From positions 62,001-126,000 of the forward strand of contig JAIQGL010000003.1 of the NCBI GenBank assembly GCA_020072585.1: a stretch of 64,000 nucleotides of DNA. The letters are read 5' to 3'. Below are positions 1 through 64,000 of the stretch, one piece after another. The DNA comes from Terriglobia bacterium. Lineage in GTDB: Bacteria; Acidobacteriota; Terriglobia; Terriglobales; Acidobacteriaceae. A program made the translations under genes and the position numbers. How positions within the stretch are numbered: the first letter of the stretch is position 1; the number at the start of each line of letters is the position of its first letter. The notes below the pieces were generated by a model. The model was not told the DNA's origin. It did no database searches and worked only from the letters and a program-made list of their open reading frames with translations.

Positions 1-1060
1 CGGAATAGATGAGGCTCATGCGGTGTTCAATGCCAGGGCCACCGTTTGGGATTTTGGTGAAATCGTCTTTGCCCATTTCTTTTTGTTCCTTAAAGCAGAA
101 AGGGCAGTGGTCAGTGGAAACAACTTGCAGGTGGTCCTGTTTCAGCCCGGTCCAGAGTTTTTCCTGGTGCCACTTTTCGCGCAGCGGCGGCGTGAAGACA
201 TATTTCGCGGATTCAAAACCGGGCTTCTCCATATCGTCGAGCGAGAGATAGAGATACTGCGGGCAGGTCTCGGCATAGACCGGCAATCCGCGGTCACGGG
301 CTTCGCGGACTTTCTCCAGTGCATCATTGCAGCTCAGATGCACAATGTATACAGGGGAGCCGGCCATCTCCGCCAGCGCAATGGCGCGTGAGGTGGCTTC
401 CGCCTCTGCTGTTGTAGGACGCGTGAGCGCGTGATATTTGGGCGCGGTCTTGCCTTCAGCCAGCGCCTGCTGAACGATTACGTCAATAGCGCCGCCATTT
501 TCCGCGTGCATGCAGATCATGCCTCCGATCTTTGAGGCGGTGCGCATGGCTTTGAAAATTGTCGCATCGTCCAGCATGAATACGCCGGGATACGCCATGA
601 AGAGCTTGAAGCTGGGCACGCCTTCATGGACTAACTCCGCCATCTCGTCGAGGCGGGCGTTGGGCAGATCAGTAATGATGCAGTGGAAGGCGTAGTCAGT
701 GGTGGCTTTGGAGGCGGCTTTTTGCATCCAGGCGTCAAAGGCGGCGCGCAGCGGCTGGCCTTTGTATTGGATGGCGAAATCGATCAGCGTTGTTGTTCCG
801 CCGAACGCGGCAGCGCGAGTGCCGGTTTCAAAATCATCAGCGCTGGTGGTCCCGCCGAAAGGCATGTCGAGATGGGTGTGAACATCAATCCCTCCCGGCA
901 TGACATATTTATTCTTCGCTTCGAGAATGCGCGTGGTGTTTTCGCGTGGCAGACTCTGTCCAATCGCAGTGATCTTTCCGCCGGTGATGGCAACGTCGGC
1001 AATGTAAGTGTCAGTGGCCGTTACAACCGTGCCATTTACGATGAGAGTGTCAAACGTCAT
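1..1060 (-). CDS. hydA: Dihydropyrimidinase (hydantoinase), 3' end cut by window edge
   Basis: Cytosolic zinc amidohydrolase that opens the dihydrouracil/dihydrothymine ring to the N-carbamoyl beta-amino acid, step two of reductive pyrimidine degradation. About 353 residues are in the window; the family is usually near 460, so the C-terminus lies off the left edge. Seen: the metal-binding DVHTHLD motif near residue 60, FKLFMAYPG with the lysine expected to be carbamylated near residue 150, and the later metal ligands in MICMHAENG, YIVHLSC and STDHCPF. The ATG at 1060 opens directly into the family N-terminus (MTFDTLIVNGTVV). It diverges from preT across 133 bp, so the two probably share a regulatory region. 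Allantoinase and other cyclic amidases are related, but the preTA neighbours favour dihydropyrimidinase. Confidence 0.93.
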   Translation of the reverse strand, partial: MTFDTLIVNGTVVTATDTYIADVAITGGKITAIGQSLPRENTTRILEAKNKYVMPGGIDVHTHLDMPFGGTTSADDFETGTRAAAFGGTTTLIDFAIQYKGQPLRAAFDAWMQKAASKATTDYAFHCIITDLPNARLDEMAELVHEGVPSFKLFMAYPGVFMLDDATIFKAMRTASKIGGMICMHAENGGAIDVIVQQALAEGKTAPKYHALTRPTTAEAEATSRAIALAEMAGSPVYIVHLSCNDALEKVREARDRGLPVYAETCPQYLYLSLDDMEKPGFESAKYVFTPPLREKWHQEKLWTGLKQDHLQVVSTDHCPFCFKEQKEMGKDDFTKIPNGGPGIEHRMSLIYS

Positions 1061-1193
1061 TCCGGTCTCCTGCTGTTTCCCACAATGAATGAGCATTCTA
1101 TGCTACACTCGCAAAATTTCCACCGCTGTTTCTGTAGTGGAGGAATGTGTTGGGCGCGCATAGTATTGAAGTTGGCACCCTGTGAGATGATCC

Positions 1194-2579
1194 ATGCCGA
1201 ATAACCCCGCTGCCAGGCTTTCACCGGAACAGCTGGAAAAGAACTTTGAGGACATCAATCCGCCGCTCACGCCGGCCCAGGCGCTGGAAGAGGGCTCCCG
1301 TTGCCTGTTTTGCCATGATGCGCCGTGCATCAAGGCATGCCCCACGGAGATCGACGTGCCGCAGTTCATCCGCCAGATTCTTACCGGCAATAGGCGCGGC
1401 TCTGCCAGGACCATTCTGGGGGCCAATATCCTGGGGCAAAGCTGTGCGCGGGTCTGTCCGACCTCTGTCCTCTGTGAAGGGGCCTGCGTGCTCAACGCGC
1501 AAGGCAGGAAGCCGGTGGAGATAGGAAAACTACAGCGCTATGCGGTTGACCCGGTCATTGCCAGTGGAATACAGCTGTTCAAGGCCGGAGCAGCCAATGG
1601 ATATCGAGTTGCCTTGATCGGCGGAGGACCCGCGAGCCTTTCCTGTGCGGCGGAGTTACGCAAGCGTGGATATGAGACGGTGATCTTTGACGCGAATCCC
1701 CGCGCGGGCGGCCTGGATACATACGGCATTGCCGCATACAAGATGCGTGCGCAGGATGTAGAAAAAGAAGTTGCGATGGTCCGGGGTCTCGGGGTTGAGA
1801 TCAGGAATGAAACCCTGGTGGGCCGGGACATCAGCATAGCCCAGCTGGAGCAGGATTTTGACGCGATCTTTCTGGGTATTGGGTTAGGAGCAACGGACGA
1901 TCTACAGATACCGGGCGAGGAGCTGCGAGGATGCCGGGACGCGCTGTCATTTATTGAAGAGACCAAGAGCAAGACCTTGGGCGAAGTGCAAGTTGCCAAG
2001 CGCATTGCCGTGATCGGCGGCGGGAATACCGCAATCGACGTGGTGACCGCTGCGCGACGGCTGGGAGCGCAAGAGGTCTATATGGTGTATCGCCGGGGCC
2101 CGGAAGAGATGAGCGCGTTTGACTACGAATACGAGCTGGCAAAAAAAGATATGGTCGTGTTCTGGTGGCAGGCGCTGCCCGTTCGAGTGATTGACGATGG
2201 CCACGGCCGCGTGGCCGCTCTGGAATGCGTCCGCACCGAGCGAGGCGCCAAAGACGCCCGCGGACGGAACAGCTTTGTGCCGGTGCCAGGTTCAGAGTTT
2301 CAGCTTGAAGTGGACATGGTGATCAAGGCCCTTGGCCAGAAGCGCAAAACAGATTTCCTGCGGCAGATCGCCGCGCTTGAATTGAAGAATGGCTGTGTGG
2401 TGGTTGACGCCGGGACCATGCGTACCAGCCATCCGAAATATTTTGCTGGTGGAGACTGCGTGAACGGCGGGGGTGAAGTGGTTGATTCTGTAGCTCATGG
2501 CAAGAAGGCCGCGGCGGGAATCCATAAAGCGCTGGAAGCTACAGCGGGAAAGAGGGCCCATGCCGGATCTAAGCATTGA
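1194..2579 (+). CDS. preT: NAD(P)-dependent dihydropyrimidine dehydrogenase, subunit PreT
   Basis: Electron-input subunit of bacterial dihydropyrimidine dehydrogenase: it takes hydride from NAD(P)H through FAD and passes electrons via Fe-S clusters to PreA, which reduces uracil/thymine. 461 residues. N-terminal cluster-binding cysteines are seen at about C37, C40, C45, C49 and C84, C88, C94, C98. An FAD Rossmann motif (LIGGGPAS) lies near residue 143, a second nucleotide-binding motif (VIGGGNTAID) in the middle, and a terminal FAD motif (FAGGDCVNGGGEVV) near the end. It overlaps preA by 20 bp, indicating translational coupling. The fold is shared with the glutamate synthase small subunit, but the overlap with preA settles the role. 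Confidence 0.93.
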   Translation: MPNNPAARLSPEQLEKNFEDINPPLTPAQALEEGSRCLFCHDAPCIKACPTEIDVPQFIRQILTGNRRGSARTILGANILGQSCARVCPTSVLCEGACVLNAQGRKPVEIGKLQRYAVDPVIASGIQLFKAGAANGYRVALIGGGPASLSCAAELRKRGYETVIFDANPRAGGLDTYGIAAYKMRAQDVEKEVAMVRGLGVEIRNETLVGRDISIAQLEQDFDAIFLGIGLGATDDLQIPGEELRGCRDALSFIEETKSKTLGEVQVAKRIAVIGGGNTAIDVVTAARRLGAQEVYMVYRRGPEEMSAFDYEYELAKKDMVVFWWQALPVRVIDDGHGRVAALECVRTERGAKDARGRNSFVPVPGSEFQLEVDMVIKALGQKRKTDFLRQIAALELKNGCVVVDAGTMRTSHPKYFAGGDCVNGGGEVVDSVAHGKKAAAGIHKALEATAGKRAHAGSKH

Positions 2580-3894
2580 TTTTTGCGGAGTGCGGTCGCC
2601 TAATCCGTTCTGGCTGGCCTCAGGACCGCCGACGAACACGGCCTATCAAATCATGCGGGCCTTTGACGCGGGTTGGGGCGGAGCTGTATGGAAGACGATT
2701 GGCGAGCCCATCATTAATACTGCGTCGCGGTATGGATCGATTGATTTGAAGAACGAGCGCATGATGGGGCTGAACAATATAGAGCTCATCAGCGACCGGC
2801 CCATCGACGTTAATCTGCGCGAGATAGCCGAAGTAAAGAAGCGCTTTCCAAAAAACACCGTGGTGGCTTCGCTGATGGTTGAGTCAAAGCGCGAAACCTG
2901 GCATGACATTGTGCGCCGCACCGAGGACGCAGGCGCAGACCTGCTGGAGCTGAATTTCGGCTGTCCGCACGGCATGAGTGAGCGCGGCATGGGCGCAGCC
3001 GTGGGGCAAGTTCCGGAATACGCCACCATGATTACGGGTTGGGTAAAAGAGGTTGCGCGCACGCCGGTGATCGTGAAGCTGACGCCCAATGTAACGGACA
3101 TCGCCCACATGGCGGCAGCGGCCAGAGCCGGCGGCGCCGATGCGGTTTCACTGGTGAACACATTCAACAGCCTGGTCTCGGTTGATCTGGATACATATGC
3201 GCCGCGTCCGAGCGTAGGCGGGCTGGGCAGCCATGGCGGTTACTGCGGTCCGGCGGTAAAACCGATTGCGCTGCACATGGTTTCCGCCGTGGCCAAGCAT
3301 CCCAAAGTAAAAATTCCCATTTCCGGTATTGGAGGCATCGGCAACTGGCGTGACGCGGTGGAATTTATCCTGCTCGGATCAACGTCAGTTCAGGTCTGCA
3401 CTGCCGCAATGCATTACGGCTTCCGCATAGTGCGGGACATGATTGAGGGCCTGGAGAACTATCTTGAAGACAAAGGGATGAGTTCAGTGATGGAGCTGGT
3501 GGGAAAATCAGTCCCAAGAATTGAAGACTGGGGCAATCTGGACCTCAATTACAAGATCATTGCCAAAATCGACGCAGGGAAGTGCATCGGCTGCAACCTT
3601 TGTTATATCGCCTGTGAAGATGGCGCGCACCAGTGCATTCGCGTGGAGGAGCGCCCGCGGGGCGATCTGCGCCACGGCGTTGATCTGAAGCACGTTCCCC
3701 ATGTTTTGGAAGACGAGTGTGTCGGCTGCAATCTTTGCGCGCTGGTCTGTCCGGTGCCTGATTGCATCACCATGGTCCAGGTTGATACGGGCCGCCCGCA
3801 CATGAGCTGGAAGCAGCTTCAGGAAGCAAGAGGGAAGAGTTCGCAGTGCAGCGCGGAAGAGTTGCTGGCAGGTTCAACAAAACCTCACCACTGA
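2560..3894 (+). CDS. preA: Dihydropyrimidine dehydrogenase, catalytic subunit PreA
   Basis: FMN enzyme that reduces uracil and thymine to the 5,6-dihydro forms. 444 residues: an FMN-binding TIM barrel (about 1-320, with LNFGCPHG at 131-138, KLTPNVTD and SGIGGIGNW) followed by a ferredoxin domain with two 4Fe-4S motifs (CIGCNLCYIAC and CVGCNLCALVCP). I start at ATG 2560, inside the end of preT and preceded by a GGGAAAGAGGG stretch; the frame is open further upstream to 2497 but codes only a basic tail there. In the GMGAAVGQ segment, Val148 sits where the mammalian enzyme has its catalytic Cys (GMGLACGQ, from memory); I believe E. coli PreA also has Val there. The stop codon lies inside a dispersed 28-bp repeat (3888-3915). 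Confidence 0.94.
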   Translation: MPDLSIDFCGVRSPNPFWLASGPPTNTAYQIMRAFDAGWGGAVWKTIGEPIINTASRYGSIDLKNERMMGLNNIELISDRPIDVNLREIAEVKKRFPKNTVVASLMVESKRETWHDIVRRTEDAGADLLELNFGCPHGMSERGMGAAVGQVPEYATMITGWVKEVARTPVIVKLTPNVTDIAHMAAAARAGGADAVSLVNTFNSLVSVDLDTYAPRPSVGGLGSHGGYCGPAVKPIALHMVSAVAKHPKVKIPISGIGGIGNWRDAVEFILLGSTSVQVCTAAMHYGFRIVRDMIEGLENYLEDKGMSSVMELVGKSVPRIEDWGNLDLNYKIIAKIDAGKCIGCNLCYIACEDGAHQCIRVEERPRGDLRHGVDLKHVPHVLEDECVGCNLCALVCPVPDCITMVQVDTGRPHMSWKQLQEARGKSSQCSAEELLAGSTKPHH

Positions 3895-3915
3895 TCAACA
3901 CGGATGACACTGATC
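3888..3915 (+). repeat. 28-bp dispersed repeat, copy 1
   Basis: This 28-bp sequence starts CCACTGATCAACACGGAT and runs over the preA stop codon. An inverted copy with 3 mismatches lies at 5448-5475, on the other side of the permease gene, and a partial copy in the same orientation lies at 22671-22699. Such short sequences are often scattered between genes in Acidobacteriota; that statement is from general knowledge. Confidence 0.75.
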
Positions 3916-3944
3916 AAAACGAACAATCAGTTAGAAAAACAAAG

Positions 3945-5369
3945 TTAACTTGCTGCAACTGTTTTTCGATTCATCAACAGCCAATACGCTGCAAACGCAA
4001 CCGCGAATCCTACAAACCAGGAATAGTCATACAAAAATCTGACGGACGGAATCACCAATCCCATTAACGCCACGGCGGAGCCAATCACCAGCGCTCCGAT
4101 AGCACGCCAGTTGAAGCCGTTTGCGTATTCATAGTCGCCGCCGCGCAGGTAAAGATCGTCAACCGCCAGCCGCTTGCGCCGCACGATGAAGTAATCGCAG
4201 ATCATGATGCCTGCAACGGGGCCAAGGACGGCGGCGTATCCGCCGAGCCAGCCAAAGATGAAAGTCCGGTGATTGGCCAGGAGCTTCCAAGGCATCATGG
4301 CGATGCCCATAAAACAGGTGATTACTCCGCCCAGTTTGAAAGAGATTTTACGCGGCCAGAGATTGGAGAAGTCATTCGCAGGGGAAACGACATTCGCGCC
4401 GATGTTGACGTTGAGCGTGGCTAGAAGGATCGCCAGCAAAGAGATCACGACGGCGACCGGCGAATGAAAGCGGCTCAGCAACTGGACCGGGTCCCAGATG
4501 GAAGTGCCGTAGATCACCACAGTCGCGGAAGTTACTGCCACGCCGATGAAGGAATAAAGCGTCATGGTGAGCGGCAGCGCCAGCGCCTGTCCGATGGCCT
4601 GACCGCGCTCATCTTTGGCGAAGCGGGTGAAGTCCGGGATATTCAGGGAGACGGTTGACCAGAAACCGACAGTTCCATTGAGAGCTGGAATCAGGAATTT
4701 CAGCAGATCGCCGGTGGAGGTGAATTTTGACGGCGCAGCCAGCATTGGCCCAAAGCCGCCGGCGCTCTTCCATGCCCAGCCCAGAAGCAGAAGACCAACC
4801 CCCAGCAGAATCGGCGCACTCACTCCTTGCAGGAAGCGTATGTACTCAATGCCTTTCAGAATCACGAGCAGGTTAATGAGCCAGAACGCCATGAAGCAAA
4901 TCGCGGTCCCATACGTGTTGCCGCCCCACGCGGGCCACACGGTGCTGAGCAAAATATTAATCGCTTCGCCGCCGATCCACGTCTGGATGCCAAACCAGCC
5001 GCAGGCGACCATGGCGCGCAGCACCGCTGCTACATTGGCGCCCAGCACGCCGAACGATGCGCGCGCCAGCACTGGAAACGGAACCCCATAGCGTGCTCCG
5101 GGATGTGAGTTCAGCAGCATCGGCGCGAGCACGATCGTGTTGCCGATCAGGACCGTCAGCACGGCCTGCTTCCAGTCCATGCCGCCCTGAATGAAGCCGC
5201 CCGCGAGCATATAAGTAAGGATGTTCACGGACATGGAGACCCAGAGGGCAGCGTAATTGTAGGTGGTCCATGTGCGTTGCGCCGGCGCTACCGGCGCCAG
5301 GTCAGGGTTGTAGAGCGAACTGGATTGGATATCCTTGCGAGCTGGTGGTTGTGACGATGTGGCGGACAT
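3945..5369 (-). CDS. NCS1 family nucleobase:cation symporter (uracil/cytosine/allantoin type)
   Basis: Inner-membrane transporter of 474 residues with about 12 hydrophobic segments, typical of NCS1 permeases. The cytosolic N-terminus is followed by WVSMSVNILTYMLAGG in the first membrane segment; the family pattern continues with NSHPGARYGVPFPVLAR and GVQTW-like FGIQTWIGGEAI, and FWSTVSLNIPDFTRF. It lies between preTA and the ureidopropionase, so the likely substrate is uracil, thymine or a dihydropyrimidine/hydantoin; allantoin or thiamine is possible on family grounds alone. It is convergent with preA (50 bp between stops). Inverted copies of a 28-bp repeat flank the gene. Confidence 0.9.
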   Translation of the reverse strand: MSATSSQPPARKDIQSSSLYNPDLAPVAPAQRTWTTYNYAALWVSMSVNILTYMLAGGFIQGGMDWKQAVLTVLIGNTIVLAPMLLNSHPGARYGVPFPVLARASFGVLGANVAAVLRAMVACGWFGIQTWIGGEAINILLSTVWPAWGGNTYGTAICFMAFWLINLLVILKGIEYIRFLQGVSAPILLGVGLLLLGWAWKSAGGFGPMLAAPSKFTSTGDLLKFLIPALNGTVGFWSTVSLNIPDFTRFAKDERGQAIGQALALPLTMTLYSFIGVAVTSATVVIYGTSIWDPVQLLSRFHSPVAVVISLLAILLATLNVNIGANVVSPANDFSNLWPRKISFKLGGVITCFMGIAMMPWKLLANHRTFIFGWLGGYAAVLGPVAGIMICDYFIVRRKRLAVDDLYLRGGDYEYANGFNWRAIGALVIGSAVALMGLVIPSVRFLYDYSWFVGFAVAFAAYWLLMNRKTVAAS

Positions 5370-5447
5370 AGGTTTTTAGCAATCAGCAAATGGCAATTGG
5401 CTCTTGTTTCGCAGTTCCATCAATTCTCTTGCAGATCGTCTTTCGCA

Positions 5448-5475
5448 GATCAATGTAATCCGTGTTCATCAGTGG
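5448..5475 (-). repeat. 28-bp dispersed repeat, copy 2 (inverted)
   Basis: Read on the minus strand this is CCACTGATGAACACGGAT followed by TACATTGATC, which matches the copy at 3888-3915 at 25 of 28 positions. It sits upstream of the permease start and just downstream of the ureidopropionase stop. Confidence 0.75.
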
Positions 5476-5489
5476 CAGGGGCCTTGGTT

Positions 5490-6380
5490 TCAACTCCCCG
5501 TGCTTTTTCCCGTTTGCGCCACCAGCGGCTGGTAGCTATCGGGACGGCGGTCACGAAAGAACTGCCAGGTGTTGCGCACTTCAGCAATCATGTCCAGATC
5601 CAGGTCGGCAACCACAATCTCGTCTTTGTCACGGCCGGCCTGGGCGATGATCTTCCCGCGCGGGTTGCAGAAGTAACTCTTGCCATAGAATTCGCCGATG
5701 TTCCATGGCGCTTCTTTGCCCACGCGATTCAGCGCTCCAACAAAATATCCGTTGGCGACGGCATGCGCCGGCTGTTCCAGCTCCCACAGATATTCTGAGA
5801 GGCCGGCCACCGTGGCGGAAGGATTGAAGACTATCTCAGCGCCGTTCATGCCCAGAATGCGCGCGCCTTCAGGAAAATGCCGGTCATAGCAGATATAAAC
5901 GCCGATGCGCGCATACTTGGTCTGGAACGTTGGATAGCCCGTGTCACCGGGAGTGAAGTAAAACTTTTCCCAGAAGCCGGGGGCCACTTGCGGTATGTGG
6001 TGCTTGCGATATTTGCCGAGATATTTCCCGTCCGCGTCAATGACCGCAGCGGTGTTGTAGTAAAGCCCGGTCATCTCTTTTTCATAGATCGGAACGACAA
6101 TGACCATGCGATATTTTGCCGCGAGCTTTTGCATCAGCCGGATGGTGGGGCCGTCCGGCACGGGTTCAGTCAGCTCATACCAGCGCGTGTTCTGCTCAGC
6201 GCAAAAATAAGGACCGTAAAAGATTTCCTGCAGGCAAAGTATCTGGACTTTTTGTTTTGCCGCCTGCTCAATCAGCTTCAGGTGCTTATCAATCATGGCC
6301 TTCTTGATTTTGCCGAGCGGCTGGTCGGCTCCAAGCACGTTGCTGGCCTGGATCAGGCCGCCGCGCACAATTCGGGACAT
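5490..6380 (-). CDS. Beta-ureidopropionase / N-carbamoyl amidohydrolase (nitrilase superfamily)
   Basis: Carbon-nitrogen hydrolase that should split N-carbamoyl-beta-alanine (or its 2-methyl form) to the beta-amino acid, CO2 and ammonia, the last step of reductive pyrimidine degradation. 296 residues. The catalytic triad is visible: Glu52 (CLQEIFYGPYF), Lys126 (GKYRKHHIP) and Cys164 (VYICYDRHFPEG). The start MSRIVRGGLIQASN is standard for the family. Sequence alone cannot exclude N-carbamoylputrescine amidase, which has the same fold, but preTA, hydA and the permease next door make the pyrimidine role the best reading. The gene points the same way as the permease, 120 bp upstream of it, and may be co-transcribed with it. 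Confidence 0.88.
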   Translation of the reverse strand: MSRIVRGGLIQASNVLGADQPLGKIKKAMIDKHLKLIEQAAKQKVQILCLQEIFYGPYFCAEQNTRWYELTEPVPDGPTIRLMQKLAAKYRMVIVVPIYEKEMTGLYYNTAAVIDADGKYLGKYRKHHIPQVAPGFWEKFYFTPGDTGYPTFQTKYARIGVYICYDRHFPEGARILGMNGAEIVFNPSATVAGLSEYLWELEQPAHAVANGYFVGALNRVGKEAPWNIGEFYGKSYFCNPRGKIIAQAGRDKDEIVVADLDLDMIAEVRNTWQFFRDRRPDSYQPLVAQTGKSTGS

Positions 6381-6433
6381 CAGAGCACCTCACAAGGTTA
6401 AAAAGCTTCGTCAATATACAGCAGAAATACGGC

Positions 6434-6560
6434 AGTGGTTCAGTTTATTCACTGTGGTTCATCGCTGAGCGATGAACGTCTGCCTAAAGGCCCGCGATTC
6501 GCAAGCGAATCGTTAGACGCTGATACAGGTAATGGTTCAATTTTTCAAACCTGAACCACT
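6434..6560. repeat. Nested inverted-repeat element between genes
   Basis: In the 308-bp gap before the hydrolase gene, a perfect 10-bp inverted repeat (AGTGGTTCAG at 6434, CTGAACCACT at 6551) encloses two further perfect hairpins. One is GTTCATCGC-TGA-GCGATGAAC at 6457-6477; the other is CGATTCGC-AA-GCGAATCG at 6495-6512, which is itself framed by CGTCT (6477) and AGACG (6515). This nesting suggests a repetitive extragenic element, a small MITE-like element or a structured RNA. No coding potential is seen. Confidence 0.6.
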
Positions 6561-6688
6561 ACCCAGAATACTGTACAACGAGCGATGAAATGTGTCGCGT
6601 GGCGATTCTGCAATGTGCTTCGCGAAATCTCCGGTCTTCGAGTACGATGAAAGGCAATTCATGTGTACCGCAACTGGCAGGAGATTGC

Positions 6689-7486
6689 ATGGCGTTTCTT
6701 GAAAATCAAGGGGCACGAATTTATTGGGACGAACAGGGTACGGGCGATCCTCTTTTACTGATCATGGGGCTTGGCTATCCTTCTTACCTGTGGCACCGCA
6801 CACGTCCAACACTGAAGGAGCGGTATCGCACCATCGCGCTCGATAACCGTGGCAGCGGCCAGAGTGACGCGCCTCCCGGGCCATACTCCATCGCGGTGAT
6901 GGCTTCAGACGCGGCGGCAGCGCTGGATGCCGCGGGAGTGGAAAGCGCGCATATATTCGGGTTGTCAATGGGCGGGATGATTGCGCAGGAGTTTGCCTTG
7001 CAATACCCAGCTCGCGTGCGCTCCCTGATTCTGGGATGCACCGCGCCCGGCGGCCCTAACGCCGTGCGAGCGGAGAAGCGTGTTACCGAGATTCTGATGG
7101 CCCGCGATATGAGCCCGGAAGAAGCTGCCAGGGCGCTGCGGCCATACATTTATGATTCGGCAACGCCGTTAGACCGGATTGAAGAAGACCTGGCCATTCG
7201 CCGCCAATGGTTTCCCCGCCCGGAAGCGTACATGGCGCAGTTGCAGGGAATCTTTGCCTGGGAAGCCTATTCACGGCTGGAGCGAATTGCCGCTCCCACG
7301 TTGGTGGTCCATGGCCAGTCTGACCAGCTGGTGCCGGCAGGAAATGGCGAATTGATCGCTGCAAAAATTTCCGGATCGAAGCTGGTCATGCTGCCGCGTG
7401 CAAGCCACATCTTTACCACTGACCAGCCGGAAGCGTCCCATCAGGTCATCATGGATTTTCTGCGCGGACAGTCGCTCGCATCCTGA
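6689..7486 (+). CDS. Alpha/beta hydrolase
   Basis: Soluble alpha/beta-fold hydrolase of 265 residues, substrate unknown. The triad is visible: Ser93 in GLSMGG, Asp212 in HGQSDQLVP and His240 in PRASHIF. The oxyanion region MGLGYP and the motif DNRGSGQSD place it with the esterase / haloperoxidase-like / MhpC-type group. I start at ATG 6689 because AGGAG lies just upstream and MAFLENQGARIYW fits the family N-terminus; the frame extends upstream to 6590 but adds 33 residues that look non-homologous. It is convergent with the 903-residue gene that follows (12 bp between stops). Confidence 0.85.
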   Translation: MAFLENQGARIYWDEQGTGDPLLLIMGLGYPSYLWHRTRPTLKERYRTIALDNRGSGQSDAPPGPYSIAVMASDAAAALDAAGVESAHIFGLSMGGMIAQEFALQYPARVRSLILGCTAPGGPNAVRAEKRVTEILMARDMSPEEAARALRPYIYDSATPLDRIEEDLAIRRQWFPRPEAYMAQLQGIFAWEAYSRLERIAAPTLVVHGQSDQLVPAGNGELIAAKISGSKLVMLPRASHIFTTDQPEASHQVIMDFLRGQSLAS

Positions 7487-7498
7487 ATTGGCTGCTGA

Positions 7499-10210
7499 CT
7501 AACGAGCCTGTGCCTGTTTGGCGGCTGATGCGCTTGCCGCCACGGCCAGGTTGAAATGGTCACGCAGAAAGCCTGCGGCTTCCACGCGCTCCGGCGATCC
7601 ATTGTCTGGAGTAGAGTTCAAAAACACAATATATTCCGCTGCCGCGCCATCAATATCCTGCTGTTGTGACCGCTGCCGCGCCTTTTGAAGGACTTTTTCC
7701 GGCAGGTGCGCAGCCTTTTCACCAATGGCTTTTACCAGCGCATCGCGCGCCTGCAACTCCAGGTCAGTCATGAACTGGACCTCGTCCGGAGGCGTGTTCA
7801 TGGCCTTGACGCCTTCCGTGTCTTCGGGCTTCACGTTTTCCAACACGATATAGGTCTTGTGGTCTTCACGATGGATGGGAGGCGCAGGTTCTGCCATGTT
7901 TCCAGCCTGATCAGCCAGGCGAAACGCAAGCTCCACCACGGCTGTCACATCAATGGTTTTTTTCGTGTAGTTGTAGGGTTCCAGAACGGCTTCAGCCCGG
8001 GTCGGATTCAGCGAATCGAGTTGTTTGCGCAGATCGTCAGCCTTTTTTTGCGCTGCCGCCACGTTGTCCGCCGCGGTCGTGGCGTCTTTCCTGGTGCGGC
8101 GTTGCGCTTCAGTCAGCGCGCGCTGCGCCTGGGCCAGATCCTGTTGTGCCTGCTCGTACATCTGGCTTGCATTCAACCACGCCTCATTCTTTACCTCGCG
8201 GGTGGCGGCACGGTATTTTGAGGGCAGAGTTTCCAGATTGGTGTTTTTCACCATGCGGTGTTGAATGATTTCGCCTATCAATACAAAATCCGGCTGGATC
8301 GCGTTTGGATCTTCGCTGTAGCGGCGGATCACCTTGACCGGTTGATTGGACGATTCAAGTCCGTTCGCTATGGCGTCGCCCAGTTGGTCGGCAAAGCCCT
8401 GGCCTTCGCGACGAGAAGCCTGGTCGCGAACTACCACGCCGATCGAGAGGCGTCCGCGCAGCTGGTAGGCGGCCTGATACCTGGCCATTTCGTCTTTTAC
8501 GGCATCAAGGTTTGGCTCGTAGCGTTGGGCCTCGCGCAGATAGAGCCAGCCCAGCGCAACGCCTGAGCCGATAGGTTTCTGTAGATAGCGGCGGGCCAGT
8601 TCAAGATAGTAAGCGCCGAGCTTGTCAGAAAGCAGGTCGAGCTTGAGTCTGGTTGCGGGATCATTGCTGATGACGCCAGCGCGTTGCAGAAGCTCATAGG
8701 CCTGGCGCATGGCCTCTTCGTCAGCGCGGCCGCGAATCGGCAGATGGATCTCCTGCAACTTCTGTGCGCGACGCGAGGCGGCTGGAACGTAATCTTTTTT
8801 CGCAGCTTCAAGTTGCTCGCTGACCATCATGCGCTGCGGCTCCGGCAGGTTGGCCAGAACGTCATAGGCCGCGATGAAATCGCCCTTCTGGGCATAATTG
8901 TGGCTGTCAGCCACGGCCTGATCCACAGCGCGCTTATTCAGCAAGCCAGCAGCCTGTGCTTCAGCATTCTTGAGAGCGGCTGCCGTTTCCGGGCTTTCCG
9001 GCCGGACCTTGCCGGCCGCGCGGAATTCGGCTGTTGCCTGTTCCCAGCTTCCCTGTGCGCTGAGTTGCTGTCCGCGGGAGAAGTGGAATCTGTACGCAGT
9101 TTCCACAATGTTGGCGATTTGCGGAAGCTCAGCGGCCATGCCGCGATAATTTGCGACCTCAGTGAGAGCTTCGTCATAGCGCTTGGCCAGCAACAAACTT
9201 TCTGCATTGTGCAGAATAGAATCCAGCTTGTTTTCCTCACTGCCGATCTCGTTATGCAGAGCAACCGAGGGCGCATACTCCGGCTCGACTTCCAGAATCT
9301 GCTCGTTCTGTTTTTTAGCTGCCACCAGATGGGCATAACCGGAAGTATGTTCTCCCACCGCTTTGCTGAACGCCTGCAAGCGATGGCGATTTTTATCCAG
9401 CAGCAAATCCAGTTGTGCATGGAGGGCCTGGAGCACTTTGTCCGCCGCTGCGTGACCGCCGTCGAGGGCCTCAATTTGCGCGGCATCATTTCTGATCTGT
9501 TTCAGGAGCGGGAGTTGCGGCGCATCAGAGCCTGCGGTTCGGGAATATTCCGCCATCGCGGATTCCGCTGAACGGACGAGCATTGCGGCAAGGGCCTGCT
9601 TGGCCTGGACGGAATGAGCGGAAACGGGATAGCGCTTGAGGTATTCCTGCCAGAGCGCAACAGACTGCGCGCGCTGGGCGCGTAGATATTCGGCAAATTC
9701 CGTGTCGGGCGCGGCGACAAAAACGAATTGAACACCAGGCTTGACCGGCGGCAGCTCTGCCGGCTGCATGGAAGACTGCGCTATCAGTCCTGAAAATACA
9801 GTCTGGTCGGCGGCCTGCGCGGGAGTGAGTTCGGGAATTTTATCGAATTTCACACCGTTGGGCAGAACACAAAATGGTTTTGCGCCTTCCATGGTGAGCA
9901 TGAGCACACCGTCAGCATCGCGTTCCAGGATGGACGAGACCTTGAGCTGCACGCGTGGCAAAACGTCATAGCTGCGCTTGTCGAATTTGGGAACGCCATC
10001 ACAGGAGCGCAACTCGGTCTTGCCGTTCAGAGTCACGCCGGTGGCCTGCACGTAGCCGGGGCCGGTTCGCGAATCGAAGAGCACGATGGCCGAGAGCGGA
10101 GCATCTTTGGCGAAGCTGCTGAGTGCAAATGCCAGCAAGACGCAAGCAATCTTTAAGGGCAGAAAATAGCGAGAAATTGGCGACAAGCTTTGGACCGGGG
10201 AAGGTTTCAT
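7499..10210 (-). CDS. Secreted TPR-like repeat protein with central coiled coil, function unknown
   Basis: 903 residues. A hydrophobic segment near residues 18-34 ending in FALSSFAKDA looks like a signal peptide. Residues about 160-600 are rich in alternating Ala/Leu/Tyr helices spaced like tetratricopeptide repeats (for example YDEALTEVANYRGMA and WEQATAEFRAAGKVRPESPE). Residues about 595-660 (LSIGVVVRDQ to PDFVLIGEI) look like a small alpha/beta domain of the kind found in CsgG/curli-type or lipoprotein-sensor proteins, but I cannot name it. Residues about 690-740 form a charged Ala/Gln coiled coil. No catalytic motif is seen. It is divergent from the Ser/Thr kinase gene across 292 bp; a link in a cell-envelope stress pathway is only a guess. 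Confidence 0.72.
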   Translation of the reverse strand: MKPSPVQSLSPISRYFLPLKIACVLLAFALSSFAKDAPLSAIVLFDSRTGPGYVQATGVTLNGKTELRSCDGVPKFDKRSYDVLPRVQLKVSSILERDADGVLMLTMEGAKPFCVLPNGVKFDKIPELTPAQAADQTVFSGLIAQSSMQPAELPPVKPGVQFVFVAAPDTEFAEYLRAQRAQSVALWQEYLKRYPVSAHSVQAKQALAAMLVRSAESAMAEYSRTAGSDAPQLPLLKQIRNDAAQIEALDGGHAAADKVLQALHAQLDLLLDKNRHRLQAFSKAVGEHTSGYAHLVAAKKQNEQILEVEPEYAPSVALHNEIGSEENKLDSILHNAESLLLAKRYDEALTEVANYRGMAAELPQIANIVETAYRFHFSRGQQLSAQGSWEQATAEFRAAGKVRPESPETAAALKNAEAQAAGLLNKRAVDQAVADSHNYAQKGDFIAAYDVLANLPEPQRMMVSEQLEAAKKDYVPAASRRAQKLQEIHLPIRGRADEEAMRQAYELLQRAGVISNDPATRLKLDLLSDKLGAYYLELARRYLQKPIGSGVALGWLYLREAQRYEPNLDAVKDEMARYQAAYQLRGRLSIGVVVRDQASRREGQGFADQLGDAIANGLESSNQPVKVIRRYSEDPNAIQPDFVLIGEIIQHRMVKNTNLETLPSKYRAATREVKNEAWLNASQMYEQAQQDLAQAQRALTEAQRRTRKDATTAADNVAAAQKKADDLRKQLDSLNPTRAEAVLEPYNYTKKTIDVTAVVELAFRLADQAGNMAEPAPPIHREDHKTYIVLENVKPEDTEGVKAMNTPPDEVQFMTDLELQARDALVKAIGEKAAHLPEKVLQKARQRSQQQDIDGAAAEYIVFLNSTPDNGSPERVEAAGFLRDHFNLAVAASASAAKQAQAR

Positions 10211-10502
10211 GGCGTCAAAAAATTCCTAAAAGTTGGCTTGCATGGATAATCGCTTGAAATCATAGGTAATTGCTGGGGTTCAAGCCACGCAAATAACCTT
10301 CTGGAGAGCACTAAAGTAATGAAGGGAAGGCCCGGCCGCGGGGTTATGATTTGTGCACGTAAGACAAGCCGCCAAGACCACACCCGCCGCGCAAGGGCGA
10401 CGTGTGGATGCTTTGGGGAGCCATGTACCGCCGTGCAGAAATGCTCAAGAGCGGAAATATGGCAAAGTGCCGATAGGAAAGCATTCGTAAGAACGGACGG
10501 AA

Positions 10503-12278
10503 ATGGGTTCTCTGCAAATATCTGGCCCCGCCGACGAACACGCGGCTGCTCACGCGCAGCCATCCGCGCCCGCAAGCGAGTTGAAGTCCGTCTTCAATGG
10601 CCGGTATGAGATTGTTTCTGAGCTGGGACGCGGCGCCATGGGCGTTGTGTACAAGGCCCAGGACCGCGTGATTGGACGCACTGTCGCCCTGAAGACCATT
10701 GCCGTGGGGCGCGAAGCGCCGGACCATGACGAGGTCATCGAGCGCCTCAAGAGTGAGGCCAAGGCCGCCGGCAGCCTGGACCATCCTAATATCATCACAA
10801 TTTACGACGTTGGCCACGATGGCGACCGCGTCTACCTGAGCATGCAATATGTTGAAGGCTCAACCCTGGCTGCCATGCTGGACGGGAAAAACCTGCGTCC
10901 GGGCCAGCTCACGCTGTTGAGTTACGCGGAACAGATTTGCAATGCGGTGGCCTTCGCGCATGAGCGCGGCGTGGTCCACAGAGACCTGAAGCCCTCCAAC
11001 CTGATGCTGACGCCGCAGGGGCAGATCAAGGTCCTGGACTTTGGCATTGCCAAAAAGGGAGACGCTTCACTCACGCAGTCAGGCATGGTGGTGGGCACTC
11101 CGTCTTACATGGCGCCGGAACAGGCCACGGGCAAGGTAGTGGACAACCGGTCCGACATTTTTTCGCTGGGCGCTGTGCTCTATGAACTCTTTACCGGCAA
11201 GAAGGCCTTCCATGCCGAATCGGTCACAGCGGTGCTGTACCGGGTGGTCCACGATGAGCCGGAGCCGCCTGCGACGGTGAATCCAGCAGTGCCACCTGGC
11301 ATTGATACAGCCATCCGCCGCGCGCTGGAAAAAGATCCCAACCTGCGCTTCCAGAATTGTGTTGAATTGCGCGATACGCTCCGCAAAGAAGCCGTATTGC
11401 TGCGGACTGCCTCCGCCAAGGTCCTGGTCAAGCCGCTGCTTGAGTCGGGCAAACATACCCGGCTGGTGGCGTCGAGAGGGAAGCGCCACCGTACTCTTTC
11501 AGTCGTATTGGCTGCCTGTTTCATTCTGGTCGCGTCAGCCGTTGTGGTTTGGCCACAGCGGACGAAGATGCCGAAGCTGATGCGCTACATCAGCTATGTG
11601 CAAAAGCTAGGCAAGCACCAGCGCAATTCCGAGACCGCGCCTGTAGCACCCATTGCACAAGCTGCGACAAGTGTGTCCACCGCCGGCCAGCCGAGTCATG
11701 CCGGGCCTGGTTCAAGCCTGGCGCCTTCCACAACAACTTCTGCTGAGGCAGCGAACAAGCCGGATGCACAGGCACAGGATTCTACGCCGGTCCCATTACA
11801 GTCCGTTCCGGCCCAATTGCAGCCAGTACCCACTCAACCTACCGGCGACGCCGGGGAGAGCAAGACCAGCCAGCCCGTGGCCGCAAACGGGCCATCGCAC
11901 GCGCCTGTGACTGGTGCTACGCCAGCTTCAGCCGCCGTGAAAGACGCAAAGAACGAAGCTGAGACGGGAGCGGTATCGACATCGGCAGACGAGCCAACAG
12001 CAGACCGCCCAGCCGGCGAAGCATCTTCAGAGCCAGCCGATGCGGGGACGGTGGCCAAACGCAGCCGTGCTGTTGTTCCGCCTGCGCCAACGGTTGTGGA
12101 CGGGTTTACCCGGAAAGATATTCCCGATCTGCTGCGCAAAGCTGACACAGCCGCCGGCAGCGGTGACTACAAGAGCGCGGTCTACGAATACGATATCGTC
12201 CTGCGACTCGATCGCGCCAATGCGCGGGCGCGCGAGGGGCTTCGCCGGGCGCGTGAGGCGGAAAAAGAGAGACGGTAG
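10503..12278 (+). CDS. Transmembrane serine/threonine protein kinase (PknB type)
   Basis: 591 residues. The N-terminal kinase domain covers about 34-300: glycine loop LGRGAMGVVY (41-50), Lys64 in VALK, catalytic HRDLKPSN (159-166), DFG at 179-181, and the activation segment TPSYMAPEQ. A single membrane segment (about 331-351, LSVVLAACFILVASAVVVW) is followed by an Ala/Pro/Thr-rich extracytoplasmic linker (about 360-540). The C-terminal stretch resembles one or two TPR helices (AAGSGDYKSAVYEYDIVLRL). There is no PASTA domain, so the signal it senses is unclear. I use ATG 10503, which follows GGACGGAA; no gene for a phosphatase or obvious target is adjacent. Confidence 0.92.
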   Translation: MGSLQISGPADEHAAAHAQPSAPASELKSVFNGRYEIVSELGRGAMGVVYKAQDRVIGRTVALKTIAVGREAPDHDEVIERLKSEAKAAGSLDHPNIITIYDVGHDGDRVYLSMQYVEGSTLAAMLDGKNLRPGQLTLLSYAEQICNAVAFAHERGVVHRDLKPSNLMLTPQGQIKVLDFGIAKKGDASLTQSGMVVGTPSYMAPEQATGKVVDNRSDIFSLGAVLYELFTGKKAFHAESVTAVLYRVVHDEPEPPATVNPAVPPGIDTAIRRALEKDPNLRFQNCVELRDTLRKEAVLLRTASAKVLVKPLLESGKHTRLVASRGKRHRTLSVVLAACFILVASAVVVWPQRTKMPKLMRYISYVQKLGKHQRNSETAPVAPIAQAATSVSTAGQPSHAGPGSSLAPSTTTSAEAANKPDAQAQDSTPVPLQSVPAQLQPVPTQPTGDAGESKTSQPVAANGPSHAPVTGATPASAAVKDAKNEAETGAVSTSADEPTADRPAGEASSEPADAGTVAKRSRAVVPPAPTVVDGFTRKDIPDLLRKADTAAGSGDYKSAVYEYDIVLRLDRANARAREGLRRAREAEKERR

Positions 12279-12607
12279 TCGAGTCTTCTTAGCTTGCCGG
12301 AAACAATTCACTGCTCAAAACCTTTTTGTTCCTTTGCCGTCCATCATGGCCCACGCGCAGGTAACCGCCGCAGCGGGGAAGCTCGACGGAATCACAGGGA
12401 TATCCCAACACTCGTTCCTGGCCTGAGACCCTGGGGCAACGTGCCGCATTTCAGTGCTCATGAGAAGATAGATGTAATTTCTTCATGGTGGGCTTTAACC
12501 ATTGTGAATCCCGCAAGCATGGTTTGAATCAAAGACGGTGCGACAATATTTTCCGCACCCTTTTGATAAAACTTATTTCAGCCTGAGAGCGATATGGATC
12601 GGCCCTG
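12279..12607. other. Intergenic region with a weak terminator-like hairpin
   Basis: No convincing gene is seen in these 329 bp. A hairpin GGTGCG / CGCACC (12537-12542 and 12554-12559, 11-base loop) is followed by CTTTT, a weak intrinsic-terminator shape about 260 bp after the kinase stop. Short frames in the region have no recognisable product. Confidence 0.4.
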
Positions 12608-13756
12608 ATGAAAATTGGCATAACCTGTTATCCCACGTATGGCGGCAGTGGAGTTGTAGGCACAGAACTCGGCATTGAACTGGCGCAGCGCGGCCACGAA
12701 GTGCATTTCATCGCCTACCAGCAGCCGATCCGGTTGAACACAAAACAGCCGCAAATCTTTTTCCACGAAGTCACCGTGTCGCAATATCCGTTGTTTGAGT
12801 ATCCGCCTTATGATCTGGCATTGGCTACGCGGATGGCTGAAGTCGCCGACATTTACAACCTTGACATCCTGCACGTGCATTATGCGATACCGCACTCCGT
12901 CAGCGCGCTGCTGGCGCGCCAGATGCTGGCCGCACAGACCAACGGCAAATCGCGGAAGCTGCCTTTTGTGACCACACTGCACGGCACGGACATCACGATT
13001 GTGGGAGCGGACCGCTCTTATCTACCCGTGACCCGCTACTCGATTGAGCAAAGCGACGGTGTAACCGCAATCTCGCATTACCTGAAGCAGGTTACGCTAA
13101 AAGAATTTGAGATTCGCAACCCGATTGAGGTCATCTACAACTTCGTGAATTGTGACACGTACAAGCGCGATCCGAAGGCTGCCGAAAATCGGGCTGAATT
13201 TGCCGGCAAGGACGAGCGCATCTTGGTGCACCTCTCCAATTTTCGTCCGGTCAAGCGCATTTGTGACGTGATTGAGATCTTTGATCGCGTGCAGAAAAAG
13301 GTGCCGTCGCGGCTGTTGCTGATGGGTGACGGCCCTGACCGCTCCCAGGCGGAATGGCTGGTCAACAAAAAAGGCCTGCGTAATCAGGTGGAATTTCTGG
13401 GCAAGGTTGACCGCGTCTATGAAAAGCTCTCCATCGCCGATCTGATGCTGGTACCCAGTGAGATGGAGTCCTTTGGTCTGGCCGCGCTGGAGGGCATGGC
13501 GTGCGAGGTGCCGGCCATCGCAACGGCAGTGGGCGGTGTTCCGGAAGTGGTAGAGCATGGACGCAGCGGCTATCTTGCCGCAGTAGGCGACGTGGAAACC
13601 ATGGCCGGCTACGCGATTGACATCCTGGCAGACGAAAAACGTCTGCGCGAGATGGGCAAGGTGGCGCGATGGGAGGCGCAGTCGCGGTTTTGTTCCAGCA
13701 GGATCATTCCCGAGTACGAGAAATTCTACGAGCGCGTGCTGGAGCGTGCCGCATAG
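12608..13756 (+). CDS. bshA: N-acetyl-alpha-D-glucosaminyl L-malate synthase BshA
   Basis: GT4-family glycosyltransferase that joins GlcNAc from UDP-GlcNAc to L-malate, the first step of bacillithiol synthesis. 382 residues, the usual BshA length. Seen: the BshA-type N-terminus MKIGITCYPTYGGSGVVGTELG, the acceptor-domain motif TTLHGTDITIVG, the nucleotide-sugar region VHLSNFRPVKRI and MGDGPD, and the GT4 E-x7-E type segment PSEMESFGLAALEGMACEVP. bshB and bshC are not in the window. The 3' end overlaps by 31 bp the convergent histidine-kinase gene. Bacillithiol genes outside Firmicutes are known in Acidobacteriota, Bacteroidota and Deinococcus relatives, which fits the other signs of host lineage. 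Confidence 0.93.
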   Translation: MKIGITCYPTYGGSGVVGTELGIELAQRGHEVHFIAYQQPIRLNTKQPQIFFHEVTVSQYPLFEYPPYDLALATRMAEVADIYNLDILHVHYAIPHSVSALLARQMLAAQTNGKSRKLPFVTTLHGTDITIVGADRSYLPVTRYSIEQSDGVTAISHYLKQVTLKEFEIRNPIEVIYNFVNCDTYKRDPKAAENRAEFAGKDERILVHLSNFRPVKRICDVIEIFDRVQKKVPSRLLLMGDGPDRSQAEWLVNKKGLRNQVEFLGKVDRVYEKLSIADLMLVPSEMESFGLAALEGMACEVPAIATAVGGVPEVVEHGRSGYLAAVGDVETMAGYAIDILADEKRLREMGKVARWEAQSRFCSSRIIPEYEKFYERVLERAA

Positions 13757-15084
13757 ATTGCGGCGGCGGCGCCCTGAGGCGGCAACTCCGTATTCAGCAC
13801 CGGCATTTCCAGCATCACAAGCGTGCCCTGGCCATCGCGGCTTTGTACGGTGATCTTGCCTGCGTCGCCAAAGAGAACATGCAGGCGCTCCGCCACGTTG
13901 AGCATGCCGATCCCGCGTCCTGAACCCAGTTGTTCCGCCGCGACGGCCGGAGGCGCGCTCATGCCCACGCCATCATCTTCCACCTGAATGATGAGCTTGC
14001 CCTCCTGCAAACGGCTGCGCAGGGTAATGCTTCCGCCATCGACTTTGGGCGCGAGCCCGTGCTTGATGCTGTTTTCCACCAGAGGCTGCAACAGGATGGC
14101 TGGAATCACGATGTCCAGAGTCGCAGGATCAAGATGCTTATAGACGCGAAGTTTATCGCGGCCAAAACGCACGACCTCAATATCCAGATAGTCATCCACG
14201 AATTCAATCTCTTCGCGAAGCTGCACAAATTCATCATGCTTGCCCAGCAGCCGGCGCAGGATTTTTGAGAGCTTCACAATCAGCTCACGCGCCCGGTCAG
14301 GATCAAAGCGCACGAGCGAGGAAACGGAATTCAGCGTATTGAAGAGAAAGTGAGGATTGATCTGGCTTTGCAGGGCGTCAAGGCGGGCCTCCAGCAGAAG
14401 GCGCTCCTGAACTTCCAGCTTCATCTCAATGCGGGTAAGGTTCCAGATTTTGATTGGAATGGCGATGGTTGCCACCACGGAGGCAAATACCGCCAATAGT
14501 GCTACGGGCTTGTTGATGGTAAGGACCCAAAGCCACTTGGGCGCGGCATATTGCAGTTCAAGCCGGGCTGCCTGTAATGCGATGATCATCAAAAAGAAAG
14601 CGGTTTGCCATTCAATGCGCGGATGGCGCAGATTGCGCTTCACCCAGCGGTATACGCTCAGGTCAATGAAAGGAGAGAACGTCCATATCTCTTCTTCATT
14701 GCGGCAGAAGTGGCGCAGCGATCCTGCAAGGAACCCGGCGGCGGCATTCAAAGGCAACGTGAGCCATTCGCCATAAAACAATGCGGACAGAGACATAATC
14801 GTGCCGCCCAGAGTGCCTGCCACGCGTCCGCCGAGCACACCCACCAGTACGGCGGCTTCAAACCCAAGATCGGCGCACTGAAAATTCTTTACGCGAAAGC
14901 GGAAATAGACGCCCAGAGCAAATGGAATGCAGGTAAAAAGCACGAACAGGATGTTGCGTTCGCGGGAACGTCGCGCAGAGAAGAGCAGCTTCTTAAACTC
15001 ATGCGACCGGCCCAGCGCACTGGCAACGGCAGTGGCTACGCCCATTTTGAGCAAAAGCTGGATCAGAAGGAACTCGAGGTCCAC
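13726..15084 (-). CDS. LytS/YehU-type sensor histidine kinase
   Basis: 452-residue membrane histidine kinase. The N-terminal third holds several hydrophobic segments of the 5TM-LytS type (with GVLGGRVAGTLGGTIM near residue 82), then two more near 160-210. The His-kinase box contains QINPHFLFNTLNSVSS with phospho-acceptor His245. The ATPase domain has LVENSIKHGLAP (N-box) and EDDGVGMS and GRGIGMLN (G-boxes). These kinases normally pair with a LytTR response regulator; none is in the neighbourhood, so the partner must be elsewhere. The 3' end overlaps convergent bshA by 31 bp, so each gene's terminator would lie within the other. Confidence 0.9.
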   Translation of the reverse strand: MDLEFLLIQLLLKMGVATAVASALGRSHEFKKLLFSARRSRERNILFVLFTCIPFALGVYFRFRVKNFQCADLGFEAAVLVGVLGGRVAGTLGGTIMSLSALFYGEWLTLPLNAAAGFLAGSLRHFCRNEEEIWTFSPFIDLSVYRWVKRNLRHPRIEWQTAFFLMIIALQAARLELQYAAPKWLWVLTINKPVALLAVFASVVATIAIPIKIWNLTRIEMKLEVQERLLLEARLDALQSQINPHFLFNTLNSVSSLVRFDPDRARELIVKLSKILRRLLGKHDEFVQLREEIEFVDDYLDIEVVRFGRDKLRVYKHLDPATLDIVIPAILLQPLVENSIKHGLAPKVDGGSITLRSRLQEGKLIIQVEDDGVGMSAPPAVAAEQLGSGRGIGMLNVAERLHVLFGDAGKITVQSRDGQGTLVMLEMPVLNTELPPQGAAAAIYAARSSTRS

Positions 15085-15130
15085 AGAGCTATTGTTTCAC
15101 AGATCGGGCGCGGTTACGGCGTGTTCGTTT

Positions 15131-16171
15131 CTATGCTGTCTGCCTGCTAAAACGCGCGGGCGAGAATGCGCTGATGCTTAAAGGCGCCGGGCCGCCTTCG
15201 ATCAGGCCGGCCACGATTCGCGCGGTCACCGGCGCAAGCAGGATTCCGTTGCGAAAGTGGCCACTGGCAACAAACAGTCCCGGTGTTTCCGTCGGGCCGA
15301 TGATTGGTAAATCGTCGGGTGTGCCGGGCCGCAGCCCGGCCCAGCTCTGGGTGATTGGAGCGGAGGCGAGCTCCGGCAAATATTTTGCGGCAGCATTGAG
15401 CAAGCCCTGGATGGCAGATGGATTTACGGTTTTGTCATAGCCAACATCTTCCACGGTTGCCCCGATCAGAATCTTGCCGGTGGTGCGTGGAACAACGTAG
15501 ACCTCCGGCGCGCGCAAGACATGCCGCAAAATGCTGGTTTTCGGCTGGACATAAAGCATCTGTCCCTTGCGCGGTTTCACTGGTGTCCCGGACCATGCGC
15601 CACGGCAATCGACGGCAGAGCGGGCCGTGAAGCGGTCTGCTTCAGTCACAACTTCAACTCCGCTGGAGCACGGACGCATGCTTGTGACTTTTTGATGGCC
15701 TCGTATTTCAATACCTGCTTTGCAGGCCGCAGCCAGGTTTGCCAGCATCAGCAAATGCGGATCAACGCTATCTTCCTGGACAAAAAATGCGGGATGGCCG
15801 TGATTCCGAAGAGAAGGCTCCAGGCGTTCGAGATCGTGAGTGGAGAGACTCTTGTGTTCCGGGGGCGTTGAGGCTGTTTCCAGGAAAGCGATGGTTCCCA
15901 TTCGGCGAAAATCCACCTGCATCTGGGCGGCAGCTTCCAACTTCCGCACATATTCAGGAAACATGCGGGCGCTTTCCACTGCCAGCGGACGCAAGGCTGG
16001 CAACGTTTCAGGATCGAATGCAGCCAGCATGCCTGCTGCTGCCGATGATGCTTCATGGCCGGGCTCGCCGCTATCGAGCACCAGAACTCGCGCTCCGCGT
16101 TCCTGCAATTCCAAGGCGAGTGATACGCCGATGATTCCGGCGCCGGCAATAATGGTGTCCCAGGTTTTCAC
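15131..16171 (-). CDS. thiO: Glycine oxidase ThiO-like FAD-dependent amine oxidase
   Basis: 346-residue DAO-superfamily flavoenzyme. The FAD dinucleotide motif IIAGAGIIGVSLALEL is at the N-terminus. The family features GHEASSAAAGMLA, HLDP-like DPHLLMLAN, and the C-terminal WAGLRPGTPDDLPIIG and ASGHFRNGILLAP fit ThiO, which oxidises glycine to the imine used for the thiazole of thiamine. No other thi gene is nearby, so D-amino-acid or sarcosine-type oxidation cannot be excluded. It lies 23 bp downstream of the sortase gene on the same strand and may share its transcript. Confidence 0.83.
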   Translation of the reverse strand: MKTWDTIIAGAGIIGVSLALELQERGARVLVLDSGEPGHEASSAAAGMLAAFDPETLPALRPLAVESARMFPEYVRKLEAAAQMQVDFRRMGTIAFLETASTPPEHKSLSTHDLERLEPSLRNHGHPAFFVQEDSVDPHLLMLANLAAACKAGIEIRGHQKVTSMRPCSSGVEVVTEADRFTARSAVDCRGAWSGTPVKPRKGQMLYVQPKTSILRHVLRAPEVYVVPRTTGKILIGATVEDVGYDKTVNPSAIQGLLNAAAKYLPELASAPITQSWAGLRPGTPDDLPIIGPTETPGLFVASGHFRNGILLAPVTARIVAGLIEGGPAPLSISAFSPARFSRQTA

Positions 16172-16194
16172 TCTGTCATTGTAATAAGGATGGG

Positions 16195-16875
16195 CTATTG
16201 ACCGCTGGCGTGGGTCTGAGTCGCCTGCTTGGTGGGCTGACCATCTGTCTCAATGAGCCGGGAAAATACCACCAGCCGCTTGGGCGCAGGGCCAATGTAA
16301 TACGTGGGATAGCAGGTGATCAGCGTGAGCTGGGGATCGTTTGTCGGCTTGAGCACGCTGATGTCTTCCGGCATCACGATCTTTTTTCCGGTTACTTCAT
16401 AAGTGAAAGTCCGTCCGCTGCGCCGAACCTGGATCTGGTCGCCCCTGGCGAGTTCATAGATGTGCCGGAAAAACGTATCGCGATGAGCCGTGATTACAGC
16501 GTTTCCGGTTTCGCCGGGTTCGGCGGTCTGTTTCACGTGTCCCGGCCCGGCAGAAAGCTCCTTGCGCGATGCACCTTCCACGACGATGGCGTCCATCTGG
16601 ATTTTTGGGATCAGGATGCGTGTGAGCATCTGCTCCGGCGGCAGCTCAGGCTGGCCCGGCACGATCCTTGTGGCTGCCTGCTGTTCCCACTGAGATTCCA
16701 GATTTTTCTGACTCCGGTACATGCCCCAATATTCTCCGGCCACGTAGCCCAGCAGCAAAGTTCCCACGATGACCAGAGCCAGAGACACAATTCTTCGTGT
16801 GACAAAAGGCCGGGGTTTCCGGGCCGGCTCTTTGGCCTGTTCCTTGAGCGCAGGATATCGGTCAAAAACTGCCAT
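16195..16875 (-). CDS. Class D sortase
   Basis: 226-residue membrane-anchored cysteine transpeptidase. An N-terminal basic/cytosolic stretch is followed by one membrane segment (about 28-48) and a sortase barrel. The catalytic residues are visible: His131 (TAHRDTFF), Cys188 (LITCYPTYYIG) and Arg200 (PAPKRLVVF). The TLITCYP pattern fits class D. Sortases are uncommon in diderms; here no LPxTG-like substrate or pilin is adjacent, so the target protein must be encoded elsewhere. It precedes thiO by 23 bp. Confidence 0.9.
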   Translation of the reverse strand: MAVFDRYPALKEQAKEPARKPRPFVTRRIVSLALVIVGTLLLGYVAGEYWGMYRSQKNLESQWEQQAATRIVPGQPELPPEQMLTRILIPKIQMDAIVVEGASRKELSAGPGHVKQTAEPGETGNAVITAHRDTFFRHIYELARGDQIQVRRSGRTFTYEVTGKKIVMPEDISVLKPTNDPQLTLITCYPTYYIGPAPKRLVVFSRLIETDGQPTKQATQTHASGQ

Positions 16876-17009
16876 AAACTCTTAGATGCAGAATTCCGCA
16901 TCCGGCGCTGTAAGGCGAGGCTTTTGTGCGATTTGCGCGATTTCCGAGGGGCTATTTCCGGTGGTTCAGCACGGCTGGAAGGACAGTGTCCGTTTGGTCC
17001 GGCCTTGAA

Positions 17010-17038
17010 TTGACACGGGGGTGGTTCTGCTCAACAAT
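17010..17038 (+). promoter_or_regulatory. Candidate sigma-70 type promoter for the coiled-coil protein gene
   Basis: TTGACA at 17010-17015 is followed after 17 bp by AACAAT at 17033-17038. Transcription would start near 17045, giving a leader of about 30 bases with GGAGA just before the ATG at 17077. The -35 match is perfect and the -10 match is 4 of 6. Confidence 0.45.
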
Positions 17039-17076
17039 GTTTCTAACAAGCCAGCAACTCACAATTTGGAGAAACC

Positions 17077-17913
17077 ATGTCCGATCTCTCACAGAACGAT
17101 GGCGGAAGCCCGGTAGTGCGTACGATCCTGATGGTCGTTGCGGTGGTTTATCTGATCGGCTCCGTAATCTTCATGGTCCAGGCGCAAAACCGCATCAATG
17201 ACATGGAGAAAAGACAAGTTGCGGTGCAGGAAGATCTGGTCAAGAGAATGACCGACTCCAACGCCCAGATGAAAGCCTCAATCAGCGTGCTGGCGCGGGA
17301 AGCCGGCATAACACAGAAGGACCTGGGCAAGAAAACTGCCACGCTACAAGCCGAAGAGCATGCCACTCAGCAACGTTTGAAAGCCGATGAAGAGAGCACC
17401 AAGCAGCAGTTTGGCGCAGTGACCACGGAAGTGAGCGCGGTAAAGGGCGATGTTGGCAAAGTGAGCGCGGACGTTACCGATACGAAGAACGACCTGGCGG
17501 TGACAAAAGGAAAGCTGGAGCACGCAATCGGCGACCTGAACAGGCACAGCGAGTTGATCGCCACCTCCCATGACGAACTGGAGATGCTCAAGCATCGCGG
17601 CGACCGCGATTACTTTGAATTCACCCTGAAAAAGGACAAGGACCCCACGCATCTTTCCATCGTGAGCCTTCAGCTCAAGAAGACCGATCCTAAAAAGAAC
17701 AAGTTCACTTTGTATGTGCTGGCAGAGGACAAGAAGATCGAAAAGAAAGACCGCACCATCAACGAGCCGCTCCAGTTTTATACCGGCCGCGAGCGTGCGC
17801 TGTTTGAGGTGGTGGTCAACACGGTGGACAAGAACACCGTGACCGGATATCTCTCCACGCCCAAGAATGTGGCCACCAGCCAGATGCCGAGCCACGCTTC
17901 CAGCTCGCAATAG
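17077..17913 (+). CDS. Membrane-anchored coiled-coil protein, function unknown
   Basis: 278 residues. A short cytosolic N-terminus is followed by one membrane segment (about 14-36, LMVVAVVYLIGSVIFMVQA), a long charged coiled coil (about 40-175, with repeated VxxxVxxDV-type heptads) and a C-terminal beta-rich domain (about 185-270: YFEFTLKKDK, KFTLYVLAEDKK, ALFEVVVNTVD). No catalytic motif is seen. The start follows GGAGAAACC and is preceded by a candidate promoter; a strong terminator follows, so it appears to be a single-gene transcript. It is divergent from the sortase gene, but lacks a sortase sorting signal. Confidence 0.82.
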   Translation: MSDLSQNDGGSPVVRTILMVVAVVYLIGSVIFMVQAQNRINDMEKRQVAVQEDLVKRMTDSNAQMKASISVLAREAGITQKDLGKKTATLQAEEHATQQRLKADEESTKQQFGAVTTEVSAVKGDVGKVSADVTDTKNDLAVTKGKLEHAIGDLNRHSELIATSHDELEMLKHRGDRDYFEFTLKKDKDPTHLSIVSLQLKKTDPKKNKFTLYVLAEDKKIEKKDRTINEPLQFYTGRERALFEVVVNTVDKNTVTGYLSTPKNVATSQMPSHASSSQ

Positions 17914-17933
17914 CATTTGGCAGATTTTGAATT

Positions 17934-17965
17934 AAGAAGGCACGGGCAACCGTGCCTTCTTCTTT
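17934..17965 (+). terminator. Intrinsic terminator after the coiled-coil protein gene
   Basis: A perfect 12-bp stem (AAGAAGGCACGG at 17934 and CCGTGCCTTCTT at 17950) with a GCAA loop ends in CTTT. It lies 20 bp after the stop at 17913. Confidence 0.75.
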
Positions 17966-18017
17966 GGCGAATGGCGCTGCGCGCGAAGCGCATGCGCATC
18001 GGATAGACTGATTGTCC

Positions 18018-18962
18018 ATGGCCGAGCAAACCCCGGAGAGCCTATCGTTCACTCGCAGCCAGCTGCTCGGGTATGTCGCTCTGTGCCTGATCTGGGGAAG
18101 CACCTGGCTTGCGATCCGATTGGTCGTTCGCGATGTGCCACCGCTGGAGGCGGCCGCGCTGCGCTTTCTAGTTGCCGGCGTTTTGTTGCTGGGCATGGCG
18201 GTCTTGCAGAAGAGACGCTGGCCCGCGGACGGACAACAATGGAACACGATTATCGTCTTGAGTCTGACTATTCAGGCCGTGCCTTACGGCCTGCTCTTCT
18301 GGGCTGAACAGCACGTCACCTCTTCGATGACCGCCGTGCTGTTCTCAGCCATGCCGCTGGCTGTTGCTTTGGTGACGCCGACGATGATGCATCGCAAAGT
18401 CCCGCGACGCGCCGTTTATGCCATGGTGATTGCGTTCGGCGGAATCCTGACCCTTTTTTATGAGAACCCAAGCACGAACCGCTGGGTGCTGATTGGAGGC
18501 GGGGCGGTGCTTCTTTCCATGTCACTCAGTGCGTGGTCAGTGGTTTATGCGAAACAGAGATTGCACAATGTTGACTCGGTGGTGGCTACGGGGCTGCAAC
18601 TGCTTTTTGGGTCAGTCGTGCTGTTTTGGGGGACGTGGGCGTTGGAGGCGCACCGGCATGCCGTGTGGACCAGAACGGCGCTGGTTGCCCTGGCCTTCCT
18701 GACGATCTTTGGATCAGCCGCGGCCTTTGTTATTTATTATTGGCTGTTAAAGAAATTGCAGCCGTATCAACTCTCCACCATCAGCATGATTGTTCCACTT
18801 ATTGCTTTGCTGGAAGGATTGCTGGATGGAGAGCCCGTGCCTTTGCTGATGGTGGCGGCGGTATTGGTTGTGCTGGGCTCCGTGTGGTCCGTTTTGCGTG
18901 CGGAGAAGGAAAAAGACCCGGAGGGTAGCGACATTCTGATGCTGCGAGACAAAGCGCAATGA
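18018..18962 (+). CDS. DMT-superfamily (EamA) transporter
   Basis: 314-residue inner-membrane permease with about ten hydrophobic segments arranged as two EamA repeats. The first repeat opens with LCLIWGSTWLAIRLVVRDVPP, the classic EamA start, and the second begins near residue 150 with a similar pattern (SAWSVVYAKQRL). Substrate unknown; amino-acid or metabolite export is usual. I prefer the ATG at 18018 over the in-frame TTG two codons earlier. The stop overlaps the ATG of the next gene (ATGA), so translation is probably coupled to the TSUP transporter. Confidence 0.88.
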   Translation: MAEQTPESLSFTRSQLLGYVALCLIWGSTWLAIRLVVRDVPPLEAAALRFLVAGVLLLGMAVLQKRRWPADGQQWNTIIVLSLTIQAVPYGLLFWAEQHVTSSMTAVLFSAMPLAVALVTPTMMHRKVPRRAVYAMVIAFGGILTLFYENPSTNRWVLIGGGAVLLSMSLSAWSVVYAKQRLHNVDSVVATGLQLLFGSVVLFWGTWALEAHRHAVWTRTALVALAFLTIFGSAAAFVIYYWLLKKLQPYQLSTISMIVPLIALLEGLLDGEPVPLLMVAAVLVVLGSVWSVLRAEKEKDPEGSDILMLRDKAQ

Positions 18963-19747
18963 CGCTGGCGGTACTGCTGTTGCTCATCGTGACCGGATTC
19001 TGTGCTGGCGGCTTTGGCGCGCTGGCCGGGGTAGGCGGCGGTATCATTGTTACGCCCATGCTGGCCATTTATTTTGGGCTTCCCATGCACCAGGCCATCG
19101 GCGTTACGCTGCTGTGCGTTATTGCCACTTCCACGGCCACCTCTGCGCTGTATGTTGAGCGACATGTCACTGACGTCCGCCTGGGCATGACTCTGGAGTT
19201 GGCGACAACAGTCGGGGCATTAATTGCGGCGCTGGTGGCGCATTCCATCAACCGCCGCACGCTGGCTGTGCTGTTCGCCTGCTTTCTGCTTTATAGTTCC
19301 GGCTCCATGATGAAGAAGGCCTGGACGTCACGCAATGCGAAGAGGGAAGAGACAATACCCGATTACACGCCGCAAAATTATCCGGTTGGGCTGGCAGCTT
19401 CATTTATCGCCGGCGGCTTCTCCGGGCTGTTGGGCATTGGCGGAGGGCCCATCAAAGTGCCGGTGATGTTCCTGTTCATGAAAGTTCCGTTGCGAGCGGC
19501 CGCGGCCACCAGCAACTTCATGATCGGCGTTACCGCGGCCACCAGCGCCTATGTTTACTGGGGGCGGGGGAACGTGCGCATCGATATAGCCGCGCCGCTG
19601 GTTGCCGGTGTCTTTGCCGGATCGCTGCTGGGCGCCCGCATCTCGTCCAAAGTCCGGGCATTCTACATTCTTATCCTGGTGATTGGCGTTACCGGATGGT
19701 TTGCGGTGCAGATGATCTACAAGCTGCTGACGGGAGGTTTCCAATGA
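18959..19747 (+). CDS. TSUP family (TauE/SafE) permease
   Basis: 262-residue membrane protein with the two-fold TSUP pattern: GFGALAGVGGGIIVTPML near the N-terminus and GGFSGLLGIGGGPIKVPVM in the second half, each with the Gly-rich loop. The family exports or imports sulfite, sulfonates or other small organosulfur anions. ATGA overlaps occur on both sides (18959 and 19744), so the DMT transporter, this gene and the DUF1634 gene form a tightly coupled operon. Confidence 0.9.
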   Translation: MTLAVLLLLIVTGFCAGGFGALAGVGGGIIVTPMLAIYFGLPMHQAIGVTLLCVIATSTATSALYVERHVTDVRLGMTLELATTVGALIAALVAHSINRRTLAVLFACFLLYSSGSMMKKAWTSRNAKREETIPDYTPQNYPVGLAASFIAGGFSGLLGIGGGPIKVPVMFLFMKVPLRAAAATSNFMIGVTAATSAYVYWGRGNVRIDIAAPLVAGVFAGSLLGARISSKVRAFYILILVIGVTGWFAVQMIYKLLTGGFQ

Positions 19748-20031
19748 GCCGCCAGGATGTGGCTGCCGACCGCGTTTTATCATTCACGCTGAAATTCGGC
19801 GCGTATACCGCCCTGGCGCTGATCGTCACCGGTCTAGTGCTGCAATTCGTCGCGCCCTGGGGCGCGAAGGTCGCTTCCGCAGGTCTGCTTGTTCTGCTGG
19901 CCACTCCGGCGCTGCGGATTATAGCGGCCTGCGGCCAGTTTTTACACGAACGCGATTTCAAGTATGCTCTTGTGTCGTTCGGTGTGCTGGCAATTGTGTT
20001 GCTGGCGTATTTTCTGGGGATACAGGCCTAA
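19744..20031 (+). CDS. DUF1634 small membrane protein
   Basis: 95 residues, three hydrophobic segments (about 20-40, 45-60, 73-92). The pattern RVLSFTLKFGAYTALALIVTGL fits DUF1634, a family usually found next to a TSUP permease and presumed to be its partner. The true start is ATG 19744, overlapping the TSUP stop by ATGA; the frame opens earlier at 19696, inside the upstream gene. Confidence 0.82.
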   Translation: MSRQDVAADRVLSFTLKFGAYTALALIVTGLVLQFVAPWGAKVASAGLLVLLATPALRIIAACGQFLHERDFKYALVSFGVLAIVLLAYFLGIQA

Positions 20032-20318
20032 AGTCTGTGCTGATTTACCGCGAAGGACGCAAAGGTCGCGAAGGAACTGGAGCAGAGGAAATAGGTAAAG
20101 GTGCAGTTTGATTTTGCAACCAAAACGCAAGGTCCCTCACCCCTACTTCCACCCCAAACGCGCAACAGCGGCGCGATTGGGGACCCCGAGTTCGCGTGCC
20201 GAAGCAAGCGCGCGCTCATTGACGGGGTTCGGGATGACGATCCTAATTTTGGACGGAAGAGACAGCCATTTTGCAGATCCAAACTATTGCAGATCCAAGT
20301 TTTACTGGGGGTGAGTTG
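20032..20318. other. Intergenic region with low-complexity repeat-like DNA
   Basis: No gene is seen. The stretch at about 20045-20075 (CGAAGGACGCAAAGGTCGCG) is of the kind found many times between genes in Acidobacteriota and related phyla, from general knowledge. No clear terminator was found. Confidence 0.4.
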
Positions 20319-21323
20319 ATGAAGAAATATTTGTTGTTGGTAATCCTACTTTTTGTGGCCAGTGGAGCCGCTATTTCGCAGCCGCTGCCGCCAGTCTCCA
20401 CTTTTTCCATTGTGGCCATTGATCCCCAGACCGGCGAGATGGGTGTGGCCGTGGCCTCGCGTTATTTTTCCGTGGGCTCGGTAGTGCCTTGGGCCATGGC
20501 GGATGTGGGCGCGGTGGCGACGCAGGCAAACGTAAACGTCGGTTACGGGCAGCAGGCGATTGATCTGCTGCGGCAGGGGCTCACCGCTCCGGAAGTCCTG
20601 AAGAAGATTCTTGCCGATGACAAGTTTGAAGGCAAGGACGGGCGACAGGTAGCAATCGTGGATGCCAAGGGGAATGTTGCGGCGTACACAGGCCCCAACG
20701 CTCCCAAGTGGGCGGGCGACCGGCAGGGCAAGACGTGGTCGGCGCAGGGAAACATCCTGGTGGGCGCGCAGGTGCCGGAAGCCATGGGCAAGGCCTTTGA
20801 AGCCACGCAAGGGGAGCTGGCAGAAAAGCTGTTTGCCGCGCTTAAGGCTGGAGACGCCGTTGGCGGCGATGCCCGCGGCCGCCAGTCGGCGTCAATGCTG
20901 GTGGTGAAAAAGCTTGGCGGGCGCAACATCAACAATGATCGCTACGTTTATATCAATGTAGACGACAATCCTGATCCGTTCACGGAGCTGCGGCGGCTTC
21001 TGGACCAGAACCTGGCATACAACTACGGCGACCTGACATTCAAGGCGATTGATGCCGGCAATATGCAGAAAGCGCGGGCCGCTTCGCAAAAAGCGGTGCA
21101 ATATGCGCCCAACAGTTTTGGCAGCCATATGCGCCTGGCATTCCTTGATTATCTTGTGGGCGACAAAACAGCGTCACTGGATGAGTTTGCCAAGGCCAAG
21201 GCCCTGAATCCCAACAACTTTGATAAACAGTGGAAGGAAGAAGTTGAATTTGACCGCTTCAAGCCCGTGGCCGGCGACAAAGAGTTTCTACAGAAACTGT
21301 TTCCTAACGGTGTTCCCCAGTAG
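20319..21323 (+). CDS. Secreted DUF1028 protein with C-terminal TPR-like region
   Basis: 334 residues. A signal peptide (MKKYLLLVILLFVASGAAISQ) precedes a DUF1028 domain (about 25-220), recognised from STFSIVAIDPQTGEMGVAVASR and the GAVATQANVNVGYG segment. DUF1028 proteins have an Ntn-hydrolase-like fold and no well-settled activity. The C-terminal 100 residues look like two TPR-type helical repeats (AIDAGNMQKARAASQKAVQYAPN). I start at ATG 20319, preceded by GGGGGTGAG; the open frame extends upstream to 20271 without a signal-peptide-compatible start. The next gene follows 6 bp later, so an operon is likely. Confidence 0.87.
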   Translation: MKKYLLLVILLFVASGAAISQPLPPVSTFSIVAIDPQTGEMGVAVASRYFSVGSVVPWAMADVGAVATQANVNVGYGQQAIDLLRQGLTAPEVLKKILADDKFEGKDGRQVAIVDAKGNVAAYTGPNAPKWAGDRQGKTWSAQGNILVGAQVPEAMGKAFEATQGELAEKLFAALKAGDAVGGDARGRQSASMLVVKKLGGRNINNDRYVYINVDDNPDPFTELRRLLDQNLAYNYGDLTFKAIDAGNMQKARAASQKAVQYAPNSFGSHMRLAFLDYLVGDKTASLDEFAKAKALNPNNFDKQWKEEVEFDRFKPVAGDKEFLQKLFPNGVPQ

Positions 21324-21329
21324 TCGCGA

Positions 21330-22295
21330 ATGAGCAACAGCAGCGCAATCCGGAAACCCAGAGAGATGACCTGGCTTCCATTGCCGGAAGTGCCCAGCTT
21401 CCAAGCCCGCATTGTTACGCCTGTGCTGCGGATGGTGGTGAAACGGTGGCCGCGTGGCGATTATCAGGCGTTGGTCCGGCGCGCCCGGCGGCTCTTTGGC
21501 CTGCCCACCTGGATGAGCTTCCTGACATCGCGCGATGTCACGTATGAAGAGGTGCAGGGACCGGACCTCTGCGGTGAGTGGGTCATCCCAGAGGCAAATT
21601 ACTATGAAGAGAAAGTCCTGCTGTATCTGCACGGCGGAGGGTATGTAAGCTGCACGCCGCGGACGCACCGTCCGATCACTGCGACGCTGGCCCGGATGAT
21701 GTACCAGCGGGTATTCGTGCTCGACTACCGTCTTGCCCCGGAAGCGCCTTTTCCCGCAGCAGTGGATGACGCCGTGCGCGCTTTTGCGTGGCTGATGGAG
21801 ATCGGCGTGAAGCCCGAAAATATCTCCATTGCCGGAGACTCCGCCGGCGGCGGGCTGGTAGTAGCCACGCTGCTCAGATTGAAAGCGCGGCAGCAGCTCA
21901 TGCCGGCGTGCGCTATCTGTCTCTCTCCCTGGGTGGACCTGACCGGTTCTGCCAGCTATGGCAACGCTGAATCATGCGCCATGTTTCGGCCGGAAGACGT
22001 AAGTGCGTTTGCCGAGCTGTATTTGAATGGCGCTTCGCCACGGCGGCCAGAGGCATCACCTTTGTTCGGAGATTTGCAGGGGCTACCGCCGCTGCTGATT
22101 CAGTGCAGCACCACGGAGCTGTTGTTCGATGAAGCGGTGTTGCTGCATGAGAAGGCAAAAAAGAGCGGTGTAGAAAGCATGCTGCGTGCTTATCCCGGGC
22201 TCTCCCATGTATGGCAGATGTTCATTGGGTTGATTCCTGAAGCGAATGTTGCTCTCCAAGAGATTGCCAGATTTGTGTATGCGCAGGGCAAGTGA
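21330..22295 (+). CDS. Hormone-sensitive-lipase type (family IV) esterase
   Basis: 321-residue alpha/beta hydrolase with the HSL oxyanion motif YLHGGGYVS (His101) and nucleophile Ser171 in AGDSAGGG; the catalytic His is likely His293 in GLSHVW. In this family the acid sits in a V-G-x-D-E-x-L segment; here the aligned segment is QCSTTELLFDEA, with Thr262 at the usual Asp position. Glu263 or Asp267 could replace it. Substrates are usually short acyl esters. It is 6 bp after the DUF1028 gene. Confidence 0.87.
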   Translation: MSNSSAIRKPREMTWLPLPEVPSFQARIVTPVLRMVVKRWPRGDYQALVRRARRLFGLPTWMSFLTSRDVTYEEVQGPDLCGEWVIPEANYYEEKVLLYLHGGGYVSCTPRTHRPITATLARMMYQRVFVLDYRLAPEAPFPAAVDDAVRAFAWLMEIGVKPENISIAGDSAGGGLVVATLLRLKARQQLMPACAICLSPWVDLTGSASYGNAESCAMFRPEDVSAFAELYLNGASPRRPEASPLFGDLQGLPPLLIQCSTTELLFDEAVLLHEKAKKSGVESMLRAYPGLSHVWQMFIGLIPEANVALQEIARFVYAQGK

Positions 22296-22440
22296 AGTGC
22301 TGGGTTGCTCTTGATTTCTACAGGTGCGCCGTCTTAGAATGGCGAAGAAAATAGAAACAGTAGCTGGTAATTGGTATTTAGTATTTGGCAAATCAGAACT
22401 GTAGCGCAACGGAGATTCCGTTGCGTTTTGTGTTTTTGGG

Positions 22441-22610
22441 GTTGCGACCCTCTGCCGACTGGGTTTGGGATTGGGTCTGGGATTGGGTCACCCAAGGGGC
22501 ACCCAAGCGTCACCCAAGGGTCACGCAAGGGTCACGCAAGCGAGACCCTTGCGTTGATTTGAGGAAGTGTCTTTGTTTGCAATGAGAGTTGAAAAATGGC
22601 GGGTGGGGGA
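22441..22610 (+). repeat. Dispersed repeat with five 11-bp units, copy A
   Basis: This segment starts GTTGCGACCCTCTGCCGAC. It contains GGGATTGGG units and then five tandem 11-bp units of the form GGGTCACCCAA at 22485-22539. It ends in a region with TTTGAGGAAGT, TTTGTTTGCAAT and GTTGAAAAA. A second copy in the same orientation is at 60282-60435. Arm and flank sequences are shared too, so this is one repeat family, not chance tandem repeats. Confidence 0.75.
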
Positions 22611-22670
22611 AAACGGAACCGCCGAAATTACCAAAATCGGACCATTGCCAAAATCGAAAAGCAAAACCTC

Positions 22671-22699
22671 ACTACGGATTAACACGGATGACACTGATT
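22671..22699 (+). repeat. 28-bp dispersed repeat, partial copy 3
   Basis: The core AACACGGATGACACTGAT is identical to the copy at 3888-3915; the left part differs (CTACGGATT in place of CCACTGATC). Confidence 0.65.
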
Positions 22700-22879
22700 T
22701 AAAAAATACCGCTGAGGGTGCTGGCGCCCACACCGGTTTCGATGATGGGAAACGAAGAATCGAACCTTACCAAAAAGGCGATCCAGGCAGGGATGCCTGA
22801 AGCCGAGTTGTTGGAAATTGTGAGATGCCCAAAAGGAATACAATTTATAAAGATTTGAGACGACGGATGGAATGGTGCC

Positions 22880-25270
22880 ATGCCTAAGACACTCACCCAG
22901 GAAGATTTAATTGCCAGTGCCGGTCCTTTAAGCCAGGAAGAGTTAAACGCCATGAATTGTTACTGGCGGGCAGCGAACTACCTTTCTGTCGGCCAGATAT
23001 ATCTGCGCGATAATCCGCTTTTGCGTGAGCCGCTTAAACTGGAGCACACCAAGCCACGGTTGCTCGGCCATTTTGGCACCACGCCCGGCCTGAACTTTAT
23101 TTATGTGCACATGAACCGTGCCATCCGGAAGAACGACCTCAACGCGATTTACGTTACAGGGCCGGGACATGGCGGTCCTGGAATTGTTGCGAACACGTAC
23201 CTGGAAGGCACATACACGGAGTTTTATCCCACGATCACTCAGGACGTGGCGGGCATGAAGCGTTTGTTCATGCAGTTTTCCTGGCCCGGCGGCATTCCCA
23301 GCCATGCTTCGCCGGACACCCCGGGATCCATCCATGAAGGCGGCGAGCTGGGATATTCCCTGCTTCACGCTTACGGCGCGGCGTTTGATAACCCTGATTT
23401 GCTGGTCTGCTGCGTTGTGGGCGATGGCGAAGCCGAGACGGGCGCTCTGGCCACCAGTTGGCATTCCAACAAGTTTTTGAATCCTGTGCGCGACGGCGCC
23501 GTGCTTCCAGTGCTGCATCTGAACGGATACAAGATTTCCGGACCAACTGTTCTGGCCCGCATTCCAAAAGAAGAGCTCATCGATCTTTTCGAAGGCTACG
23601 GCCACAAGCCATATTTTGTGGAAGGCGATGATCCGGCGCTGATGCATCAGCTGATGGCGGCAACACTCGATAAGGCCATCGCTGACATCAAAAAGATCCA
23701 GAGCGAGGCGCGACAAAATCCCGATTGGCAACGTCCGCAGTGGCCCATGATTATCCTGCGCAGCCCCAAAGGCTGGACCGGGCCGGAGATAGTGGATGGC
23801 CTACAGATTGAAGGGACGTCCCGTTCTCATCAGGTTCCAGTGACCGATCTGAACAAGCCGGAGCACCTCAAGATACTTGAACAATGGATGCTCAGTTATA
23901 AACCGGAAGAATTATTTGACGAGAACGGGAAGTTTTTAATCGAGTTGGCCGCGCTTGCGCCGAAAGGGAAACACCGCATGGGCGCGAACCCGCATGCGAA
24001 TGGCGGCCTGTTGCTCCAAGATCTGAAGATGCCTGACTTTCGGCAATACGCGGTGGAGGTAGCACAGCCGGGGAATTCATATGCCGAGTCAACGCGCGTG
24101 CTGGGCCGGCTCTTGCGCGACGTAGTCAAGCTCAATCAGGAGAACGCAAATTTCCGCATCATGGGGCCGGACGAGACGGAATCGAACCGCCTGGGAGCGG
24201 TGTTTGAGGCCACGGACCGCGTTTCCATGGCCGAGATCCTTCCGAATGATGAGCACGTGGGCCATAACGGGCGGGTGATGGAGGTGTTGAGCGAGCACAT
24301 GTGCCAGGGCTGGCTTGAAGGCTATCTGCTCACAGGGCGGCATGGTTTCTTCTCATCGTATGAAGCGTTCATTCACATCGTGACCTCCATGTACAACCAG
24401 CACGCCAAGTGGCTTGAGGCGGTGCGGCATATCCCGTGGCGCAAACCGGTCGCGTCGCTCAACTACCTGCTTACCTCGCATGTGTGGCGGCAGGACCACA
24501 ACGGCTTTAGCCATCAGGACCCGGGGTTTCTGGACAACGCAGTCAACAAGAAGCCGGAGGTCGTGCGAGCGTACTTTCCGCCCGACGCCAACACATTGCT
24601 TTCCGTAGCCGACCACTGCCTGCGCAGCAGGAATTATGTGAACATCATCGTCGCCGGCAAGCAGCCGGAGTTGCAGTGGCTGAATATGGAGGCAGCGATT
24701 GCGCACTGTACCGCCGGCATCAGCATCTGGGAGTGGGCGAGCAACGATGACGGCGGAGAGCCCGATGCAGTCCTGGCCTGCGCCGGCGATGTGCCCACGC
24801 TGGAAACCCTGGCCGCGGCTTCATTGCTGCGAAAACATGTTCCCGGCATAAAAATCAGGGTGGTCAACGTGGTGGACCTGATGACCCTACAGGCCCCGGG
24901 CGAGCACCCGCATGCCCTGAGCGACGAGCGCTTTGATGCGATGTTTACCACGAACCGGCCCGTCATCTTCGCCTATCATGGATACCCCTGGCTGATTCAT
25001 CGCCTGTGTTACCGCCGCCGCAACCATGACAACATGCACGTGCGCGGCTATAAAGAAGAAGGCACCACCACAACGCCATTCGACATGGTGGTGCGCAATA
25101 ACATGGACCGCTTCCAACTCGCGATCGATACCATACGCCGCCTGCCCGGACTCAAAGCCGATGACGCCATGCATCTGTTCCAAAGCAAGCTGGCGGAGCA
25201 CAAAGAGTACATCCGGTCTCACGGCGAGGACATGCCTGAGGTGGTGAACTGGCGTTGGAGCCAGAGCTGA
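22880..25270 (+). CDS. xfp: Phosphoketolase (xylulose-5-P / fructose-6-P)
   Basis: 796-residue thiamine-diphosphate enzyme that cleaves xylulose-5-phosphate and/or fructose-6-phosphate with phosphate to acetyl-phosphate plus an aldose phosphate. Length fits the family (about 790-825). Seen: GHFGTTPG with His64, TGPGHGGPG with His97, [10 protein letters not shown] with His142, and the ThDP motif GDGEAETG at 181-188. The C-terminal region [17 protein letters not shown] is typical. It is followed after 28 bp by acetate kinase, giving a bypass from sugar phosphates to acetate and ATP. Dual or single substrate specificity cannot be read from the sequence. Confidence 0.96.
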
Positions 25271-25298
25271 GATGCGCTTGAGCGACGGAGCCCGATAG

Positions 25299-26462
25299 AT
25301 GGAAGCAGCCATCCTGTGCCTGAATGGCGGCTCTTCCTCATTGAAGTTTGCGGTCTACCGAACGGTTGGGCCGGTGGAAGAGCGAATCTTTTCAGGAGCA
25401 GTGGAAGCGATTGGCGTGGCCGGCGGACGAGCATGGCTTCGCGGCGCGGACAAAACGCTCTCCGACAAGAACGGCGCATTTCCAGATCATGCTGAAGCCA
25501 TTAAGACGATGTTTGCCGCACTGCGTGAACAAGGCGTGAAGGAGCTGGCGGCCGCGGGACATCGCATTGTGCATGGCGGTCCGTTGTTTACGCAGCCGCA
25601 GCGGATTGACGAGAGACTTAGAGCTGCGTTGAAGAAGCTTGTCCCGTTCGCGCCCTTGCACCTGCCCTGCCAACTGGCGATGATTGAGGCTGTGGCAACA
25701 CACTATCCTGATTTGCCCCAAGTGGCTTGCTTTGATACGGCTTTCCACAGCGGAATGCCGGAGGTCGCCAGGCGATTTGCACTGCCGCAGGAACTCTGGG
25801 AGCAGGGAATCAAGCGCTATGGATTTCACGGTCTTTCTTATGAATTTGTGGTGGGCAAGCTGGGAAAAGAGATTGGGCAACGAGCCATCATCGCCCATCT
25901 GGGCAATGGCGCCAGTATGGTGGCATTGAAAGACGGCTTGCCCGTGGATACCAGTATGGGCCTTACACCTGTCGGCGGATTCATGATGGGAACGCGAAGC
26001 GGCGATCTTGATCCAGGCGTGCTCCTTTATCTTATGAGTAAAGAATATTCCGCTGATCGCATGGAAAAACTGCTCAATCATCAAGCAGGGCTCCTTGGAG
26101 TGTCCGGACAGACCAGCGAAATGAGAATTCTTTTGGAAAAGCGACAGACTGATCGTGCCGCTGCCATGGCTGTGGAAATGTTCTGTTATCAGGTGCGTAA
26201 GTTTATCGGGTCGTTTGCGGCTGTGCTTGGCGGGTTGGATACTTTGGTGTTTACCGGAGGGATAGGCGAGCGGGCTGCGGCTGTTCGTGAGGAAATATGC
26301 TCAGGTCTCCAGTTTCTGGATATCGCACTTGATGTTTCAGGCAACGGACGGAATGCTGAAGTGATCAGTGCTCCAGGCAGCCGCTGTGTTGTCCGAGTGG
26401 TTGAGACCGATGAAGACCTCATGATCGCGCGGCACGCACGCAGCATTGTTTTTTCCCGATAA
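25299..26462 (+). CDS. ackA: Acetate kinase
   Basis: 387-residue ASKHA-fold kinase that interconverts acetyl-phosphate/ADP and acetate/ATP. Seen: LNGGSSSLKFAVY at the N-terminus, GHRIVHGGPLF, AHLGNGASMVAL, and DTSMGLTPVGGFMMGTRSGDLDPG split over residues 211-234, all family signatures. It probably shares a transcript with xfp and uses its acetyl-phosphate; phosphotransacetylase is absent here. The sequence is short of the usual 395-405 residues but complete in motifs. Confidence 0.95.
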   Translation: MEAAILCLNGGSSSLKFAVYRTVGPVEERIFSGAVEAIGVAGGRAWLRGADKTLSDKNGAFPDHAEAIKTMFAALREQGVKELAAAGHRIVHGGPLFTQPQRIDERLRAALKKLVPFAPLHLPCQLAMIEAVATHYPDLPQVACFDTAFHSGMPEVARRFALPQELWEQGIKRYGFHGLSYEFVVGKLGKEIGQRAIIAHLGNGASMVALKDGLPVDTSMGLTPVGGFMMGTRSGDLDPGVLLYLMSKEYSADRMEKLLNHQAGLLGVSGQTSEMRILLEKRQTDRAAAMAVEMFCYQVRKFIGSFAAVLGGLDTLVFTGGIGERAAAVREEICSGLQFLDIALDVSGNGRNAEVISAPGSRCVVRVVETDEDLMIARHARSIVFSR

Positions 26463-26965
26463 GACAGAGCCAACCTAACTTTAATCTGTTGCTCTTGCTA
26501 AAAAGGAGCAAATCTTTAAGCAGGGGGGATTCGGTTCCCCAAAATGAACCAGCCAAGTCAAGTTTGTTTCAGGCTTTGTCGACGGCTTTCTTCAACCTTA
26601 TGAAAATATCGCATTTCATAGAGGAGACGGCGCCTTTATCAAGGGCTTCCAACCATGTCTCAGTACAAAGTTTCCCTACTAACAGAAAATGTAAACGTTA
26701 ACGGCTCCAGCGACATTAAAAATAAGATATAGAGAGCTTTAATTTGACATTGAAATGGTTGCTCTATTAAAAGTATTTCGCGGCAAATGTTTTATATTGA
26801 AACGAGGCAGAGGGATAGTTGCCCGAGCACGGAATGACTAGTAAGATATTTCTTATCACCTTTGCTTATGATTTAGGGTTGTAATTGTTTTCCTCTCATT
26901 TAGAATGAGTTCACTTTACGGAGATAGGGCTCGTCAAGTTATCCCCGACGGAGAACAAACCCCGG
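26463..26965. other. AT-rich intergenic region before the response regulator gene
   Basis: This 503-bp stretch has no convincing gene. It is clearly richer in A/T than its neighbours. A weak hairpin (TTGCTC / GAGCAA near 26488-26511) follows ackA. A TTGACA at 26744-26749 with TATTAA after 15 bp is a poor promoter candidate. The base composition and size suggest a regulatory region or remnants of transferred DNA; neither is proved. Confidence 0.4.
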
Positions 26966-27661
26966 ATGCGAATTCTGATCGCAGAAGATGACGCTCCACT
27001 TGCAACCTTCATCGCTAAGGCCTTCAAATCTGAAGACCATGTCACTGAGATTGCCGCCAGCGGCGAAGATGCATTGCAGCGTTTACAAAAAGGATCGTTT
27101 GATCTACTCATCTTGGATTTAAACCTTCCTGTCGTTTCAGGCAGCGAAGTGCTCTCTAAGGTCAGGAGTGAGAATGCGGACATTCCCATCCTCATCCTGA
27201 CTGCGACTGACGAAGTGGCGGAGCGCGTCTCCTGTCTTGACGCGGGTGCGGATGATTATCTGACGAAGCCATTTTCCTTCTCAGAACTCGCAGCGCGCAT
27301 ACGGGCTGTGCTGCGAAGAAAAAACCATTCTGGACAGGCATATTTGAAAGTTGCCGATCTGGAACTGGACTACATGCAGAGAACAGTGCATCGCGGAGAC
27401 CGGAATATTGAACTTACGCCCAAAGAATTCGCGCTGCTCGAATATTTTATGCGCAATCCGGGACGGCGAATTACCCGCAACATGATCATTGAGCACGTGT
27501 GGAAGCTGTCACCGGATACCATGACCAATGTGGTGGACGTTTATGTGAATTATCTGCGTAAGAAGATCGATGAAGGTGCAAAGGTCAGATTGATTCGGAC
27601 GATTCGTGGTGTTGGATATGAGTTTGGTCCGTCTGATACTACGGACGAAGTGGAAGAGTAA
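26966..27661 (+). CDS. OmpR/PhoB-family response regulator
   Basis: 231 residues. The receiver domain (1-118) has acidic residues Glu7/Asp8/Asp9, phospho-acceptor Asp51 in LILDLNLPVVSG, Thr in ILTATDE and Lys in LTKPFSFSEL. The winged-helix DNA-binding domain (about 130-225) has LTPKEFALLEYFMRNPGR and the C-terminal IRTIRGVGYEF. No histidine kinase is adjacent, so it is an orphan in this window. The start ATG follows GGAG by about 14 bases. The gene sits in an AT-rich patch, unlike the GC-rich neighbours. Confidence 0.92.
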   Translation: MRILIAEDDAPLATFIAKAFKSEDHVTEIAASGEDALQRLQKGSFDLLILDLNLPVVSGSEVLSKVRSENADIPILILTATDEVAERVSCLDAGADDYLTKPFSFSELAARIRAVLRRKNHSGQAYLKVADLELDYMQRTVHRGDRNIELTPKEFALLEYFMRNPGRRITRNMIIEHVWKLSPDTMTNVVDVYVNYLRKKIDEGAKVRLIRTIRGVGYEFGPSDTTDEVEE

Positions 27662-27950
27662 GACTAGGCTGTATTTGGTCAGTGATATCAATAATAAGAA
27701 AATTCTTAGAAACAAAGATTGCCTGGTTCACTGGGATTACTTTCACTGGGATTACTTAAGTAGCATAAGAATTACGCATCTTCCGCGACAGACACCTGAT
27801 TTAACTTCAATAAGAAATCTCTTAAGAAATAAGATTGAGCTTAAGTACTAGTCCGAAAGCCCGATTGGCACTTAGCAGCAGGCTAAGGAGCCTCATGGCC
27901 GCATCCTCTTCGTTATCGCAGATGCCGGAGTCTTTTATCGGCTGCGGAAG
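27662..27950. other. AT-rich intergenic region with a 15-bp tandem repeat
   Basis: Two copies of TTCACTGGGATTAC lie at 27727-27740 and 27742-27755 (period 15). No gene and no strong terminator are seen. The two flanking genes are convergent. Confidence 0.45.
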
Positions 27951-28991
27951 TTACTTTTTCTCCGGCGCGATTGCACCCAGTCCTTCCAGTGCTTGCTTTG
28001 CGTCGTCTGATCCGGGATTAGCTTTTAGCGCACGTTGAAAAGCGTCGATTGCTTTGTCGCGCTGGTTCGTGAGCACATAATACGTGCCCAGAGACGACAA
28101 CGCTGCATCGTCCTCAGGGTTGCTCCTGGTGTATTTTTCCAGATACTCTGCAGCGCTTTGGTAATCACCAGCTTCGGCTGCCATTATGGCCAGGCCCTTT
28201 TGTGCGGCGGCACTGTGGGTTTGGACCAGTTGATAGCCGCCTGCAGCTAGTACCGCGGAAGTGATCACCAGGGTCACCAATTGCAACATCTTGTTATTAC
28301 GGGCGAAGGCACCCATGGGCAGACCGATGAGCAGACCGGTAACAAACCCTCCGAGATGGCACATGTTGTCGATGTTGCCGAATATGCCCCCGGATGACAT
28401 GCCCAGCACGAAATTCAAAACAGCAAAGCTGACAACGCTACTGAAGATCGAGCGCTTCTCACCTGCTGATATATTCAGATCGCCAAATTTCACTGCTGCC
28501 AATACTGCTCCAACGATGCCGAAGATAGCACCGGAAGCCCCCAGTTCACTGCGCCTAGGATCGTAGGCAATGCTCAAAAGGGCTCCGCCGACGCCGGTGA
28601 CCATATAAATTGCAAAAGTCTGCCACTTGCCGAACAGGCGTTCAGAGAGACGGCCGAGGCTCCAGAGGCACCACATGTTGAAGCCGATATGGAGAATGTC
28701 ACCGTGCAGAAAACCAGCCGTGAACAGTCGCCAATATTCGCCACTGAGCGTACGCGGGCCAATATTCGCACCCCAGAACTTCACGTGGAGACCAGGAACC
28801 ATTTCCAGAAGGAAGGCCAGGACGTTTATGGCAAGGAGAACGACCGTGACCTGGTAACGGCCCGCACCTCCCAGGGCCATGCTTCTTCGTGCGCGGCCAG
28901 TGGCCACGCCAGCACAGCGGTCGCACAGAACGGGCGCGACTCCTTCTTCGTTCACGGCAAGAGCCGTGCCACACTTCAGGCAACTAGGCAT
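27951..28991 (-). CDS. Rhomboid-family intramembrane serine protease with N-terminal zinc ribbon and C-terminal TPR
   Basis: 346 residues. The N-terminal Cys pairs C4/C7 and C23/C26 (CLKC, CDRC) look like a small zinc ribbon. The rhomboid core (about 48-250) has the GxSG motif GASGAIFG with nucleophile Ser153 and catalytic His212 in NMCHLGGF, and the HGDILHIGFNMWCLW segment. Residues about 265-340 look like two TPR repeats (AGDYQSAAEYLEKYTRSNPEDD, RDKAIDAFQRALKANPGSDD). It would cut a membrane protein within or near the bilayer; the substrate is unknown. It is convergent with the response regulator gene. Confidence 0.9.
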   Translation of the reverse strand: MPSCLKCGTALAVNEEGVAPVLCDRCAGVATGRARRSMALGGAGRYQVTVVLLAINVLAFLLEMVPGLHVKFWGANIGPRTLSGEYWRLFTAGFLHGDILHIGFNMWCLWSLGRLSERLFGKWQTFAIYMVTGVGGALLSIAYDPRRSELGASGAIFGIVGAVLAAVKFGDLNISAGEKRSIFSSVVSFAVLNFVLGMSSGGIFGNIDNMCHLGGFVTGLLIGLPMGAFARNNKMLQLVTLVITSAVLAAGGYQLVQTHSAAAQKGLAIMAAEAGDYQSAAEYLEKYTRSNPEDDAALSSLGTYYVLTNQRDKAIDAFQRALKANPGSDDAKQALEGLGAIAPEKK

Positions 28992-29291
28992 GATGAATAC
29001 AGGATAACAAGGAAGTCAAAAAAGCGGGTGGGTGGCCGCTCCAACGGAGAAACTGCGCAACTTCCGGCACTGTTGCTCACAATTCGCCTCAATCGGCCGA
29101 AGCAGCCACAATAAAACGCCTAGTGGTCTTTGTTCTCCGATTTGGATTGAGATGGCTGTTGCGCTTCGAGCAAATCGGCAAGGCGCTGCTCTCTGGTACG
29201 CCCTCGGCTTTCATGAAGATTGGCTCAAACTCATTTTAAGGCAAAGGGGAAAGCTCATTCCGCAGAGTCAAAAATAAGCTTGTGATTTCAG
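28992..29291. other. Intergenic region, no gene recognised
   Basis: 300 bp between the rhomboid start and the cydB stop. A frame at 29032-29277 has no recognisable product. I looked on the minus strand after cydB for a small CydX-like gene and found none. Confidence 0.4.
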
Positions 29292-30317
29292 TTATGCGGT
29301 CACTTTTCCACGGAACATCCGATAAATAAATACAAAGTACCCTAGCGCCAGCGCCATGCCAAAGCTCCACCAGATCAACCCGACTGAGAGAGAGTAAGAA
29401 CCAGCGGCGGCATTGTAAATGGTGATATTCAGTGCCGGATTAGTCGTTGAGATGAGCAAATTAGGATAGACCGCGGCGGCCGCGCCCACCAGCATGAAGA
29501 TCAGATAGGCACTCGAGGATAGAAAGGCCCCTTTGTCCTGTCCGCGTCGGCGATGAAAAAACATAGCCATCAGGCTCAGAGCAACCGCAACAGGAATCGC
29601 AAACAGGACCGGGAAGCTGCGGTAGTTCGTGAGCACTTCAGGCCGTATAGTGAGCGTGGCCCCTAAGCTCAAAAACGTTACCAGGACCAGCACCGGCCAG
29701 AGCACTGTTGCCACGCGGCGGGCGCGCAGGTTCAGGTCGCCGGAAGTTTTCACTGCCACGTAGTGTGCACCATGCAGGGTCAAAGCAACCAGAGCCACCA
29801 CGCCGGCGATTACCGTATACCAATCTAAAATTCCCGGTTCGGCGCCCGGACGCCAATTGGTCCATAAAGGAAGAAAGAAATAGCCTTCTTTGTTCAACGG
29901 CACTCCGCGAACAACATTTCCCAGGGCCGCACCGTAAAAAACCGTCAACAGGAGACTTGAAATGGCAAAGCAACCGTCAAAGAACCCTCGCCAGACGGCC
30001 CCCTCCAGATGCATGCGCAATTCAATACCGATGCCGCGCAGAATCAGCAACCACAACACAATTATCAGAGGAAGATAGAAACCGCTAAAGCCGGAGGCAT
30101 AGAGCAGGGGGAAAGCGAAAAATAGAGTGCCGCCCCCGGCCAGCAGCCAGACCTCGTTGCCGTCCCATACCGGGCCTATCGTGCGAATTACAGTTCGCCG
30201 CTCCTGATCTGTCTTGGCAATCATCAGGTGCAGCACACCGGCGCCCAGATCGAAGCCATCGAGAACCACATAGGCGGTAATCATTACCGCAACAAGCCAG
30301 AACCAGATAAAGAGCAT
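29292..30317 (-). CDS. cydB: Cytochrome bd ubiquinol oxidase subunit II
   Basis: 341-residue inner-membrane subunit with about eight hydrophobic segments. The N-terminus MLFIWFWLVAVMITAYVVLDGFDLGAGVLHL is the CydB signature, with GPVWDGNEVWLLAGGGTLFFAFP following. It forms the quinol oxidase with CydA, reducing O2 to water without pumping protons. It lies 13 bp downstream of cydA. No CydX-like small gene follows it. Confidence 0.95.
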   Translation of the reverse strand: MLFIWFWLVAVMITAYVVLDGFDLGAGVLHLMIAKTDQERRTVIRTIGPVWDGNEVWLLAGGGTLFFAFPLLYASGFSGFYLPLIIVLWLLILRGIGIELRMHLEGAVWRGFFDGCFAISSLLLTVFYGAALGNVVRGVPLNKEGYFFLPLWTNWRPGAEPGILDWYTVIAGVVALVALTLHGAHYVAVKTSGDLNLRARRVATVLWPVLVLVTFLSLGATLTIRPEVLTNYRSFPVLFAIPVAVALSLMAMFFHRRRGQDKGAFLSSSAYLIFMLVGAAAAVYPNLLISTTNPALNITIYNAAAGSYSLSVGLIWWSFGMALALGYFVFIYRMFRGKVTA

Positions 30318-30330
30318 GTTTTCGATTCTC

Positions 30331-31695
30331 CTAAGCTACGGTAATCGGATCGCCTGCATGCGAAACGCCATCAGGGCGCGGCTCAGGGCCGTGTGCAATC
30401 TCTCGATTCACCAGGACCAGGAATAGAATGGCCAGCACTGTGTAGAGCCCCATAAAGCCAAGCAGCGTGAACAGTCCGTTGCCGGCGTGAACATATTTTG
30501 AATAGCCCTCGGTGGTCCGCATGAGTCCATAGACCAGCCATGGCTGCCGGCCAATCTCCGCGGTCATCCATCCCGCGGTGTTTGCGATATACGGCAGAGG
30601 CAGGCAGAGCATGATGATCCAGAGCATCCAGCGCGATTCATACAGCTTTCTGCGCCATAGCAGAAAAGTCCCAGCCGCCATCACCGCGATAAAGATGGTC
30701 CCCAGCCCGGCCATGATGTGATAGCTGTAGTAAAGCAGAGGAATGTTCGTGGGCCACTGGTCTTTGGGATATTCGTTCAAACCTTTTACTTCAGCCGTGG
30801 TGGTGCCATAGATCAGGAAGCTCAGGACTCTATTGACGACCAGCGGATTGTCGATTCGCTGGTGTTCTTCATCCGGCTGCCCCAGAATGACCATGGGGGC
30901 ACCATTCTCGGTCTTGAACAAACCTTCCATAGCGGCAGTTGTAACCGGCTGATAGCGGGCCATGTATTTGCCATGGAGATCGCCAGTCGGGAAGATCTGC
31001 AGCGTGGAAAAAATAACACCGGCAATCACGCCTACGCGCACAAAGACGCGTCCGTATTCGATAAATGTCCCTTCCAGCAGGTAATAAGCGCCTACCGCAG
31101 CCATTACAAAGGCGGCGGTAATCACGGCGCCGCTCATGTTATGCGCATATTGCAGCTGCGCCCACGGGTTCAGCAGCAGTCCCCAGAAGCTGATGACTTG
31201 AAAGCTGCCGTCCGCCCCGCGGGCAAAGGCCACTGGGTGCTGCATCCACGCATCGGTCACAATGATGAAGTAGCCGGAAAGCCATGAGCCAAAAAACACC
31301 AGGAACGCCGCCCACCAGTGTCCTTTGGGGCTTAGGCGCTTTTCCCCATAGAGGAAGAGGCCCAGGAACGCGGACTCCAGAAAGAATGAGAACACGCCTT
31401 CCATTACCAGAGGTTGGCCTATCACGCCACCAGTCACGCGGGAAAAGTGTGACCAGTTGGTGCCGAACTGGAATTCCATGGGGATACCAGTGACCACGCC
31501 CAGAATAAAGTTGATGCCAAAAATCTTCGCCCAGAAGCGGGCGGATTGGTTGTAAATGTCATTGTGCGTACGCAGGGCAAGGGTCTTCAACACTACGATG
31601 AGCAGCGCCAGCCCCATCGTCAATTGCGGAAAGAGATAGTGAAAAGTTGCGGTAAAGGCAAAGTGGAGCCGGTGAATCAGTAGAGCACTATCCAT
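30331..31695 (-). CDS. cydA: Cytochrome bd ubiquinol oxidase subunit I
   Basis: 454-residue haem-bearing subunit. Seen: the N-terminus RLHFAFTATFHYLFPQLTMG with the haem-ligand His, LGVVTGIPMEFQFGTNWSHFS, and GRQPWLVYGLMRTTEG near the C-terminus. The quinol loop after the EEHQRIDNP segment is short, and the protein is about 70 residues shorter than E. coli CydA, so it belongs to the short-Q-loop (CIO-like) group. Two in-frame ATGs lie close together; I choose 31695 because AGGAG sits 6 bases before it, whereas it abuts the ATG at 31701. bd oxidases contain no copper, which is notable beside the metal-linked block that follows. Confidence 0.95.
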   Translation of the reverse strand: MDSALLIHRLHFAFTATFHYLFPQLTMGLALLIVVLKTLALRTHNDIYNQSARFWAKIFGINFILGVVTGIPMEFQFGTNWSHFSRVTGGVIGQPLVMEGVFSFFLESAFLGLFLYGEKRLSPKGHWWAAFLVFFGSWLSGYFIIVTDAWMQHPVAFARGADGSFQVISFWGLLLNPWAQLQYAHNMSGAVITAAFVMAAVGAYYLLEGTFIEYGRVFVRVGVIAGVIFSTLQIFPTGDLHGKYMARYQPVTTAAMEGLFKTENGAPMVILGQPDEEHQRIDNPLVVNRVLSFLIYGTTTAEVKGLNEYPKDQWPTNIPLLYYSYHIMAGLGTIFIAVMAAGTFLLWRRKLYESRWMLWIIMLCLPLPYIANTAGWMTAEIGRQPWLVYGLMRTTEGYSKYVHAGNGLFTLLGFMGLYTVLAILFLVLVNREIAHGPEPRPDGVSHAGDPITVA

Positions 31696-31808
31696 CCTCA
31701 TCTCCTGACAGGCCTTGCGTTACAACACAATCGTATGGTGCACGTGCGTGAGACGCAACGGTGCGTATGAATTTAAGCTGAAATTAATTTGGGGCGGTGT
31801 GATTCTGC

Positions 31809-32540
31809 TTACCCATGAGTTGCCACGCGGAATAGCATCACAACACCCAGAGCAAGAATGAGTAACGATACCAGCCGGCGGAAGTAAATTTCTGGAATGC
31901 GTACCAGCACGCGTCCGCCAACGATGGTGCCAATGGCAGCGCCCACGACCATGACGGCAATCCAGAGCGCCAGTCGATGGACCGTATCTGGACTGGTAAA
32001 GAAATAGACCGGCATACGGGCGCCATCGACCACAAGCGCGATAGCAGTTGCCGTGGCAACAAATGTTTTGGCTTCAAGATTGAACCCCAGGAGTGCCGCG
32101 GAACGGATTCCACCCTGGTTGCCGACAAGGCCGCCCAGCACTCCGGATACAGCTCCGCCGAGCCATGCGGCCTTGCGGCCAAAGCGCATCTTCCGGGAAA
32201 TCCCCGTCAGGCCTGTAAGACCGGCAAAGATCAGCAACGCCCCAAGGATGTAAGCCAGAATCGGGCTGCTGAAACGGGAGCCAAGCAGCGCACCCAGAAG
32301 CCCTCCTGCGGCGCTGGCGATGCCAAAGTGTTTGAGCACCTCGCGGTCAATTGTGTGCCGCAAATTCCAGAAGCGGATGACCGTGGCGACGAGATGTGGA
32401 ATCGAGACTGCCACCACTGCTTCTTTCGTTCCAACACTCAGCGCCAAAAGAGGCGTGAGAACGCTGCCAATGCCAAAGCCGGCCAGCGCGGCAATCGCGC
32501 CGGCCAGAATCGACGCAAAGAAGAGCAGGACGGCAATCAT
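31809..32540 (-). CDS. TSUP family (TauE/SafE) permease
   Basis: 243-residue membrane protein with the TSUP pattern: AALAGFGIGSVLTPLLALSVG near the N-terminus and VSGVLGGLVGNQGGIRSAALL in the middle. Substrate unknown; sulfite or other small anions in the family. Its ATG overlaps the stop of the hemerythrin gene (ATGA), so it is the third gene of an operon with that gene and the outer-membrane protein. It is distinct in sequence from the TSUP gene at 18959. Confidence 0.87.
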   Translation of the reverse strand: MIAVLLFFASILAGAIAALAGFGIGSVLTPLLALSVGTKEAVVAVSIPHLVATVIRFWNLRHTIDREVLKHFGIASAAGGLLGALLGSRFSSPILAYILGALLIFAGLTGLTGISRKMRFGRKAAWLGGAVSGVLGGLVGNQGGIRSAALLGFNLEAKTFVATATAIALVVDGARMPVYFFTSPDTVHRLALWIAVMVVGAAIGTIVGGRVLVRIPEIYFRRLVSLLILALGVVMLFRVATHG

Positions 32541-33244
32541 TTGGCCGGTGGAACTGATGGTGTGAACTGCGAAATGTCATAGATGCCGAATTGCTTTTCC
32601 AATTCGGTCACCTGGTCCACGGCCATGTCAAAGCCGTCGCCGGCAAAGGTCTTGCGCTCAATGCGCTCGAATTCTTCACCCATGGCGTCATACTCGTGTT
32701 TGCTGACCAGGCTGTGCAGTGCCGGGAAGAGCACCGTATCCTCCCGCGCTTCATGCGGGCGATACATGCGGTTGAAGGCCGCCAGCATTGTATTGAGCGT
32801 CTGCGTGTCCCCGCTCTTTACCGTGGCAATGATGCTCTCCGTTACGCGCCGGCCCATGGCGTGCTGCGCGCGCAGGTTCACGGTCAACTCCACCAGTTTG
32901 CCGGCCTTTTCAAAGCGGGGAAAAATGTGCTGTTCTTCCAACTTTTCGTGATAGTCCTCAATGAAGCTCTTGATAATTCCCGCCGACTTGACGATGATCG
33001 CCGGATCGAATTTCTCATGGCCCTGAATACGGCGGATGGCCTCGTCATAGATCAGCAGAATGCGATTGAGCACACCATGCTCACGCATGAGGTCTTCATT
33101 GGTGGAAACGTCCTCTTCCGGTTCTTCTTTTTTGGCGGATTTTTTTGCCGTCTTCTGCACGGCCAGAGCAGAGAAGGGTGTCACAAGAGTAGAAGTCGCT
33201 ACAGCAGAAGTTCCAACGAGAAAAGTGCGGCGTGATGTTTTCAT
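32537..33244 (-). CDS. Tat-secreted hemerythrin-domain protein
   Basis: 235 residues. A twin-arginine signal (MKTSRRTFLVGTSAVATSTLVTPF) directs export of a folded, probably metal-loaded, protein. The four-helix hemerythrin domain (about 50-215) shows the His/Glu pattern: MREHGVLNRIL, IEDYHEKLEEQHIFPRFE, RAQHAMGRRVTE and YRPHEAREDTVLFPALH, which would hold a di-iron centre for O2 or NO binding or sensing. It lies 9 bp after the outer-membrane protein gene and overlaps the TSUP gene. A role in metal or oxidative stress is inference from the neighbours. Confidence 0.9.
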   Translation of the reverse strand: MKTSRRTFLVGTSAVATSTLVTPFSALAVQKTAKKSAKKEEPEEDVSTNEDLMREHGVLNRILLIYDEAIRRIQGHEKFDPAIIVKSAGIIKSFIEDYHEKLEEQHIFPRFEKAGKLVELTVNLRAQHAMGRRVTESIIATVKSGDTQTLNTMLAAFNRMYRPHEAREDTVLFPALHSLVSKHEYDAMGEEFERIERKTFAGDGFDMAVDQVTELEKQFGIYDISQFTPSVPPAK

Positions 33245-33253
33245 ATCAGGTCC

Positions 33254-34630
33254 TCAATGTGTGTGAGCATCGCCTTTGGGGCGCACACGTATAAACAATA
33301 TAGCTCCCACGGGATGCTCTCCGTATATTGGAATGAGAAAATCAGGTTTAGCATAGAAACTAACCTGGCCTCCCACAGCGGTTGATAGGCCGGGGACCAG
33401 CGGGAATTCGCGGTCGTAGCCCGCGGTGTAAGCCTGGATGCGGGCCAGCAAAGTTTCATCAAAGCCCGCGGGCTCGGGCTGTTTTCCCAGCAGCAACTCG
33501 CTGGTGCGGTCCAGGTTTTCAATGCGTCCCCAGACGCGATTGCGTTGGGAAAATTGAAGCATGGATTCAGCCAGATAACCATTGAAAACCTGACCTGTTT
33601 CGAGCACACGGTTCCGGCCCCACAGCAACGTAGATGCCCAATGCCCTCCCGCCAACGGGCGGTTGTACGTGATTGAGGCCGTCATGCGTTGAACGTCTTC
33701 GCCGGGATGCAGATCTTCAGGGCTGTTGAGATGGGCGAATGAGTATTGCGCGCTCCAGTTTTGCCCAGGCTGCGCGGTTAGACGCGTGGACCAGGAATCG
33801 ACGGCGCCATGGTCGATGTTCCAGCGAAACTCGTCTGGCTCACGACCGTGAAACCCGGAGACCTCAATGCGGGCCTTTTTATAAGCCAATCCGGCGGTCA
33901 CCACATCATTCACGATGTGCGTTGAATCCTGGAGATGATGGCCAAGTGAGGCCACCGGATTTTCTGATGCCGAAGCGCGGTGCGCATAGGCGCTGGGCCC
34001 CATGGCCGGATCTCCGACAGGCGCCGCGTAGAAAGAAAGGAGAGCATTGCTGCTCAGCCGCAAATCGTAAAGCGCCGCCAGTTCCATAATGAAGTCGTGC
34101 GGGTGCTGGCCGTCATTGATCGGCTTGCCGAAGGCCGTTTCTCCCTGCTGGAAGAGCAGCGGGTAGGAGCGATTAGTCACCGTTGCAGGCTCCAGGCTCA
34201 GCATGGTGCGGAGCGTGAGCTGGCCGCGCCCGATCTGGCGCTGTGCCATGGGCATAAACCAATTGGTAGAAAAGATTTTGTCATAACCGCGTGGACCACT
34301 CTGCTGCAATGCGCTCAAAAAGGCCGCGCCATGGAACATAAACAGCCATTTGCCACTGGGACGCATAATCATCGGCTCGTCCATGGAATTTGGCTGCGCT
34401 GAGGTGCCAGCGGTGGAGTGATGCAGGATTTCGTCAATGAATGTGGCTGCGTGGTGGTGTCCGGCGTCGTGCTGCATGCCGGGCATGTCTTGCATGCTGT
34501 CCTGCGATGCTTGTGGTTCCTGTGCTTGCTTCGTGCCATGCCGGTGTTGAGCTGTTTGTGGTTCCTCCGCAGCAGTAGCAAAATGGGAAAAAAACAAAAG
34601 AAAGAAGACAGATATAGATAAAAATTTCAT
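33254..34630 (-). CDS. Secreted His/Met-rich outer-membrane beta-barrel protein, function unknown
   Basis: 458 residues. The signal peptide (MKFLSISVFFLLFFSHFATA) is followed by a His/Met-rich segment at about 25-65 with HRHG, DSMQDMPGMQHDAGHHHAAT, resembling metal-binding N-termini of CopB/PcoB-type proteins. The rest has alternating aromatic/polar strands ending in VGAILFIRVRPKGDAHTH, like a beta-barrel of moderate size. Proteins of this kind are often found near metal efflux genes, from general knowledge. It heads the operon with hemerythrin and TSUP genes. Cu or another soft metal as ligand is inference. Confidence 0.72.
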   Translation of the reverse strand: MKFLSISVFFLLFFSHFATAAEEPQTAQHRHGTKQAQEPQASQDSMQDMPGMQHDAGHHHAATFIDEILHHSTAGTSAQPNSMDEPMIMRPSGKWLFMFHGAAFLSALQQSGPRGYDKIFSTNWFMPMAQRQIGRGQLTLRTMLSLEPATVTNRSYPLLFQQGETAFGKPINDGQHPHDFIMELAALYDLRLSSNALLSFYAAPVGDPAMGPSAYAHRASASENPVASLGHHLQDSTHIVNDVVTAGLAYKKARIEVSGFHGREPDEFRWNIDHGAVDSWSTRLTAQPGQNWSAQYSFAHLNSPEDLHPGEDVQRMTASITYNRPLAGGHWASTLLWGRNRVLETGQVFNGYLAESMLQFSQRNRVWGRIENLDRTSELLLGKQPEPAGFDETLLARIQAYTAGYDREFPLVPGLSTAVGGQVSFYAKPDFLIPIYGEHPVGAILFIRVRPKGDAHTH

Positions 34631-34734
34631 GAAAATCCTTGATGCTCTCCGAGTCGAGCAGTGCGTTACTTTGGAGCATCATCGCTCGTGCAATTTTGGG
34701 GACTGGTTGATGAGCGTTTTCAAAAAACTTCAGA

Positions 34735-35109
34735 TCAGATGCGAAGCGCGAGCGGGCCGGGTGGGCCTGAGACGGGAGGTGCGATTTCAACGGCATGGCT
34801 TAAGCGATCGCTTGATTCAAAAAACGAATTGCGAACAAGTCCCGCGGCGGCAAGTGGGGCGGGAATAACTGCCGTATTCAAAAGGGCTTCGGGGGCATGC
34901 TCTCCATTGCAGCAGATATGTCCGGAATTGGGTGCAGAGGGCGTGGCAGGCGCGGAATCATGGCAGCCAGTGTCTGAAGTGAAGGCTGCTTCCACATTTG
35001 TCATCGATGTCAGGCCATTGGTGCAGGACGCCTGCAACAAAAGGGCCGCTATGGCCACAAAGGCTGCAACCCTGCTGGTAAATCGAACCATCGAACCTAT
35101 TCCCATCAT
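34735..35109 (-). CDS. Small secreted Cys-rich protein, metal-linked candidate
   Basis: About 124 residues. A hydrophobic N-terminal segment (SRVAAFVAIAALLLQASC) looks like a signal peptide or lipoprotein signal. The mature part carries GCHDSAP and HICCNGEH and ends in PPVSGPPGPLALRI. The paired Cys/His and the late Gly-Pro-Pro resemble the protein at 41261 and the DUF2946-like small proteins near metal efflux operons. I choose the ATG at 35109 (GGGA upstream); 35091 is also possible, and the open frame to 35262 would run into tolC's leader. It is divergent from the RND operon. Confidence 0.62.
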   Translation of the reverse strand: MMGIGSMVRFTSRVAAFVAIAALLLQASCTNGLTSMTNVEAAFTSDTGCHDSAPATPSAPNSGHICCNGEHAPEALLNTAVIPAPLAAAGLVRNSFFESSDRLSHAVEIAPPVSGPPGPLALRI

Positions 35110-35252
35110 GCAATTTCCCGCAGCCCGGGCTGCTCTCTTGATTCTATCGCATGACCACATCGGGCGTTCTGTTTGCGTCCAAGTTTTTGGGCAATCAAGT
35201 TCCATCCCGGGATTCCCGAAACGTATACTGTTGGCTCTTTGCAGGAGGTCCT

Positions 35253-36611
35253 TTGTCCACAAGGAAAATGTCTGCCATGAAATTGTCCGCCAGGAACGTG
35301 ACCGCTCACGCTGTGTTGTTTTTGATTGTGAGTGCTTCGCTGGCTCAGCTTGCCGCCCAGGAAGCGCAGCCGGGAAGTTCCGCCCAGGCGCCGCTTACGC
35401 TCACCTTGCAGGACGCTCTGACGCGGGCGCGCAGCAACAGCGTCCAGTTCCAGGCCGCGCTTACCGATCAGGGAGTGGCGCGTGAAGACAAAGTGCAGGC
35501 CCGCGCGGCTTTATTGCCTAGCCTTACCTACAACAACCAGTTCGTTTACACTGAGCCCAACGGGACTCCCTCAGGCGTTTTTGTGGCAAACAATTCCCTG
35601 CATGAATATCTGAGCCAGGCAAATATTCATCAAGTGCTTGGATATACCAGCTATGCGGACTTTCGACGGGCGCGGGCACTGGAAGCGGTGGCTCGCGCCA
35701 GGGCTGAGGTCGCCAAGCGCGGGCTGGTAGTGGCCGTGGTGCAGGGTTACTACGGGTTGATCGCCGCGCAACGCAAGTATTCCAATGTTCAGCAGGCGGC
35801 AGCCGAAGCAAAGCAGTTTTTGTCTCTCAGTCAAAAACTGGAGAATGGCGGCGAAGTGGCGCACGCAGATGTGATCAAGGCGCAGATCCAGTCCAACGAC
35901 CGGCAGCGCGATCTCCGCGAGGCGCAGCTTGCCATGGACAAGAGCCGGCTGGATCTGGCCGTGCTCCTGTTTCCTGATTTCAATTTGAACTTTACCCTGG
36001 TCGATGATGTGCAGCTTGCCCCACCGCTCATGAGTTTTGAAGATTTCGTCAAAGCCGCGCAGAACCGGAACCCGGACGTTCGTGCATCAAACGCCGGCTT
36101 CCAGGCGGCAAGGTTTGAGAGGGCTTCCGCCCAGAGCGGATACTTTCCTACCCTGACATTCGATTATTTTTATGGCATCGATGCGCCGCATTTTGCAAAG
36201 CGCGAGCCCGATGGAACGCGCAACCTGGGCTACGCCATTGCGGCCACTTTGAATATTCCGGTATGGAATTGGGGTGCCACGCACAGCAAGGTCGTACAGG
36301 CCGATCTTAAGCGCAAGCAGGCGCAGCGCGAGCTCTCACTGGCGCAGCGGAAATTGCAGGCCGACATGCGTGAAATGTATGCTGAAGCCGAGGCCGCGCG
36401 AGCGGAGCTGGAGCTGCTGAAGAGCTCCGCCGATCTTGCGTCCGAGAGTCTGCGCCTCACGATCTTGCGCTATCAGGGCGGGGAAGCCACGGTCCTGGAA
36501 GTGGTGGATGCTCAGAATACACTTACCCAGGCGAGGAACGCTTTCAGTGATGGCGAGGTGCGGGCGCGGACCGCTCTGGCGAATCTGCAAACCCTGACAG
36601 GTACAATGTAA
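35253..36611 (+). CDS. TolC-family outer-membrane efflux channel
   Basis: About 452 residues. A signal peptide (NVTAHAVLFLIVSASLAQLAAQ) precedes two TolC repeats with long coiled-coil helices, seen in LTLQDALTRARSNSVQFQAALTD and FVKAAQNRNPDVRASNAGFQ, and the closing RYQGGEATVLEVVDAQNTLTQAR. It would form the outer-membrane duct of the tripartite pump with the two genes that follow. I start at TTG 35253 because a perfect AGGAGG lies 4-5 bases before it; ATG 35268 or 35277 is the alternative and costs only the first few residues. The gap to the adaptor gene is 13 bp. Confidence 0.93.
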   Translation: MSTRKMSAMKLSARNVTAHAVLFLIVSASLAQLAAQEAQPGSSAQAPLTLTLQDALTRARSNSVQFQAALTDQGVAREDKVQARAALLPSLTYNNQFVYTEPNGTPSGVFVANNSLHEYLSQANIHQVLGYTSYADFRRARALEAVARARAEVAKRGLVVAVVQGYYGLIAAQRKYSNVQQAAAEAKQFLSLSQKLENGGEVAHADVIKAQIQSNDRQRDLREAQLAMDKSRLDLAVLLFPDFNLNFTLVDDVQLAPPLMSFEDFVKAAQNRNPDVRASNAGFQAARFERASAQSGYFPTLTFDYFYGIDAPHFAKREPDGTRNLGYAIAATLNIPVWNWGATHSKVVQADLKRKQAQRELSLAQRKLQADMREMYAEAEAARAELELLKSSADLASESLRLTILRYQGGEATVLEVVDAQNTLTQARNAFSDGEVRARTALANLQTLTGTM

Positions 36612-36624
36612 CTTCTAATTTACT

Positions 36625-37959
36625 ATGCCAAATTGTAAGAGAAGACAGGTTGGAGTAAGCGTCTGTGTTGCAGCAGTGTGCCTGGCGATTGCCGGCTGCG
36701 GCAAGGGCGAAAAGGAAGAGGCCCCTGAGGTCAGCGTTCAGGCTGCACCGGCCATCAAGGCCGATATCTCCCGCGTGGTGATCACAGACGCGATCATCTT
36801 TCCCGTCGCACAGTCAGCTATCACGCCCAAGATCAATGCGCCGGTAAAAAAATTCTATGTGGTGCGCGGGCAGAAGGTGCGCCAGGGCCAGTTGCTGGCG
36901 ACTCTGGAAAACCGCGATCTATCCGCCGCCGCAATGGATAACAAAGGGGCTTACGAACAGGCCGAAGCGGCATATAGCACAAATGTTGGCGCGACTCTGC
37001 CAGAGGAAAACGCTAAAGCGGAACTTGACGTGCAGACGGCGCAGCAGGAACTTGACGCTCAGCAAAAGCTCTATACCAGCCGTGAAGATCTCTTTAAGCA
37101 AGGCGCGCTGCCGCGCAAGGACCTTGATGCCGCCGCCGTATCTCTGGCCCAGGCCAGAAGCGCTTACAACATCGCCAAAAAACATTTGGATGGACTGAAT
37201 GCCGTAGGCAAGCAGGGAGCGCTGAAATCGGCAAGCGGGCAGCTTACCTCGGCCAAGGGGAAGCTGCTCAATTCTGAAGCGCAGCTCAGTTATTCTGAAG
37301 TTCGCAGCCCGATCGACGGTTACATCACTGACCGTCCACTTTATCCCGGTGAGATGGCGTCGACTGCTGCTCCGCTACTGACAGTGATGGATATCTCGCA
37401 GATCATTGCGAAAGCGCATGTGCCGCAGAGCGATGCATTGCTGCTGCATAAAGGCGACAAATCCACAATTTCGCTCGCTGGACTGGAGACGCCAATAACC
37501 GGCAAGGTCGCGCTCATCAGCCCAGCGCTTGATCCCAACAGCACAACGGTTGAGGTATGGGTGCAGGCGCCAAATGCCGGCCAGCAATTGCGTCCTGGAA
37601 CCACTGCCCAGGTGGCGATTACCGCCGAGACGATGAAGGATGCACTGGTCGTACCCGGTGCCGCGCTGTTGAATGCAAAAGGCGATCAGGCCCAGTTAAT
37701 GGTGGTTGACGATCAAAGCGTGGCCCACAGCCGTGACGTAAAGACGGGCATTCAATCCGGCCAGCAAGTCCAGATTGTTTCCGGACTCAAGCCCGGTGAA
37801 GTGGTTGTGACTGAGGGAGCTTATGGCCTGCCCGATAAGACCAAGGTGAAGGTAGAGAAGGCTGAGAGCCCATCGGCCGCTGAAGGCACGGAAAAGGACA
37901 AGGACGATGAGGCCAGGTCCAAGGACAATGCCGCAAAGAGCAAGGGCAAAAAGGACTAG
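36625..37959 (+). CDS. RND efflux periplasmic adaptor (membrane fusion protein)
   Basis: 444-residue lipoprotein: the lipobox LAIAGC puts the anchoring Cys near residue 25. The lipoyl/barrel-sandwich halves flank a coiled hairpin: KKFYVVRGQKVRQGQLLATLEN, then AQQELDAQQKLYTSREDLFKQGALPRKDLDAA, then YSEVRSPIDGYITDRPLYPGEM. The beta-barrel and C-terminal domain follow, with a Lys/Asp/Glu-rich tail (SKDNAAKSKGKKD). It bridges the RND pump and TolC; the pump gene follows after 5 bp. Confidence 0.94.
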   Translation: MPNCKRRQVGVSVCVAAVCLAIAGCGKGEKEEAPEVSVQAAPAIKADISRVVITDAIIFPVAQSAITPKINAPVKKFYVVRGQKVRQGQLLATLENRDLSAAAMDNKGAYEQAEAAYSTNVGATLPEENAKAELDVQTAQQELDAQQKLYTSREDLFKQGALPRKDLDAAAVSLAQARSAYNIAKKHLDGLNAVGKQGALKSASGQLTSAKGKLLNSEAQLSYSEVRSPIDGYITDRPLYPGEMASTAAPLLTVMDISQIIAKAHVPQSDALLLHKGDKSTISLAGLETPITGKVALISPALDPNSTTVEVWVQAPNAGQQLRPGTTAQVAITAETMKDALVVPGAALLNAKGDQAQLMVVDDQSVAHSRDVKTGIQSGQQVQIVSGLKPGEVVVTEGAYGLPDKTKVKVEKAESPSAAEGTEKDKDDEARSKDNAAKSKGKKD

Positions 37960-37964
37960 GCCAA

Positions 37965-40900
37965 ATGGCGGATGACCGCAAGCTCACCAACGGCTCCGAA
38001 GTCAGAATAGATGCACCTCGTCGCCACTGGCTCGCCGAGAACTCCCGGACAGTACTTTTTCTCATCATTGTTATGGGTTTAGTCGGGGCCTATCAGGCAT
38101 TCACTATCCCTGTAGCTGTATTTCCTTCCACAAATTTTCCCCGCATCGTGATCGGCGTGGATAACGGCGTGATGCCGATTGATCAAATGATGGTCACTAT
38201 CACGCGCCCCGTGGAGCAGGCCGTCAACAGCGTGCAAGGACTGGAAACAGTACGTTCCATTACCAGCCGAGGATCAGCCGAAATTGATTTGTTTTTTAAC
38301 TGGCATGTGGACATGTTCCAGACGCTGCAGCTTGTGGATGCGGCGCTGGCCAGGGTCGCGCCTGAACTGCCGCCGGGTGCAAGGATTGAAAGCCACAGGC
38401 TCACCTTCGCGTCATTTCCGATCCTTGGTTACAGCCTGACTTCAGACAACGTGCCCCAGACGCGGCTCTGGGAGATGGCGACGTATGACATTGCGCCGCG
38501 CTTAAATCGCATGTCCGGCGTGGCCACGGTGATTGTGCAAGGCGGGCAGGAGCCTGAATTCCAGATCACACCCAGCCCGGCCCGTTTGCTGGCAACGTCA
38601 GTGACGGTCACAGATATTTTGAATGCGGTGAAAGCCACCAACCTGGTGGATTCGCCCGGATTGTTCGAACGTAACCATCAATTGGTGCTGGGCCTGGTGA
38701 GCGGGCAGGCGCGGAATGCTGACGATCTGGCGAATACCGTGATCAAGAACACTCCAGCAGGACTGCCGGTGCGCATTGGCGACGTGGCTACGGTCCAGCA
38801 GTCAGTCAAGCCGCTGTATACGATTGTGCGCGCGGACGGCAAGCCTGCGGTCCTGCTGAATATTAATCGCCAGCCGGACAGCAATACGGTTGCGGTGGCG
38901 GATGAGGTGCACGCCGAAGTCGACCTTATCCGGAAGACGCTGCCGCCGGGAATTCATCTCATACCTTTTTACGACCAGTCAGGGATCGTTCAGGACTCCA
39001 TCAAGAGCGTGCGCGACGCTATTTTGCTGGGGCTTACTCTCTCCGCGATTGTGCTGGTAGTTTTTCTGCGCGACTGGGGCAGTTCAGTGGTGGCAGGCCT
39101 GGTGATTCCGATGACGATTTTCATCACCTTTATTGCGCTGAAGCTGCTGGGCCAGAGCTTTAACCTGATGACGTTAGGCGGGCTTGCTGCCGCAGTCGGC
39201 CTGGTGATCGACGATGCCATTGTTGTGGTGGAAAATATTGTTCTGCATCGCGATGCCGGCGAGGGAAAGATCCAGGCTGTCCAGAGCGCGCTTTCAGAGA
39301 TTACAGTGCCGCTGGTCGGTTCCACTCTTACACCAATCGTTGTATTCCTGCCCTTGATCTCAATGACTGGGGTAAATGGAACTTTTTTCCGCGCGCTGGC
39401 AGTGACCATGTGCGCTGCGCTGCTCACATCTCTGGTGCTGGCGCTTACCTGGACGCCAACATTAAGTTTCTTTCTGCTACGCCGCAAAGACCCTGAGCAA
39501 CCCACTGCCGGTGAAAGTGCTGACATGGACCAGGAGATCCGCAGGCTGATGGCCGCTGAAGAAGCGTCGATGGCGGGCTTCTTCGGGCGGGTCATTTCGT
39601 TTTATGAGCGCTGGTTGCGTCGTGCGCTGGAGCATCCAAGGTGGCTGCTTGGCGGCGCTGCTCTGCTTATAGTGGTTTCATTTGGGTGTTTCTTCCTTCT
39701 TGGTTCCGATCTTCTCCCGGAAATGGATGAGGGCGGTTTCATCCTTGACTACCTTACGCCGCCCGGCAGCTCACTCCAGGAGACGGACCGCATGGTGTCG
39801 CACCTGGAACAGATGCTGCGGGAAACTCCTGAAGTGGAGAGCACGTCCCGTCGCACCGGTTTGCAACTTGGATTGGCGGCCGTGACCGAAGCCAACCGTG
39901 GCGACATCTCAGTGAAGCTGAAAGCTAACAGGAAACGCGCTACGGACGAGGTGATTGCAGACTTGCGCGCGCAGGTCAAGCGTGAAGAGCCGGCGGTGGA
40001 TGCGGATTTCCCTCTGCTGTTGCAGGACATGATCGGCGATCTTACCGGCGAGCCGGAGCCCGTGGTCATCAAACTGTTTTCTGAAGATTCCAAACTGCTG
40101 GAAGAGCAGGCGCCGCGTGTGGCAGACGCGAGTGAAAAAATCTCCGGCGTAGTGGACTTGAAAAATGGAATTGAAAATACCATGAGCGGTCCGGCAGCGG
40201 AGTTCAGAGTGAACACCACCACGGCTGCCAAAGCCGGATTCACCGCCGAAGAAGTTTCCACTGACGCCACCGCGGTTCTACAGGGAGTAACGTCAGCCAA
40301 TCCCGTAGTGGCGAACAACCGCGCTTATAACGTGCGGGTGCGTTTCCCGGAGCAGAACCGGAGTTCGCTGGAAGCCATGAGTAACACGCTCCTGGTCAGT
40401 TCCGCCGGTCGCACGGCAACGCTGGGATCGCTGGCGCAGCTGAATGAGCTTCCGGGACAAACCGAGATCAACCGGGAAAACCTGCAGCGCATGGTGGAGG
40501 TAACGGCGCGGCTGGAAAAGATGAGCCTGGGTACAGGTGTTGCTAAAGTCCAAAAAGAGGTGTCAGCGCTCCATCTACCTTCAAGCATACGGGTGGTTTA
40601 TGGCGGCAAGTACGCGCAGCAGCAGAAAGATTTTCATGACATGGCCATGGTGCTGGTGCTGGCGATCGTGCTGGTATTTATCGTCCTGTTGTTTGAGTTC
40701 CGTAGTTTCTCTGCGCCAGTGGCGATCTTGAGTTCGGCATTGCTTTCGATCTCAGGCGTTTTTCTGGCTCTGCTGGTGACCGGCAAAACCGTAAACCTGG
40801 CATCATTGATGGGATTGATCATGGTCATCGGCATTGTGGCCAAGAACGGCATCCTGTTGCTTGATGCGAACCAGAAATTTGCGCATGCCGGTTTTGAGCC

Positions 40901-41135
40901 GGAAGAGGCCATGATCCAGGCGGGCCGCCGCCGTTTGCGCCCTATCTTTATGACCGCGTTGGCGACGATGGCAGGCATGCTGCCGCTGGCGTTTGCTCTG
41001 GGTGCGGGTTCTGAAATGCTGCAACCGCTGGCCATTGCCGTGATCGGCGGAATCCTCTTTTCCATGGTTCTATCACTGATCGTCACGCCGGCCGTATATT
41101 TCTATCTGGGCAGGAAAAAAGTTGTAACCGCTTGA
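37965..41135 (+). CDS. RND superfamily efflux transporter
   Basis: 1056-residue inner-membrane proton-driven pump with about 12 membrane segments and two large periplasmic loops, as usual for AcrB-type proteins. The membrane-4 motif GLAAAVGLVIDDAIVVVEN carries the Asp-Asp proton-relay pair typical of the HAE (drug) group rather than the HME metal group. The second half repeats the pattern (FRSFSAPVAILSSALLSISG, MVIGIVAKNGILLL). Substrate unknown. The neighbours (small Cys-rich proteins on both sides, TonB receptor, MNIO cluster) hint at metals or metal complexes, but the motif does not prove it. Confidence 0.95.
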   Translation: MADDRKLTNGSEVRIDAPRRHWLAENSRTVLFLIIVMGLVGAYQAFTIPVAVFPSTNFPRIVIGVDNGVMPIDQMMVTITRPVEQAVNSVQGLETVRSITSRGSAEIDLFFNWHVDMFQTLQLVDAALARVAPELPPGARIESHRLTFASFPILGYSLTSDNVPQTRLWEMATYDIAPRLNRMSGVATVIVQGGQEPEFQITPSPARLLATSVTVTDILNAVKATNLVDSPGLFERNHQLVLGLVSGQARNADDLANTVIKNTPAGLPVRIGDVATVQQSVKPLYTIVRADGKPAVLLNINRQPDSNTVAVADEVHAEVDLIRKTLPPGIHLIPFYDQSGIVQDSIKSVRDAILLGLTLSAIVLVVFLRDWGSSVVAGLVIPMTIFITFIALKLLGQSFNLMTLGGLAAAVGLVIDDAIVVVENIVLHRDAGEGKIQAVQSALSEITVPLVGSTLTPIVVFLPLISMTGVNGTFFRALAVTMCAALLTSLVLALTWTPTLSFFLLRRKDPEQPTAGESADMDQEIRRLMAAEEASMAGFFGRVISFYERWLRRALEHPRWLLGGAALLIVVSFGCFFLLGSDLLPEMDEGGFILDYLTPPGSSLQETDRMVSHLEQMLRETPEVESTSRRTGLQLGLAAVTEANRGDISVKLKANRKRATDEVIADLRAQVKREEPAVDADFPLLLQDMIGDLTGEPEPVVIKLFSEDSKLLEEQAPRVADASEKISGVVDLKNGIENTMSGPAAEFRVNTTTAAKAGFTAEEVSTDATAVLQGVTSANPVVANNRAYNVRVRFPEQNRSSLEAMSNTLLVSSAGRTATLGSLAQLNELPGQTEINRENLQRMVEVTARLEKMSLGTGVAKVQKEVSALHLPSSIRVVYGGKYAQQQKDFHDMAMVLVLAIVLVFIVLLFEFRSFSAPVAILSSALLSISGVFLALLVTGKTVNLASLMGLIMVIGIVAKNGILLLDANQKFAHAGFEPEEAMIQAGRRRLRPIFMTALATMAGMLPLAFALGAGSEMLQPLAIAVIGGILFSMVLSLIVTPAVYFYLGRKKVVTA

Positions 41136-41260
41136 GCAGCCCGGCGATCTAAAGATGTTACGGCTTTTTTGCCGTCAAAGATTAACCAATTGGATGGCTC
41201 GGGCGAATAGAAACCTATTGCTTTAGTCCGGAAAGTCGCGCTATAGTCGGCTCCCGTATT

Positions 41261-41647
41261 ATGCGGCGCATTTTATCCATTGCGATAGTTGTCGCCTTGT
41301 TTTCGTCCATGCTCTCGCCCGTGATGGCGGAGGCATGTACGGCAGCGGGGAAGGCAGCTTCTTGCCATGAAGAGGCAATGCCGTACTGTGACCGGCCCAT
41401 GCATGAGCATCACCATCACGGTGCTGCGACGGGTGATTCAAAATCTGGTTTGTCCGCATCTGAAAACGGCGTCAAGTGCCCCATGGATTGTTGCACTCCG
41501 GGACATCCGCGGAATGGTGCTGCCGTTGTTGCAACTTCTATTCTTCCTTTACTGGCAATGAGCGACCGGGAATTCCAATATGTCCCGATCACGTTTACCG
41601 TCGCCGGCTTTTCTTCCCATACGGACCGCGGCCCTCCCCTGGCCTAA
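41261..41647 (+). CDS. Small secreted Cys/His-rich protein, metal-linked candidate
   Basis: 128 residues. A signal peptide (MRRILSIAIVVALFSSMLSPVMA) is followed by CTAAGKAASCHEEAMPYCD, the His-rich HEHHHHG and CPMDCCTPGHPRNG. The protein ends in TDRGPPLA. The layout matches the protein at 34735: signal peptide, paired Cys with His, a middle hydrophobic stretch and a late Gly-Pro-Pro. The Cys/Met/His set suggests binding of copper or a similar soft metal; this is inference. There is no Shine-Dalgarno sequence; a TTGCTT-N18-TATAGT pair ends 13 bp before the ATG, so the message may be nearly leaderless. Confidence 0.68.
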   Translation: MRRILSIAIVVALFSSMLSPVMAEACTAAGKAASCHEEAMPYCDRPMHEHHHHGAATGDSKSGLSASENGVKCPMDCCTPGHPRNGAAVVATSILPLLAMSDREFQYVPITFTVAGFSSHTDRGPPLA

Positions 41648-41848
41648 CCAATCACGATCCTCAAGCTCCCTGAGAACCAAGCTTGCACACGATTTGAAGT
41701 GTATTCCGTGCTTTCTGCCAGAAGCGATTTGCCACGATCAAAGCGCGGATTGCTGAACGGCTTTTCAGGTTGAACTAAGCAGCGAACCGGCAAAACAACC
41801 AGGCGCTTGGCATTTTTTCCGGGCTGGCGCCAAGGGGAACGGTCAACC

Positions 41849-44074
41849 ATGAAACTTACAACAGTCGTCGTACTGGGCATCTTTCTGATTTTTGTCACAG
41901 CAGAATCTTTCGCCTCGGTTTTTGGCACCGTCAAAGCGATTGTTCATGATCCGCAGCACCGGCCCGTGCAAGGAGCGCAGGTTGAGGTGCAGAGCCGCAC
42001 TTCTGCATTCAAGACGGCAGGAACAACGAACGAGGATGGAATCGCCACTGTAGTCAACGTTCCCGTTGGGGAATACGACATCAAAATCATTTCGCCTGGA
42101 TTTACGGTGGCAGAGCAACCCGTCACGGTTACTTCCGGAAACGTACAAGAAATGCATTTTGCATTGGTGCTGGCACAGCGCCAGGAGATGGTAGAAGTTT
42201 CCGGCGCTCCGGAGACCGTGAATCCGTCTTCGGCGACTCCGCAGGCGCTGGTAAGCCGGAATGATATTGCCCAGACGCCCGGCGCGGACCGCACCAACTC
42301 CATGTCCATGATCACTGACTTTGTCCCTGGTGCGTCCATGGTGCATGACCAGTTGCATGTGCGGGGGGGACATCAGGTGACGTGGGCCATTGACGGGGTT
42401 CCCGTTCCGAATACAAACATCGCTACCAACGTGGGGCCGCAATTTGATCCCAAGGACATTGATTACCTTGAAGTGCAACGCGGCAGCTTTTCCGCTGAAT
42501 CCGGTGACCGGACTTACGGCATGTTCAATGTGGTTACACGCTCCGGCTTTGAGCGTTCCCGCCAGGGCGAACTTGTAACCAGTTACGGAAGCTACAACTC
42601 CACGGACAGCCAGCTGAGCGTTGGTGATCACAACGACCGGTCGGCATATTACTTCAGCATAAACGGCAATCGTACGGACCACGCATTGGAAACGCCGACA
42701 ACCGACAACCTGCATAATCAAGCTGCCGGCGGCGGAGCGTTTACTTCGCTGATCTTTAATGCCACGCCGAAAGATCAGTTGCGCTTTGTGGGATCGGCAA
42801 GGACCGATTTCTACCAGGTACCGAATGACGCCGATCTGCAAAATGCAGGGGTGCGGGACCGAGAGCGCGAGCAGGACATCTTTGGCAGCCTTTCCTGGGT
42901 ACACACGTTTGGTCCGGGCGTTTTGTTTACGCTGTCACCTTCCTATCATTTTAATCGCGCGGCTTTTGAAGGACTGGGAGCGCCTGACCAACGGATCGTT
43001 ACCACTGACAACCGGGCTTCTTCCTATGCCGGTGGGCAGGCTTCCGTCAGTGTGGTGCAAGGCCGCCATAATGCGAGCATTGGTTTTTATGGATTTGCCC
43101 AGCATGACAATACGCTCTTTGGCCTGAATGGCACCAATGACATAGGCGATGCGGTGGATAAACATCCGCCGCGGCAGAAGGTTGGCGGCGATCTTGAAGC
43201 TGTTTGGATTCAGGACCAGTACAAGGCGTCCTCATGGCTCTCTTTGACGGCGGGAGTGCGCTTCACGCGTTTTGCCGGACTGGTAACTGAAACCGCGGGA
43301 AGCCCGAGGCTGGGAATTGCGATCCAGATTCCCCATCTGCACTGGGTGTTGCGTGGCGGCTATAGCCGTTACTACCAGGCGCCTCCGCTGGATACGGTTT
43401 CCAGCGACGTGCTTACTGCCGTGTCGCCTGATCAGGGATTTCTGCCGCTGCGCGGCGAGCGCGACGAGCAGCATGATGTTGGCTTGACGATTCCAGTCCG
43501 CGGCTGGGTCTTGGACTTTGATCATTTCCGCACCGGCGCACACAACTTCTTTGATCACGACGCTCTGGGAAACTCCAACCTTTTTATTCCGCTGACGATT
43601 GAAAGCGTCCGCGTTCTTGGTTATGAAGCTACAGTGCGTTCGCCCAAGCTTTTCAAGAAACTTGATTTCCACCTGGCGTATTCGCGCCAGTCAATAGAAG
43701 GGTCGGGCGGGATCACAGGCGGGCTTACGGACTTTGCGCCCCCAGCCAATGGCTTCTTTTTTCTTGACCATGATCAGCGGCACACGTTGAGCACAGGATT
43801 TACTTCAGTGCTTCCGTACAAAAGCTGGCTCTCCGGCAATGTAACGGCGGGATCTGGTTTCCTTGCCGGCGATGGGCCGGGCCATCTGCCCAGCTACGCG
43901 ACCCTGGATCTGTCAGTGGGGCACTCATTCGGCGAGAATTGGTCAGTCAAGCTGACGGCGACGAATCTGGCGGACAAAAGATATTTCATTGATCGCACCA
44001 ACAGCTTTGGCGGCTCGCACGTGAGCGATCCGCGCATGGTTACCGTACAGTTGCGATACAAATTTCATTACTAG
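41849..44074 (+). CDS. TonB-dependent outer-membrane receptor with N-terminal carboxypeptidase-regulatory domain
   Basis: 741 residues. A signal peptide (MKLTTVVVLGIFLIFVTAESFAS) precedes a CarboxypepD_reg-like domain (about 25-110, VQGAQVEVQSRTSAFKTAG), the plug (about 130-240, with HVRGGHQVTWAIDGVPVPN) and a 22-strand-type barrel ending in DPRMVTVQLRYKFHY. It would take up an energy-coupled substrate such as a metal chelate or oligomer. I start at ATG 41849 after AGGGGAACGG; the upstream frame to 41807 lacks a signal peptide. It is convergent with the MNIO operon (10 bp between stops); a role in importing that system's product or its metal is inferred from position only. Confidence 0.91.
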   Translation: MKLTTVVVLGIFLIFVTAESFASVFGTVKAIVHDPQHRPVQGAQVEVQSRTSAFKTAGTTNEDGIATVVNVPVGEYDIKIISPGFTVAEQPVTVTSGNVQEMHFALVLAQRQEMVEVSGAPETVNPSSATPQALVSRNDIAQTPGADRTNSMSMITDFVPGASMVHDQLHVRGGHQVTWAIDGVPVPNTNIATNVGPQFDPKDIDYLEVQRGSFSAESGDRTYGMFNVVTRSGFERSRQGELVTSYGSYNSTDSQLSVGDHNDRSAYYFSINGNRTDHALETPTTDNLHNQAAGGGAFTSLIFNATPKDQLRFVGSARTDFYQVPNDADLQNAGVRDREREQDIFGSLSWVHTFGPGVLFTLSPSYHFNRAAFEGLGAPDQRIVTTDNRASSYAGGQASVSVVQGRHNASIGFYGFAQHDNTLFGLNGTNDIGDAVDKHPPRQKVGGDLEAVWIQDQYKASSWLSLTAGVRFTRFAGLVTETAGSPRLGIAIQIPHLHWVLRGGYSRYYQAPPLDTVSSDVLTAVSPDQGFLPLRGERDEQHDVGLTIPVRGWVLDFDHFRTGAHNFFDHDALGNSNLFIPLTIESVRVLGYEATVRSPKLFKKLDFHLAYSRQSIEGSGGITGGLTDFAPPANGFFFLDHDQRHTLSTGFTSVLPYKSWLSGNVTAGSGFLAGDGPGHLPSYATLDLSVGHSFGENWSVKLTATNLADKRYFIDRTNSFGGSHVSDPRMVTVQLRYKFHY

Positions 44075-44084
44075 GGTTTCAGTC

Positions 44085-45035
44085 TCATTGGTGCGCGGCC
44101 CGCGCGGAAAGTGGGGACGCAGTAATCGCCTTGCGGATATTTGCCTCCGGCGCTTTGTCATTGAAGCTGACGGAGCCGTCTTTCATCGCGATTCCGAGCT
44201 TTGTCCAGAGTTTCTCCAGATCGACGGGCGCGGGCGTGTCACGCATTTCCTTGTAGAGGCTGCGCAGCACCGTGGTCCCCGTTGCCTTGTCGCCGATGGC
44301 GAGGGCCTTCGCAATCTCCCAATCCTCGCTGATGCTGCCGCCGGCCTTGTTGATCCCGCGTAATGCGTCCTCAAGGCCTTTGCGGTTTTTTGTATGCTCG
44401 CGAATGCGCACATCGGCCACCAGGCAAAATAGCGCGCCGCCCCAGTAGGTCCGTCCCCAGCTGTGGGTGTGGTCGAGTCCCTCGTCGCCAGGCTGCGGCT
44501 CACCTTTGGGCATATCACGAACAAAGGTGCCCCATACCTCGGCAACAGACATGCCGCCCATGCGCGCCCGGGCCACCGGCTCGGCATACGTGGAGATTCC
44601 TTCTTCAATCCAGCGCTGGTCGTCACCCATGTTGGGGAAAGCGAGATGGATCATTTCGTGGACCAGTACCCAGTCTTCTTTGGTGGCGGCGACATCGGCA
44701 TTGTTGCCAACGCTGATCAAGATGAGGCCGCCGTCTTTGGAATAGGTAACACCATGGCGTATGCCGGAGCCGTTGCTGCCGCGGATACGCAAGGTGAGAT
44801 GGGGAACGGGAAAGCGGCCGTAATAGTTGGCGACTGTTGAAGCAGATGCCTGGACCCAGCCCAGCAGCTCCTGCCGTGACAACTTCATTGGCGCATCAGG
44901 CAGGGTCACGTCAATGGTTGCGCCTGCAACCTTGAGCTCTGCACGGTCTGTGTCAGGAGCCTGGCCGTGGGCGGCTCGAAAAGACAAAAACATCAGCAGA
45001 AAAGCCAATATCTTATGGAGATGATGAAATCCCAT
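44085..45035 (-). CDS. Secreted HExxH (gluzincin-like) protease-like protein
   Basis: 316 residues. The signal peptide ends near AAHGQ (residue 25). The metal-binding site HEMIHLAF and the downstream Glu in WIEEGISTYAEP fit a gluzincin zinc protease of the peptidase-MA type, a family common in Acidobacteriota. It would act in the periplasm. It is the last gene of the same-strand run DUF692 / DUF2063 / DoxX / this, 23 bp after the DoxX gene. Trimming of the RiPP precursor or of a partner is possible but not shown; MNIO clusters do not usually need a protease. Confidence 0.8.
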   Translation of the reverse strand: MGFHHLHKILAFLLMFLSFRAAHGQAPDTDRAELKVAGATIDVTLPDAPMKLSRQELLGWVQASASTVANYYGRFPVPHLTLRIRGSNGSGIRHGVTYSKDGGLILISVGNNADVAATKEDWVLVHEMIHLAFPNMGDDQRWIEEGISTYAEPVARARMGGMSVAEVWGTFVRDMPKGEPQPGDEGLDHTHSWGRTYWGGALFCLVADVRIREHTKNRKGLEDALRGINKAGGSISEDWEIAKALAIGDKATGTTVLRSLYKEMRDTPAPVDLEKLWTKLGIAMKDGSVSFNDKAPEANIRKAITASPLSARAAHQ

Positions 45036-45058
45036 GAATCACAGACTAACATCAGGCG

Positions 45059-45559
45059 TCAAACGGTAGCAGCAGAAACCTGAGACCGGCGTTTTTTCCA
45101 CCAGGCCGCGACAACGGTATCCAGGGAGAGCCAGCCCGGTCCAAAAATCAAGACCAGAAGCGACACAAGCAGGAAGGGAAACGGGTCGGCTCCGAAAAAT
45201 TTGCCGGATTCAGAAAAGAAGGCCGTCAGGGCCTCCCGGTCAGCGGTGATATAGGCCACAATCATGTTGATCAGCAGAGGAACTGCAATCAGGCGCGAAG
45301 CCAGTCCAAGAATCAGAAGGATTCCGCCAACTGTTTCCAGAGAAGCATTGAAGTAGGCATTCAACGTTGGAGCAGGGATTCCCAGCTCAGTGAAGAAGCT
45401 GATCACCTTTTCTATGTGGGAGAATTTACCGATTCCGCTCTCAAGGAACAGCCATCCCCAATAGAGCCGGATTGCAAGCAGGAAAGGTGACTGAAGGGAA
45501 TCAGCCGCTTTGAGGAACCAGTTGCAAAGGACTTCAAGCTTGCTGGTCAGCGAATTCAT
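45059..45559 (-). CDS. DoxX-family membrane protein
   Basis: 166 residues, four hydrophobic segments. The N-terminal stretch with FLLAIRLYWGWLFLESGIGKF and the later ASLETVGGILLILGLASRLIAVPL match DoxX. In HvfABCD-type MNIO clusters the fourth gene (HvfD) is a DoxX protein, and the position here fits: 6 bp after the DUF2063 gene. Its exact role is unsettled; a membrane redox or anchoring function is assumed in the literature from memory. Confidence 0.88.
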   Translation of the reverse strand: MNSLTSKLEVLCNWFLKAADSLQSPFLLAIRLYWGWLFLESGIGKFSHIEKVISFFTELGIPAPTLNAYFNASLETVGGILLILGLASRLIAVPLLINMIVAYITADREALTAFFSESGKFFGADPFPFLLVSLLVLIFGPGWLSLDTVVAAWWKKRRSQVSAATV

Positions 45560-45565
45560 TCAGGA

Positions 45566-46456
45566 TTATTTCTCCACGGGCCGGCAGAACCAGCCTAACT
45601 CCGCCCAGTTAGCGAACCAGTCATGCAGCTGTTCCATGACGCGCTCCAGTTTTTTCCCTGACCAGTTGACCGACGTTTCGATTGCCTGGGAGAGCGGCTG
45701 CCCCTGCTGTAGAGCCCGCAGCAAGGCAAAGGCTTCCGGCTTCAGCCGCTTGAAATATACGCTGTACTGCTGACGGTGCACGGCCAGATAGACTTTTTTT
45801 GTCTTGGGCAAAATCTGTTGTTTGTGCGGCCTGGACTCCGCGCTGTCCATGACCACCACGTTACTGGAGATGTCAGTCTCGGGTTCTTCAGTTTCGCGGA
45901 CCTTGAGCAGAAGTTCATCCACGGGGTAGGCAAGATCAAGCAGCTGGATATGCGGCTGCAAATGAAACACTGGATCTTCACCCAGACTGCCAAGCTCGTT
46001 CTGGGTGAGAACAGGCAATTCGGCGGCATCGTAGGCTTCAATGTCAGCCCACTCCAGCCGGACCATGTCCAGCGCCATGCGCTCATGTTCCGCGATCAAT
46101 TCAGGATGCGCGCGAAGCCATTTTTCCAGACGCGAACCGAGATCGCGCAGGGTAAAAGACTCTGAAGGCATTTCAGTCAGGTAACCGAGCAGAACCTGGT
46201 CGAATTTTTCCTGTCCTATCACCGCACGAAGGCCGGGAAAATCATCCGCCAGGGAAGAAAGAATGCGGAACCAGTAGACACGGTTGTAGATTTCCAGGCG
46301 CTCCACCGAGGTGAGCCGATCGTTTGGTTTGATGACCTTTTCCGCTATCTCCGTGGTGGACTTACCATCAAGCGTGAGCGGGCGCATGCGCTCATCTTCC
46401 GTGAGGGGTTGCCGCACAACTTCAAAGACCGCGCGCTGGATCTGGTCCAGGTTCAT
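45566..46456 (-). CDS. DUF2063 protein, MNIO partner (HvfC/BufC-like)
   Basis: 296 residues. The N-terminal DUF2063 domain (about 1-95) shows MNLDQIQRAVFEVVRQPLT and RLEIYNRVYWFRILSSLADDFPGLRAVIG. It acts as a partner of the DUF692 oxidase, thought to bind the precursor peptide leader or to hold the enzyme complex. The remaining 200 residues include LEWADIEAYDAAELPVL, which is the BufC/HvfC pattern. Its start overlaps the DUF692 stop by 4 bp (ATGA). Despite a DNA-binding label in some databases, the genetic context says peptide modification. Confidence 0.9.
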   Translation of the reverse strand: MNLDQIQRAVFEVVRQPLTEDERMRPLTLDGKSTTEIAEKVIKPNDRLTSVERLEIYNRVYWFRILSSLADDFPGLRAVIGQEKFDQVLLGYLTEMPSESFTLRDLGSRLEKWLRAHPELIAEHERMALDMVRLEWADIEAYDAAELPVLTQNELGSLGEDPVFHLQPHIQLLDLAYPVDELLLKVRETEEPETDISSNVVVMDSAESRPHKQQILPKTKKVYLAVHRQQYSVYFKRLKPEAFALLRALQQGQPLSQAIETSVNWSGKKLERVMEQLHDWFANWAELGWFCRPVEK

Positions 46457-47301
46457 GACGCCACCGCAGAACTGGCGGGCACATAGCGCTGGGCCTTCAG
46501 GGCCTCTTTATGGACCTCATCGAAGGAGGGAATGCGGTCATCCCATTCCAGCAGAGTTGCCGTGGGGCCGGCGAGTTCAATGGCCTTGGCGTAAAGCTGC
46601 CACACGGGATCAAGGACCGGATGATCGTGCGTGTCAAGAATATATTTCTCGTAATTCGAATGACCAGCAATATGGATCTGGGCGACGCGCTCCGCAGGGA
46701 CGCTCCGCAGGTACTCAAACGGATCAAAACTATGATTGCGTGATGAAACGTAAATATTATTCACGTCGAGCAGAATGCCGCAGTCGGCATCTTCCACAAC
46801 TTCGTTGAGGAATTCCCATTCCGTCATTTCAGAAACGTGATACTCGGCATAACTGCTCACATTCTCCACGGCAATGGGAACTTCCAGAAAGTCGCGGGCC
46901 TCGCGGATCTTTTGTGCGGTACGTTTGGCAGCTTCAAATGTGTACGGCATGGGAAGCAGATCGTGTGAGTAGCGGCCATCCACGCTGCCCCAGCAAAGGT
47001 GGTCAGTAAGCCATGGAGTGTTGGTGCGCTTGACGAGCTTTTTTAAACGGCGCAGGTGTTCACGGTTTAATGGTTCAGCGGAGCCAAAATACATGGAGAC
47101 GCCGTGTTGCACTACACGATAGCGCTCCAGAATCTGATCAAGGACCTGAAGCTGGCGGCCGCCTTCCACCATGAAATTTTCTGAGATGATCTCAAACCAG
47201 TCCACTACGGGCTTTTTCTCAAAGATATGGCCGTAGTGAGGAATGCGCAGCCCAATGCCGACGCCGTAGTCTTTATTTCCGTTGAATCGATTTGCGGGCA
47301 T
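46453..47301 (-). CDS. DUF692 multinuclear non-haem iron oxidase (MNIO, HvfB/BufB-like)
   Basis: 282 residues, TIM-barrel metalloenzyme. MNIOs hold two or three irons and oxidatively modify Cys residues of a peptide (to oxazolone/thioamide or thiooxazole-type groups). Candidate ligands: His66 (VQHGVSMYFG), His101 (TDHLCWG), Glu146 (VENVSSY), the DVNNIYV segment (178-184), His210/His214 (QIHIAGHS) and DTHDHP (223-228). I start at ATG 47301 (MPANRFNGNKDYG); the upstream frame to 47358 has no family match. It lies 87 bp after the precursor gene and overlaps the DUF2063 gene. Confidence 0.95.
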   Translation of the reverse strand: MPANRFNGNKDYGVGIGLRIPHYGHIFEKKPVVDWFEIISENFMVEGGRQLQVLDQILERYRVVQHGVSMYFGSAEPLNREHLRRLKKLVKRTNTPWLTDHLCWGSVDGRYSHDLLPMPYTFEAAKRTAQKIREARDFLEVPIAVENVSSYAEYHVSEMTEWEFLNEVVEDADCGILLDVNNIYVSSRNHSFDPFEYLRSVPAERVAQIHIAGHSNYEKYILDTHDHPVLDPVWQLYAKAIELAGPTATLLEWDDRIPSFDEVHKEALKAQRYVPASSAVAS

Positions 47302-47388
47302 AAATCTATGTGATGAGTAAGAGAGAAGAACTAAAACAGAGGACCAGCGGAGTTCCACCGGCCCTCTTGAACCACTGAGGGCCTATGG

Positions 47389-47667
47389 CTACTTCGCCTC
47401 TTTTTCCATGGGCTTGCCGTCTGTCCTGCAGCCGCCTTTGCCTTTACAATCGTTCTTGCCTTTGGTTTCGCCGCAGCCGCCCTTGCCTTTGCAAGAGTTC
47501 TGGCCTTTGCAGGCGTGCTTGTCTTTCTTTGCTTTACCGGCTTTTTTACCGGAGTCGGCTTTCTTGGTGTCGTCCTTCTTTTCGGTGTCCTGGGCAAGGG
47601 CGTTCTGGCCAGCAACAAATCCTGTCAGGGCCGCACCCATCAGCAGTAAACGCACAGACTTAGTCAT
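47389..47667 (-). CDS. MNIO RiPP precursor peptide, Cys-rich secreted (HvfA/bufferin-like)
   Basis: 92 residues. The signal peptide (VRLLLMGAALTGFVAGQNALA) ends near residue 25. A Lys/Asp linker (27-50) leads to a core with five Cys at 53, 59, 65, 74, 80, in two repeated units QNSCKGKGGC and KNDCKGKGGC. Signal peptide plus CxxG/GGC core next to DUF692 is the hallmark of bufferin/HvfA-type precursors, whose modified Cys bind copper. The usual DUF2282 core (EGKCG type) is not seen; the Lys-Gly-rich version is a less familiar kind. GGGAG lies 9 bases before the ATG. Confidence 0.88.
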   Translation of the reverse strand: MTKSVRLLLMGAALTGFVAGQNALAQDTEKKDDTKKADSGKKAGKAKKDKHACKGQNSCKGKGGCGETKGKNDCKGKGGCRTDGKPMEKEAK

Positions 47668-47961
47668 TTTGAAAAGATCTCCCTTCCAATTTTTTTAAAG
47701 GCGCTGCAAAAGAGCAATCCTACGGAACTGAACACAACAGGGAGCCGTTAGTTGCTCTTGGCAGTCGTCCTTTGAAGTACGTACAGCAATGCAAAACGGA
47801 TTGGTTCAAATTCAGTCATTGAATGCGACGGAGCGTACCGCCGGTAGAGGGTAAATAGTTGCACATCTTCTAGGGACAAATATGCGAGGGAATACTAACA
47901 TGGCGCTGCAAGGAGAAAGAAGCCTTTTTCTTTTCTTCCCAGATGCCACTTTAGATACAAC
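47668..47961. other. Upstream region of the MNIO operon, no gene
   Basis: 294 bp between the precursor start and the convergent-side polyprenyl synthase stop. It must hold the operon promoter on the minus strand. I looked for an ECF-type GGAAC/GTC pair and for a copper-box-like palindrome and found no convincing match. Confidence 0.4.
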
Positions 47962-48843
47962 TTAATTTTTGCGCTGTACAAGGAAATGGGCCAAGTCCTT
48001 AAGCGTTTGCGCGCTGTGACCAAATGGATCAAGGGCGCCGCAGCCGGTAGCGACCAGGGCGTCAGCCTGGCGAAGCGATTCGTCAATCCCAAACAGGGAG
48101 GGATAAGTTGCTTTTTCTGAAGCCGTGTCTTTGCCGGCAGTCTTGCCCAGTTGCTCAGAAGATTGTGTGACGTCAAGCACGTCATCCACGATCTGAAAGG
48201 CCAGCCCGATGGAGCGGCCAAAATCCCGTAGTCGCTGGATTTCCACGCCAGAACCGTTTGCATATATACCTCCACTCACCAGACTTGCAGTGATGAGCGC
48301 GCCGGTTTTGGAGCGATGAATATATTCCAGCGTCGCGGCATCAGGGCGATGGCGCTCTGCCTCCAGGTCCTTCACCTGTCCGCCAATCATCCCATCCACG
48401 GTGCCGGTTCCCCGGGCAATCTCCTCGATGATCTGAACCCGCGCTTCTGCTGGACATTTCAGGCAGGCCAGAACTTGATAGGCCTGAGTTTGCAGTGCGT
48501 CACCGGCCAGGATGGCCAGCGCTTCCCCAAAGGCCACATGGCAGGTTGGTTTGCCCCGGCGCAGATCGTCATTATCAAGCGCAGGCAGATCGTCATGAAT
48601 GAGCGAGTAGGTATGGAGCATCTCCAACGCGCTGCCCAGCTCTTCCACGCCTTCCGGAAGACGACCGGCGATCATGCGCGCGGCTTCCATACATAGGACA
48701 GGGCGAAGGCGTTTGCCTCCGGCGAAAACGCTGTGCCGCATCGCCTGATGAATGGAATCCGGCCGCTGGGTGGCGGCGGGCAATAGTCTTTCGAGTGTCG
48801 CATCAATGGTGCGTTGGCCCTGGTCCAGGATCTCTTTAAGCAT
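47962..48843 (-). CDS. Polyprenyl (farnesyl/geranylgeranyl) diphosphate synthase
   Basis: 293-residue trans-prenyltransferase that condenses IPP with allylic diphosphates. First Asp-rich motif HDDLPALDNDDLRRG (Asp84/Asp85/Asp90), the bacterial two-residue insertion form; second motif QIVDDVLDVTQ. GGKRLRPVLC and RSKTGAL are family signatures. I start at ATG 48843, since the frame upstream to 48933 adds a Ser/Arg tail with no homology. Chain length (C15 or C20) cannot be settled. The gene lies downstream of xseB and the receiver-like gene on the same strand, the xseB-ispA order known in many bacteria, though one gene intervenes. Confidence 0.92.
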   Translation of the reverse strand: MLKEILDQGQRTIDATLERLLPAATQRPDSIHQAMRHSVFAGGKRLRPVLCMEAARMIAGRLPEGVEELGSALEMLHTYSLIHDDLPALDNDDLRRGKPTCHVAFGEALAILAGDALQTQAYQVLACLKCPAEARVQIIEEIARGTGTVDGMIGGQVKDLEAERHRPDAATLEYIHRSKTGALITASLVSGGIYANGSGVEIQRLRDFGRSIGLAFQIVDDVLDVTQSSEQLGKTAGKDTASEKATYPSLFGIDESLRQADALVATGCGALDPFGHSAQTLKDLAHFLVQRKN

Positions 48844-48947
48844 GAATATTGAGTATAAAACAAGAGATCGCCGTGATCGCGTGTCACTGCTGCTTTGGAC
48901 TGATCGCCGCGATCGGAGAAGCGCAGGAGGCATGATGGGCAGGAATC

Positions 48948-48978
48948 ACAGGGGAGCATCTTGTCGATGCTCCCCTGT
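48948..48978 (-). terminator. Strong hairpin between the receiver-like gene and polyprenyl synthase
   Basis: A perfect 13-bp stem (ACAGGGGAGCATC at 48948 and GATGCTCCCCTGT at 48966) with a 5-base loop lies 39 bp after the stop of the receiver-like gene. No T-run follows on the minus strand, so it may be attenuating, or processing-related, rather than a full terminator. Confidence 0.5.
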
Positions 48979-49017
48979 CTGCTTTAGACGGGATGAACGA
49001 CGAATAGCGATTCTTTT

Positions 49018-49389
49018 TCAAGCCGCGTGAGAGTGCGAGAGCGGTTTGGTATGGCTTGCCGCCAGGACGATGGCCCTAACATCAGAGGAGTAACAGCAAT
49101 CGCTTGCGCCAGCCGCCAGTGCGTCCATCCACATCTTCTCGTCAGCCAGACGGTGCGTGCAGACAATGGTGGTGGCGGAAAACTCCCGCTTGAACTGCTG
49201 CACTTCATAGAGTGTGGCCAGTTCAAGGTCAACAATCGCCACATCGGCGCGATGTCTGGGGATGGCTTGCCGAAGCTCATCCAGACTGTCCGCCAGATGC
49301 ACCACGCGGAAATGGTTATAGAGAGACTTCGCCAGCATTTCCGCTGTTTTGCTGTTGCTTTGGGCGACAACTACACTGAGCGGTTTCAT
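49018..49389 (-). CDS. Degenerate response-regulator receiver-like protein
   Basis: 123 residues, receiver-like alpha/beta pattern. The phospho-site equivalent Asp54 (VAIVDLELATLYEV) and a Thr78 (IVCTHRLADE) are present. The acidic pair expected in the first strand is replaced by VVAQSNS, and the Lys of the fifth strand is not evident (SDCCYSSDVRAIVL). It may bind a partner without phosphorylation. The Cys pair C98/C99 is unusual. I start at ATG 49389 (MKPLSVVVAQ); 49404 is an alternative. It sits between xseB and the polyprenyl synthase. Confidence 0.72.
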   Translation of the reverse strand: MKPLSVVVAQSNSKTAEMLAKSLYNHFRVVHLADSLDELRQAIPRHRADVAIVDLELATLYEVQQFKREFSATTIVCTHRLADEKMWMDALAAGASDCCYSSDVRAIVLAASHTKPLSHSHAA

Positions 49390-49478
49390 GCAATACTTCC
49401 TCATTGGCTGGGGCGAAAATAACGATGCTTTCGCTTGGTCTGCAAGCTGCGAGGCTGTTCCGCAGGCTGTGGGGAAAA

Positions 49479-49721
49479 CTATTTCTTGACCGGCTGGGCC
49501 CTTTCGAGGGCAGGTTCATAGGGCTCAGGCTGTAACTTTCCGTTTTGTCGGAGAAGTATTTCGACTTTGCCTTCTGCTTCCTCCAGCTCCTTGCGGCAGG
49601 AGGACGAAAGCTTCAACCCTTCTTCAAAGAGCTTCAAAGCCTGCTCGAGCGGCACGTTACCTTTTTCCAGCTCGTCGACGATTTGTTCAAGGCGTTGAAG
49701 GCAATCTTCAAACTTAGGCAC
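49479..49721 (-). CDS. xseB: Exodeoxyribonuclease VII small subunit
   Basis: 80 residues, helical hairpin. The sequence FEDCLQRLEQIVDELEKGNVPLEQALKLFEEGLKLS is the XseB signature. It binds the large subunit XseA (not in the window) in the single-strand DNA exonuclease. It starts 90 bp before the receiver-like gene on the same strand. A half Fur-box-like sequence lies 80-103 bp upstream. Confidence 0.93.
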   Translation of the reverse strand: MPKFEDCLQRLEQIVDELEKGNVPLEQALKLFEEGLKLSSSCRKELEEAEGKVEILLRQNGKLQPEPYEPALERAQPVKK

Positions 49722-49800
49722 AGAGCCGAAACTCCATATACTGGTATTCTACCGCGATAAACGGCTGGCGCTCTCGATTTTTTTCCACAATATGCGAATA

Positions 49801-49824
49801 AAAATGAAAATCATTCAGCATTTT
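49801..49824. promoter_or_regulatory. Fur-box-like half site upstream of xseB
   Basis: ATGAAAATCATT here is identical to the left arm and centre of the fur-gene palindrome at 63343-63363, but the right arm diverges (CAGCATTTT). It lies between xseB and the methyltransferase/MTHFR gene. Function is uncertain. Confidence 0.3.
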
Positions 49825-49905
49825 CGCGGACATCGAACTTCTCTTACAAACCCGTGCTGAGTGAGGACTTTCTTGAGGAGACAACCCTTAAACCTTAGCT
49901 CTAAC

Positions 49906-51786
49906 TTATCCCGCCGCTGTCGCAGAGCCGCCGATACCATCCAGCACATCTACAGCCGAACTATATCGCCCCAGTGGGGCAGCCACTTGCGCTCCCTGGA
50001 CCAGTCCGCGGACCTGGTGGAGCATCTCGCGCGCTATCAGAATGCCTTCAGCTCGAGCAGCATCAGCATTCGGGGCGCGCGCCATGCGATCAATGATGGA
50101 GTCAGGCACGGAGACACGCAGCTCATTCTTCATGAACTCGGCATTGCGTACGCTGGTCAGCGGCCAGATTCCGGCAAGTACGGGAATGCGGTGATGATCC
50201 ACGCGGCGCAGAAACTGCTCCAGCAGAGCGATATCAAAGACCGGCTGCGTGACCGCGAAGTCCGCGCCGGCTTCTACTTTGTATTCAAAGCGGCGCACTT
50301 CTTCGTCAATATTCACGATCCCCGGGTTTGCGCCCACGCCGATCAGGAATTTGGTGCCTGAACCGATTGGGTTTCCACCTACATCCAGACCAAAGTTCAA
50401 GTTATGGACGATGTTCACCAGACCGATAGCATCCACGTCAAACACCGCAGTGGCATCTGGATAGTTGCCGAGTTTTGGTGGATCGCCGGTGATGCAGATC
50501 AGATTATGGAGCCCGGTGGTGTACGCGCCCAGCAGCTCAGACTGCATGCTCAGCACATTGCGATCACGGCAGGTGAAGTGGAGAACGGTTTCGATTCCTG
50601 CCTGCTGCTGTACCAGAAGGCAGAGCGCCATGTTGCTCATGCGCGCTGAGGCGCGCGGGCTGTCAGGAATATTGATGGCGTCAATCCCGGCGGCTTTCAG
50701 AAACTTTGCGCCTTCCACTTCTTTGCGGAAATCAACGCCCTTGGGCGGAACAATCTCCACCAGCGTGACGAACTCACCCGTGGCCAGCTTTTTACCCAGG
50801 TTGGAGCGTTGCGCCAGCGGCGGTGGAGTAATGCTGGATTCCCGTTTGGCCTCAGTGATTACCCGAAAGCCTCCGGTCTTGCCCTTGGTATCAGCCATGC
50901 GCAGGGCGGCATTCATTGCCTTGATGTGCTCAGGAGTGGTGCCGCAGCATCCGCCCACCAGGCTCACGCCGGCATTCACGAACTTGCGGGCGTAGCTGGC
51001 CATGTATTCGGGTGAGCAGAGATAGATGTTGCGTCCTTCAATGCTGCGCGGAATACCGGCGTTGGGCTGCGCGGCCAGCGGCTTATCAGTAAGGCGGCGG
51101 ATTCGCTCAATGGCTTCCAGCATTGCCACCGGACCAACACTACAGTTGCAGCCAATCACGTCCACGCCCCAGTCATTCAGCTTGGCGGTAAACGTCTCCG
51201 GACTGGCTCCATCCAGGCAGTTGCTGTCTTCATCAATCGTGACCTGCGCCACAAGTTGTTTGTCCGGCGCGACCTCACGTGCGGCGAGAACGGCCTGGTG
51301 CAGCTCTTCCAGATAGCCGAACGTCTCCAGCATGATCACGTCAACTCCGCCTGCAACCAGCGCGGCGATCTGTTCGCGAAAAGAGGCGCGTGCTTCCTCG
51401 CGTGACGTTTTGCCTAAAGGCTCAATGCGAATGCCCAGCGGTCCAACCGAGCCAGCAACCAGCACATTGCCGGCTTTCTTCAGGTTGAAAGCGTCCGCGG
51501 CTTCACGGGCCAGTTCAGCGCCTTTGCGATTGATTTCAGTGACCTTGTCCGCCAGCCCGTGGCGGGCCAGGCGAAATGAATTGCCGCCGAAAGTGTTGGT
51601 TTCAATGATTTCAGCACCGGCATTGAGGTAGTCCTGGTGAATTGTCCGAACCAGGTCCGGCTGGGTCAGGTTCAGCTCGTCATAACATTTGTTGATGAAC
51701 ACGCCTTTGGCGTAGAAGAGCGTGCCCATGGCGCCATCGCACAGCACGGGACCTTGTTTCAGCCGGGTTAGCAGATCATCAGCCAT
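49906..51786 (-). CDS. Bifunctional homocysteine S-methyltransferase / methylenetetrahydrofolate reductase
   Basis: 626 residues, YitJ-type fusion. N-terminal homocysteine methyltransferase domain (about 1-295): the zinc ligands Cys213 (IGCNCSVGP) and Cys280/Cys281 (GGCCGTTPEH), and the start MADDLLTRLKQGPVLCDGAMGT. C-terminal MetF domain (about 325-610): FVTLVEIVPPKGVD, a GTDPP-like ITGDPPKLG, and TQPVFD. It would link the folate and methionine cycles: reduce 5,10-methylene-THF and transfer a methyl group to homocysteine. The Bacillus relative is SAM-riboswitch controlled; I did not see an S-box upstream. Confidence 0.93.
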   Translation of the reverse strand: MADDLLTRLKQGPVLCDGAMGTLFYAKGVFINKCYDELNLTQPDLVRTIHQDYLNAGAEIIETNTFGGNSFRLARHGLADKVTEINRKGAELAREAADAFNLKKAGNVLVAGSVGPLGIRIEPLGKTSREEARASFREQIAALVAGGVDVIMLETFGYLEELHQAVLAAREVAPDKQLVAQVTIDEDSNCLDGASPETFTAKLNDWGVDVIGCNCSVGPVAMLEAIERIRRLTDKPLAAQPNAGIPRSIEGRNIYLCSPEYMASYARKFVNAGVSLVGGCCGTTPEHIKAMNAALRMADTKGKTGGFRVITEAKRESSITPPPLAQRSNLGKKLATGEFVTLVEIVPPKGVDFRKEVEGAKFLKAAGIDAINIPDSPRASARMSNMALCLLVQQQAGIETVLHFTCRDRNVLSMQSELLGAYTTGLHNLICITGDPPKLGNYPDATAVFDVDAIGLVNIVHNLNFGLDVGGNPIGSGTKFLIGVGANPGIVNIDEEVRRFEYKVEAGADFAVTQPVFDIALLEQFLRRVDHHRIPVLAGIWPLTSVRNAEFMKNELRVSVPDSIIDRMARAPNADAARAEGILIAREMLHQVRGLVQGAQVAAPLGRYSSAVDVLDGIGGSATAAG

Positions 51787-51997
51787 CGTCGGTTCAGTTA
51801 ACTCCAGAATACAGCAGCCTGTGTTGTTCCTGCCATGATTGGGCAGGGAGTGGCAATATTTCCCGCATAGAGCGCACTCCGGTGCGTTCTATGGTTACGC
51901 GTAGGTAGCGCGCGGGAGATCCCTGTGCGACGCAAAGCGTGCCGCAGTTTTCGCGCCACGGCGGCAAACAGGGCTTTCCGGCGATTGAAAGAGCCTC

Positions 51998-52006
51998 TGT
52001 TATAAT
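51998..52006 (+). promoter_or_regulatory. Extended -10 promoter candidate for the YncE-like lipoprotein gene
   Basis: TGTTATAAT: the TG-n-TATAAT form, with a perfect -10. No good -35 is present, as often allowed with an extended -10. Transcription would start near 52013, giving a leader of about 47 bases that includes AGAGGAAA before ATG 52060. Confidence 0.5.
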
Positions 52007-52059
52007 CGCGATTTCAGCGCGATTGGCGCGGTTCACAAGAGGAAACGGTTTAATAACGA

Positions 52060-53310
52060 ATGCTGCGAAACAGTTATCTTCCACGGTTTTGTGTTGCCAT
52101 TCTGGCCCTGGCAGTGGCCGGCTGCGGTTCAAGCACCAGCAACTCCAATCAACCCAAGCCCACAGGCCTGAAGAAGCGGGTATTGCTTTCCAACGCCGCG
52201 GCCAACACCGTGAACCTGCTTGACGCGCAGAAGGACACTTTTACCACCAAGAACTTCAGCGTGCCCTCCGCTCCCAAAATGCTTACGGCCAAGGGCACCA
52301 CCATCGCGCTGGATGACGTGGGCAGCGAGATCACGATCATTGACAATGCCACGGAGGCTGTGACGTTCAATGCCGCCATCGGTGACCAGCCGTTCGACAT
52401 CGCCATCAGCCCGGACGGCAAAAATGCCTGGGCCGCCATGCGTAACTTTGGTTTTGTGCAGTCCGTGGATACAACTACCGGCGTCGCCCGCCCGGTGATT
52501 CGCATTGGCAACGCGCGCCGGCTGGTGATGAGTCCTAACGGCACCAAGCTTCTTGTCTTTGTTGATCCGCAGGCGCAAGCGCCACCGAACACGCATACGT
52601 TTTTTGTTGTCGATACCGCAACCAGCGCGGTCCAGACCGTTACGGACGCAACGCATCTTGACCAGCCTTTTACCGCAGTCTTCGGCGCCAGTGAGACGCA
52701 GGCATTCGTGCTGAACTGCGGCCAGGAATGCGGCGGCGCTTCAGCCAGCGTTGTCTCAGTAGATTTCACCAACCCGGCAGCCACATTCGCTCCGGCCCTG
52801 CCCATTGCTGTTCCGGGCGCTACCGTGGGGCTGCTCAACGGCACCACACTTTATGTGGCTGGGACCGCCGTACCAACAACAGGACCCGGCCCGGCCTGCC
52901 CGCTCTCCCGCTGTGGCACATTGACCGCCATCAATACCACTGCGCTCACCGCAGGAACTCCTGTCCCGATCACCGACGGAGACCATGAGAAGATGGTTTT
53001 TACCAACAGCCGTCTTTACGTCGGCGCCAATGGATGCAGCGTGGAGCCGGGCTCAGCGGCCAATACCGTCCGCGGCTGCCTGACCATCTTTAATACCAGT
53101 TCGCCCGGCACAAAGTTTCCACTTGAGTCATCCTTCCGGCAGAACTTTGACGTTACCGGTCTCCAGCCAATCTCCGGCCGCAACGTCATTTATATAGTGC
53201 AAGGCGGGGAACTCGACATCTTTGACACCAACACAGACGCGCTTGCCAGCGGCGTGACCCAACTCGATATCGTGGGCAAGGCGATGGATGCGGTGTTGAT
53301 AGATCCGTAG
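52060..53310 (+). CDS. YncE-like beta-propeller lipoprotein
   Basis: 416 residues. The lipobox LAVAGC (Cys22) marks a lipoprotein. The mature part is made of repeats typical of a seven-bladed YncE/YVTN beta-propeller: VLLSNAAANTVNLLDAQKD, PFDIAISPDGKNAWAAMRN, ARRLVMSPNGTKLLVF. No catalytic motif. Cys pairs near CGQECGG and CPLSRCG may form disulfides. It is likely on the periplasmic or outer face. It stands alone, 6 bp from the convergent stop of the STAND gene. Confidence 0.84.
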   Translation: MLRNSYLPRFCVAILALAVAGCGSSTSNSNQPKPTGLKKRVLLSNAAANTVNLLDAQKDTFTTKNFSVPSAPKMLTAKGTTIALDDVGSEITIIDNATEAVTFNAAIGDQPFDIAISPDGKNAWAAMRNFGFVQSVDTTTGVARPVIRIGNARRLVMSPNGTKLLVFVDPQAQAPPNTHTFFVVDTATSAVQTVTDATHLDQPFTAVFGASETQAFVLNCGQECGGASASVVSVDFTNPAATFAPALPIAVPGATVGLLNGTTLYVAGTAVPTTGPGPACPLSRCGTLTAINTTALTAGTPVPITDGDHEKMVFTNSRLYVGANGCSVEPGSAANTVRGCLTIFNTSSPGTKFPLESSFRQNFDVTGLQPISGRNVIYIVQGGELDIFDTNTDALASGVTQLDIVGKAMDAVLIDP

Positions 53311-53315
53311 AACTG

Positions 53316-55514
53316 TTACGCTGCCAGCGGCTCTTTTTCCTCCTGCGGAAGATCTGCCGCTGCCGGGAGGAAAGACACCGCAATTGCCAGTTCGAAGGCA
53401 TTCACCAAATGGCGGCGGCGATCCGTGGCCTGCAACGCCTCTGCAACTTTGTTCCGGGCCTCGATATCTCGACCCTCGACAGCACGCGTAATGTTCGCGT
53501 AGAAGTCCTTCGCGTACTGCACGGCGTCATCCCAGTTCTGCTGTTCGTTGGTATCACCGGTCATTTTCCATAGGTGGTAGGCTTTTTCGCCTATCAAGGA
53601 TTCGGCCTTGGCAGTATCCACTTTCCCACCTGTGAGATATTGCTCCTCGATATACTTGCGAATGCCGGTGAACTGGGCAGCATCGAATTTCGGCCCTTCC
53701 TGCAACTTTCTGAGGATATGCTTCCAGCCTTCACGATAATTGACTTCGCTTTCCTCCGGAGTCCATTTCCTGTTGTTGTCGAGCCAGATATAGTATGCTT
53801 TCACACGCTTCATCTCTTCCAGCCAGCATTTTGCCAGAATACGGTAGCCCTTAGGGTCAATCTGGGTCAGAGCAGATCTGTTCTCGAGGATCTCGTAGGT
53901 GAGCTCGATTTCAGCATTATGCCAGTCTGCATTCTGTTTCTCCTGGTCCACCCCCATTTCCGCCAGCATTTGTTTTGGGGTCTTGCTCGCGTGGTACTCT
54001 ATGGCGCGTCTCAAAGCTTCCCCCTCAGCCCATGTCGTTAGCCAGCGCTGGAAATCGAGCCCCAACCAACCTTCTCCCGCTACCTGTAACGCACGAATGC
54101 CCTGCTGCTCCCGGATCCAGCGCGCCCGCCAATCCAGGACAGCCGGGGCCAGAACATCATGGAAGATCTGATAACGCCGATCGCCCGGCCGGTCAAGTGG
54201 GGGTTCCACCGAGCGCAGGACGCGCGATTTACCACACAGCCTGTCCAGTAACGGCTTGAGCTGCTCTTTGGTAGTGTTGGCCCACGCCGCCAAATCCCCA
54301 AGTGTCTGGGCGATCTTGACTCCCGAAGGCGTGACCAGGTGTTGAAAGATGGTGGCTGCGGTCTTCTGCTCATCGGCGGACAGATCGCCCATTGCCTTAT
54401 CGAGGTGTTTATTAATGATTTGCGCCGCGCCCCCCAGATCATTCAGTGTTTGAAGGCGCAACTTAGACGATCCGGCGAGCTGTTCTTCTTCCCACAATCG
54501 CGTCATGACAAGTTGCAGGAAGGGGGTCTCAATGCGTATTTTGTCCGAGGCTGGGCCGGACACAGTGCCCGGCTTGGTGTCACCCAGTACTGCTTTGCCT
54601 GCCGCGGCCTGTTGCGGCACTGCAACGTTCGCTGGGGCGCCGGACACAGTGCCCCGCCCGATGTCACCCACTACTACTTTACCCGCCGCGACCTGTTCCA
54701 GCACGGCCGTTACGAGCGCTGGCTCAATTTCAAACCTCCGCCCCCCGGCAGCCGGCTGCGTGTTGTACCACTTCAGAGGTTCCTCTATCGCCGCACGAGC
54801 AGCTTCCTTATCAAGATGCTCGATGCGCAGATAGTTGCTTAGGATGTTGGGAATCCGTCCTTTCAGGCGGTCCAATTGGGCCAGACTATCTTCGCGCATG
54901 GAGATGAGAAAATTGGCGCGAAGGCCGGGCTGATTGAAGGCGTGGGGAAACTCTACATCAAAGGCCCCCTCACCGCCTTGCCTGGGGTGGTAAAGAAAAT
55001 ACTCTTCGAACTGGTCAAGTATGATCAAAAGGGTCGCGTTCGCTCTTTCACTACAGTCGCGCAATACGCCGGCGAGACTATCTTTATCGGCGAGACTATC
55101 TTTAGATGTTAGTTCATGCCCCGGAAGAAATGGCTGCACCGCTTCCTGGATGCATAAGCGCAAAGCGCGAACCGGGTCCTCTCTCCAGGAATTGAAATAA
55201 ACCACAATGAATCTGCGAGTTTCAAGTTCATCCGGATTCTGGCGCGGCAGGCGGCGCAAGTGATACACCACTCCCGCACGGAGCACGGAGCTCTTTCCCA
55301 CGCCACTGGAACCATAAAGAAGCGTCAGACGCGAAGTCTTAAGGTTGTCCATGATGATCGTGCGCTCTTTTTCGCGGCCGAAAAAACGAGGCGCATCAGC
55401 ATCAGAGAAAGGCACAAGGCCGACATAGGGGCAATCCGGTGCGGCCTCCTGCTGGTCTCGAAAAACGGCTGTAACCAGTTCGGGGCCGCTGGCGTGAACG
55501 ATGGTCTCAGACAT
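53316..55514 (-). CDS. nSTAND-type NTPase, candidate defence sensor
   Basis: 732 residues. An nSTAND1 NTPase core: the FGREKER start motif (45-51), Walker A LLYGSSGVGKSS (65-76), and Walker B TLLIILDQFEEYF (161-173). Residues about 250-360 hold WYNTQPAAGGRRFEIE and FLQLVMTRLWEEE. The C-terminal half (about 400-732) is helical and not recognised; no WD40 or TPR sensor is obvious. Two local duplications are present: DSLADKDSLA (139-148) and the 28-residue AAGK-V-GD-GTVSG unit. AGGAGG is 7 bases before the ATG. It follows the SIR2 gene after 19 bp; STAND plus SIR2 is a known antiphage plan. Confidence 0.86.
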   Translation of the reverse strand: MSETIVHASGPELVTAVFRDQQEAAPDCPYVGLVPFSDADAPRFFGREKERTIIMDNLKTSRLTLLYGSSGVGKSSVLRAGVVYHLRRLPRQNPDELETRRFIVVYFNSWREDPVRALRLCIQEAVQPFLPGHELTSKDSLADKDSLAGVLRDCSERANATLLIILDQFEEYFLYHPRQGGEGAFDVEFPHAFNQPGLRANFLISMREDSLAQLDRLKGRIPNILSNYLRIEHLDKEAARAAIEEPLKWYNTQPAAGGRRFEIEPALVTAVLEQVAAGKVVVGDIGRGTVSGAPANVAVPQQAAAGKAVLGDTKPGTVSGPASDKIRIETPFLQLVMTRLWEEEQLAGSSKLRLQTLNDLGGAAQIINKHLDKAMGDLSADEQKTAATIFQHLVTPSGVKIAQTLGDLAAWANTTKEQLKPLLDRLCGKSRVLRSVEPPLDRPGDRRYQIFHDVLAPAVLDWRARWIREQQGIRALQVAGEGWLGLDFQRWLTTWAEGEALRRAIEYHASKTPKQMLAEMGVDQEKQNADWHNAEIELTYEILENRSALTQIDPKGYRILAKCWLEEMKRVKAYYIWLDNNRKWTPEESEVNYREGWKHILRKLQEGPKFDAAQFTGIRKYIEEQYLTGGKVDTAKAESLIGEKAYHLWKMTGDTNEQQNWDDAVQYAKDFYANITRAVEGRDIEARNKVAEALQATDRRRHLVNAFELAIAVSFLPAAADLPQEEKEPLAA
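54555..54704 (-). repeat. Imperfect 84-bp tandem duplication inside the nSTAND gene
   Basis: Two 66-bp units, 54555-54620 and 54639-54704, match at about 55 of 66 positions by eye (period 84 bp, 28 codons). The frame is kept. The protein units share AAGK-V-GD-GTVSG. This is a local expansion in the linker between the NTPase core and the rest. Confidence 0.75.
55071..55106 (-). repeat. 18-bp tandem duplication inside the nSTAND gene
   Basis: Unit GGCGAGACTATCTTTATC (55071-55088) is followed directly by GGCGAGACTATCTTTAGA. It encodes the DSLAxK repeat near residue 140. Confidence 0.8.
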
Positions 55515-55533
55515 GAGCTTCCTCCTGTTTATT

Positions 55534-56637
55534 TCAAGCCGGGATAGGTACGGGGGGTGGTTTCGGAACGGGGACTGGTTTCAGGTTTGCAATCCGCTTC
55601 TGAATCTCGGCTACGTACTCGTCAAGAGACACATCGAGGATATTCACCCCACGATTGGACCAGATCTTCCGGTCAATTTCGAACTGTTGGTCAGTCTCGC
55701 GAGACTTGCGCTGGATGGCCCAGGAATTCGAGTTGAAGTCTTGCTCGCTCCAAATCCGACGCAGAATAACGCGCAGATTCCAATCGCTCAGGCTATAGCC
55801 AAGAAACAAGAGATGGCTATCCATTAGCTTGCTAAGGAGGGACTTTGGCAGGACTTTATGGATATCAAAGTGGGCCAGATAGTCGATATAGTCGTCTTCT
55901 GCGATGACATAACTATCTTTTTCCAGTGGGATTCTGTTTACAACCGGGGTTCTGTTGATAGCGCCATGAATCTTCAAAATCACCGGGCGTTGTTTCAGGA
56001 GATCAGCATAGTTATTGGGGTCCTCAATCAACACCGGCTTACCTTGAAAAGGACAATACAGGAACCTGCCGCGGTGCTCGCCAAGGGCCACATAGGTAAC
56101 AACATCGAAGGGCTGTTTGGCCTCCTGAAAGGCCTGCTCCATCAGATCGTCGTAATTTGTTGTTACCACCAATAGTTCATGCGGATAACCCTTTTTCTCG
56201 AGATTCGCCGGGAGAGTTGCCAGGAAACGGTGTAATGGAGTGGGAGGGTAGTCGGCGGCAAACACCTTGTGCAGGTTGTCATATAGGTCTCTGGATCCAA
56301 CATAATTGGCGACATACTGCGCGATCCTTAGAAGGTCCTTTGCCTCCTCCCAAACTTGCACGTCTCTTTTGCACGAAGGGCAGTGCAACGTCAACTCCGC
56401 ATTGCATAACTCTCCATTGCTTAATGGTGTCGGGCAGCGCAGTTTCACCTCTTCCAGAGGGAAATAAAAGTCATGGGCAAGGAGAGCGGCCAGTTCTCTT
56501 CCGCTGGGCAGATATTTAGCTCCGTGTCGCCAGACGGCTTCGGACGGACGTCCGCAGAGGTTGGCCCCTGCGCCCAGAAATGGTACGAGCGTTCCATCGG
56601 TGATGCACTTGGTGATAATCGTGTAATGTCGAAGCAT
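55534..56637 (-). CDS. SIR2-like domain protein, candidate defence effector
   Basis: 367 residues. SIR2-family NAD-binding features are seen: VPFLGAGANLCG (18-29), TTNYDDLME with Asn161, LKIHGAINR with His224, and LLFLGYSLSDWNLRVIL (276-292), the pattern of defence-linked SIR2 proteins that cleave NAD+. An inserted zinc-ribbon-like set, Cys68, Cys78, Cys86 and Cys89, lies between the first helix and the core. The C-terminus is a Pro-rich tail (PVPVPKPPPVPIPA). The nSTAND gene follows after 19 bp, in the same direction, so the pair forms a two-gene operon. NAD+ depletion upon infection is the expected action but not shown. Confidence 0.87.
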   Translation of the reverse strand: MLRHYTIITKCITDGTLVPFLGAGANLCGRPSEAVWRHGAKYLPSGRELAALLAHDFYFPLEEVKLRCPTPLSNGELCNAELTLHCPSCKRDVQVWEEAKDLLRIAQYVANYVGSRDLYDNLHKVFAADYPPTPLHRFLATLPANLEKKGYPHELLVVTTNYDDLMEQAFQEAKQPFDVVTYVALGEHRGRFLYCPFQGKPVLIEDPNNYADLLKQRPVILKIHGAINRTPVVNRIPLEKDSYVIAEDDYIDYLAHFDIHKVLPKSLLSKLMDSHLLFLGYSLSDWNLRVILRRIWSEQDFNSNSWAIQRKSRETDQQFEIDRKIWSNRGVNILDVSLDEYVAEIQKRIANLKPVPVPKPPPVPIPA

Positions 56638-56941
56638 ATCGAACTCCCGGGATTGTTACCGCGGCTGCCGCTTTAGCGGGCGGCCTATTCGCTCACATCG
56701 TGTTCTGCCGCCATCCGCTATGGGTCTCTTGTAAAATTTTATCTTTATGGTGAAGTTCTGGTATGTGATGGCTATCACAAGTCGTAGTTCCACTATGGGG
56801 ATGGATGAGGCAGGTAGTCCAGGCATTGGCAATTAGCCCGTTGGCCAAAACGTGATCTAGAGAGCGGGTGATCGCAAAACCAACTAGCAAAATGGTCTTG
56901 GCTGATCGCCCGCCCTTCCCAAATCTTCAAAAAAGAACTAT
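56638..56941. other. Upstream region of the SIR2-nSTAND operon, no gene
   Basis: 304 bp. No coding frame stands out. The promoter for SIR2 must be here on the minus strand, but no clear consensus was found. GGGAG lies 8 bases before the SIR2 ATG at 56637. Confidence 0.4.
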
Positions 56942-57322
56942 TTAGGGTCTGTTGGTTTGGCTATGGATCAGCGGCCATTTCTTGATCGGACGCCAGTCGC
57001 CGGTCTTCCAGTCCGCGTAGTCTGTTTCCAGAGTGAAAGTTGGCTCGATGACAAACTGCATGGCGGTTTTGTCCTCAAAAGCGACGTCAAAGCAGTGGAA
57101 TTCACCCATGGTGAAAAACTCAATGTAGTCCAGTTGCTTGCCTTTGGCTTCGGCAAAGCGGTGGAAGGTGCGTCCGGGGAAGCGGCGGATGGTGGTCTTG
57201 CCGCGCTGGGTCACGGTGGAGCGCAGGGAAGCGGGAAGTTTGGTTGGTTTTGCTGATTTGCGGGGTTTGTGGGCGCGGGGTTGCGCTAGGAATACAGAGC
57301 GTTTACTTTCAATAACAGCCAT
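56942..57322 (-). CDS. Hypothetical protein, 126 residues
   Basis: I do not recognise the family. The N-terminus is basic (SKRSVFLAQPRAHKPRKSAKPTK), followed by an alpha/beta-like core with FHRFAEAKGKQLDYIEFF, FHCFDVAFEDKTAMQFVIEP and ADWKTGDWRPIKKW. GGAGG sits 4-5 bases before the ATG, and codon use looks normal, so it is likely real. It lies 76 bp downstream of the small HTH gene, same strand. The basic tail may bind nucleic acid; that is only a suggestion. Confidence 0.7.
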   Translation of the reverse strand: MAVIESKRSVFLAQPRAHKPRKSAKPTKLPASLRSTVTQRGKTTIRRFPGRTFHRFAEAKGKQLDYIEFFTMGEFHCFDVAFEDKTAMQFVIEPTFTLETDYADWKTGDWRPIKKWPLIHSQTNRP

Positions 57323-57398
57323 GTTGCCTCCAATAAGGCGATCTGGTTAGGGCGCGTTCGGTGCTTGACACACTGGGCGCGTCCGTTAGGTTTTGGTT

Positions 57399-57635
57399 TT
57401 ACTTCTTCTTTTTAGGTAGCGTCTTTTTCCTTTGGTATCGGGTTTTCCTTCCGTTTGCAATCTTTGGCAGGAGTTTCCGGATACTCTCAATGTCCGCCTC
57501 CGTCCAAAGGTGAATGCTGCGCTGGCCCAATTTCACTATTTCCGGCGCGGGAACCTTGCCGCTGGCAATGTATCGGCTCAATGCAATAGGGCTGATTCCG
57601 AGCTCTCTTGCCGCTTTGGTGGTAGAGATCTTCAT
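57399..57635 (-). CDS. Small helix-turn-helix (excisionase/MerR-like) DNA-binding protein
   Basis: 78 residues. The HTH is seen in STTKAARELGISPIALSRYIASGKVPAPEIVKLG, a pattern of the AlpA/excisionase HTH_17 type, with TEADIESIRKLL after it and a very basic tail (KTRYQRKKTLPKKKK). I prefer ATG 57635; the open frame continues upstream to 57719 with other starts, but without a clear Shine-Dalgarno. A 20-bp palindrome lies directly before this start (57636-57655), so self-regulation is likely. Excisionase-type proteins are frequent in accessory islands. Confidence 0.75.
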   Translation of the reverse strand: MKISTTKAARELGISPIALSRYIASGKVPAPEIVKLGQRSIHLWTEADIESIRKLLPKIANGRKTRYQRKKTLPKKKK

Positions 57636-57655
57636 TCGGGTATTACAGTACCCGA
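57636..57655. promoter_or_regulatory. Operator-like palindrome at the HTH gene start
   Basis: TCGGGTA-TTACAG-TACCCGA: 7-bp perfect arms, 6-bp spacer. It abuts the start codon of the HTH gene, so a bound protein would block its leader. Confidence 0.5.
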
Positions 57656-57821
57656 TAGATATGAACATGTCAAACAATTTCTTGCCTTGAGAAGAACCCC
57701 AGTCGGCGCACAGCGGCATGGCACGATGCGACAGAAGAAGCGCAGTCGCCGGATGGCGCGGCGTTCATGGAGGAGAAACGCAGAGAGCGCGCGGCAGCAG
57801 AATCATCATGCTCACAGCATT

Positions 57822-57938
57822 TCACAACAGCCACCTGACGAACTTGAAGAGCGTAACAACAAAAACAATGAGGATGGCTACCTGAAACGCATACCACTGG
57901 ATCCGCGTAAACAGATCCGGGGTTTTGAGCTGAAACAT
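57822..57938 (-). CDS. Small single-span membrane protein, 38 residues
   Basis: The protein begins MFQLKTPDLFTRIQWYAFQ, continues with VAILIVFVVTLFKFV as a strong membrane segment (about 20-34), and ends RWLL. AAAGGA lies about 6 bases before the ATG at 57938, good spacing. The amphipathic N-terminal part plus one hydrophobic span resembles small membrane peptides, either toxin-like or complex partners. Neighbours are the HTH gene and the zinc-ribbon gene on the same strand. No homologue is recognised. Confidence 0.55.
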   Translation of the reverse strand: MFQLKTPDLFTRIQWYAFQVAILIVFVVTLFKFVRWLL

Positions 57939-58343
57939 AAATTTCCTTTCACAAAAGCTGCTGACTTATTGCCGTTTTGGCCCCCGAGAATTTTCTTGAC
58001 ACGCACCGATCTTGGAGCGCTACGTTTGCAAATGCAACATTCAAAAAGAGATTTCACAGGTTTTCGGTGACTATCCTGTGCATAACGCAGTGTTTTTGTG
58101 GAAGAAGGTGGAAAAGTAGTCCGTAATCAGTGCCCTGGCACCTCCACGTTAACGATTCACTTTAACCAACGCTCTGCTTCCAATGAAAAATCAAAATCTC
58201 TGCCCTGCAATCCTGCGGCAGAGGTTGACGTGCTGGATGCCGAAGCCAAAACCTACTTCATTGCCTAGCAAAGACCAGGCCCGGCGGGACATATATCAAG
58301 ATACGGGTTGATGGGCCGAGAGGGAGGTAGGAGGGGCGATGAG
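57939..58343. other. Intergenic region, nothing clear
   Basis: 405 bp between the small membrane protein and the zinc-ribbon gene. No frame with recognisable product, no strong hairpin followed by T-run, no tRNA seen. Confidence 0.4.
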
Positions 58344-59243
58344 CTATTTGCCCTTTTCATCCGGAATGCTTGCCGGGGAAGCTTGGCTGGCTTTACGGTT
58401 GAGCAACTTGCTGACCGCACTGTGCAGCTCCTGTTGGTCTTTCAGAACTGATGACATCCGTTCCGCGAGCTCTGTCAGCACTGTGCGGATACTCTGTGCG
58501 AGTTCCAAACAGGTTTTGTCGTCTTCTTCATGCAGGCCCTCACTGAGTGCGGTGTGCAAGAGGGTCAGTGGGTTGTGGCCTTCAATCATGAGCACTGAGG
58601 GCAAGCCGGCCTTAATGTCATCAATGGCAGTCTTGAACTGCGTTTCGGTGGCCGCCTTTTCAAAATCCTGAAGGACCTCTGGAGAAGCGCCGAGTTTCTT
58701 TGCGACCCTTGCGATCTCTTTGATAATGCGTCCTTTTTGATTTTCCACCACGCGTCGATAGTAGGCAAAGGCTCCGATGCCGAGTCCATGGTTTTCGGCG
58801 CGTCTACCAAGCAAGAAATGGTCGCGATCAGGACCGATAAGTGTGATGACCCGTGCCGGAATCGATGGGCCAAATGTCGGTAACTCCCCATATTTGTATA
58901 CGCGGCCAACGGGCCGATCTTCAGCCTTCTCGACGCCCAACGCGTATACTTTTCGACTCCGTGAGCAGTTGCGGCATATATAGGTTACGAATCCGGTGTG
59001 CCAACCCTTCGTGGAGACATAAACGTCGCAGTTAGTCCTGCGAAAGAACCGTACGCCATTACACGAGTCTGATGGACAATGGATCTCCAACTCGGGGCCT
59101 GCCAGAACCCAGCGATGTCCTTGCGTCGTCGATTCAGTCTCAAAGGCATCAGCCACGACAACGATGATCTCAGGTGGGGTCGACTCTAGGAACTCCTTGA
59201 ATGTCTCGTTTGGTGCAGTAGGTGTGTTGTTCGTCGTGCTCAT
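58344..59243 (-). CDS. Zinc-ribbon DUF4145-like protein, function unknown
   Basis: 299 residues. Cys pairs lie in LEIHCPSDSCNGVRFF (about 52-58) and YICRNCSRS (about 88-91) and would form a zinc ribbon. Residues about 150-195 hold GLGIGAFAYYRRVVENQKG, the pattern of DUF4145-type proteins found in defence and mobile islands. A helical region follows, with LHTALSEGLHEEDDKTCLELAQSIRTVLTELAERM. I start at ATG 59243, since the frame upstream to 59288 adds no homologous residues. It is not near a known partner, but its island setting and domain suggest a defence-type gene. Confidence 0.7.
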   Translation of the reverse strand: MSTTNNTPTAPNETFKEFLESTPPEIIVVVADAFETESTTQGHRWVLAGPELEIHCPSDSCNGVRFFRRTNCDVYVSTKGWHTGFVTYICRNCSRSRKVYALGVEKAEDRPVGRVYKYGELPTFGPSIPARVITLIGPDRDHFLLGRRAENHGLGIGAFAYYRRVVENQKGRIIKEIARVAKKLGASPEVLQDFEKAATETQFKTAIDDIKAGLPSVLMIEGHNPLTLLHTALSEGLHEEDDKTCLELAQSIRTVLTELAERMSSVLKDQQELHSAVSKLLNRKASQASPASIPDEKGK

Positions 59244-59392
59244 GTGCCGCTGATGATAGCAGCTTTCATCTGCCCATAAGCACAGCAAAAAATAGCAGTC
59301 ATCCCCCTCTTCTCTCCACCGCTGCCAACAACCATCCGGGCCAACTAAACTGAGTCGCAGACGCCGCCGAGAGTTTTGGGCCTTTCAACGAT

Positions 59393-59568
59393 ATCGTTTT
59401 TAAAACTTGTCATTCTGAGCGCGGCCGGAGCGTATGCGACGGCGAGTCGAAGAATCCTGAGAGTGCTGGTTGTGACCATGCAGTTACAGGGAGTTCTACC
59501 GAAACAATTTGGGGAGAACGCCTTGAAGCAGCAATCGCGGAGGATACTGCACCGGGATCCTTCGACTC
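59393..59568 (+). repeat. Inverted-repeat-bounded extragenic element, copy 1
   Basis: Begins ATCGTTTTTAAAACTTGTC and CATTCTGAGC, then GTCGAAGAATCCTGAG. It carries a core of about 100 bp with GTGACCATGCAGTTACAGGG, GTTCTACCGAAACA and GAAGCAGCAATCGCGGAGGA, and closes with GGATCCTTCGACTC. Its ends match the reverse complement of the closing arm (GTCGAAGGATC). The copy at 59679 shares the core almost exactly. A REP/BIME or MITE-like element fits. Confidence 0.75.
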
Positions 59569-59678
59569 GCGCGCGCGTTCACGCGCGCCACGCTCAGGAC
59601 GACAGTGGGAGATGGTTTCGCGGTGGTAGGAAGTCACGAGCATGAAAGATCGCCGGCATCGGGTGATCGGAAAAACAA

Positions 59679-59884
59679 ATCGTTTTAAAACTTGTCATTC
59701 TGAGCGGAGCCAGCGCCCCCAACGCGCGCGGTTTTTCGCGTGGCGGGGTGGGACCGGCGCAGTCGAAGAACCCTGAGAGCGCCAGTTGTGACCATGCAGT
59801 TACAGGGAGTTCTACCGAAACAGTTTGGGGGGAACGCCTTGAAGCAGCAATCGCGGAGGACACTGCACCGGGGTCCTTCGACTC
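59679..59884 (+). repeat. Inverted-repeat-bounded extragenic element, copy 2
   Basis: The core of about 100 bp is the same as in the copy at 59393, with a few changes (for example ACAGTTTGGGGG for ACAATTTGGGGA). The left arm reads TGTCATTCTGAGCGG, the right arm CCTTCGACTC, then GCTCAGGATGACA follows at 59938-59950, completing the long imperfect inverted repeat. Confidence 0.75.
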
Positions 59885-60281
59885 CCCTCCGTCCCATTCC
59901 CCTTCGCAAGCTCAGGGTCAGGGTCTATCGGAGTCGCTCAGGATGACAGGGTTAGAGAGCATCGTTCACGCGCGCCACGCTCAGGAACGACAGGGATAGG
60001 GGTTCTGTTCGGCCCTTTTCGCTTCGCTCACCCCCGCTTAAAAGCGAGGGCTGGGCTCGGGACCTGATACGAACCGAAGCGAATGGTGTCACACGAGAAT
60101 TCGCTGTGCGAAAACGAACAGTTCCGCAGGACAGATTTGTCAAGACGTGTCCTGATTCGTGCTAGCTTCGCTCATGCAGTTGCGCTATTCTCAGGCAGCC
60201 CTCAGGGGGCCTATCGTGAAGCTCTTTGAAAACCAGCAAATAGCAATTTGGCAACCAGCAATTCGCCAAGCCAAGCGCAGA

Positions 60282-60435
60282 GTTGCGACCCTCTGCCGAC
60301 CCTGGGATTGGGACTGGGATTGCGTCACCCTTGGGTCACGCAAGGGTCACCCAAGCGTCATGCAAGCGTCCCCCGAGGGTTGGTTTGAGGAAGTCTTTTG
60401 TTTGCAATAGAAGTTGAAAAAAGGCCGGGTGGGGG
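60282..60435 (+). repeat. Dispersed repeat with five 11-bp units, copy B
   Basis: It matches the copy at 22441-22610: GTTGCGACCCTCTGCCGAC, GGGATTGGG units, five 11-bp units (60322-60376, for example GGGTCACGCAA, GGGTCACCCAA), then GAGGAAGTCTTTTGTTTGCA, GTTGAAAAAA and GGGTGGGGG. Both copies are in the same orientation, 38 kb apart. Confidence 0.75.
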
Positions 60436-60555
60436 CTGGCTGAGAGTACAGGCAGAGGGCTACAAGGGTTGGCTTCGCCGGTTTAGATCGTTCGGCTCCC
60501 GGTTCTGCCGCTCGCTCACGATGACAGCTTGATGCGCGCGATTTATTGCGCCGCG

Positions 60556-63087
60556 CTACTTCGGCTCCAGCCTCAGCTCATGCGCTTTCGCCCCCTGTAC
60601 CGCCGCATCGGAAAATGCCAGAGTGAACGTCTTGTTGTTGTACCAGGCGTCCCAGTGGTCCATGTAATGCGGACTGAAAGGCTGGCCGGATTCGCCCAGC
60701 ACCAGGTTGAAAGTGGAAGCGTCAAGGTTGGAGAAGTCCACGGTCATTCGCTCGGACGGGCCAAAGCCGCGGCCAACCTGTTTGACGGTGTATCCGCCGC
60801 CGGATTGTGGATGCGTCCCTGGGCCGGCGATGCTCTGGTGGCCGTGCAGAATCGGCAGGCCGCCGAAGACCGGATGGGTAATCACCACGGGATACGTTTC
60901 TCCGTACTTCCAGCTTTGCAGATCGGCGGGCGCGTCTTTCAGGGCTTTTTCGACCGCGGCGGTGAGCAGGTCATTGAAGTTGTCGAATCCCGGAGGCAGC
61001 CATCGCGCGGGCTGGCTGGCGACGATGTTTTCCAGAGCCACGGCGGCTTCTGACCATTCGTAGTTCTCCGCGTCATTGCCGAGTTTGGGTTCCAGCAGCA
61101 TCTCCCAGAGAAAGCGGCGCGTGCGGACCTCAATGGTGGGGGCGACGGAGTCGGCGAGCATGCGTCCATCCCAGCCGCGCATGATGTCGGCGGCTTTGCG
61201 GGTGCGGTCCGTGGCTTTGGCGCTGTGGTCAATGGCGTAAACGAACTTGTCAGCAAAGAAGCGGTCGTAGTCAGAGGTGATGTCAGTTTGCAGAGCGAGC
61301 ATGTCAGCGGGAGAAAACTTTTTGTCTGACTTCAGCACTTTGTAGATGCGCTCTGTGCGATACGGGGGAAACCACTGCGAGGCCAGCTCGTATGGATAGC
61401 CTTGCGGCGTGATCTTTGCGTTGGCGGTGGCGATAATCCCCGACGGCGGATTGTAGAGGCTGGGCATCTTGTCAAAGGGAACGTAGCCGGTCCAGTCATG
61501 TTTGCCGTCAGCGCCGTTGACGGGCACGGTGCCGTCGCCGTCGGCGCGAATCGGCACAAAGCCCATGGGCTGGTAGCCGATGTTGCCGTCAACATCGGCA
61601 TAGACGACGTTTTGTGACGGCGTGGCAAAGGCTGAGAGCGCTTTGCGGAACTGCTCCCAGTTCTGGGCTGAATCCAGGTCAAAGAGCGGCACGCTGACGG
61701 CATGAGAGTCGTAGACCAGCCATCCCAGCGCGATCTGGCGTGTTTCACCGCGCAGCAGGTGAGTGATGATGGGGCCGTGGCGCGTGACGGTCACGTCAAA
61801 CGCAACGTCTGGCTGGCCTTTTACGTGAATCACGTGGTGATCGATTTCAGGTTTCTGCCAGCCGGTAGGCGTCTGGTATTCACCGGCGGCGTTGAAGTTT
61901 TCTATGAACAGGTCTTGCACGTCAGGATTGAGATTGGTAAATCCCCAGGCGATGCGCTGGTTGTGTCCTACGCTGATGAAGGGCAGTCCGGGCAGGGAAA
62001 AGCCTTCCATGTTGAAGTCGCCGGAGTGGAGCTGCACTTCATACCACACGCCGGGGACCCGATGAGGCAGGTGCATATCATTCGAGAGCAGCGGCTTGCC
62101 GGAAACGGTGTGCGCTCCGGAGATGACCCAGTTGTTCGAGCCGGGCAGGCAGGCTTCGCAGGAGTCGTTATTTACGAAAAGATGATTTGCGGAAAGATAG
62201 TTCGGAGAAAAATGATGCTGCGGTGCAAACGCAGGTGCGGCGTGGCTGATTTTTTTAGATGGCGCATTTGCCGGTGCTTTCTGCGCAGGAGCGGTTTGGC
62301 TTGCGCTGCCTCCGGCTTCACTGGCCGGAGCATGATCATGCCAGGAGTCGGGAGGATAGAGGTCCGCCATCAGCTCTGGCGTAAGCTTGGCTCCGATTTT
62401 TTCCCGCCAGTATTCGGTTTCATATTGCGGGTTGAGCAACTGGCTCATGCCGATCCCGACGAGCAGGGAATCGGTTGCTGTCCATGGTCTGGGCTTGTAG
62501 CTCAGAATGCGGAACTCCATGGGCAGATTGTCCTGGTGCTGGTCAATGTAAGCGTTCACGCCTTTGGCATAGGCTTCAAAGAATGCCCGATCGCGCGGCG
62601 AGAGTTCACGGGTCACACGTTCGGACACCACGCGCAGACGCATGGTGCGCTGTTGCTTGTCATAGTCCACCCAGGTCTGGCGCGGACGCACGGCAGCCGT
62701 GGCGCGCGAGACCGGTTGCGCCGGTGCGCTGGAAGCGGGAAAGATCTCCGCCATCTCACCGCCCACGGCGCGGCGTGTAAGGTCCATCTGCCAGAGGCGG
62801 TCCTGCGCGGTCACGTAGCCCTGGGCAAAGAACAGGTCTTCCAGCTTTGCCGCGGTGATATGCGGCACACCCTGGGCGTCGCGGACGACGGAGACGGGCG
62901 ACTGAAGGCCGGAGAGGCTGATGGCGCCATCGAGTTGCGGCAGTGCCTTATGCGCGGATGAGTAAAACCAGAAAAACGCCAGCGTTCCGGCAATGATTAC
63001 CAGCAGCAGAATCCAGAAGATGATCCTGAGGAGGACGCCCAAAAGGCTCTTGCGCGGAGCAGATACAGCAACAGTTGTAGTGGCCAT
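60556..63087 (-). CDS. Penicillin acylase family (Ntn-hydrolase) protein
   Basis: 843 residues. An N-terminal membrane anchor or signal (about 15-42, LLGVLLRIIFWILLLVIIAG) is followed by the alpha-chain region (VSVVRDAQGVPHITA, YVTAQDRLWQMDLTRR). Maturation self-cleavage would expose Ser317 in LPGSNNWVISG as the beta-chain nucleophile, and the downstream SNDMHLPHRVPGVWYEVQL and IAWGFTNLNPDVQDLF fit the family. Substrates may be acyl-homoserine lactones, penicillins or other N-acyl compounds; the sequence does not tell. Residues about 250-290 are an Ala/Pro/Ser-rich linker. Confidence 0.93.
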   Translation of the reverse strand: MATTTVAVSAPRKSLLGVLLRIIFWILLLVIIAGTLAFFWFYSSAHKALPQLDGAISLSGLQSPVSVVRDAQGVPHITAAKLEDLFFAQGYVTAQDRLWQMDLTRRAVGGEMAEIFPASSAPAQPVSRATAAVRPRQTWVDYDKQQRTMRLRVVSERVTRELSPRDRAFFEAYAKGVNAYIDQHQDNLPMEFRILSYKPRPWTATDSLLVGIGMSQLLNPQYETEYWREKIGAKLTPELMADLYPPDSWHDHAPASEAGGSASQTAPAQKAPANAPSKKISHAAPAFAPQHHFSPNYLSANHLFVNNDSCEACLPGSNNWVISGAHTVSGKPLLSNDMHLPHRVPGVWYEVQLHSGDFNMEGFSLPGLPFISVGHNQRIAWGFTNLNPDVQDLFIENFNAAGEYQTPTGWQKPEIDHHVIHVKGQPDVAFDVTVTRHGPIITHLLRGETRQIALGWLVYDSHAVSVPLFDLDSAQNWEQFRKALSAFATPSQNVVYADVDGNIGYQPMGFVPIRADGDGTVPVNGADGKHDWTGYVPFDKMPSLYNPPSGIIATANAKITPQGYPYELASQWFPPYRTERIYKVLKSDKKFSPADMLALQTDITSDYDRFFADKFVYAIDHSAKATDRTRKAADIMRGWDGRMLADSVAPTIEVRTRRFLWEMLLEPKLGNDAENYEWSEAAVALENIVASQPARWLPPGFDNFNDLLTAAVEKALKDAPADLQSWKYGETYPVVITHPVFGGLPILHGHQSIAGPGTHPQSGGGYTVKQVGRGFGPSERMTVDFSNLDASTFNLVLGESGQPFSPHYMDHWDAWYNNKTFTLAFSDAAVQGAKAHELRLEPK

Positions 63088-63334
63088 GAAGCCACGATTC
63101 TACCCGCACGGTTGCGCCAGCGGCAATATCGCGATCAGCTATTGGCTTGGCGCAGTTCTCCGTGAATTGCCAAAATCGCCGAAATTGCCAAAGACTGACA
63201 ATATTGATTTTCATCGCAAAACTCCAACAGCCTGTAAGCTGTTGAATGTGCCTTGGTTTGTTAAGTAGCAGGGATCTGGGCTCACTTTCGGCGGTTTTTT
63301 GGCAATTTTGGCATTCGTGGCAATGGTATTTGCG

Positions 63335-63363
63335 TATAATGAAAATGAAAATCATTTTCATTT
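63335..63363 (+). promoter_or_regulatory. Promoter -10 and overlapping Fur box before the fur-family gene
   Basis: TATAAT at 63335-63340 is followed by a perfect 21-bp palindrome, AAATGAAAATCATTTTCATTT (63343-63363, odd centre, written here as arms AAATGAAAAT/ATTTTCATTT around C). It matches the GATAATGATAATCATTATC type. It would cover the transcription start, so the regulator should repress itself. No -35 was found at 17 bp. Confidence 0.65.
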
Positions 63364-63392
63364 AGGGCCCGCCGGGGGCCAGCTTACTCACC

Positions 63393-63887
63393 ATGCTGCA
63401 AAGACGGATTGACGATCATGCGCCGCCCTCCCGCGAATCGATGCGTGAGGCCCAGGATATTTTTTACAAGCATTTGAAGCGTGTGGGACTGAAACATACA
63501 GACCAGCGCGATACGATCCTGCGGACTTTTCTGGAAACGCGCGACCATCTCTCCACGGACGAACTGTTCCGGCTGGTGAGAAAGAAAGACGCCAAGATCG
63601 GCTTTACCACAGTCTACCGGACATTGAAGCTGCTGGCGGAGTGCGGACTGGCCTCTGCCGTACCTTTCCCTGATGGCATGGCGCGCTATGAGCACCAGTT
63701 CAACCGCCGCAACCACCATCACATGGTCTGTACCGAGTGTGATGCGTCAGTCGAGTTCTTTTCTCCTGAAGTAAATAAGCTGGAAGAAGAGATCGGCCGC
63801 AAATATCACTTTGACGCCACGCGCCACAACTTCCAGATTTACGGCATCTGTGAAGATTGCAGAAAGCGCACGCGCCGCCCAATCTAA
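63393..63887 (+). CDS. Fur-family metal-dependent transcriptional regulator
   Basis: 164 residues. A winged-helix DNA-binding domain (about 20-95: LKHTDQRDTILRTFLETRDHLSTDELF, IGFTTVYRTLKLLAECGLA) is followed by the dimerisation/metal domain with FNRRNHHHMVCTECDASVEF and CEDCRKR, holding two Cys-pair motifs for structural zinc and His residues for the regulatory metal. The presence of a Fur-type box before it supports Fur proper (iron), but Zur or PerR cannot be excluded. It is divergent from the penicillin acylase gene across 305 bp. Confidence 0.92.
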   Translation: MLQRRIDDHAPPSRESMREAQDIFYKHLKRVGLKHTDQRDTILRTFLETRDHLSTDELFRLVRKKDAKIGFTTVYRTLKLLAECGLASAVPFPDGMARYEHQFNRRNHHHMVCTECDASVEFFSPEVNKLEEEIGRKYHFDATRHNFQIYGICEDCRKRTRRPI

Positions 63888-64000
63888 GCTGGGGTCCGGT
63901 TCTGCTGTCGCTGCTGGAATCCTTCCCCCTCAGGTCTCTTTTCGTTCATGCTCTTCTCAAACCAAGGCAAAAAGTATGTGTTTCTGTAGAATTCTGATGA

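Follow-up and report, generated by a model that had tools for sequence, protein, structure and literature searches.

Buf2 (BufA2B2C2) bufferins, or Cys-Lys captophorins, combine a secreted Cys-Lys precursor of 6 or 12 Cys with a BufB-type MNIO, a DUF2063 protein and DoxX, with the first three genes in the order A-B-C. The HvfABCD oxazolin system likewise pairs a Cys-rich precursor with an MNIO, a DUF2063 protein and a DoxX protein. According to the parts of PMC13097082 available to us, an Asp following the catalytic Asp of the MNIO is tied to the Cys-Lys group; an absorbance at ~305 nm is reported there for thiooxazole. The surveys that we could consult in part (PMC12452194, PMC13097082) looked at the neighbourhoods of MNIO or partner genes, and a linked secreted peptidase gene is not described in those parts. 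HExxH proteins beside MNIO genes are known from another setting, the MNIO-nitroreductase clusters of adjamnio-III and of PflC and PosC.

We analysed a 64,000-nucleotide stretch of DNA (the window) from a Terriglobia bacterium, the host being a soil bacterium. A sequence-only reading had proposed a five-gene operon here, and all five minus-strand ORFs were found in place between 44085 and 47667, with the MNIO and DUF2063 genes overlapping by 4 bp, a 6-bp gap between DUF2063 and DoxX, and a 23-bp gap between DoxX and the HExxH gene, as that reading had it. The features of the locus and its two neighbours are:

47389..47667, minus strand: Cys-Lys (Buf2-like) precursor, 92 aa, 5 Cys (BufA2 21.1 bits, cut-off 60; homologues at related loci)
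47338..47367, minus strand: 13-bp GC-rich stem-loop (51 of 107 loci have a comparable stem, 1.5 expected, in a scan without a tail requirement)
46453..47301, minus strand: MNIO (DUF692, BufB-type) oxidase, 282 aa from the ATG at 47301 (Pfam, NCBIfam, EWDD motif)
45566..46456, minus strand: DUF2063 partner protein, PME type 1 (DUF2063 52.3 bits, NGO1945_C 27.3)
45059..45559, minus strand: DoxX membrane protein (DoxX 77.3 bits, cut-off 23.6)
44085..45035, minus strand: probably secreted M61-like gluzincin, a predicted metallopeptidase, 316 aa, HEMIH ... WIEEG (motifs, M61 profile match, co-occurrence)
41807..44074, plus strand: neighbouring convergent TonB-dependent receptor, conserved next to the operon in three close relatives and not claimed as a core part
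41261..41647, plus strand: neighbouring small secreted Cys/His-rich protein, upstream of the receptor (DUF2946 21.0 bits, under the cut-off of 23.7)

The Pfam matches of the MNIO (MbnB_TglH_ChrH, 357 bits), of the DUF2063 protein to both its models (cut-off 27.2 for DUF2063) and of DoxX all exceeded their cut-offs, and the MNIO also passed the NCBIfam BufB model NF050167 (344.6 bits, cut-off 310). An EWDD motif is present in this MNIO and at 107 of the 111 MNIO loci; it fits the Asp of the Cys-Lys group, a position we infer from the motif. A DUF2063 partner follows the MNIO, and the first four genes resemble the Cys-Lys (Buf2-like) bufferins/captophorins. The earlier assignment to an HvfABCD/bufferin type is thus supported as regards the MNIO copper-peptide kind but not as regards the HvfABCD label: the locus fell short of the cut-offs for HvfB (257.8 vs 360), HvfC (58.5 vs 142) and HvfX (68.4 vs 80), and, unlike HvfABCD, its precursor lacks EGKCG repeats. 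Thiooxazole formation and copper binding by the peptide are predictions, and DoxX is a putative accessory membrane protein.

The precursor has a signal-peptide-like N-terminus, a Lys-rich linker and the core KHACKGQNSCKGKGGCGETKGKNDCKGKGGC, and a homologous precursor was found at 107 of the 111 MNIO loci. Its BufA2 score is below the cut-off, which none of the 10 acidobacterial precursors tested, this one included, reached (best 59.6). Most relatives have precursors with 6 or 4 Cys; the one here, with 5 Cys against the 6 or 12 of Buf2, is a form of this family specific to its lineage. A K-H-x-C start is shared by 106 of the 107 precursors of the order and precedes many, not all, of the repeats in tandem precursors. 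When 6- and 4-Cys precursors were compared, no clear link was seen between Cys number and the presence of HExxH (40 of 60 6-Cys and 23 of 42 4-Cys precursors lie in HExxH genomes); since both forms occur with and without HExxH, the precursor carries no visible mark of a cleavage site.

The longest MNIO ORF begins with a GTG at 47358, and the ATG at 47301 agrees with close relatives (282 aa in three genomes of the same genus), so the gap between precursor and MNIO is probably 87 bp. The stem-loop, followed by a short T-rich tail, sits between the precursor stop and the MNIO start and is a probable attenuator or 3´ stabiliser. Demanding a T-rich tail, a scan found stems at 19 of the 107 loci compared with 3.9 expected, and missed the stem of the window itself because of the GTG start. 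A promoter scan of 43900-48100 gave 1 site compared with 2.2 expected, and 6 terminator-like sites were seen there compared with 4.7 expected; with counts this near expectation, the scan taken as a whole carries no weight.

The fifth gene, which the sequence-only reading had called protease-like and unusual, is the new part of the operon, and that description is supported. No Pfam or NCBIfam model matched the family over its cut-off. All 70 sequences share H126, E127, H130, W142, E144, E145 and G146, the residues of HExxH and WxEEG, without exception, and the family profile matched M61 with a probability of 97.2 (E = 4.6e-11), aligning over 218 columns with shared HExxH...WxxEG and Y..G motifs. 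Individually, 35 of the 70 members matched M61 with an E-value of at most 1 (best 5.9e-4); the window protein scored 12.8 bits, under the Pfam cut-off of 22, and its 316 aa fall short of all 14 M61 frames set beside it (434-710 aa). We describe it as an M61-like gluzincin and predicted metallopeptidase. It is probably secreted, as a hydrophobic stretch precedes the domain in 69 of 73 HExxH proteins in a simple test. No solved structure matched the family profile at E < 0.079, an AlphaFold2 model from two sequences only had a mean pLDDT of 39, and searches of plasmids and of PHROGs returned no match. Scanning the genome contigs with the HExxH protein gave one relative (L002).

Of the 71 genomes in the order that match HExxH strongly, 9 show the full five-gene arrangement, one of them being that of the window; the arrangement is therefore not due to chance, nor unique to this genome, the outcome that the sequence-only reading had named as counting against it. 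In 7 further carriers HExxH immediately precedes the precursor (HExxH>precursor>MNIO>DUF2063), and the two arrangements occupy separate parts of the HExxH tree. The gene is away from any MNIO found at 54 of the 73 HExxH places in the order draw, and the same holds for every one of the 11 carriers outside the family. These unlinked genes share no fixed neighbour across all genera; neighbours read by eye, with no family search, were YebC-, MsrB- and AlaS-like.

Presence across genomes ties HExxH to the peptide system. The order draw comprised 298 genomes, 71 strong carriers, all in one family, and 227 non-carriers; as in the phylum draw, these genomes are not independent, and the co-occurrence is given as raw counts. 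An MNIO match was present in 70 of the 71 carriers (BufB-like in 67) vs 51 of the 227 non-carriers. The sole carrier without an MNIO (G160) has an HExxH match broken by two stops; among the 70, two have only a fragment of the MNIO, situated at a contig end or close to one (G217, G218), and one MNIO is divergent (G260). HExxH is absent from 51 of the 121 MNIO genomes and is therefore not needed for the system. Within one genus (g4), HExxH was found in 25 of 43 MNIO-positive vs 0 of 19 MNIO-negative genomes (22 of 36 vs 0 of 11 of good quality), all 25 carriers having an MNIO. In the phylum draw (396 genomes), all 24 strong carriers had an MNIO, 11 of them from 7 other families. Among the 352 genomes outside the window's family, 8 have the Cys-Lys DNA pattern; HExxH is in 7 of these 8 vs 4 of the 344 pattern-negative genomes, 3 of those 4 having a variant Cys-Lys precursor. 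Inside the family, it is in 13 of 24 genomes with the pattern vs 0 of 20 without. One genome (G619) has HExxH alongside a different, CGK-type precursor, and another (G548) the pattern without HExxH. Outside the window's family, HExxH thus goes with the Cys-Lys precursor and not with MNIOs at large.

That HExxH occurs almost only where the peptide system is present, among the related genomes sampled, suggests peptide processing. Our main reading, to which we give a probability of about 0.55, is that the operon is of the Cys-Lys (Buf2-like) bufferin/captophorin type with an extra, dedicated extracytoplasmic metallopeptidase cutting the modified peptide. In the cytosol, the DUF2063 protein would present the precursor to the MNIO; Cys in CKG motifs would be converted to thiooxazoles, and the exported peptide would bind Cu(I). 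The secreted HExxH protein would then cut it in the periplasm, either to trim the linker that joins the signal peptide to the Cys core or, where relatives have tandem cores, to split the repeats from one another. The likeliest role of HExxH appears to be to process the modified peptide outside the cytoplasm or to turn it over there.

Turnover might take the form of clearance, with HExxH degrading, in the periplasm, modified peptide that is damaged or loaded with metal, instead of maturing it. We regard this as unlikely, even though it accounts for a dispensable, often unlinked gene and for the M61-like fold class, M61 being named "glycyl aminopeptidase" by Pfam and the peptide being Gly-rich; maturation fits at least as well with HExxH genes lying in the operon (9 genomes) or just upstream of the precursor (7). 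We give somewhat less credence to HExxH having other envelope proteins as its targets during copper stress, with only regulation or ecology shared with the peptide system. The varied neighbourhoods of the unlinked genes would fit such a role, but outside the family the gene follows the Cys-Lys precursor and not MNIOs at large.

Co-occurrence through shared ancestry or genome size only is improbable: all strong carriers of the order draw do belong to one family, and the genomes of the draws are not independent, but the association holds inside a single genus and extends to 7 other families, with 11 genomes. We give hardly any weight to an alpha-ketoglutarate-dependent HEXXH oxygenase like PflC or PosC adding a second peptide modification. 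Such enzymes are known in other MNIO clusters (PMC12636437, as far as available to us), and adjamnio-III, which we infer to be of the PflC kind, comes from a set that, unlike the present system, lacks a signal peptide and has 3-4 Cys and an MNIO/nitroreductase pair. PflC and PosC are themselves alpha-ketoglutarate oxygenases. The window protein has the gluzincin Glu of WxEEG, which all 70 sequences share, matches M61 by profile and is probably secreted. NCBIfam gave no match for the window protein, and the 12 families listed for the 70 members include no HEXXH-oxygenase model, although NCBIfam may hold none.

The neighbourhood surveys could miss the HExxH gene because it is mostly unlinked; it was found here by comparing presence across genomes. 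For EGKCG pathways, it is unclear to the authors of PMC13097082, in the parts available to us, whether the mature product stays a single modified polypeptide or is cut up into smaller peptides. For a question of this kind, a secreted peptidase family travelling with the sister Cys-Lys class provides a concrete, testable gene, and the precursors that occur naturally with 6, 5 and 4 Cys offer ready substrates for mapping the modified Cys. As a speculative extension that we hold to be doubtful, the HExxH family could be a missing maturation protease of a captophorin class, the modified precursor of Acidobacteriota being a polyprotein or linker-tethered and cut at the K-H-x-C with which each Cys unit starts, or close to it. 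If so, cleavage would free short copper peptides, and these might have an N-terminal His that joins the copper site.

An ORF reading of the window bore out the five minus-strand genes and spacings of the sequence-only reading at 44085-47667: a Cys-rich precursor, an MNIO (DUF692) oxidase, a DUF2063 partner, a DoxX protein and a secreted HExxH protein, with ATG 47301 probably the MNIO start. In a Pfam search, the MNIO, DUF2063 and DoxX ORFs matched MbnB_TglH_ChrH, DUF2063 plus NGO1945_C, and DoxX, each above cut-off, and no family came over cut-off for the precursor or the HExxH protein. The operon had been assigned to the HvfABCD/bufferin type. The bufferin side of this assignment stood, with the MNIO scoring 344.6 bits against the NCBIfam model BufB (cut-off 310); the HvfABCD identity was dropped, as the HvfB, HvfC and HvfX models all stayed under their cut-offs. 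The precursor matched the BufA2 model weakly (21.1 bits, cut-off 60). EWDD is present in the MNIO at 107/111 loci, fitting, at the sequence level, an Asp tied to substrates of the Cys-Lys (Buf2-like bufferin/captophorin) group in the portion of PMC13097082 consulted.

Of the 111 MNIO loci, 107 were read as having a homologous precursor, whose core opens with K-H-x-C in all but one (106/107). Six Cys are found in 60 precursors, four in 42, five in 4 and seven in 1. By eye, the five-Cys precursors, all from the window's genus, are without the fourth Cys, and the 42 four-Cys precursors have lost the third and fourth together, which suggests that these two make up a pair separate from the remaining four. 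HExxH presence did not differ clearly with Cys number (HExxH genomes account for 40/60 six-Cys and 23/42 four-Cys loci). Six-Cys DUF692 precursors are reported in uncultured gammaproteobacteria in the part of PMC8692599 seen. Additional Cys-Lys precursor-like repeats lie at G356:C47:40482-40708 and G618:C105:55144-55520 (genome, contig, positions), neither of them on a contig where an MNIO gene was found. One feature directly follows the precursor:

47338-47367, minus strand: 13-bp GC-rich stem-loop (G-U pairs counted), directly after the precursor stop

Stems of at least 9 pairs within the first 80 nt past the precursor were detected at 51/107 loci, against 1.5 expected from shuffles and 5/107 for an in-gene control of the same scan. 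The stem-loop perhaps raises precursor yield over that of the enzyme.

Converging on the operon (window 41261-44074, plus strand) are genes for a small Cys/His-rich secreted protein and a TonB receptor, conserved in three relatives (loci L064, L065, L002) and preceded at 36003-41135 (plus strand) by ORFs resembling, by eye, an outer-membrane factor, a membrane-fusion protein and an RND pump. Five genus g32 loci (L180, L205, L208, L215, L224) have a receptor of this family, 46-52% identical, some 4 kb downstream of the MNIO, and in L205 and L215 a small CCRRNGxHHC protein comes before it.

The fifth protein is probably a secreted gluzincin peptidase, as predicted from three features: 70 members share HExxH, W142, E144, E145, G146 and a Y-W-G-G motif without exception; its profile aligned over 218 columns with a profile of 14 M61 proteins drawn from seven of the HExxH-survey genomes (probability 97.2, E 4.6e-11); and a hydrophobic stretch precedes the domain in 69/73 proteins (by a simple test, not a signal-peptide predictor). 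HExxH proteins are listed as adjamnio-III in the part of PMC12452194 seen, where a term search returned "protease" once, in a general mention, and no "peptidase"; neither term occurs in the text of PMC13097082 or PMC8692599. The portion of PMC13097082 consulted calls processing of EGKCG products, a sister class to Cys-Lys on the HvfABCD side, unclear, and the alpha-ketoglutarate HEXXH enzymes described in the part of PMC12636437 seen are of a different kind from the fifth protein. No published link of this peptidase to such peptide systems was found in titles and abstract starts of the literature searched (open-licence PMC text).

The window's genome (6.9 Mb, 74 contigs) has one MNIO match. 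Scanning genome contigs with the HExxH protein gave one relative, L002 from an Acidobacteriaceae MAG, with an MNIO end, DUF2063, DoxX and HExxH as well as the convergent TonB receptor seen in the window. Across the order, HExxH proteins matched in 73/298 genomes and MNIO (PF05114) in 121/298. The sequence-only reading had called for a test of whether the five-gene order is conserved. With weak or second pieces excluded there are 73 HExxH places in 71 genomes, and 9 of these places (window included) show the complete order, HExxH sitting 1.4-1.8 kb downstream of an MNIO that shares its strand. Another 7 are found 638-677 bp upstream of the MNIO match, and the precursor occupies the space between the two. 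At one (G203) HExxH comes after a DoxX gene that diverges from the precursor and MNIO genes; a distance of 7.6-7.8 kb from an MNIO was seen at two, including one fragment; the other 54 lie elsewhere. In G146 and G260 HExxH is away from the MNIO and still follows DoxX. Downstream and upstream forms fall in different parts of a tree of 80 HExxH proteins.

After two genomes with weak partial matches (G001, G145) were left out, an MNIO match was present in 70/71 HExxH carriers of the order versus 51/227 non-carriers (Fisher p 1e-33, kinship not corrected). A full BufB-like MNIO was found in 67 of these 70; in G217 and G218 just a fragment is seen, in or close to the end of a contig, and the only MNIO of G260 is divergent. 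Within genus g4 (62 genomes, MNIO in 43), all 25 HExxH genomes have an MNIO (p 4e-6), and among good-quality genomes HExxH occurs in 22/36 with MNIO versus 0/11 without (p 3e-4). HExxH copies with internal stops at L118 (G020), L132 (G088) and L135 (G160) suggest that some lineages are losing the gene to decay; G160, the sole carrier without an MNIO match, has two stops in its HExxH match.

In a draw of 396 genomes from the phylum, 32 had HExxH profile matches, of which 8 weak partial ones (<40 bits; 3/8 with MNIO) were dropped. MNIO was found in 24/24 remaining carriers versus 107/396 genomes overall (hypergeometric p 3e-15). Thirteen carriers belong to the window's family and 11 to seven others, and in all of these 11 HExxH is on a contig other than any MNIO found. 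The Cys-Lys marker was a pattern for DNA encoding C-K-G-[KQ]-N-x-C-K-G, present in 32/396 genomes; the reversed control pattern was absent among the matches listed. Outside the family (352 genomes), HExxH was present in 7/8 pattern-positive versus 4/344 pattern-negative genomes (p 2e-11), and in 11 of the 83 with MNIO. On reading, three of the pattern-negative carriers (G508, G537, G558) have variant Cys-Lys precursors and the fourth (G619) a CGK-type precursor; G548 has the pattern without HExxH. Inside the family, HExxH occurs in 13/24 pattern-positive and 0/20 pattern-negative genomes. The HExxH family thus tracks the Cys-Lys peptide, not MNIOs at large.

A twin-arginine-like RR[DE]F start was noted by eye in 6/9 precursors from other acidobacterial families (L262, L265, L267, L268, L269, L249); neither Tat nor twin-arginine was mentioned in PMC12452194 by term search. 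Tat-like export after folding, if it occurs, would explain modification coming before export. The genetic link between the HExxH protein and the peptide system is strong, its mechanism is a proposal, and we infer the enzyme's substrate from genetics only. Judged by its genes, the operon is a divergent form of a known kind of copper-peptide operon, with a predicted role in copper, and what is new in it is the co-occurring, predicted secreted metallopeptidase.
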